From Bifidobacterium breve (GTDB lineage: Bacteria; Actinomycetota; Thermoleophilia; Miltoncostaeales; Miltoncostaeaceae): 33,221 nucleotides of DNA. Below are positions 1 to 33,221 of the stretch, piece by piece (position 1 is the first letter of the stretch; each line of letters opens with the position of its first letter). The notes below the pieces were generated by a model. That model searched no databases. It was not told where the DNA came from and saw only the letters and a program-made list of their open reading frames with translations. The stretch spans positions 1-33,221 of the forward strand of contig CAMCDF010000004.1 of the NCBI GenBank assembly GCA_945873475.1, read 5' to 3'. Position numbers and translations under genes: made by a program.

Positions 1-2
1 GG

Positions 3-257
3 GTGGGAGCCGAGGTGCTGGAGATGCGCGCCGCGCCCGATCAGGCCGCCGCACTGGCAGCCGCCGCGAGCCCCCGCAACCTCGTGGAGGGCGACGTGGT
101 GATGGCCTTCGGCGACAGCGCCCACGACATGCGGGTGCGGGCCGATGCCGCGGGCATCGCGTGGGATCTCGTGGCCGAGCGGCGGGCCACCCTCGAGGAC
201 CTGTTCATCGTGCTCACCGGCCACTCCCTGCGGGAGTCGTCAGCCGGCGGCGACTGA
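3..257 (+). CDS. ABC transporter ATP-binding protein, C-terminal fragment (start outside window)
   Basis: Reading frame open from window start; C-terminus ...ERRATLEDLFIVLTGHSLRE resembles the typical C-terminal segment of ABC-type exporter ATPases (TLEDVFLxLTGxxLRD). Confidence 0.7.
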   Translation: MGAEVLEMRAAPDQAAALAAAASPRNLVEGDVVMAFGDSAHDMRVRADAAGIAWDLVAERRATLEDLFIVLTGHSLRESSAGGD

Positions 258-1055
258 CTACGCGGACGTCTCCGTGACCTCCGCTGAGGTGGTCTGCGAG
301 GCCCATGGCGCCGGGCGCCCGAACACCGACGCCAGCCAGATACCGACCGCGTACAGGATGATCTGCGGCACCATCAGCAGCAGCATGCTGGCCGGGTCCC
401 CGCCCGGGAGAACGGCCGCGATGGCCGCGATCACCACGATGGCGATGCGCCAGCCCCGACGGAACTGAGAGGCCGTCACGAGCCCCAGGCGCGCGAGCAC
501 GAGCATCGCGATGGGCACCTCGAACACCAGGCCGCCGGCGAGCATCAGCGTGAGGGCGAACGAGAAGTACTCGTTCGCGCGCAGCGCCACCTCGAAGTCG
601 TTGCCCGCGAAGCCAAGCAGCCACTGCAACGCCACCGGCAGCACCAGGAAGTACACGAAGAAGACGCCGCCGATGAACAGCGCCGATACCCCGCTCACGA
701 CCGCCAGCATCTTCCTGCGGGTCTGGTCTCCGATTGCCGGGACCACGTACGCGTAGAGCTGGTACAGCAGCACCGGCAGGGTCACCAGCACCGACGCCCC
801 GAAGACCACCTTCAGGATCACCAGGAAGGGTTCGGTGGGCGACAGCGCCAGCAGGCTGCGGTATTCGGGCGACAGGGGCTCCAGCAGCACGTCGAGCAGC
901 CACTCGTTGAACACGTAGAGCACGGCGAATGCCACTGCCAGCGTGATCACCGCGATGAAGAGCCGCTTGCGCAGCTCGGTGAGGTGCTCGACGACGCTCA
1001 GCTTGTCGTCGGGGTCGACGCGGCCGACGCCGATGCGCCCGAACAGGCGGCCCAT
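258..1055 (-). CDS. tatC: Sec-independent (twin-arginine) translocase subunit TatC
   Basis: 265 aa, multi-TM; N-terminal VVEHLTELRKRLFIAV and SPTEPFLVILKV are typical TatC; adjacent to tatA. Confidence 0.95.
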   Translation of the reverse strand: MGRLFGRIGVGRVDPDDKLSVVEHLTELRKRLFIAVITLAVAFAVLYVFNEWLLDVLLEPLSPEYRSLLALSPTEPFLVILKVVFGASVLVTLPVLLYQLYAYVVPAIGDQTRRKMLAVVSGVSALFIGGVFFVYFLVLPVALQWLLGFAGNDFEVALRANEYFSFALTLMLAGGLVFEVPIAMLVLARLGLVTASQFRRGWRIAIVVIAAIAAVLPGGDPASMLLLMVPQIILYAVGIWLASVFGRPAPWASQTTSAEVTETSA

Positions 1056-1058
1056 GCG

Positions 1059-1364
1059 CTACCCCGTCGCGGGCGGGCGTTCCGTGGGCGGTGCGTCACC
1101 GCTGACCACGATGCCCTCCAGCACGTCCGGCGCGGTGGTGGGCTGCTCGGGCGTGCCGGCCGTCGCGGTGGTCACCGGTGCGGCCTGGGCGGCCGGCGTG
1201 GGAGCCGGAGCGGGGTCGTCGTGCCGGTCGCCGCTGAGGGTGTCCTTGAAGTCGCGGATGCCCTTGCCCACCGCGCGACTGAACTCCGGCAGCTTCGTGG
1301 GGCCGAGCACCAGCACGGCGATCACGAGGACGATGATGATCTGGATTGGGGAGATATCGAACAT
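1059..1364 (-). CDS. tatA: Twin-arginine translocase TatA/TatB-family protein
   Basis: MFDISPIQIIIVLVIAVLVLGPTKLPEFSRAVGKGIRDFK: single N-terminal TM, FGPxKLPE-like hinge, amphipathic helix. Confidence 0.92.
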   Translation of the reverse strand: MFDISPIQIIIVLVIAVLVLGPTKLPEFSRAVGKGIRDFKDTLSGDRHDDPAPAPTPAAQAAPVTTATAGTPEQPTTAPDVLEGIVVSGDAPPTERPPATG

Positions 1365-1435
1365 CGGTCTGCGAAGGCTAGACCCCGCGGACGTTCGCGG
1401 CCAGCGGCCGCGCCCCCTGGGATAGGGTTTCCCTC

Positions 1436-1726
1436 ATGCCGAATGACCCCGTTTCGTCCACCGAGGACGTCGTGATCCGCCAGATGCGCGACCAGATCAT
1501 CGACAACGACCTCAAGCTGATCCAGGCCATCAACCAGCGCCTCACCCTGGTCGCGCGCCTGCGCGGCTACAAGCAGGAGCGCGACCTGGAGTTCGTCGAC
1601 CCCTCCCGCGAGGAGTGGATGCACCGCTACCTGCGCGGGGCGAACAAGGGGCCGCTGTCAGATGACGGGCTCACCGAGATCTACGGGCACGTGCTCGAGC
1701 TGACCAAGCGCGAGACCGCCGACTGA
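1436..1726 (+). CDS. Chorismate mutase (AroQ-type, stand-alone)
   Basis: 96 aa all-helical; ...RQMRDQIIDNDLKLIQAINQRLTLVARLRGYKQERDLEFVDPSREEWMHRYL resembles AroQ chorismate mutase. Confidence 0.75.
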   Translation: MPNDPVSSTEDVVIRQMRDQIIDNDLKLIQAINQRLTLVARLRGYKQERDLEFVDPSREEWMHRYLRGANKGPLSDDGLTEIYGHVLELTKRETAD

Positions 1727-1730
1727 CCCA

Positions 1731-2213
1731 CTAGTCGGCGAAGTCCTCCGGGGTCACCTGGTCGAGGAACTCCTTGAACTTCTCGACCATGTCCTCGTCG
1801 TCCTCGGGCTCGTGCTCGAACTCGATGGCGTTCTCATCCAGCAGGTCGTCCGCCGCGAAGATGGGGGCGCCGGTGCGCACGGCCACGGCGATCGCGTCGC
1901 TGGGGCGGGCGTCGACCTCCACATCCGGGCCCGGGGTGCTGAGCTGGATCAGCGCATAGAAGGTGTTGTCGCGCATCTCGGTGACCGTCACCTTCGACAC
2001 CTCGGCCTGCAGGCCGTCGATCATCTCGGTGATGAGGTCGTGGGTCATCGGGCGGGGCGACTCCGTGCCCTGCAGCTTCATCAGGATCGCCGCGGCTTCC
2101 GCGTGCCCGATCCAGATGGGCAGGAACCGGTTGCCGTCGACGGTCTTGAGCAGCACGATGGGCTGCTTCCCGACCATGTCGAAGCTGACGCCGTAGATGA
2201 CCATCTCCTGCAT
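1731..2213 (-). CDS. Bifunctional nuclease family protein (DUF151/BFN)
   Basis: MQEMVIYGVSFDMVGKQPIVLLKTVDGNRFLPIWIGHAEAAAI...PRPMTHDLITEMI...ARPSDAIAVAVRTGAPIFA matches the BFN family pattern. Confidence 0.93.
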   Translation of the reverse strand: MQEMVIYGVSFDMVGKQPIVLLKTVDGNRFLPIWIGHAEAAAILMKLQGTESPRPMTHDLITEMIDGLQAEVSKVTVTEMRDNTFYALIQLSTPGPDVEVDARPSDAIAVAVRTGAPIFAADDLLDENAIEFEHEPEDDEDMVEKFKEFLDQVTPEDFAD

Positions 2214-2268
2214 GCCCCGATCATAGACACGGTCGTGGGGCCACTCCGGTGCTATGGTCCCGCGCCGC

Positions 2269-2342
2269 GGGCGATTAGCTCAGGTGGTTAGAGCGCATCC
2301 CTGATAAGGATGAGGTCCCAGGTTCGAGTCCTGGATCGCCCA
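2269..2342 (+). tRNA. tRNA-Ile (anticodon GAT)
   Basis: Cloverleaf by eye: acceptor GGGCGAT/ATCGCCC + A, D-arm GCTC..GAGC, anticodon stem CATCC/GGATG with loop CTGATAA, T-arm CCAGG TTCGAGT CCTGG; CCA not encoded. Confidence 0.97.
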
Positions 2343-2359
2343 TCAGCCATCCCGCCGAG

Positions 2360-4123
2360 GTGGCGGCTCCCGGAGTTGGCTCCATCCGCACACTGAACCC
2401 CCGCTGGATCACCCTGCTGCTCATCGTGGCAGCCACAGCGGCGGCCACGGTGGTCACGTTCCGCATCACCATCACGCCGCTGGATGCCTCGCCGGTATTC
2501 CTCGTGTCGGCGGTGGGCATGGTGCTGCTGGCCCGCTTCGGGCGCCGGGCATGGCCGGCGTTCGCACTGGGAGACGTGATCGGTGAGTGGCTGGGCACCT
2601 CGCGACCGGCGCCGCTGATACTCGTGGTCGTCATCACGCACGTTCTCGTCGCCCTGGCCGGCGCCACCTGGATGGTCGACCACGACGCCTGGCCCGGCGA
2701 CCTGCGGACCTCCGTGCGCTACGTGGTGGGCGCAAGCGCACTGGCCATCGTCCAGGGCCTCGTGTTCGTCGCCATCTCGTACGGCCTCGACCCGCCGGCC
2801 GCAGGGGCAAGCCTGCGCAACGAGTTGCTGTGGGTGACCGTCGGGGTCCTCGTGGGGTTCCTGGTGGGCGGAACGTTCCTCGCCGCATGGCTTCGCGCCG
2901 AACGCGGCAGCAAGGGCGCGCTTCGGCCCGCATTCGGGCTGATCGCCATCACGGGTGCCGCCGCAGGCGGCCTGGCGGGGCCGATCAGCGTGATGGTCCC
3001 CCTGGCGCTCATGGGCACCCTGCTGCTCACCTCGCGCGCCGGGAGGCGCTGGGGCGGGGCTGCCCTGATCATCGTCGCTGCATGCGCCTTCGTGGGCGCC
3101 GAACGCGGAATGGCGCCGATGGGCGGGACGGGAACCACAGGGGCGCTGGCCAACGTGATGGTGACCCTCGCGCTGATGGGAGGGTTCGTCGCACTGCTGG
3201 GCGGCTATCGCCGCACGGGGCAGGCGGCCTCGCACCCGGTGGCCACCGTCGCCCTGGTGTTCGCCGGGATCATGCTGGTGGCCGGCATCTCAGGGGTGGG
3301 CGCCAGCGCCATCGTGGTGACGGACAACGCGCCGCTCGTCGTGGCCGGGATGTTCACAGCGGTTTCCGCGATAGGACTGGCCATCCTGCGCTCCGCGCGG
3401 CCCGTCGACCGGCCGCTGCACCGGCGTGGCGTGATGCTGGCGTCGTGCGCGGGGGTGCTCTATGCACTCAACCTCGCGCTGTACTTCGGTGCCGAGCCCC
3501 TCATCGGGCCCGGGGCCGCAACCGCATTGGCCATGATCAGCCCCCTTCCGGTGGTCATCCTGTCGGTCATCTTCCTGCGGCTGCGCACGTCGTGGGGGGT
3601 GGTGGCCGGTATCGCCATCATCGTCGGCGGCGCGCTGGTGGCGGCGATGGGGTCGTTGTCGAACCCCTGGGGCATTGCACTCGCCGTGTTGTCGGCCGTG
3701 GCATTCGCCGGGTCGGTCATCGTCACGCGCAAGGCCCTTGGGCAGGGCGGCATCATCGAGATCGCGCTGGTCTCCACCGCATCGGCGGCAATCGTGTCGC
3801 TGGTGGCCGGGGTCATCGTCTCGGGCCCCGGAGCACTGCTGCTGCCCGCAGACCAGATTCGCGCAATCGCCCTCGCCGCGCTGGGAGCGCAGCTGGTGCC
3901 GATACTCGGTCGCACCTGGGCGCTCGAGCACATGGGGGCCGATCTGGTGGGCGCCGAGGGCGTGCTCGGCCCGGCATCGACCGGCCTGCTGGCGTTCTGG
4001 TTGCTCACGCCGCCCGATGCCGCCACCCAGTGGATAGGACTTCTCGTCATCGCCGCCGGCGCGGTGCTGGCGGCCCTCGCCGGCGGGCGCGTTACCCGGC
4101 CCCCCGGACCAGCCGACCCCTAG
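2360..4123 (+). CDS. Multi-TM protein: N-terminal MASE1-like sensor membrane region fused to C-terminal EamA/DMT-type transporter domain
   Basis: 587 aa, GTG start 18 nt after the tRNA; N-terminal ...SPVFLVSAVGMVLLARFGRRAWPAFALGDVIGEWL resembles MASE1; C-terminal ...GAATALAMISPLPVVILSVIFLRLRTSWGVVAGIAIIVGGALV resembles EamA. Confidence 0.7.
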   Translation: MAAPGVGSIRTLNPRWITLLLIVAATAAATVVTFRITITPLDASPVFLVSAVGMVLLARFGRRAWPAFALGDVIGEWLGTSRPAPLILVVVITHVLVALAGATWMVDHDAWPGDLRTSVRYVVGASALAIVQGLVFVAISYGLDPPAAGASLRNELLWVTVGVLVGFLVGGTFLAAWLRAERGSKGALRPAFGLIAITGAAAGGLAGPISVMVPLALMGTLLLTSRAGRRWGGAALIIVAACAFVGAERGMAPMGGTGTTGALANVMVTLALMGGFVALLGGYRRTGQAASHPVATVALVFAGIMLVAGISGVGASAIVVTDNAPLVVAGMFTAVSAIGLAILRSARPVDRPLHRRGVMLASCAGVLYALNLALYFGAEPLIGPGAATALAMISPLPVVILSVIFLRLRTSWGVVAGIAIIVGGALVAAMGSLSNPWGIALAVLSAVAFAGSVIVTRKALGQGGIIEIALVSTASAAIVSLVAGVIVSGPGALLLPADQIRAIALAALGAQLVPILGRTWALEHMGADLVGAEGVLGPASTGLLAFWLLTPPDAATQWIGLLVIAAGAVLAALAGGRVTRPPGPADP

Positions 4124-5064
4124 GCGGTACCGGGCGCCCGGGGCGGATCGAGGCGATCAATGGCCGCCGCAACGGCGGCCTCGTCGGCGAACACGAGCTC
4201 CACGATGACCCTGCCCTTCGCCGCGGAGCGCACGCGCACCGGGGCGTCGAAGACACCGGCGAAGGCGTCGATCGCCTCGTCCGTGATGCCCGGCGCGGGG
4301 CGCCCGGCGCGTGCGGCGCGCGATGGCTCATCGGTGTTCGCCCGGGCGAGGTCCTCGGTGGCCCTTACGGAAAGTCCCTGCTCAGAAGCAGCTTTTGCCA
4401 CGGCGCGGCGTCGCTTGGCCCCGTCGGCCATGAGGATCGCCCGCCCATGCCCCTCGGTGAGGGTGCCCACCACGAGCATCTCCTGCACGTCGTCGGGCAG
4501 CTCGAGCAGGCGGATGAGGTTGGCCACCGACGACCGGCTGCGGCCCACGCTGCGGGCCACGTCGGCCTGCGTCTGCCCGAAGTCCTCCACCAGGGCGGCC
4601 AGGGCCTGGGCGGTCTCCACGGGGTCCAGGTCCTGGCGCACCAGGTTCTCGACCAGGCCCACCTCGAGGCGCTCGCGCTCGTCGGCATCGCGCACGACCG
4701 CGGGGAGCTCGGCGAGCCCGGCGATCTGCGCGGCGCGCCACCTGCGCTCACCGGCGATCAGCTCGTAGTCACCCCCGCCGAGATCGCGCACCACCACCGG
4801 CTGGATCAAACCGGTTGACGCGATCGACTCGGCCAGCGCGGCAAGGGCCTCGTCGTCGATGCGCCGCCGCGGCTGGGCGGTGTTGGGACGAATGCGCTGT
4901 ACCGGCAGCACCAGCAGGCGCTCGCCGGTGGCAGTGGCGGCGGGCGGGCCGGGCGAGGGGGCGTCAACCGGGGCGTCAACCGGCGGGGCGACGGCCACGG
5001 GTGCATCACCCAGCAGCGTGGACAGGCCCCGCCCCAGACGCTTGGACGGCTTCTTCTCAGCCAC
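4120..5064 (-). CDS. parB: Chromosome partitioning protein ParB
   Basis: KRLGRGLSTLLGD N-terminus, ELIAGERRWRAAQIAGL, GLVENLVRQDLDPVETAQAL motifs. Confidence 0.97.
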   Translation of the reverse strand: MAEKKPSKRLGRGLSTLLGDAPVAVAPPVDAPVDAPSPGPPAATATGERLLVLPVQRIRPNTAQPRRRIDDEALAALAESIASTGLIQPVVVRDLGGGDYELIAGERRWRAAQIAGLAELPAVVRDADERERLEVGLVENLVRQDLDPVETAQALAALVEDFGQTQADVARSVGRSRSSVANLIRLLELPDDVQEMLVVGTLTEGHGRAILMADGAKRRRAVAKAASEQGLSVRATEDLARANTDEPSRAARAGRPAPGITDEAIDAFAGVFDAPVRVRSAAKGRVIVELVFADEAAVAAAIDRLDPPRAPGTA

Positions 5065-5818
5065 GCTGTGCGACCTCCTTGGCCACCTCGAAATAGGCGT
5101 CCGCCGCCGCGCAGTGCGGGTCGTAGCGGATCACCGGCTCGCCGAACGACGGCGACTCGGTCACGCGCACGTTGCGCGGGATCACCGTCTGGAACACGTC
5201 GCCAGGAAAATGCCTGCGTACCTCGGCAATAACCTCGCCGCTGATGCGCGTGCGGGGGTCGTGCATGGTCATCAGGATGCCGCTCACGCGCAGCGCGGGG
5301 TTCAGGCGGGCCCGCACCTCACCGATGGTCTCCATCAGCCGCGAGAGGCCCTCCAGGGCGTAGTACTCGCACTGCACCGGCACGATCAGCCGGTCGGCAG
5401 CCACCAGGGCGTTGACCGTCACCAGGTCGAGCGAGGGCGGGCAGTCCACGAATACGTACGGATACTCGGCGGCGGCACCCGCCAGGGCCGCCTTCATGAG
5501 GCCCTCGCGGCCTTCGCGATCCACCAGCTCCACAGCGGCGCCCGCGAGATCGGCGCTTGCGGGCACCAGGTCGAGGTTGGGCACCACCGTCGGAATGCGG
5601 GCAGCGGTCACCGATGCACCATCCAGCAGCACATCGGCCATCGTGAGGGCATCCGGACCCGGCCTCTCGCCGGCCAGCACACCGCTGGTGGCGTTGGCCT
5701 GCGGGTCGGCATCCACCAGCAGCACCCTCGTGCCCGCCTCGGCCAGGCACGCGGCGATGTTGATGGTCGAGGTCGTCTTGCCCACCCCGCCCTTCTGATT
5801 CGCGACGGCGTAGATCAT
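5057..5818 (-). CDS. parA: Chromosome partitioning ATPase ParA/Soj
   Basis: MIYAVANQKGGVGKTTSTINIAACLAEAG deviant Walker A; overlaps parB start. Confidence 0.97.
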   Translation of the reverse strand: MIYAVANQKGGVGKTTSTINIAACLAEAGTRVLLVDADPQANATSGVLAGERPGPDALTMADVLLDGASVTAARIPTVVPNLDLVPASADLAGAAVELVDREGREGLMKAALAGAAAEYPYVFVDCPPSLDLVTVNALVAADRLIVPVQCEYYALEGLSRLMETIGEVRARLNPALRVSGILMTMHDPRTRISGEVIAEVRRHFPGDVFQTVIPRNVRVTESPSFGEPVIRYDPHCAAADAYFEVAKEVAQRG

Positions 5819-6516
5819 GCGAGGGGGCGCTTGGCGGCCATTCCCGGCCTGCGGGGGTAACGATCAGGGGTCGGAGCAACCTTGCTCCACAAAGAGAAGT
5901 GCCTGCTCACACCGGGAATCGGTGTGACATCGATGTCAGGGGCCCGCTCCAGGCCCAGCTCCGCGCCGGCCAGCGCGGCAGCGGCCGCATCATCGGCGTC
6001 ACGTCGGCCGCGCCAGGCCACCAGCGTTCCGTCGGGGGCGATAAGCGGGGCGGCGAGCTCCATCACCACGGGCAGGGATCCCAGGGCCCGGGCGGTGACC
6101 ACCGGGTGCTGGTCGCGCTCATCCAGCGCCAGGGTCTCGCTTCGCTCGGCCACGACGCGCACATTAGGGAATCGCACCGCGGCACGGCGCAGCCAGTCGG
6201 CCTTCCGTCCCTCGCTCTCGACGAGCGTGATGGGTACGTGCGGCATCACGGCGGCCAGCGCCAGACCCGGAAAGCCTCCGCCGCTGCCCAGGTCGGCGAT
6301 GCCCTTCGCATCACGGACCTCCGGTAACAGCATGCCGCTCAGCGAGTCGACCACATGAACCGAGATCGCCGTGTCGATGTCGCGCACGGACGAGAGGTTC
6401 TGCGGCTCCTCCAGCATCTCCGCGAGCACTGCGGCCAGTTCATCCGCCGCGGCCGGGTCCACCGGCACGCCCATGTCGGAACAGCGCTGGATGATGGTGC
6501 TGGCGGTGCGTTTCAC
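5815..6516 (-). CDS. rsmG: 16S rRNA (guanine527-N7)-methyltransferase RsmG
   Basis: IADLGSGGGFPGLALAAVMP, VESEGRKADWLRRA motifs; GTG start; canonical position beside parA. Confidence 0.95.
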   Translation of the reverse strand: MKRTASTIIQRCSDMGVPVDPAAADELAAVLAEMLEEPQNLSSVRDIDTAISVHVVDSLSGMLLPEVRDAKGIADLGSGGGFPGLALAAVMPHVPITLVESEGRKADWLRRAAVRFPNVRVVAERSETLALDERDQHPVVTARALGSLPVVMELAAPLIAPDGTLVAWRGRRDADDAAAAALAGAELGLERAPDIDVTPIPGVSRHFSLWSKVAPTPDRYPRRPGMAAKRPLA

Positions 6517-6524
6517 GTGAAACG
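6509..6524. promoter_or_regulatory. parS: parS centromere-like site (ParB binding)
   Basis: Perfect 16-bp palindrome CGTTTCACGTGAAACG, containing the parS core GTTTCACGTGAAAC, next to parAB. Confidence 0.93.
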
Positions 6525-6533
6525 CCGGGGGCC

Positions 6534-7007
6534 CTACTCGGAGACGAGCGGCACGACCACGATGCGGCGCTTGGGGTCTTCGCCCTCGCTGCGGGTCTCC
6601 ACATCGGTTCGGTCGACCAGCGCCATGTGCACCGTGCGGCGATCGAGAGCACTCATGGGGTCGAGCTCGATCTCCTCGCCGTACTCCACGGCCTCATCCG
6701 CGGCCTTGGCGGCCAGACGCGCCAGCAGCTCGGCGCGCTGCGCGCGGTAGCCGGCCGCATCTACCAGGACGCCCCGCCGCTGTCCGCCGGGCTGGCGCCT
6801 CACGGCCTGGGCGGCGAGCACCTGCACCGCGTCCAGCACCTCGCCATCACGCCCGATGAGGGCATCGAGGTCGTCGCCATCAACGCGGGCCACCAGACCA
6901 CCTTCGTCGCCGTCCTCAATGGTGACCGTGGCGGTCAGGCCAAGGCCCTCCACTGCGGCCTCGACGATTTCGAGAAGGGCGTCGCGCCCGGGGTCGTTGT
7001 CGCTCAC
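6534..7007 (-). CDS. jag: Jag/KhpB-like R3H and KH domain RNA-binding protein
   Basis: DALIGRDGEVLDAVQVLAAQAV KH-type segment, R3H-type C-terminus; canonical gene order rpmH-rnpA-yidD-yidC-jag. Confidence 0.9.
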   Translation of the reverse strand: MSDNDPGRDALLEIVEAAVEGLGLTATVTIEDGDEGGLVARVDGDDLDALIGRDGEVLDAVQVLAAQAVRRQPGGQRRGVLVDAAGYRAQRAELLARLAAKAADEAVEYGEEIELDPMSALDRRTVHMALVDRTDVETRSEGEDPKRRIVVVPLVSE

Positions 7008-8086
7008 TTGCGCCTCTTCGGTGGCTTGCGGCTGGCCGGGCGGGATGGACCCCCCGAGACCTTTCGTGATGGTGGCTTGCGCTTCTTCTTGCCCTGCGAC
7101 TGCGTGCCGGATTCCGCCTGCGGGGCCTCGGGCTCATCCCCGGACGTGGCGTCGGCTGCATCGTCGGCGGCGTCGGACTCCTGGGCCGCGACCTCAGTCG
7201 CGGCGGGCAATGGGGCCGCTGCGGCGCCATTGCCCCCGGAATCGGCCTTGCCCTTGCCCCGGCGCCTCTTCGGCACGGCCTTGGAGCGCACCTGGACATC
7301 CTCGGTGGACGCCGCGTCGCCGGTGAGTGCGGCCTGCTCGGCGTCGTCGGCGGCGGCCTCGTCGTCGCCGGAATCCGCGTCATCATCGCTGATATTCGGG
7401 TTTCCGGTGAGGGATCCGCCCTTGGCCTCGATCTCGGCCTCGATGCGGCGCTTCAGCACCAGCTGCTGGCCGGCGGTCCACAGGTTGGTGGTGGCCCAGT
7501 AGATGACCAGTCCGGCCGGCACGGGGAACTGGAAGATGAAGAACACGATTCCGATGGGCAGAAGGCGCATGAGCCAGCGCTGGTTCTTGCTCATCGTGGG
7601 GGTGGCCGAGAGCTCCGACGAGATCAGCTGCGACAGCGCGTACACGGCGATGAGCGGGATGACCGCCCACCCGATCTCGGTGAGCAGCTTCGATACATCG
7701 GGCACCACGTACATGAACGACAGGTCGCTGCCGTCCGTGAAGTCCTGGCTTTGCAGCGTGTAATAGAGGGCGATGAAGACCGGCGCCTGCAGCAGCAGCG
7801 GAAGGCAGGAGCCGAACGGATTGACGTCGTTCTCCTTGTAGAACTTCATCATTTCTTCCTGCAGCTTCTGCTTGTTGCCCTTGTACTTCCGCTGCAGTTC
7901 CTTCATCTGCGGCGCGACCTCCTGCATGCGCCGCGCAGACTTGTACTGCTTCACGAACAGGGGCAGCAGGATCAGGCGCACCACCAGGGTGAGCATGACG
8001 ATCGCCCAGCCCCAGGTGAAGCCGATGCCGTGGAAGAAGTCGAGTACGGCGCGGAGCGGCGCCTCGAGAAGATCGAGTGGGTTCAT
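7004..8086 (-). CDS. yidC: Membrane protein insertase YidC with long low-complexity C-terminal tail
   Basis: GWAIVMLTLVVRLILLPLFVKQYKSARRMQEVAPQMKELQRKYKGNKQKLQEEMMKFYKENDVNPFGSCLPLLLQAPVF. Confidence 0.96.
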   Translation of the reverse strand: MNPLDLLEAPLRAVLDFFHGIGFTWGWAIVMLTLVVRLILLPLFVKQYKSARRMQEVAPQMKELQRKYKGNKQKLQEEMMKFYKENDVNPFGSCLPLLLQAPVFIALYYTLQSQDFTDGSDLSFMYVVPDVSKLLTEIGWAVIPLIAVYALSQLISSELSATPTMSKNQRWLMRLLPIGIVFFIFQFPVPAGLVIYWATTNLWTAGQQLVLKRRIEAEIEAKGGSLTGNPNISDDDADSGDDEAAADDAEQAALTGDAASTEDVQVRSKAVPKRRRGKGKADSGGNGAAAAPLPAATEVAAQESDAADDAADATSGDEPEAPQAESGTQSQGKKKRKPPSRKVSGGPSRPASRKPPKRRK

Positions 8087-8316
8087 CGCGCTCCGAAGAG
8101 GGTCTGGTCGGCGGGGTAGTCCACGCCGCCCTTGCTCCAGGGATTACAGCGCAGCAGGCGCCAGCTGGCGAGCACAAAACCCCTGCTCACACCAAACATC
8201 TGGATCGACTCCACGGCGTATTCCGAGCATGTCGGGTGATACTTGCAGCGCCTGGGGAACAGGGGCGACACCACGCGCTGATAGCCCCGCACCAGGCTGA
8301 TGACCAGGCCCCTCAT
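8083..8316 (-). CDS. yidD: Membrane protein insertion efficiency factor YidD
   Basis: VRGYQRVVSPLFPRRCKYHPTCSEYAVESIQMFGVSRG...RLLRCNPWSKGGVDYP. Confidence 0.97.
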   Translation of the reverse strand: MRGLVISLVRGYQRVVSPLFPRRCKYHPTCSEYAVESIQMFGVSRGFVLASWRLLRCNPWSKGGVDYPADQTLFGAR

Positions 8317-8690
8317 GCGGCGGCGGCCGGCGAGGCCTTCTCCACCAGCTCGGTGAGGCGCTCCCCGAGGGCCTCGGATCCGCGCTCCTCGATGTACTCG
8401 TGGGCACCCGGGCGGGCGATCACCACGTAGTCCACACCCGGCGGAAGCCCCGGTTGGATGCGGGAAAACTGCTCTCTGAGCACGCGCTTCACGCGGTTTC
8501 GCTCCACGGCTCCGCCCACGCGCTTGCCCACCGACAGACCGAGGCGAGCCGAATCGCCCTCGCCCCGGTTGAAGGCGTAGACGACCAGGTGCCGACCCGC
8601 GGCCGACGTGCCGCGGCGGTAAACGGAGTCGAAATCACCGGATCTGGTGACCCGGCTGCGCCTGCCTCGAGGAGCGGCGCCGTCCGGCAC
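8313..8690 (-). CDS. rnpA: Ribonuclease P protein component
   Basis: RVTRSGDFDSVYRRG...RLGLSVGKRVGGAVERNRVKRVLREQFR-like RNR motif; between yidD and rpmH. Confidence 0.95.
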   Translation of the reverse strand: MPDGAAPRGRRSRVTRSGDFDSVYRRGTSAAGRHLVVYAFNRGEGDSARLGLSVGKRVGGAVERNRVKRVLREQFSRIQPGLPPGVDYVVIARPGAHEYIEERGSEALGERLTELVEKASPAAAA

Positions 8691-8702
8691 GGAGCCAGCG
8701 GC

Positions 8703-8837
8703 CTAGGCCGAGAGCCGGGCGCGGCCCTTCGCGCGGCGACGCTTGAGGATTGCCCGCCCGGCGCGAGTGGACATGCGCTTGCGGAAACCATGGGTCTTGC
8801 TGCGCTTCCGCGTATTCGGCTGATAGGTGCGCTTCAC
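8703..8837 (-). CDS. rpmH: 50S ribosomal protein L34 (not in ORF track, 44 aa)
   Basis: Manual reverse-strand translation from [47 protein letters not shown]. Confidence 0.97.
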
Positions 8838-8983
8838 TCGCCTACTGCTCCTTGGGACACGGCCTCTGGATGGCACCGGTTCCCCGGCGCACGACGCGGG
8901 AACACTACCAAAAGGCGGGCGAGGGTCCCCAGGGGGCTCGGGGAGCCCCGGATAGCCCTATACGGCCCGCCGTTGAGCCGATT

Positions 8984-9119
8984 TCATCCACACATGTGGA
9001 CATTCCTGTGGATAACTCTCATTTTACCTGCTCAGGGCCGCTTGCGGTCGCACGGATTCATGTGTTGGCGCAACCCGCAACCACGTTTTTCCCGCATAGA
9101 CGGGGTGTGTTCATCCACA
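8984..9119. other. DnaA-box cluster, left part of candidate oriC
   Basis: TGTGGATAA at 9007-9015 (perfect consensus), TCATCCACA at 8984-8992 and 9111-9119, inverted repeat TCCACA-CA-TGTGGA at 8987-9000. Confidence 0.7.
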
Positions 9120-9172
9120 GGCCCGCCGCGACCGGTTTCGGGCCATTCCCCATTGGTAGCGTCCCGCGCCCG

Positions 9173-9901
9173 ATGAGCACGGACCTCCCCGACACCATCA
9201 GCGGCACGGAGCTGCACGGCAGCACCTATGTGGTGCGGGTCGCCGTGCACCGTGCCTCGCTCGAGCCCCCGGCCATCACCGAGATCCGCGACATCGCGCC
9301 GGCGCCCATCATCGAGTCGACGTTCTCCCATGTGGCGCAGATCTCGTCCGTGCCCCCGCTCGCGCTGCGCGAGATCATCGAGAACCTGGTGCACGCCGAC
9401 TTCCGTGACGCCCTGGTCACGGTGCTGGACGCCGGGCGCACCGTGCGCGTGTCCGACAGGGGCCCGGGCGTGCCGGACCCCCGCCGCGCCATGGAGCCCG
9501 GCTACACGACGGCCGACGAGAGGATCCGGCAGATCGTGCGCGGCGCGGGGTCGGGCCTGGCGCTGGCATCGGGGCTGGTGGCCGCAGAGGGTGGGTTGCT
9601 CGAGCTGGAGGACAACCTCGGTGGCGGCACGGTGGTGACCATCACGGTCGACGCACCGCCGGCCCCCGACGATGCGGGGGTGTCCGGCCAACCCAACGAT
9701 GTGCAGCGCAGCCTGCTCGCCCTGCTGCTGGAGATGGCCCCGGCTCATCCAGAGACCATGGCCCGCGAACTGGGGCTTCCCCTGGGCGTGGTGGGCCGCG
9801 AGCTCGTGTTGTTGGAGCACCGCGGCCTGGTGGCGCGCTTCGCCGATGGCGGGCGCGTGCTCACCGAGCGCGGTGCGGCGATCGTGGCGACGCTCTTCTA
9901 G
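9173..9901 (+). CDS. GHKL-type (Bergerat fold) ATP-binding protein with C-terminal winged-helix-like region, upstream of dnaA
   Basis: Within ORF 8750-9901, likely start ATG 9173. N-box-like LREIIENLVHADF, G1-like VSDRGPGVPDP, G2-like GAGSGLALASGLVAAEGG...GGGTVVTITV; C-terminus LLALLLEMAPAHPETMARELGLPLGVVGRELVLLEHRGLVARFADGGRVLTERG is wHTH-like. Confidence 0.72.
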   Translation: MSTDLPDTISGTELHGSTYVVRVAVHRASLEPPAITEIRDIAPAPIIESTFSHVAQISSVPPLALREIIENLVHADFRDALVTVLDAGRTVRVSDRGPGVPDPRRAMEPGYTTADERIRQIVRGAGSGLALASGLVAAEGGLLELEDNLGGGTVVTITVDAPPAPDDAGVSGQPNDVQRSLLALLLEMAPAHPETMARELGLPLGVVGRELVLLEHRGLVARFADGGRVLTERGAAIVATLF

Positions 9902-9904
9902 GCC

Positions 9905-11326
9905 ATGGGCGCAGGAATACCGCTCATCCAGGATCAGGATCGCCTCGAGGCCGTGTGGGCGCAGGTGCTCGAGCGCCTGCGTGGACTGCTGAACGGCGCC
10001 ACCTACAGCCTCACCTTCGAGCGTGCGCGTGCGCTGGGCTTCGACGGCGGGCGGTTCCGCATCGGGGTCGAGACCGAGTTCGCACGCGGCTGGATCGTGC
10101 AGCGCTACGACTCCCTGGTTCGCGACGCCCTGTTCGAGGTGCTCGGCCAGGACGTCGTGGTCGCTGTTGAGGTGGTCGCCCCCGCACCGGTGGAGGGCGG
10201 TACGCCGCAGTCCCGCATGGCACCCCCGGCGCCCGCGCCCGAGCCGCCGCGACCGCCTGCGCCCAACGACATCTCGGCCCGCCTGCAGGGCCGCTTCACC
10301 TTCGATGCCTACGTCATCGGTCCGAGCAACAGGTTCGCCCATGCCGCGGCACTCGCCGTGGCGGAGACGCCCGCGCGCGCCTACAACCCCCTCTTCGTCT
10401 ACGGCGAATCGGGCCTGGGCAAGACCCACCTGCTGCATGCGATCGGCCACTACACAGCCGATAACCACCCGGGGCTCTCGGTGCGCTACGTGTCGGTGGA
10501 GACCTTCACGAACGAATTCATCAACGCCCTGCGTGATGGAGGCATCAGGTCGTTCAAGGACAGGTACCGCAGCACCGACATCCTGTTGATCGACGACATC
10601 CAGATGCTGGAGGGCCGCGAGCAGACGCAGGAGGAGTTCTTCCACACCTTCAACGCGCTGCACGAGCACGGCAAGCAGATCGTGATCTCGAGCGACCGCC
10701 CGCCGAGCGCCATCAAGACGCTCGAGGACCGCCTGCGCTCGCGGTTCGAGATGGGCCTCATCACCGACGTGCAGCCGCCCGACCTGGAGCTGCGCATCGC
10801 CATCCTCCGCAAGAGGGTGATGACCGACGGCTACCAGATACGCGATCCCGAGGTTCTCTCGTTCATCGCGGCGCGGGTGTCGACGAACGTGCGCCAACTC
10901 GAGGGCGCCCTCATCCGCGTGGTCGCGCACTCGTCCATCTCCGGCCGGCCTGTGACGGTCGAACTCGCCCAGGAGGTCCTGACCGACCTCTTCCCGGGGG
11001 GAGACGGCGAGGTGCGCATGGACCTCATCCAGGAGGCCGTGGCGCGCCACTACTCGATATCGCTCGACGAGTTGGTGGGCGAGAAGCGCACCAAGCGCGT
11101 CGTCATGCCCCGGCAGGTGGCCATGTACCTGTGCCGCGAGCTCACCGACTCGTCGCTGCCGGCCATCGGCAGGGCATTTGGTGGCAGGGATCACACCACC
11201 GTCCTGTACGCCGTGCAGAAGGTGACGAAGCAGATGGCAGAGGGTGGCGACCTGTACCAGGCCGTGCAGACCCTCACCTCATCGCTGACCGGCGCGTCCT
11301 CGCCGACGGCGACCACCCGCCCCTGA
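9905..11326 (+). CDS. dnaA: Chromosomal replication initiator DnaA
   Basis: NPLFVYGESGLGKTHLLHAIGHY Walker A, ILLIDDIQMLEGREQTQEEFFHTFN Walker B, GRAFGGRDHTTVLYA DnaA signature. Confidence 0.99.
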   Translation: MGAGIPLIQDQDRLEAVWAQVLERLRGLLNGATYSLTFERARALGFDGGRFRIGVETEFARGWIVQRYDSLVRDALFEVLGQDVVVAVEVVAPAPVEGGTPQSRMAPPAPAPEPPRPPAPNDISARLQGRFTFDAYVIGPSNRFAHAAALAVAETPARAYNPLFVYGESGLGKTHLLHAIGHYTADNHPGLSVRYVSVETFTNEFINALRDGGIRSFKDRYRSTDILLIDDIQMLEGREQTQEEFFHTFNALHEHGKQIVISSDRPPSAIKTLEDRLRSRFEMGLITDVQPPDLELRIAILRKRVMTDGYQIRDPEVLSFIAARVSTNVRQLEGALIRVVAHSSISGRPVTVELAQEVLTDLFPGGDGEVRMDLIQEAVARHYSISLDELVGEKRTKRVVMPRQVAMYLCRELTDSSLPAIGRAFGGRDHTTVLYAVQKVTKQMAEGGDLYQAVQTLTSSLTGASSPTATTRP

Positions 11327-11347
11327 CAGCGGTGTCATAGGGGGTAC

Positions 11348-11368
11348 CCCGCTCAGAGCGGGTTTTTT
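11348..11368 (+). terminator. Rho-independent terminator downstream of dnaA
   Basis: CCCGCT-CAG-AGCGGG stem-loop followed by TTTTTT. Confidence 0.8.
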
Positions 11369-11404
11369 CCGTGCCCCCGCACTGTGGGCACACGAAGCCT
11401 TTTC

Positions 11405-11602
11405 TGTGGAAATCCTGTGGATAAACCACTGGACTCTGGACCACCCCTCAACAGGTGTCCCAAGGCCAGCCCCCAAGCCGTTTTCACCCTGTGGACGGCT
11501 GTGGGTGGATCGGCGTTTTCGCACACTCCGCCCACAGGTCATCCACAGAGTTGAAAACTATCCATGAGCAGGGCCAACCCCTGTGTTTCAACCGATTCCA
11601 CA
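11405..11602. other. DnaA-box cluster in dnaA-dnaN intergenic region, right part of candidate oriC
   Basis: TGTGGATAA at 11416-11424 (perfect), TCATCCACA at 11539-11547, degenerate boxes at 11405-11413, 11490-11498, 11500-11508, 11594-11602; followed by a locally AT-richer stretch about 11605-11665. Confidence 0.8.
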
Positions 11603-11712
11603 GGACCTATGGTTACTACGACCCTCTCTCAATTCATTTCTTCACCATCACCACCGACATGTTCTGTCGTGGGACGGGGCGGGGCCATCCGGACACGGGG
11701 TACGCTGCCGCC

Positions 11713-12816
11713 GTGCGACTGACCTGCCCCCGCGACGAACTGGCGAGCCGACTGGCGCTGGCATCCCGGGCAGCCTCGAGCAAGGGCACCATCCCGGTGC
11801 TGGCCAACGTGTTGCTGAAGGCCGAGGAAGGCCTGGTGGAGTTGGCGTCCACCGACATGGAGGTGTCGCTGAGGGTTCCCCTCGACGATGCCGGCGTCGA
11901 GGAGCACGGCGCCGTGGTGCTGCCCCGCCTCGCAGCCGACCTGGTGCGCAGCATGGCCCCCGGCCCGGTGACCCTGGTGCACAACCAGAACGAGGGGCAG
12001 GTGCAGATATCGGGCGGCGGATCATCGTTCAGCCTGAACTGCCACCAGGCGGGCGAGTACCCCGAGCTGCCGGGTGACACCGGAACGGGAATCCAGATTC
12101 CCTCCGCGGCCTTCGTGGAGTGCGCCGAGCGCGTGGTTCGTGCCGCATCGCGGGACGAGACACGGCCGGTTCTCACCGGCGTTCTCGTGCGCATCGGCCC
12201 CGACGGCCTGACCATGGCCGCCACCGACAGCTACCGCCTCGCCGTGAGGACGGTGCCGCTGAACGACGCACCCGCAGAGACCCGCGAGGCGATCCTGCCG
12301 GCGCGCGCCGTGGCCGAGGCCACGCGCCTGGCCGGGCAGGCAGGCGACTCCGACGTGGAGGTCGTGCTGGGTGAGTCGCAGGCCACCATCCGGTGCGGCG
12401 GAATCCGCCTCACCACGCGCCTGATCGACGGTCAGTTCCCCGACTACCGCCAGCTCATCCCCGCCGAGTTCGAGCATGACGTGCGGCTCGACCGTGCGGA
12501 GTTCCTGGGCGTGCTCACCCGTATCGGCGTGCTGGCGCAGCGCACGGCGCCACTGCGGCTGTCATTCGAGCAGGGTCAGCTCACCGTGGCGACGGCGAGC
12601 GAGCAGGTGGGCGAGGGCCGTGAGTCGATGCCGGCCCCCTACACCGGTGAGCCGCTCGAGATCGGCTTCAACGCCGACTTCCTGCGGGAGGGCGTTGACG
12701 GCATCGACGGCGACGAGGTGCGACTGGGGCTCATCAGCCCCCTGCGCCCCGGACTCCTGAGGGGGGCGGAAGATGAGCACCGCTACCTCCTCATGCCCAT
12801 CCGCCTCCCGGGATAG
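11713..12816 (+). CDS. dnaN: DNA polymerase III subunit beta (sliding clamp)
   Basis: GTG start at 11713 inside ORF 11455-12816: MRLTCPRDELASRLALASRAASSKGTIPVLANVLLKAEEG...YLLMPIRL. Confidence 0.96.
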   Translation: MRLTCPRDELASRLALASRAASSKGTIPVLANVLLKAEEGLVELASTDMEVSLRVPLDDAGVEEHGAVVLPRLAADLVRSMAPGPVTLVHNQNEGQVQISGGGSSFSLNCHQAGEYPELPGDTGTGIQIPSAAFVECAERVVRAASRDETRPVLTGVLVRIGPDGLTMAATDSYRLAVRTVPLNDAPAETREAILPARAVAEATRLAGQAGDSDVEVVLGESQATIRCGGIRLTTRLIDGQFPDYRQLIPAEFEHDVRLDRAEFLGVLTRIGVLAQRTAPLRLSFEQGQLTVATASEQVGEGRESMPAPYTGEPLEIGFNADFLREGVDGIDGDEVRLGLISPLRPGLLRGAEDEHRYLLMPIRLPG

Positions 12817-12823
12817 CGCGCAG

Positions 12824-13954
12824 ATGGCCGGCGACTGGACGGCCACCCACCTGGACGTATCAGACGTCCGGTCGTGGACCCGCGTGTCGGTAGACCTCCC
12901 GCCGGGCGGCATCGTGCTGTCCGGGCCCAACGGAGCCGGCAAGACATCGCTGGTGGAGGCTCTGGTCATGGCCTGCCTCGGCGTGTCGTGCCGCACCACC
13001 AGGGACGCCGAGGTGGTGCGTACCGGGGCACCCGCCCTGCATGTGGGCCTCGACCTGTGCGGGCCGGACGGCCGGCACCATCGCGAGGTCGGGTATGCCC
13101 AGCGGCAGGGGCGCAGGCTGTCCCTCGACGGTGAGAACGTGCGCAGCCTCTCGCAGTGGCGGGCCGACGGCAGCGTGCTGGTGTTCCTCCCCGAGGAACT
13201 GCGCGCGGTGAAGGGTCCACCGGCAGCGCGCCGCAGGCATCTCGATCGCCTGCTCGAGGCATCCGAGCCGGGATACGCGGACGACCTCACCGCCTACGCC
13301 GCGGCGCTGTCGCAGCGCAACGCCGCGCTTCGCCACGTGCGCGCCGGGCGCACCGCGATGGACGCCGTGCTGCCCTGGGAAGAGCCCCTCGCCACCCACG
13401 GCGCGCGCATCGTGGTTGCCCGCCGCGCCGCGATGCGCGACCTGCAGGAGCCCTTCGCCCGGTGGATGCGCGACCTCGGGGGCGGCGAGGGCGGCGAACT
13501 GGCGCTCGAGCCCTCACCCGCCGGTCTGGCGGAGGTCGCAGACCCGGAGGTGGAGCACGCCCTCCGCGCCCGCATGGAAGACGCCCGCCCGCGCGAGGTC
13601 GCCGCCGCCATGACGCTGGCGGGGCCGCACCGCGACGATGTGCTGGTGGCGCAGCGCCGGGGAGACGACCTGGTCGACCTGCGGCGCATGGGCAGCCAGG
13701 GCGAGCAGCGCACGGCCGTGCTCGCACTGCTGATGTCGCACCGCCAGCACCTGGGCGCGAGGTCGGGGCTGCCCATCCTGGTGCTCGACGACGTGCTGTC
13801 CGAGCTCGATCCATCGCGCCGCGCCCTGTTGCTGGACGCCGCCGTGGGGCACGGCCAGTGCATCCTCACCACGGCCGACCCGGTGGCCGCGCAGGCCGCA
13901 GCCGAGCGCGGTGCGCGGGTGATGGCCGTGAGGGAGGGACTCCTTGCGGCGTAG
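12824..13954 (+). CDS. recF: DNA replication and repair protein RecF
   Basis: IVLSGPNGAGKTSLVEAL Walker A, SQGEQRTAVLALLMSH, PILVLDDVLSELDPSRR; alternative start 12773 overlapping dnaN. Confidence 0.95.
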   Translation: MAGDWTATHLDVSDVRSWTRVSVDLPPGGIVLSGPNGAGKTSLVEALVMACLGVSCRTTRDAEVVRTGAPALHVGLDLCGPDGRHHREVGYAQRQGRRLSLDGENVRSLSQWRADGSVLVFLPEELRAVKGPPAARRRHLDRLLEASEPGYADDLTAYAAALSQRNAALRHVRAGRTAMDAVLPWEEPLATHGARIVVARRAAMRDLQEPFARWMRDLGGGEGGELALEPSPAGLAEVADPEVEHALRARMEDARPREVAAAMTLAGPHRDDVLVAQRRGDDLVDLRRMGSQGEQRTAVLALLMSHRQHLGARSGLPILVLDDVLSELDPSRRALLLDAAVGHGQCILTTADPVAAQAAAERGARVMAVREGLLAA

Positions 13955-14429
13955 GCGCAGGCGCGATCCGGTGGGCGTGGGCGACCTGCTGGGCAGGGCC
14001 ACCAAGGCGTTCACGAGGGCGGGCGACTCCGTGCTCACGTCCGTGCGCGCCGCCTGGCCCGAGGCAACCGGACCCGGCACCGTGAACCATGCGTATCCCA
14101 TCCGCCGCAGCCGCGCGGGTGTGGTGACGGTGGCCTGCTCCGATGCCGTGTGGGCACAGGAGATGGACATGCGGCGCGACGAGATCGCCGACCGTCTGGC
14201 GGCGCTGCTGGACGACCCCGATGCGGTGGCGGGCCTCAGGTTCGTGGTGGCCGACCACGCAATTCCCGGCCCCGACCCGGGCCCCCGGCCCCGCGTGGTG
14301 CCGCCCCCACCGGACCCCGACGCCGTCGCGCGCGCCGAGCAGGCGACCAGTGCCATCGACGACCCCGACCTGCGCGCGCTGGTGACACGTGCCGCAGCGC
14401 GGTCAATGGAGCGTGACAAGAGGTCCTGA
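13944..14429 (+). CDS. DciA/DUF721 family protein
   Basis: 161 aa between recF and gyrB; RAAWPEATGPGTVNHAYPIRRSRAGVVTVACSDAVWAQEMDMRRDEIADRL is DUF721-like; TTG start overlapping the end of recF. Confidence 0.82.
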   Translation: MRRRRRRDPVGVGDLLGRATKAFTRAGDSVLTSVRAAWPEATGPGTVNHAYPIRRSRAGVVTVACSDAVWAQEMDMRRDEIADRLAALLDDPDAVAGLRFVVADHAIPGPDPGPRPRVVPPPPDPDAVARAEQATSAIDDPDLRALVTRAAARSMERDKRS

Positions 14430-14547
14430 CGGGCCCCGGCGCGCCGGTTTCCGTGGGACCCACTGGTAGGTTTTGCCTGCAGGAACGAGGTGTCCACGCC
14501 TACCCGGAACAACCCCTGAGGAGGGGCGTCATGGGGGGCTGAGATAG

Positions 14548-16977
<2,430 letters not shown>

Positions 16978-16978
16978 G

Positions 16979-19534
16979 ATGGCCATCGACCGACACGGGA
17001 GAATCGAGCCCCGCGAGCTGGCCGAGGAGATGCGCTCGTCGTATCTCGACTACGCCATGAGCGTCATCGTGGGTCGCGCGCTGCCGGACGTGCGCGACGG
17101 CCTGAAGCCGGTGCACCGCCGCGTGCTGTTCGCCATGCACGACCGCGGCCTGCAGCCCGACCGCGGCTACGTGAAGAGCGCCAACATCGTGGGAACGGTG
17201 ATGGGTGAGTACCACCCGCACGGCGACTCGGCCATCTACGACGCCCTGGTCCGACTGGCCCAGGACTTCAACAGCCGGTACCCCACCGTCGACGGCCAGG
17301 GCAACTTCGGCTCGCAGGAGTTCGCGGCCGCAGCCATGCGGTACACCGAGGCGCGCCTGTCGCGGTACGCCACGGAGATGCTGAGGGACATCGACGAGGA
17401 CACCGTCGACACCATCGCCACCTACGACGACCGCCGGCGCGAGCCCACGGTGCTGCCGTCACGCGTGCCGAACCTGCTGGTCAACGGCTCCGCCGGCATC
17501 GCGGTGGGAATGGCCACCAACATCCCGCCGCACAACCTGGGCGAGGTGGTGGACGCCTGCATCGCGATGATCGACGACCCGCTCATCGACTCCGATGGGC
17601 TCATGCAGTACGTGAAGGCGCCCGACTTCCCCACGGCCGGCCAGATCGTGGGCCTGTCGGGGGTGCGCGACGCCTACCGCACCGGCCGTGGCCGGGTGGT
17701 GGTGCGCGGTCTGGCGCACAACGAGCCGCTCAAGCACGGCCGTAACGCCATCGTGTTCACCGAGCTGCCGTACCAGGTGAACAAGTCCGAGATGCTGCGC
17801 AAGATGGCCGAGCTGGCCAACGACGGCGTGCTCAAGGAGATCGCCGACCTGCGCGACGAGAGCGGCCGCGACGGAATCCGCGTGGTGGTCGAGCTGCGAC
17901 GCGACGCCGTGCCCAAGGTGGTGCTGAACAAGCTCTACAAGCACACCCAGGCGCAGACGACCTTCGGCGTCAACGCCATCGCGCTGGTCGACGGCGTGCC
18001 GCGCACGCTCTCGCTGCGCGACATGATCCGCTTCTACCTCGACCACCAGCGCGACGTCATCCGAAGGCGCTCGAGGTTCCGCCTCGACCGTGCCGAGACC
18101 CGCGCGCACGTGCTCGAGGGCCTGCTCATCGCGCTGAAGGACATCGACGCGGTCATCGCGCTCATCCGTGCCGCGGCCGACCCCGAGGAGGCCCGCACGG
18201 GCCTGATGACCACCTTCGACCTCAGCGAGCTCCAGGCCCGGGCCATCCTCGACCTGCGCCTGCAGCGCCTCACCCAGCTGGAGGCCGGGAAGATCGAGGC
18301 CGAGTACGCCGAGCTGCAGGCCGAGATCGCCGAGCTGCGGGCGATCCTCGGCGACGAGTCACGGGTGTACCAGGTGATCCGCGACGAGCTGATGGAGGTT
18401 CGCGGGAAGTACGCCGACGAGCGCCGCACCGAGGTCATCCCGGCCGAGGGCGAGATCGACCTGGAAGACCTCATCGCCGAGGAGGAGATGGTCATCTCCA
18501 TCACGGCGGGTGGCTACATCAAGAGGCTGCCGGTCACCACGTACCGGGCCCAGCGGCGCGGGGGCAAGGGCCTGCGCGGCGCCAGGCTCAAGGACGAGGA
18601 CCGCGTGGACCACCTGTTCATCGCGTCCACGCACGACTTCCTGCTGTTCTTCACCAACCAGGGCCGTGTCTACCGCCAGAAGGTGCACGAGATCCCGCAG
18701 GCCGCACGCGACGCCCGCGGCCGGCACATCGCGAACGTGCTGGCGCTGCTGCCCGACGAGGAGATCCGCCAGGTCTTCAACACACGCGACTACGCCGAGG
18801 GCAAGTACCTGGTGCTGGCCACCCGCGACGGCATGGTGAAGAAGACCGAGTTCGGCGCCTACAACACGGTGCTGAAGGAGGCCGGCATCATCGCGATCCG
18901 GCTGGCGGACGACGACGAACTGGTGGGCGTGCAGCTCACCGACGGCGACTCCGACCTGCTCATCGTGTCGGCGCGCGGGCAGGCCGCCCGCTTCGCCGAG
19001 GAGAAGGTGCGCGCCACCGGCCGTGGCACGCAGGGCGTGCGCGCCATGAACCTCGACGATGGCGACCGCGTGCTGGCCATCGGCGTTGCCGACGACGAGC
19101 ACGACCTGCTGGTGGTCACCGGCAACGGCTACGGCAAGCGCACGGCGCTCACCGAGTACCCCAGCAAGGGCAGGCCCACCAAGGGCGTTCGCACCATCAA
19201 GGTCAGCGACAGGAAGGGCGAGCTCATCACCGCCCGGATCGTGCGCGCGGGCCAGCAGCTGCTGCTGGTGTCGAAGAACGGCCAGGTCATCCGCATCGAG
19301 GTCGATGCCGTCAAGCGCATGGGCCGCAGCACCGAGGGCGTGCGCCTGATGGACGTGGGCGACGAGGACCAGGTGGTCACCTGCGCACCGGTCGACGAGC
19401 AGGACGACGCCGAGGTCGAGGAGGACGCCACCACGGATGCCGGGGCAGGCGCCCCGGAGGCTGACGCCGCAGAAGCGGATGCCCCGGAGGCAGAGTCCCC
19501 GGAGGCTGACGCCGCGGAGCCGGACGCGCAGTAA
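16979..19534 (+). CDS. gyrA: DNA gyrase subunit A with acidic low-complexity C-terminal tail
   Basis: [51 protein letters not shown]; GyrA box-like [11 protein letters not shown]. Confidence 0.99.
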
Positions 19535-19551
19535 CCCCGAACCACAGAGAG

Positions 19552-19663
19552 GGTGACTGGCACCGGAAGGTGCCTGTCACCGGGGTTCACCGGGGTAACG
19601 CCATCCCAGCTGCACAGCGTTACCCCGGTGACAGGCACCTCAGGGGGACAGCCACCGTCCCTG
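19552..19663. repeat. REP-like palindromic cluster between convergent gyrA and methyltransferase genes
   Basis: GGTGACtGGCACC (19552-19564)-GGAA-GGTGCCTGTCACC (19569-19581); 19568-19600 pairs with 19618-19640 around a 17-nt loop; GGTGACAGGCACC (19627-19639); degenerate GGGGACAGCCACC (19644-19656). Confidence 0.8.
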
Positions 19664-19673
19664 TGAGCCGGCT

Positions 19674-20636
19674 CTAGGCAGCGCTCTTCCGCGCCACGGC
19701 CAGCAGGCCGTCGCCCTGGCCGACGAGGCCGAGGCCCCACTCCAGGGGATACGCCAGCAGGCGCACCGGCAGGGCGTCGCCCCAGCCCCGCTGGCGCTGC
19801 CCGCCCGCGGTGCGGGCGTCAACCGAACCGGGCAGCACGCCCATCAGGGGAGTGGTGCGAAGCGACGTGACGCGGAGCCCCGCGAGCGCCAGTACCCAGC
19901 GCAGTGAGTCCCGGTCGTAGTGCACCAGGTGCCGGGGCATCTCGAGGCCATCCCATGATCCGCGCGTGGCGCGTGCTGCGAGCGAGCGGATGTTGGGCAC
20001 GCCGACGATCAGGCGACCCCCGGGGGCGAGCAGGTCGCGGATGCTGCCCAGGGTGGCGAGGGGGTCGGGCACGTGCTCCAGCACCTGGGACATGCGAACG
20101 ACATCCCATGGGCCATCGGGCAGGCCACCATCATGCAGCAGGGCATCGAGCGATCCGTTCAGCACCCACCAGTTGCCGCGCGACCGCGCCACCTCCACGG
20201 CGCGCGCCGACGGCTCGACGCCCCAGGCCTCGTGCCCGGCGTCGCGGAAGGCCATCACCGCTCCGCCGGTGCCCGCGCCGACGTCGAGCACCTTCATGCC
20301 CGGTCGCATCGGCCCGCCGGTCTCTGCCTCGGGTATCGCCACCCCAAGTGCCCGTGCAACCCGCCCGCCCGACTGCCCGGCCCGTGCCAGCGCAGTGCGC
20401 GACGCCCGGGCGGTGATCGACTCGCCGGAACCGTGCTGGGGGTACTCGTCGGGGTACCAGGCGCCGGGGTCGTCCGGCCACGGGTCGGTGCGGCACAGGC
20501 GGCACGATGCGCACTCGACCACCCCGAACTCGCCGGGCATGCCCCGGCGGTGGTCACGGGCCGTCAGCACGGTGGCGCCCCCCGTCATGCCGCAGATCGG
20601 GCACGACGACGGATGGGTGTCGGAAATCCCGGGCAT
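19674..20636 (-). CDS. Class I SAM-dependent methyltransferase with N-terminal Cys (zinc-binding-like) motif
   Basis: ATG at 20636 within ORF 19674-21140: MPGISDTHPSSCPICGMTGG...CASCRLCRTD; MKVLDVGAGTGGAVMAFRDAGHEAWGVEPSARAVEVAR; MSQVLEHVPDPLATLGSIRDLLAPGGRLIVGVPN. Confidence 0.88.
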   Translation of the reverse strand: MPGISDTHPSSCPICGMTGGATVLTARDHRRGMPGEFGVVECASCRLCRTDPWPDDPGAWYPDEYPQHGSGESITARASRTALARAGQSGGRVARALGVAIPEAETGGPMRPGMKVLDVGAGTGGAVMAFRDAGHEAWGVEPSARAVEVARSRGNWWVLNGSLDALLHDGGLPDGPWDVVRMSQVLEHVPDPLATLGSIRDLLAPGGRLIVGVPNIRSLAARATRGSWDGLEMPRHLVHYDRDSLRWVLALAGLRVTSLRTTPLMGVLPGSVDARTAGGQRQRGWGDALPVRLLAYPLEWGLGLVGQGDGLLAVARKSAA

Positions 20637-20678
20637 GGCGGGAGGATACGGCCCCGAGTCCACTAGCCTTGCCGGAAC

Positions 20679-21125
20679 GTGACGCGACTCCCGGACCCCA
20701 AGGACATCCTCCCGCACAGGGAGCCGTTCCTCTTCATCGACGAGATCCTGGAGCTGGTTCCCGGTGAGTCGGCGCGGGCCCGGTGGACCCTTCGCCCGGA
20801 TACCCCGTTCCTCGAGGGCCACTTCCCCGGCGAGCCCATCATGCCCGGGGTCATCATCGTGGAGGCCCTGGCGCAGACCGGCGCGCTGGCCGCGCTGTCG
20901 ACCGACGACGGCAAGGGCAAGCTGGCCCTGTTCGCCGGCGTCGACAAGTGCCGGTTCAAGCGCCCCGTGCGCCCCGGCGACGTGCTGGAGTTCGAGACCC
21001 GGGTCACCCGCGTGCGGGGCCCCATCGGCGAGGCCGAGGCCGTCGCCCGGGTAGGCGACGCGGTGGCGTGCCAGGCCACCCTCAAGTTCGCGATCGTCGA
21101 CCGCGACCAGCTGGAGGGGTCCTGA
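20679..21125 (+). CDS. fabZ: 3-hydroxyacyl-[ACP] dehydratase FabZ
   Basis: ILPHREPFLFIDEILEL...FLEGHFPGEPIMPGVIIVEALAQTGALAAL; GTG start. Confidence 0.96.
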   Translation: MTRLPDPKDILPHREPFLFIDEILELVPGESARARWTLRPDTPFLEGHFPGEPIMPGVIIVEALAQTGALAALSTDDGKGKLALFAGVDKCRFKRPVRPGDVLEFETRVTRVRGPIGEAEAVARVGDAVACQATLKFAIVDRDQLEGS

Positions 21126-21130
21126 GCCTG

Positions 21131-22147
21131 GTGGCGGCAACCGGCCGCGCCCGGCCCCGGGCGCGGCTCGTGGGCGTTGGCGCCTACGTACCGGATCGCG
21201 TTCTCACCAACGCGGACCTCGAGAAGATGGTGGATACCAGCGATGAGTGGATCGTCTCGCGCACGGGCATCCGCGAGCGCCACATCGCCGCCGACGACCA
21301 GGCCACCACCGACCTGGCAGCCGCAGCCGTGCGCGACCTGCTGCAGCGCACCGGCACCGACCCCGGCGACATCGACCTGCTCATCGTCGCCACCACAACG
21401 CCCGACTACGTGTTCCCGCCATGCGCGCCGCTGGTGGCCACCATGACCGGCATGGACTGCCCGGCGGCCTTCGACACCAACGCGGTGTGCTCGGGCTTCA
21501 TGTACGGCATCGCCCAGGCCACGGGAATGGTGGAGAGCGGCATCGCCCGCAGGGCGGTGGTGGTGGGCGCCGAGACCCTGTCGCGCATCATCGACTGGGA
21601 CGACCGCGCCACGTGCGTGCTGTTCGCCGACGGCGCGGGCGCCGTGCTGATCGAGGCCGACGAGGGCCAGCCGGGCACCGGCGTGATCGGCGTGGAGCTC
21701 GGGTCGGACGGCGCGGGCAGGTCCGACCTCTGCGTTCCGGCCGGTGGTTCGCGTGCGCCGATCACCGGCGACACGCCCCACACCGACACGTGCATCCACA
21801 TGAACGGGCGCGAGGTGTTCCGGTTCGCCACGCGCATCCTGGTGGAGAGCTCCCAGCGCCTGCTGGGTGAAGCGGGCATGACCATCGACGACGTCGACCT
21901 GCTGGTGGCCCACCAGGCGAACGAGCGCATCCTTCACCACGCATCCGAGCGCATGGGAATCGCACCGGACAAGGTGGCCATGAACCTCGATCGCGTGGGC
22001 AATACGTCGTCGGCCAGCATCCCCCTGGCCCTCGCGGATGCGCTGGACTCGGGGCAGTTGCAGGAGGGAGCGATGGTGCTGATGGTCGGGTTCGGCGCGG
22101 GCCTCACGTGGGGCAGCGTGCTGGTGAGATGGGAGCCGCGATCATGA
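21131..22147 (+). CDS. fabH: Beta-ketoacyl-ACP synthase III
   Basis: VGVGAYVPDRVLTNADLEKMVDTSDEWIVSRTGIRERHIA; AFDTNAVCSGFMYGI; LVAHQANERILHHASERMGI; start codon assignment (GTG 21131) tentative. Confidence 0.96.
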   Translation: MAATGRARPRARLVGVGAYVPDRVLTNADLEKMVDTSDEWIVSRTGIRERHIAADDQATTDLAAAAVRDLLQRTGTDPGDIDLLIVATTTPDYVFPPCAPLVATMTGMDCPAAFDTNAVCSGFMYGIAQATGMVESGIARRAVVVGAETLSRIIDWDDRATCVLFADGAGAVLIEADEGQPGTGVIGVELGSDGAGRSDLCVPAGGSRAPITGDTPHTDTCIHMNGREVFRFATRILVESSQRLLGEAGMTIDDVDLLVAHQANERILHHASERMGIAPDKVAMNLDRVGNTSSASIPLALADALDSGQLQEGAMVLMVGFGAGLTWGSVLVRWEPRS

Positions 22148-23055
22148 TCGCCCTGCTCTTCCCGGGCCAGGGAGCCCAGCAGGTGGGCATGGGCCGCGAG
22201 CTCGCAGAGGCCTTTCCCGTGGCGGCCGACACCTTCGCCGAGGCAGGCGAGGCGCTGGGCTACGACATCACCCGCATCATCTTCGAGGGTCCCGAGGACG
22301 ACCTGGTGCGCACCGATGTGTGCCAGCCGGCGATCCTCACGATGAGCGTGGCCTGCCTGCGGGTGGCCCGCGACCACGGGCTGTCAGCCGACCTCGCGCT
22401 GGGCCACTCGCTGGGCGAGTTCTCGGCGCTGGTGGCCTGCGGCTCGATCGGGTTCGCCGAGGCCGTGCGCCTGGTGGGCGAGCGCGGCGCGGCCATGCAG
22501 GCCGCCGGCGAGGCCCGCCCGGGAACCATGGCCGCCATCCTGGGCCTGTCAGACGATGAGGCCGAGGCCCTGTGCGCCGAGGCGGGCGACGTGTGGCCCG
22601 CCAACTACAACTGCCCCGGCCAGGTGGTTGCCTCCGGCACCGTCGAGGGCATCGCCCGACTGCTGGAGATCACCGGCGAGCGGGGCATCAAGGCCACGCA
22701 GCTGAGGGTCGGCGGCGCGTTCCACAGTCCGCTGATGGAGCCGGCATCCGAGCGCCTTGCTCCCGCACTGGAGGCCTGGGACCCCCAGGCCCCCGACCCG
22801 CAGTTCCTGTCCACCACCACCGCGCAGGTGGAGCCCGCCGACCGCATGCGCCCCGTGCTTCTCGACCAGCTCACCTCGCCCGTGCGCTTCGGGCACGCGG
22901 TCGAGACGGCCATCGCCATGGGCGCCGACCGGTTCGTCGAGCTCGGCCCCGGGCGGGTGCTGTCGGGGCTGGTGAAGCGCATCAAGCGCGATGCGGTGCT
23001 GCACCAGGTGTCCGGGCCCGATGGCCTGGATGGCCTTGCCGGGGTGATGGCATGA
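22144..23055 (+). CDS. fabD: Malonyl CoA-ACP transacylase
   Basis: MIALLFPGQGAQQVGMGREL; LALGHSLGEFSALVACG; AFHSPLMEPA. Confidence 0.97.
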   Translation: MIALLFPGQGAQQVGMGRELAEAFPVAADTFAEAGEALGYDITRIIFEGPEDDLVRTDVCQPAILTMSVACLRVARDHGLSADLALGHSLGEFSALVACGSIGFAEAVRLVGERGAAMQAAGEARPGTMAAILGLSDDEAEALCAEAGDVWPANYNCPGQVVASGTVEGIARLLEITGERGIKATQLRVGGAFHSPLMEPASERLAPALEAWDPQAPDPQFLSTTTAQVEPADRMRPVLLDQLTSPVRFGHAVETAIAMGADRFVELGPGRVLSGLVKRIKRDAVLHQVSGPDGLDGLAGVMA

Positions 23056-23783
23056 GCGTGGTGCTGGTGACCGGCGCAAGCCGCGGCATCGGCGCCGCCT
23101 GCGCGGTGGCGCTGGCGAACGCGGGCCACGACGTCGCGGTGGGCTACGTGGCCGACGAGGCCGGGGCGCAGGCCACGGCCGACCTGGTGCGCGCCTCTGG
23201 CCGGCAGGCCGCGATCGTGCAGGGCGACATCGCCGACGCCGCCGCAGCGGAGGCCGTGGTGTCGGGGGCCGAGGAGGCCCTCGGTCCGCTGTTCGGCCTG
23301 GTGCTCAACGCGGGCGTCACCCGCGACGGGCTGATGATGCGCATGAGCGACGACGACTGGCAGACGGTGATCGACACCAACCTGTCCGGTTCGTTCTACT
23401 GCGCACGCGCCGCGCTTCGCGGCATGATGAAGCGCCGCGAGGGTTCGATCGTCGCGATGTCGTCGGTGGTCGGGCTCATGGGCAATGCCGGTCAGGTGAA
23501 TTACGCTGCTGCGAAGGCAGGCCTCATCGGCATGACCAAGTCGCTCGCCAAGGAGGCGGGCTCGCGAGGGGTGAGGGCCAACGCCATCGCCCCCGGGTAC
23601 ATCGGCACGGACATGACGGACGTGCTGTCGGATGACATCAAGGAGCAGCTGATCGGCCACACGCCCCTGGCACGACTGGGAACACCGGATGACGTCGCGG
23701 GCCTCGTGGCGTTCCTGTGCTCGGACGCCTCGTCGTTCATCACCGGGGCGGTAATCCCGGTGGACGGCGGGCTGGGGATGTAG
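23052..23783 (+). CDS. fabG: 3-oxoacyl-[ACP] reductase FabG (SDR)
   Basis: VTGASRGIGAACAVALA; LVLNAGVTRDGLMMRMSDDDW; NYAAAKAGLIGMTKSLAKE. Confidence 0.96.
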   Translation: MSVVLVTGASRGIGAACAVALANAGHDVAVGYVADEAGAQATADLVRASGRQAAIVQGDIADAAAAEAVVSGAEEALGPLFGLVLNAGVTRDGLMMRMSDDDWQTVIDTNLSGSFYCARAALRGMMKRREGSIVAMSSVVGLMGNAGQVNYAAAKAGLIGMTKSLAKEAGSRGVRANAIAPGYIGTDMTDVLSDDIKEQLIGHTPLARLGTPDDVAGLVAFLCSDASSFITGAVIPVDGGLGM

Positions 23784-23795
23784 GCGGGAGACCTC

Positions 23796-25070
23796 ATGGC
23801 GACCACCCTCATAGACGGCAAGGGCCTCAGGCGCGTGGTGATCACGGGCATCGGCGTGGTGTCCCCGCTGGGCATCGGCACCGAGCAGGTGTGGCAGGCC
23901 GCGAAGGCCGGCACATCCACCGCGGCCCCCATCAGGCAGTTCGACCCGTCCGACTGCGCCACGCACTTCGCCTGCGAGGTGCCGGACGACTTCGACATCG
24001 AGCAGTTCCTCGAGCGCAAGACGGCCCGGCGCATGGACCGCTTCTCGCACCTGGGCGTGGCCGCGGCCATGCTGGGCTTCGAGGACTCCGGGATCAAGGG
24101 CACGGTGACCCCCGATCGCATGGGCGTGATCATCGGGTCGGGCATCGGCGGCATCCAGACCTGGCACGACCAGACGGTGCGCCTTCGCGACATGGGCCCC
24201 ACCCGGGTCTCGCCGCTGTTCATCCCCACGATCATCGCCAACATGGGCGCCGCGCAGTCGTCGATGGAGCTGGGCCTGCAGGGTCCGCTGTCGTGCTCGA
24301 CCACCGCCTGTGCGTCGGCCAACCACGCCATCGGCGACGCCTTCGACCACATCCGCCTGGGCCGCGCCGACGCCATGATCGCCGGCGGCACCGAGGGCGC
24401 TGTGGCGCTGGTGGGCATCGCGGGCTTCAACGCCATGAAGGCGCTCTCCACGCGCAACGACGACCCCGCGACCGCGAGCCGCCCCTTCGACGTGGGCCGT
24501 GACGGCTTCGTGATGGGCGAGGCCGGTGCGGTGATCGTGCTGGAGGACATGCAGCACGCGCTCGACCGCGGCGCCGACATCATCTGCGAGCTCGCGGGCT
24601 ACGGCCTGTCGGGCGACGCCCATCACATCACCGAGCCCGATCCCACCGCGGTGGGCCCGGCGCTGGCGATGACCATGGCGCTGGCCGACGCGGGGCTCGA
24701 GACCTCCGAGGTCGACTACGTGAACGCCCATGGCACGTCCACGCCGGTGGGTGACCCCTCCGAGATCCGCGTTATCAAGCGCGCGCTGGGCGAGCAGAAG
24801 GCGGCCGCCACCATGGTGAGCAGCACCAAGTCGATGCACGGCCACACCCTTGGCGCCGCCGGCGGCCTGGAGGCCGCGCTCACCGCGCTGGCCGTGCGCG
24901 ACGGCATCGTGCCGCCCACCATCAACGTGACCGACCTCGACCCCGAGTGCGCGGGCGTGGACCACGTGCTGGGCGAGGCGCGGGAGGCCGACGTGCGCGT
25001 GGCGCTGTCGAACGTGTTCGGCTTCGGCGGCCACAACGCGACGCTCGCGTTCCGCCGCATGGAGGGCTGA
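23796..25070 (+). CDS. fabF: Beta-ketoacyl-ACP synthase II
   Basis: VVITGIGVVSPLGIGTEQVW; SCSTTACASANHAIGDA; VNAHGTSTPVGD; NVFGFGGHNATLAFRR. Confidence 0.97.
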   Translation: MATTLIDGKGLRRVVITGIGVVSPLGIGTEQVWQAAKAGTSTAAPIRQFDPSDCATHFACEVPDDFDIEQFLERKTARRMDRFSHLGVAAAMLGFEDSGIKGTVTPDRMGVIIGSGIGGIQTWHDQTVRLRDMGPTRVSPLFIPTIIANMGAAQSSMELGLQGPLSCSTTACASANHAIGDAFDHIRLGRADAMIAGGTEGAVALVGIAGFNAMKALSTRNDDPATASRPFDVGRDGFVMGEAGAVIVLEDMQHALDRGADIICELAGYGLSGDAHHITEPDPTAVGPALAMTMALADAGLETSEVDYVNAHGTSTPVGDPSEIRVIKRALGEQKAAATMVSSTKSMHGHTLGAAGGLEAALTALAVRDGIVPPTINVTDLDPECAGVDHVLGEAREADVRVALSNVFGFGGHNATLAFRRMEG

Positions 25071-25684
25071 TGGCGAAGTCCGGCCACGCGGGCGGACACT
25101 TCCCGGGCAGGCTGAGGGTGGCGTTCACGCCCGTGCGCGATGCCTGGTTCCGCCTGGCCACGCGTGTCTACGGCCCCGGCACGAAGACGCGGCCGTGGAC
25201 CTGGATCGGCGACGAGCGCATCGCCATCGGCAGCGTGCCCACCCCGGAGAGCCTGCAGGTGCTCGCCCGCGAGGGCGTGACCCACGTGGTCAACTGCCGG
25301 GCCCGCCTGCAGACGCACTTCAGCCAGGACCTCTCGGCCGAGCGCCAGGTGTTCGGCGACCGCAACGTGGCCGTGGCCCCCATGTGGGACCACGGACGCC
25401 ACCAGCCGCCCGAGAAGTGGGCGCGCGCAGCCGAGATCGCGGCCGGCTGGCTCGACGACGACCCGAACGCCCGCGTGCTCATCCACTGCCAGCGCGGCAG
25501 GCGCAGGTCGCTGTTCGTGGCCTATGCGGTGCTTCGCCTGCGCGGCCGATCGCCGGAGCTCGCGGCGCGCGAGTTGCTGACCCACCGCCACGAGGCGCGC
25601 CTGGTTCCCACCTACCGCAAGGCGGTTGAGGACTGGCTGGCCACGGGCGCGGCCCCAATTCATGAGTCGGACCTCGTACGATGA
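25070..25684 (+). CDS. Dual-specificity/tyrosine phosphatase-like protein
   Basis: ATG overlapping the fabF stop (ATGA); P-loop signature VLIHCQRGRRRSLFVAYAVL (HC-x5-R-S) preceded by GVTHVVNCRARLQTHF. Confidence 0.85.
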   Translation: MAKSGHAGGHFPGRLRVAFTPVRDAWFRLATRVYGPGTKTRPWTWIGDERIAIGSVPTPESLQVLAREGVTHVVNCRARLQTHFSQDLSAERQVFGDRNVAVAPMWDHGRHQPPEKWARAAEIAAGWLDDDPNARVLIHCQRGRRRSLFVAYAVLRLRGRSPELAARELLTHRHEARLVPTYRKAVEDWLATGAAPIHESDLVR

Positions 25685-25694
25685 GGGGGCACCG

Positions 25695-26684
25695 ATGAGC
25701 CGCGTCGGAAGAAACATCCACGTATCCGTCGACCGCCTGCGCCAGCTGGCGCACCGCGACGCGCGCCCGCGCAAGATCAAGGCCGACGCGGGCACGTGCC
25801 CGAAGTGCGACAGCCACTACTCGGCCGACGAGATGAGCCGCAACCTGCGGGTGTGCCCGGCCTGCGGCCACCACTTCGCGGTGACCGCCCGCGAGCGCCT
25901 GGAGCAGCTGGGCGAGCCCGGGGGCTACGTGGAGCTGTGGCCCGAGCTGCGCGCCGCCGATCCACTGCAGTTCACCGACCTCAAGCCCTACGCCGAGCGC
26001 ATCGCCGACGCCGAGAAGTCGACCGGCATGGGCGAGGCCATCGTGTGCGCCGAGCTCGAGGTGCGCCACGTCCCCGCGGTGGCGGCCATCATGGACTTCA
26101 GCTTCATGGGCGGCAGCATGGGCGCGGTGGTGGGCGAGAAGTTCGCCCGCGCCTGTGACCACGCGGCGCAGAAGGGCCTGCCCCTCATCGTGCTGTCGTC
26201 GTCTGGTGGCGCGCGCATGCAGGAGGGCACGCTGGCCCTGATGCAGATGGCCAAGACGGTCATCGCGCTCGATGCCCTGGCCGAGGCCCGCGTTCCCGTG
26301 GTGGTGGTGCTGGCGCACCCGACCACGGGCGGCGTGTGGGCGTCATTCGCCTCGCTGGGCGATGTGACCTACGCCGAGCCCGGCGCCCTCATCGCCTTCA
26401 GCGGCCCGCGCGTGATCGAGGAGACCACCCGCGAGGTGCTGCCCTCCGACTTCGGCCGCGCCGAGCGCCAGCTGGCAAACGGCCAGGTGGATGCCGTGGT
26501 CGACCGCCGCGAGCTGGCCCAGCGCATCGGCCGCATCCTGCACATCCTGAGCCGTCCCGACGTCGATCCGACGGCGGGTACTGCACCGGCCGGCCTGCAG
26601 TGGGCACAGGGCGGCGCGCAGAAGGTGAAGTCGATGATGGACCGCATCCGTCCCGGGTCCACCGACGGCGAGGACGCAGGATGA
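25695..26684 (+). CDS. accD: Acetyl-CoA carboxylase carboxyltransferase subunit beta
   Basis: Zn ribbon CPKCDSHYSADEMSRNLRVCPACGHHF; FMGGSMGAVVGEKFARA; SSSGGARMQEGTLALMQMAKT; HPTTGGVWASFASLGDV. Confidence 0.97.
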   Translation: MSRVGRNIHVSVDRLRQLAHRDARPRKIKADAGTCPKCDSHYSADEMSRNLRVCPACGHHFAVTARERLEQLGEPGGYVELWPELRAADPLQFTDLKPYAERIADAEKSTGMGEAIVCAELEVRHVPAVAAIMDFSFMGGSMGAVVGEKFARACDHAAQKGLPLIVLSSSGGARMQEGTLALMQMAKTVIALDALAEARVPVVVVLAHPTTGGVWASFASLGDVTYAEPGALIAFSGPRVIEETTREVLPSDFGRAERQLANGQVDAVVDRRELAQRIGRILHILSRPDVDPTAGTAPAGLQWAQGGAQKVKSMMDRIRPGSTDGEDAG

Positions 26685-27607
26685 GCGACAAGAAGCACGG
26701 CGGGCGCTTCGTGCGCAAGGTGGCCGAGAAGGTGCGCCGACCCGGATCGGACGCGCCCGACGACGACCTCTGGGAGAGCGTGCAGCTGGCGCGCCACGCA
26801 GAGCGCCCCTACACGCTCGACTACATCAACCGCATGTGCTCAGAGTTCGAGGAGATGCACGGCGACCGCCTGTACGGCGACGACGCCGCGCTGGTGGCCG
26901 GCTTCGGGCGCTTCCACGATCGCCCGGTGGCATTCATCGGCCAGCAGAAGGGCCGCGACACCAACGAGCGCACGTACCGCAACTTCGGCATGGCCGGGCC
27001 CGAGGGCTACCGCAAGGCCATGCGCGTGATGGAGATCGCCAACCGCCTGGGCATTCCGGTGGTCACGCTCATCGACACCCCGGGCGCGTTCCCGGGGGCG
27101 AGCGCCGAGGAGCGCGGCCAGGGCGGGGCGATCAGCCGCAGCATCCAGATGATGTGGCGCCTCGACGTGCCCACCATCGCGGTGGTCATCGGCGAGGGAT
27201 CCTCGGGCGGCGCGCTGGGCCTGGGCGTGGCCGACCGCGTGCTGATGCTCGAGAACAGCACCTATTCGGTCATCAGCCCCGAGGGGGCATCGGCCATCCT
27301 GTGGCGCGATGCCAGCAAGGCGCGCCTGGCGGCGCAGGCCTTCAAGCCCACGGCGGCCAACTGCTACCGCTGGGGAGTGGTGGACGTGGTGGTGCCCGAG
27401 CCCGAGGGCGGCGCGCACACAGACCACGAGCAGTCGGCGGAGATCCTCGACCAGTACCTCTACCGCGCGCTCACCGACCTCGATGCCATTCCGTCTGCCG
27501 ATCGCCGCCGGGCGCGCCGCGAGAGGTTCCGCAAGCTGGGCCCCCTGCGCGACCCCGAGAGCGGGATGGGGATGGCCACCGGCCGCGAGACCCCGCCGCC
27601 GGGCTGA
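26681..27607 (+). CDS. accA: Acetyl-CoA carboxylase carboxyltransferase subunit alpha
   Basis: ARHAERPYTLDYI; FHDRPVAFIGQQKGRDTNERTYRNFGMAGPEGYRKAMRVMEIA; TLIDTPGAFPGASAEERGQGGAI. Confidence 0.97.
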   Translation: MSDKKHGGRFVRKVAEKVRRPGSDAPDDDLWESVQLARHAERPYTLDYINRMCSEFEEMHGDRLYGDDAALVAGFGRFHDRPVAFIGQQKGRDTNERTYRNFGMAGPEGYRKAMRVMEIANRLGIPVVTLIDTPGAFPGASAEERGQGGAISRSIQMMWRLDVPTIAVVIGEGSSGGALGLGVADRVLMLENSTYSVISPEGASAILWRDASKARLAAQAFKPTAANCYRWGVVDVVVPEPEGGAHTDHEQSAEILDQYLYRALTDLDAIPSADRRRARRERFRKLGPLRDPESGMGMATGRETPPPG

Positions 27608-27609
27608 GC

Positions 27610-28035
27610 ATGCCGGCCGAGGAGGACCCCGGGGAGCGCCGCATGGACGCCGCGCGCCTGGTGCCCATCGACGACGCCATGGCGCTGGTGAGGTCGGCCC
27701 CCGACGGCGAGCCGTCGGACCCCTGGCCGCAGGTGAGGGACATCCTCGATGACGCCCGCACGGCGCTGCCCGACACCGAGTTCGACCAGGTGGTGCGCGC
27801 CACCCGCCGGGTGATCGCCCCGCTCATGCACGGCCGGCCGGCCGAGTGGCCGCCGCCGGGCCCGTCGGATGGCGGCGGGCTTCCCGCGGGGGCGGCTGCC
27901 GCCATGCGTGACGTGCGCGCCACGCTGTGCCTTGCCGCCCGCCACGGCGGCCCCGGCAGCACGCGGTCGCTCGCGATGCTGGGGCGGCGCATCGATACAC
28001 ACCTCGACGACCTGGTGGCGGGACGCGAGATCTAG
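27610..28035 (+). CDS. Hypothetical protein downstream of accA
   Basis: 141 aa in-frame after accA (ATG 27610) within ORF 26836-28035; no family recognised. Confidence 0.6.
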   Translation: MPAEEDPGERRMDAARLVPIDDAMALVRSAPDGEPSDPWPQVRDILDDARTALPDTEFDQVVRATRRVIAPLMHGRPAEWPPPGPSDGGGLPAGAAAAMRDVRATLCLAARHGGPGSTRSLAMLGRRIDTHLDDLVAGREI

Positions 28036-28051
28036 TCGCGGCCGCAGGCGC

Positions 28052-29011
28052 TCATCGCGCCTGGCCGTCGCCCCTCAGCACCAGCAGGCCTGCCGCAGGG
28101 GTCATGACGATGCGACGGTGACGGCCCAGGGGCTCGCCATCGGCCTGCAGCGCCACCCCCTCGCTGCTCTCGAGCACAATCGAGCCCCGGGCAACGCCAT
28201 GGGCCACCCGCGACGAGTCGAGGTGCCAGGCACCGGTGAAGGCGCCTGCGGCGGCGATCGCCGGCCCCGACATTCCCCGGTTCACGGAACCCAGCCAACC
28301 GAGTACGCCGTCCTGGCCGGCCTCGGGGATGAGGTCGAAGGCGTGCTTGCGGAAGTAGGCGTAGGGCCGGGTGCATGCAACGCTCACCGACGCCATGGGG
28401 AACGACGTGCCCCCGTCGATGGACACCCGCATGAGGGGCTGGCGGCGCTGGCGCGTGGCAGCCAGGAAGGTGGCGCTGGCGAACCACACCTGGCCCACCC
28501 GGCGCTTCCACTCGGGGTGGCGCTCCACCAGGTCGGCGGCCTCGGCGTCTATGCCCACCCCGGCGTTGACGATGAAGAAGCGGTCCTGGCCGCTGGCCTC
28601 CACATGGCCGATGGTCACCGACTCGGCATCCTGGCCGGCCTCGAGGGCGCGCACCAGGCGATCGATGGCCTCGCGAGGGTCCATGGGCCAGCCGATGGTG
28701 CGGGCGAACACGTTGGTGCTGCCGGTCGGGATGGGGGCAAGCGCCGCGCCCGTGCCCACCAGGGCGCCCGCGGCCTCTGCCGCCGTGCCGTCGCCGCCCA
28801 GCGTCACCACGGTGAGCGCCTCATGCTCCTGCATGGCGAACCGCGCGAGCTCGGCGGCGTGGCCCCGCTCCTGCGTGGTGAGCACCGCGCGCACCCCGAA
28901 TGGCGACAGCACGTGCTCGGCGTACTCCGTGAGCCCGGGCCGCGCGGCCGTCGATCGCGGGTTCACCAGCAGCACGATCGGGTGGTCCGCCGCATGCCGC
29001 GGCTCGGTCAC
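28052..29011 (-). CDS. Diacylglycerol kinase family (lipid kinase-like) protein
   Basis: GTG start 29011: IVLLVNPRSTAARPGLTEYAEHVL; TVVTLGGDGTAAEAAGALVGTGAALAPIPTGSTNVFARTIG. Confidence 0.9.
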   Translation of the reverse strand: MTEPRHAADHPIVLLVNPRSTAARPGLTEYAEHVLSPFGVRAVLTTQERGHAAELARFAMQEHEALTVVTLGGDGTAAEAAGALVGTGAALAPIPTGSTNVFARTIGWPMDPREAIDRLVRALEAGQDAESVTIGHVEASGQDRFFIVNAGVGIDAEAADLVERHPEWKRRVGQVWFASATFLAATRQRRQPLMRVSIDGGTSFPMASVSVACTRPYAYFRKHAFDLIPEAGQDGVLGWLGSVNRGMSGPAIAAAGAFTGAWHLDSSRVAHGVARGSIVLESSEGVALQADGEPLGRHRRIVMTPAAGLLVLRGDGQAR

Positions 29012-29700
29012 GCGTCTCCCGTGAGCGATATCTCGAGGCGCGCCAGGAACGCGGCGACCAGCAGGTCGATGGCCTCGGGGCGCTCGAGCTGTGGCACGTG
29101 CGCGGCGTCGGTGATGACGGCCATGGTGGCGTCGGGCAGCTCGTCGGCCAACTCCTCCGACAGCCACGTGGGAACGAGGGGGTCCTGCTCGCCGCTCACC
29201 ACGAGGGCGGGGATGTCGAGCCCGGCGAGGCGCCCGCGCACGTCGTGGTCGCGTGCCGACACGTAGTCGGCGCGCAGGCTCTCGGGGCCCATGGAGATGA
29301 CCGAGTTCGTGCCGCGGCGGATGAGCTCGGGCTCGTGGTGCAGCCACGACTGCTCCACCATGCGGGCGCACTCGGCCTCGAAGTCGGTGTCGATGCGCGC
29401 GATGGCGTCGTCGGGCACCGGAAGGCGCGCACCGGTGGACACCAGCACCAGCCCCGACACCAGGTCGGGTCGCGCGAGGGCCACCTCGAGCGCCACGGCG
29501 CCACCCAGGGAGTGGCCCGCCATCACGAGCGGACCGGGAACCTCGCCGACCTCGGCGATGACCCACTCGGCCATCGCACGGGTGCCCTCGAGGGGCGGGC
29601 CGTCGGGGTGACCGGGCAGCGCCACGGCGAGCGCGCCCTCGAACCGGGCGAGCTGCGGCCCCCACGATGCCGGGGTGCGGCCGGCGCCGTGGATGAACAC
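29008..29700 (-). CDS. Alpha/beta fold hydrolase
   Basis: MFIHGAGRTPASWGPQLARF; LVMAGHSLGGAVALEVALARPDLVSGLVLVSTGA (GHSLGG nucleophile elbow); PALVVSGEQDPLVP; DAAHVPQLERPEAI. Confidence 0.93.
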   Translation of the reverse strand: MFIHGAGRTPASWGPQLARFEGALAVALPGHPDGPPLEGTRAMAEWVIAEVGEVPGPLVMAGHSLGGAVALEVALARPDLVSGLVLVSTGARLPVPDDAIARIDTDFEAECARMVEQSWLHHEPELIRRGTNSVISMGPESLRADYVSARDHDVRGRLAGLDIPALVVSGEQDPLVPTWLSEELADELPDATMAVITDAAHVPQLERPEAIDLLVAAFLARLEISLTGDA

Positions 29701-29742
29701 GGGGCGAGGGGCGTCTATGGGGTCATCTCCTGCACGCTGCTC

Positions 29743-30447
29743 ATGGTAGCGACGTCGTTGGTACCCTCACCGGCCGTGGCCCCGCTCCTGCTCGCCGTGG
29801 ATTTCGACGGCACCATCACCATGCGTGACACCCTGCACGTCATCGTCGACGAATACGGGCGCGCGGGCGTGTGGGATGAGCTCGAGCCCGACCTCGTGGC
29901 CGGCCGAATCACCATCGAAGAGGCCATGTCCGAGCAGTTCCGCACGGTCACCGCGACCCCCGACGAGGTGTCCGCGCTCATCCGCCAGCGCGCAGGCGTG
30001 CGCGAGGGCTTCACCGACCTCGTGCAGTTCGCCGAGCAGCGCGGGCACCGGCTGGTGGTGATGTCGGCGGGGTTCCGGTCGGTCATCGACCTGGTCATGG
30101 CCGACCTGGGGCTCGGGCACCTCGAGGTGGTGTCGAACGAGGCCATCTTCTCGGCCGATGGCTGCACCCTGGTGTTCTCGGACGACCGCGGCGAGCTGTG
30201 TGAGCTCTGCGACCGCCGCTGCAAGCGCCACGCCATGCGGGTGCGTCACGAGGGCGAGCCCGTGGTGTACGTGGGCGACGGCATCAGCGACCGCTGCGTG
30301 TCGGGCCTTGCCGACCTGGTGTTCGCGCGCGCCGGCCTGGCCGCATGGCTCGATGAGCGCGACCGCGAGTACCTGCCGTTCGACGACTTCCACCAGGTGA
30401 TCGACGGCGTGAAGGCCTTCGAGGCCGGCGAGCGGGTGGCCGCGTGA
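29743..30447 (+). CDS. HAD-family phosphatase (phosphoserine phosphatase/MtnX-like)
   Basis: LLLAVDFDGTITMRDTL; RLVVMSAGFRSVIDLVM; VVYVGDGISDRCVSGLADLVFAR; start could instead be GTG 29776. Confidence 0.85.
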   Translation: MVATSLVPSPAVAPLLLAVDFDGTITMRDTLHVIVDEYGRAGVWDELEPDLVAGRITIEEAMSEQFRTVTATPDEVSALIRQRAGVREGFTDLVQFAEQRGHRLVVMSAGFRSVIDLVMADLGLGHLEVVSNEAIFSADGCTLVFSDDRGELCELCDRRCKRHAMRVRHEGEPVVYVGDGISDRCVSGLADLVFARAGLAAWLDERDREYLPFDDFHQVIDGVKAFEAGERVAA

Positions 30448-33221
30448 GCCGCTGGAAGCCGGTGGGCCCGGCGTCGGACTGGACGTCGATGGAGGAGCGC
30501 GTGCTCGCCGGCTGGCGCGAGGGCGACGTGTTCAACCGCAGCGTCGAGATGCGCCGTGGCGCCGACCCCTACGTGTTCTACGAGGGGCCTCCCACCGCCA
30601 ACGGCCGACCCGGGTCGCACCACGTGCTGTCGCGGGTCTTCAAGGACATCTTCCCGCGCTTTCACACCATGCGCGGGCGCTACGTGGAGCGCAAGGCGGG
30701 GTGGGACTGCCACGGCCTGCCCGTGGAGCTCGAGGTCGAGAAGCAACTGGGAATCAGCGGCAAGCCCGAGATCGAGGCCTACGGCATCGCCGAGTTCAAC
30801 GCGCGCTGCCGCGAGTCGGTGGGCGAGTACCTCGACGAGTGGGAGCGCCTCACCGAGCGCATCGGGTTCTGGGTGGACACCTCGCAGGCGTACCGCACCA
30901 TGGACACCGACTACGTCGAGAGCGTGTGGTGGAGCCTGGCCACGCTGCACCAGAAGGGCCTGGTGTACGAGTCGGACAAGGTGGTGCCCTACTGCCCGCG
31001 CTGCGGCACGGCGCTGAGCAGCCACGAGGTGGCCCAGGGCTACAAGGACGTCACCGACCCGTCGATCTACGTGAAGTTCCCGCTGCACAGCGGGCAGTCC
31101 GCGGGGGAGGGGCTGTCCCTCCTCGTGTGGACCACCACGCCGTGGACTCTCCCCGCCAACCAGGCGGCGGCAATCAATCCGGGTACTGACTACGCCGTGG
31201 TGGTGGATGGCGACGAGCGCCTGGTGATGGCCGAGGCCCTGGTGCCGGCCGTCATGGGCGAGGGCGCGGTGGTTGAGCGCGTGATGCCGGCCTCCGAACT
31301 GGCGGGCGCGCAGTACGACCCGCCATTCGGGCTGATCCCGGGCAAGCACATGGTGGTGATGAGCGACTTCGTCACCACCGAGGACGGCACGGGCATCGTG
31401 CACATCGCGCCGGCCTTCGGCGAGGACGACATGCGCGCGGCGCGCGAGCACGGCCTTGACGCCCCGAACCCGGTGGACCGCCAGGGCCTGTTCACCAAGG
31501 CGGTGCCCCAGGCCGAGGGCACGTTCGTGAAGGACGCCGATCGCGTTCTCATCACCGACCTCGAGGCGCGCGACCGGGTGTTCCGCGAGAAGCCCTACGA
31601 GCACTCCTACCCGCACTGCTGGCGCTGCAGCACCCCGCTGCTCTACTACGCCAAGCCGTCGTGGTACATCCGCACCACCGATGTGCGCGACCGCATGCTG
31701 GCGCTGAACGAGCAGGTGGGCTGGCACCCCGACCACGTGAAGCACGGCCGCTTCGGCCGCTGGCTCGAGGGCAACGTGGACTGGGCCATCAGCCGCGAGC
31801 GCTACTGGGGCACCCCGCTGCCCTTCTGGCGCTGTGACGACTGCGCCGAGGTCACGGCCATCGGCTCGTTCGCCGAACTGCGCGAGAAGGCTGTGGATGA
31901 GGTGACAGGCACGCTCGATCCGCACCGGCCCTATGTGGACGAAATCGCCATTCGCTGCGGGTGCGGGGGGGTGGCGCACCGTGTGCCGGAAGTCGCAGAT
32001 GTGTGGTTCGACTCAGGCGCCATGCCGTTCGCGCAGCACCACCACCCCTTCGAGGGGCCCGACGACCTCTCGGGTCGGTTCCCCGCAGACTTCGTGTGCG
32101 AGGCCCTCGACCAGACCCGCGGCTGGTTCTACTCGCTGCTGGCCGAGGGCGCGCTGCTGTTCGACGAGGCCCCCTACCGCAACGTGGTGTGCCTGGGGCT
32201 CATCCTCGACGGCGAGGGCCAGAAGATGAGCAAGTCGAAGGGCAATGTGGTGGAGCCCTGGACGGTCATCGACCACGCGGGTGCCGACGCCTTCCGCTGG
32301 TACCTGTTCACCGCACAGAGCCCGTGGGAGTCGTTCCGCTTCAGCCTCGACGTGGTCGACGAGACCCGCCGTCGGTTCCTCTTCACCCTGTGGAACACCT
32401 ATGCATTCCTGGTCACCTACGCGGCCCTGCCCGACGGCTGGTCGCCGGGCGACTCCGCGCCGCCGGTGGCGGAGAGGTCGGCCATGGACCGCTGGGCGCT
32501 GTCGCGGCTGGACAGCACGGTCGAGCACGTCACCGCGCGACTGGCCGATTACGACCCCACCAGCGCCGGCCGCGCGCTCGAGGACCTCGTCGACGACCTG
32601 TCCAACTGGTACGTGCGCACCTCGCGCCGCCGTTTCTGGCGAAGCGACGATGCCGCCGACACCGCCGCGGCCTTCGCCACCCTGCACGAGTGCCTCACCA
32701 CCATCTCGCTGCTGCTGGCGCCGTTCTGCCCGTTCGTGGCCGACGAGATGTGGGGCAACCTGGTGGCGGCCCACGACGACTCGGCCGCGCCCAGCGTGCA
32801 CCTGGCCGACTGGCCCGCCCCGGGCGGCCGACGCGACGAGCAGCTCGAGCAGGCCATGGCCGCGGCGATGGAGGCCACCACCCTGGGCCGGTCGGCGCGC
32901 AAGGAGGCCAAGCTGAAGGTGCGCCAGCCGCTGCAGGAGGCCGTCATCGCCTGCCCGCCGGCCACCGCTCGCGTGCTGGAGGCACTCAGCGGCATCGTGG
33001 CCGAGGAGCTCAACGTGCGCGACGTGCGCTTCGTCACCGATGCCGGTGGGCTGGTGCAGGTGAGCCTCAAGCCGAACTACCGCACGCTGGGCCCGCGCAT
33101 GGGCAAGGAGATGCCGGCGATGGCCGAGGCCGTCGCGGCGCTCGACCCCACGGCCACGGTGCAGGCCCTCGACGCCGGGCAGTCGGTCACGGTGTCCGTG
33201 GCCGGACGCGACGAGGTGCTG
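30444..33221 (+). CDS. ileS: Isoleucyl-tRNA synthetase, truncated by window end (absent from ORF track)
   Basis: GTG start overlapping HAD stop (GTGA); open for 926 codons; FYEGPPTANGRPGSHHVLSRVFKDIFPRFHTMRGRYVERKAGWDCHGLPVELEVEK; KMSKSKGNVVEPW. Confidence 0.97.
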   Translation, partial: MSRWKPVGPASDWTSMEERVLAGWREGDVFNRSVEMRRGADPYVFYEGPPTANGRPGSHHVLSRVFKDIFPRFHTMRGRYVERKAGWDCHGLPVELEVEKQLGISGKPEIEAYGIAEFNARCRESVGEYLDEWERLTERIGFWVDTSQAYRTMDTDYVESVWWSLATLHQKGLVYESDKVVPYCPRCGTALSSHEVAQGYKDVTDPSIYVKFPLHSGQSAGEGLSLLVWTTTPWTLPANQAAAINPGTDYAVVVDGDERLVMAEALVPAVMGEGAVVERVMPASELAGAQYDPPFGLIPGKHMVVMSDFVTTEDGTGIVHIAPAFGEDDMRAAREHGLDAPNPVDRQGLFTKAVPQAEGTFVKDADRVLITDLEARDRVFREKPYEHSYPHCWRCSTPLLYYAKPSWYIRTTDVRDRMLALNEQVGWHPDHVKHGRFGRWLEGNVDWAISRERYWGTPLPFWRCDDCAEVTAIGSFAELREKAVDEVTGTLDPHRPYVDEIAIRCGCGGVAHRVPEVADVWFDSGAMPFAQHHHPFEGPDDLSGRFPADFVCEALDQTRGWFYSLLAEGALLFDEAPYRNVVCLGLILDGEGQKMSKSKGNVVEPWTVIDHAGADAFRWYLFTAQSPWESFRFSLDVVDETRRRFLFTLWNTYAFLVTYAALPDGWSPGDSAPPVAERSAMDRWALSRLDSTVEHVTARLADYDPTSAGRALEDLVDDLSNWYVRTSRRRFWRSDDAADTAAAFATLHECLTTISLLLAPFCPFVADEMWGNLVAAHDDSAAPSVHLADWPAPGGRRDEQLEQAMAAAMEATTLGRSARKEAKLKVRQPLQEAVIACPPATARVLEALSGIVAEELNVRDVRFVTDAGGLVQVSLKPNYRTLGPRMGKEMPAMAEAVAALDPTATVQALDAGQSVTVSVAGRDEVL

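Follow-up and report, generated by a model that had tools for sequence, protein, structure and literature searches.

A winged-helix GHKL ATPase encoded directly upstream of dnaA: a probable, hitherto unrecognised regulator of DnaA or the replication origin

The control of replication initiation is largely an open field outside E. coli, B. subtilis and Caulobacter. Among the known regulators of DnaA, Soj/ParA, YabA, SirA, DnaD, Hda and DiaA/HobA are small proteins that act by binding either DnaA itself or the origin, and to our knowledge none of them is a GHKL ATPase. Hda and Soj are nucleotide-gated regulators of DnaA (PMC5295017). The protein described here is small like these regulators and would, as they do, act on DnaA or the origin. 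Its closest described counterparts by fold and sequence are others: the RsbT/SpoIIAB/RsbW group of Ser/Thr kinases and anti-sigma factors (HATPase_c_2), the CA domains of histidine kinases (HATPase_c), and a GHKL/winged-helix protein of known structure (PDB 3lmm). The last of these we take to be a DIP2311-type protein with an AlbA/GHKL/wHTH architecture; we know of no report that DIP2311-type proteins are linked to dnaA.

The gene lies in the window, by which we mean the whole stretch of 33,221 nucleotides analysed, corresponding to the oriC region of a 1.66-Mb genome assembled in 153 contigs (93% complete), to which Miltoncostaeales/Thermoleophilia MAGs are the closest among named relatives. 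Its open reading frame extends from the ATG at 9173 to the TAG at 9899–9901, and the ATG of dnaA at 9905 is three bases past the stop codon. The protein and its parts are as follows.

9173–9901, + strand: GHKL ATPase and winged-helix protein linked to dnaA, 242 aa (Pfam, AlphaFold, orthologues 5′ of dnaA in ~130 genomes)
9371–9397, + strand: N box EIIENLVHA, residues 67–75, with E67, N71 and H74 (91-member alignment)
9452–9490, + strand: G1 box and start of the lid, SDRGPGVPDPRRA, residues 94–106, with D95, G97 and G99 (91-member alignment)
9539–9565, + strand: G2 box RGAGSGLAL, residues 123–131 (91-member alignment)
9698–9898, + strand: C-terminal winged helix, residues 176–242 (DSSP of the model; HTH families in many members)

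Domain architecture and ATP site

Pfam assigned HATPase_c to residues 64–162 (38.6 bits, E = 1.6e-9; cut-off 26.4) and DprA_WH to residues 173–226 (25.1 bits; cut-off 22.9), and HATPase_c was matched by all 45 members of the family alignment. The AlphaFold model (mean pLDDT 85.6) is confident and consists of two domains, a Bergerat-type domain at approximately 19–160 and a separate winged helix at 176–241; only ~60 residues stand ahead of the N box, and in the model they fold into two strands and a helix. A Foldseek comparison of this model yielded 129 PDB matches at E ≤ 0.001, headed by 3lmm and followed by histidine-kinase CA domains, which account for many of them. The model and its PDB matches thus display the alpha/beta sandwich of the GHKL/Bergerat superfamily, and the N, G1 and G2 boxes are present, including the N-box Asn and the G1 Asp. 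A sequence-only reading of this DNA had predicted a Bergerat fold followed by a helix-turn-helix-like tail; Pfam, AlphaFold and Foldseek recovered both, the tail being a winged helix according to DprA_WH and the model.

The catalytic residues are nearly invariant among the 91 aligned members: E67 occurs in 89, N71 and H74 in all; D95, G97 and G99 are each found in 91 of 91; and in the G2 region G124 and G128 are present in every member, G126 and R/K123 in 90. The ATPase domain has an intact nucleotide site. The motifs named in the sequence-only reading were mostly upheld, with EIIEN as the N box, the G1 box, and GAGSGLAL (124–131) as G2, but GGGTVVTI, also offered there as G2, forms the final strand of the ATPase domain.

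Generic HMM matches of the protein are mostly to histidine kinases, with which it shares the ATP-site motifs, a HATPase_c score above the cut-off and the fold (Foldseek E about 4e-6). However, the 242-aa protein contains neither the HisKA/DHp helix nor a phosphoacceptor segment nor a sensor, and it carries a wHTH and no recognised membrane part. A DHp/HisKA hairpin with a phosphoacceptor His gave no match in Pfam and none above the cut-off in NCBIfam, and a receiver domain is absent, as the first reading had held; a two-component histidine kinase was rejected because the phosphoacceptor segment is missing. A second likeness is to the RsbT/SpoIIAB/RsbW group. Both have a Bergerat fold, an N-box Glu four residues ahead of the Asn, a DxGPGIpD..A..G[FY][ST]T lid, a GxGxGL motif and a domain that starts strand-helix-helix (N box), and the family consensus of the lid and G2 region, GPGixDxxrAxxPGfTTA...R..rGvGsGL, is RsbT-like. 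In hhalign comparisons the ATPase core matched an RsbT-type protein with a probability score of 97.3 (E = 1.9e-11) and SpoIIAB with one of 79.5, although HATPase_c_2 (15.8 bits; cut-off 27.4) and spIIAB (18.1 bits; cut-off 135) fell short of their family cut-offs. In all, the core comes closest to switch kinases of the RsbT type and to the CA domains of histidine kinases. Unlike the RsbT/SpoIIAB/RsbW proteins, the protein has an additional C-terminal winged helix and an extra final strand motif, (E)DNLGGGTVVT, and its gene is always linked to dnaA, with no recognised STAS partner. Compared with DIP2311 (3lmm), it shares the order of GHKL domain and winged helix and gives the best fold match (E = 7.7e-7), but identity is 16–18%, the rmsd over the whole chain exceeds 12 Å, and DIP2311 is about twice as long.

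The winged helix is supported by DprA_WH above the cut-off, by several HTH families in other members and by the model, in which DSSP assigns helices at 176–188, 193–200 and 204–216, wing strands at 220–222 and 228–230, and a last helix at 232–241. In most lineages the recognition helix bears the DeoR/IclR/TrmB-like signature SxSTAYRDLxxLE; the window's family has lost SxSTAYRDL and has PLGVVGREL in its place. Since this helix is altered and the winged helix of the window's genus is near neutral to slightly acidic (net charge about −1), DNA binding is not assured in the window's family.

In many lineages the protein begins with a short peptide of the form MxxF[LFS]x[RK][LFVI][LFI], from which a variable linker leads on to the ATPase domain (examples of the peptide are MPGVFSRLFRR, MESFLDKLLA and MKDFLQRVLEE). 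Coriobacteriia-like members start with M(A/S)DDFYPFVDSG, and the window's genus lacks the peptide. The peptide may serve as an amphipathic anchor in the membrane or as a docking motif.

The protein as a whole is covered by no model in Pfam, NCBIfam, PHROGs or PADLOC, and no description of it was found in the open-access literature, a scope that leaves out most subscription journals; the gene probably carries a generic annotation in databases. A PADLOC match to Csa3 (Type I-A; 15.7 bits), restricted to the winged helix, was not considered meaningful.

Occurrence and linkage to dnaA

A family profile built from 45 sequences (threshold E ≤ 1e-15) matched 142 of 347 sampled genomes of Actinomycetota (76 of 218 genera), 26 of 250 genomes from the phylum of a Bacillota-labelled MAG and 2 of 151 from the phylum of an Armatimonadetes-labelled MAG; the sampling covered some phyla, most genomes were MAGs, and the names Bacillota and Armatimonadota are labels on MAGs. 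Within the window's class, a search of 299 genomes with the protein gave strong matches (E < 1e-30) in members of three families. Those genomes of the window's own family that had no match to the protein had none to dnaA either, so these absences look like assembly gaps; the single exception had a weaker and apparently partial dnaA match. The protein is ~80–86% identical to many members of the genus, and full-length homologues occur in three phyla. The gene is present once per genome; in the two cases of a double match, a single gene seems to have been split into fragments.

In ~130 genomes read at the DNA level (distinct loci that form a subset of all matches), the gene lies directly 5′ of dnaA with zero exceptions, which is the conserved dnaA/oriC linkage expected of a regulator of DnaA or the origin. 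At every locus with enough downstream sequence, dnaA is the first recognised gene to follow on that strand, and divergent rnpA, yidD and yidC lie upstream at most loci that reach far enough. Where complete circular genomes are numbered from dnaA, the gene falls at the extreme end of the numbering and hence still adjoins dnaA. No unlinked copy was seen in the profile searches of the sampled genomes or at the loci read. The gene is therefore no one-off insertion, one of the outcomes that the sequence-only reading had named as fatal to its proposal of an initiation regulator or DnaA partner: it adjoins dnaA in at least three phyla. The 3-nt junction noted in that reading holds at 9901/9905 but characterises the window's genus alone, the distance elsewhere ranging from an overlap of ~1 nt to a gap of more than 100 nt. 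Its statement that rpmH is the usual neighbour of dnaA agrees with Thermoleophilia relatives without the GHKL gene, in which the rpmH–dnaA gap is ~280–325 bp and mostly contains DnaA boxes (six loci in which rpmH was found).

Distances among the GHKL proteins are correlated with distances among the neighbouring DnaA proteins (r = 0.62; none of 500 permutations as high), and most bacterial families form clades in the tree, with some deep mixtures. This pattern fits long vertical inheritance together with dnaA, accompanied by many losses and possibly some transfer. Many bacteria lack the gene, most of the sampled Thermoleophilia families among them, so it is not universally required. No relative was found on plasmids or in phages, and viral contigs gave only one weak, histidine-kinase-like match; a phage or plasmid origin was rejected.

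The neighbours of the gene are rnpA, yidD, yidC, jag and rsmG on one side and dnaA, dnaN and recF on the other. No gene for a STAS antagonist was noticed among them in a scan that covered part of the window's ORFs. Separate genes for ParB (4120–5064) and a ParA/Soj-like protein (5057–5818) lie on the minus strand at 4120–5818, beside rsmG, jag, yidC, yidD and rnpA. This is a normal origin neighbourhood, and a known type of DnaA regulator thus coexists with the GHKL protein.

Origin and promoter region

The gene sits between an origin-like region of DnaA boxes and dnaA, in the following arrangement.

8984–9033, + strand: origin element made up of TCCACA-N2-TGTGGA, a perfect DnaA box TGTGGATAA (9007–9015) and CCTGCTC (9027–9033), conserved in the genus and in relatives both with and without the GHKL gene
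9086–9095, + strand: second conserved block TTTTTCCCGC, ~85 nt ahead of the ATG (genus footprint, 13 genomes)
9154–9162, + strand: extended −10 promoter TGGTAGCGT, ~10 nt ahead of the ATG (genus conservation)
9905–11326, + strand: dnaA, downstream in the same operon (ORF)
11327–11714, + strand: dnaA–dnaN intergenic region with a perfect DnaA box at 11416 (box scan)

Thirteen genomes of the genus share a triad of DnaA boxes upstream of the gene, TCCACA-N2-TGTGGA-N5-6-TGTGGATAA, followed by CCTGC, as well as a further TCCACA. The spacing from the triad to CCTGC(AAA) is ~11 nt, and the arrangement, a conserved origin element of Actinomycetota, also precedes dnaA at three other loci. As a control, relatives without the GHKL gene were found to carry a similar triad together with CCTGCAAA. 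Because they have both, the triad and CCTGC belong to an origin element rather than to an operator of the GHKL protein; CCTGC(AAA) was rejected in the latter role. The origin element may belong to the region that unwinds. No operator for the protein was found in the conserved upstream region. The second block, TTTTTCCCGC(tCA), is strongly conserved in the genus and lies between the DnaA boxes and the promoter. It resembles the CCTGCTC block, from which it is separated by a near-fixed distance of ~64 nt. The window holds only two perfect DnaA boxes, one upstream of the gene and one between dnaA and dnaN, where several partial boxes are also conserved.

The extended −10 sequence reads TTGGTAgCGT, and TTGGTA stands 20–23 nt ahead of the ATG in all 13 genomes of the genus. 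This near-fixed distance supports ATG 9173 as the start. The conserved −10 site directly ahead of ATG 9173 also spoke against a longer frame from TTG 8750, which would moreover cross the origin region, and that frame was rejected. Because the −10 sequence is so close to the ATG, the ghkl–dnaA mRNA is probably leaderless or nearly so and begins at the GHKL gene, and this promoter probably also drives dnaA in the window's genus. There is no clear Shine-Dalgarno sequence ahead of the dnaA ATG at 9905, and translation of dnaA may be coupled to that of the GHKL gene. For dnaN, a promoter of the leaderless type, GGTACGCT, seems to lie shortly ahead of the GTG (11700–11720) and is conserved in the genus.

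Candidate functions

We regard the protein as a probable, so far unrecognised regulator that acts on DnaA or on the replication origin. This reading is favoured by linkage in ~130 genomes without exception and with no unlinked copy, by near-invariant catalytic residues and the DeoR/IclR/TrmB-like SxSTAYRDL helix of most lineages, by a conserved promoter at the ATG with DnaA boxes upstream, and by the correlation of GHKL and DnaA distances. More specifically, we infer, tentatively and at slightly under even chances, that it is gated by nucleotide and regulates either the expression of dnaA or the firing of the origin. Such a protein would sense or use ATP, through its ATP/ADP state or through partner-dependent hydrolysis, and its dimer state would shift with the nucleotide. 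The winged helix would act at the rpmH–dnaA intergenic region, with its promoter and DnaA boxes, and so adjust dnaA expression or origin firing, and co-expression would lock the level of the protein to that of DnaA. Counting against a regulator are the lack of a detected operator, the near-neutral winged helix and altered recognition helix in the window's family, and the many bacteria that live without the gene; linkage by itself is no proof of function.

The main competing explanation, which we regard as rather unlikely but worth serious weight, is that the protein acts through contact with other proteins: as a serine kinase or anti-factor of the RsbT/SpoIIAB kind it would phosphorylate or bind DnaA, or else some other protein of initiation, with the winged helix as a docking or oligomerisation module. 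The hhalign results for core and lid point in this direction, the winged helix is not strongly basic, and the N-terminal peptide MxxF[LFS]x[RK][LFVI] of many lineages could be a docking motif; yet that peptide is missing in the window's genus, the HTH signature of most lineages is DNA-binding-like, and a STAS-type partner gene was not recognised beside the gene. It is less probable still that the protein has a job unrelated to initiation, for instance as a general transcription regulator, and is kept in place by old operon order, a shared promoter or the high gene dosage near the origin. The order rnpA-rpmH-dnaA-dnaN-recF-gyrB is very stable and may carry any inner gene along, and the gene is dispensable in many lineages, but an unrelated gene would be expected to have moved, or to have persisted elsewhere, at some time, whereas this one was never found apart from dnaA in ~130 genomes spanning phyla. 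That it is an orphan fragment of a histidine kinase, as its generic HMM matches might suggest, or a functionless chance ORF, is highly improbable given the identity within the genus, the homologues in three phyla, the invariant catalytic residues and the conserved promoter.

A single-copy gene that has kept its place next to dnaA in at least three phyla, and whose product has an invariant ATP site, offers a strong lead that lends itself to direct testing. There is about an even chance that it represents an ancient, unrecognised family of GHKL-type, ATP-dependent initiation regulators that link the synthesis or activity of DnaA to nucleotide state. If so, large parts of Actinomycetota and some Bacillota and Armatimonadota would possess regulators within the dnaA operon that differ in mechanistic class from Hda, SeqA, YabA, Soj and SirA.
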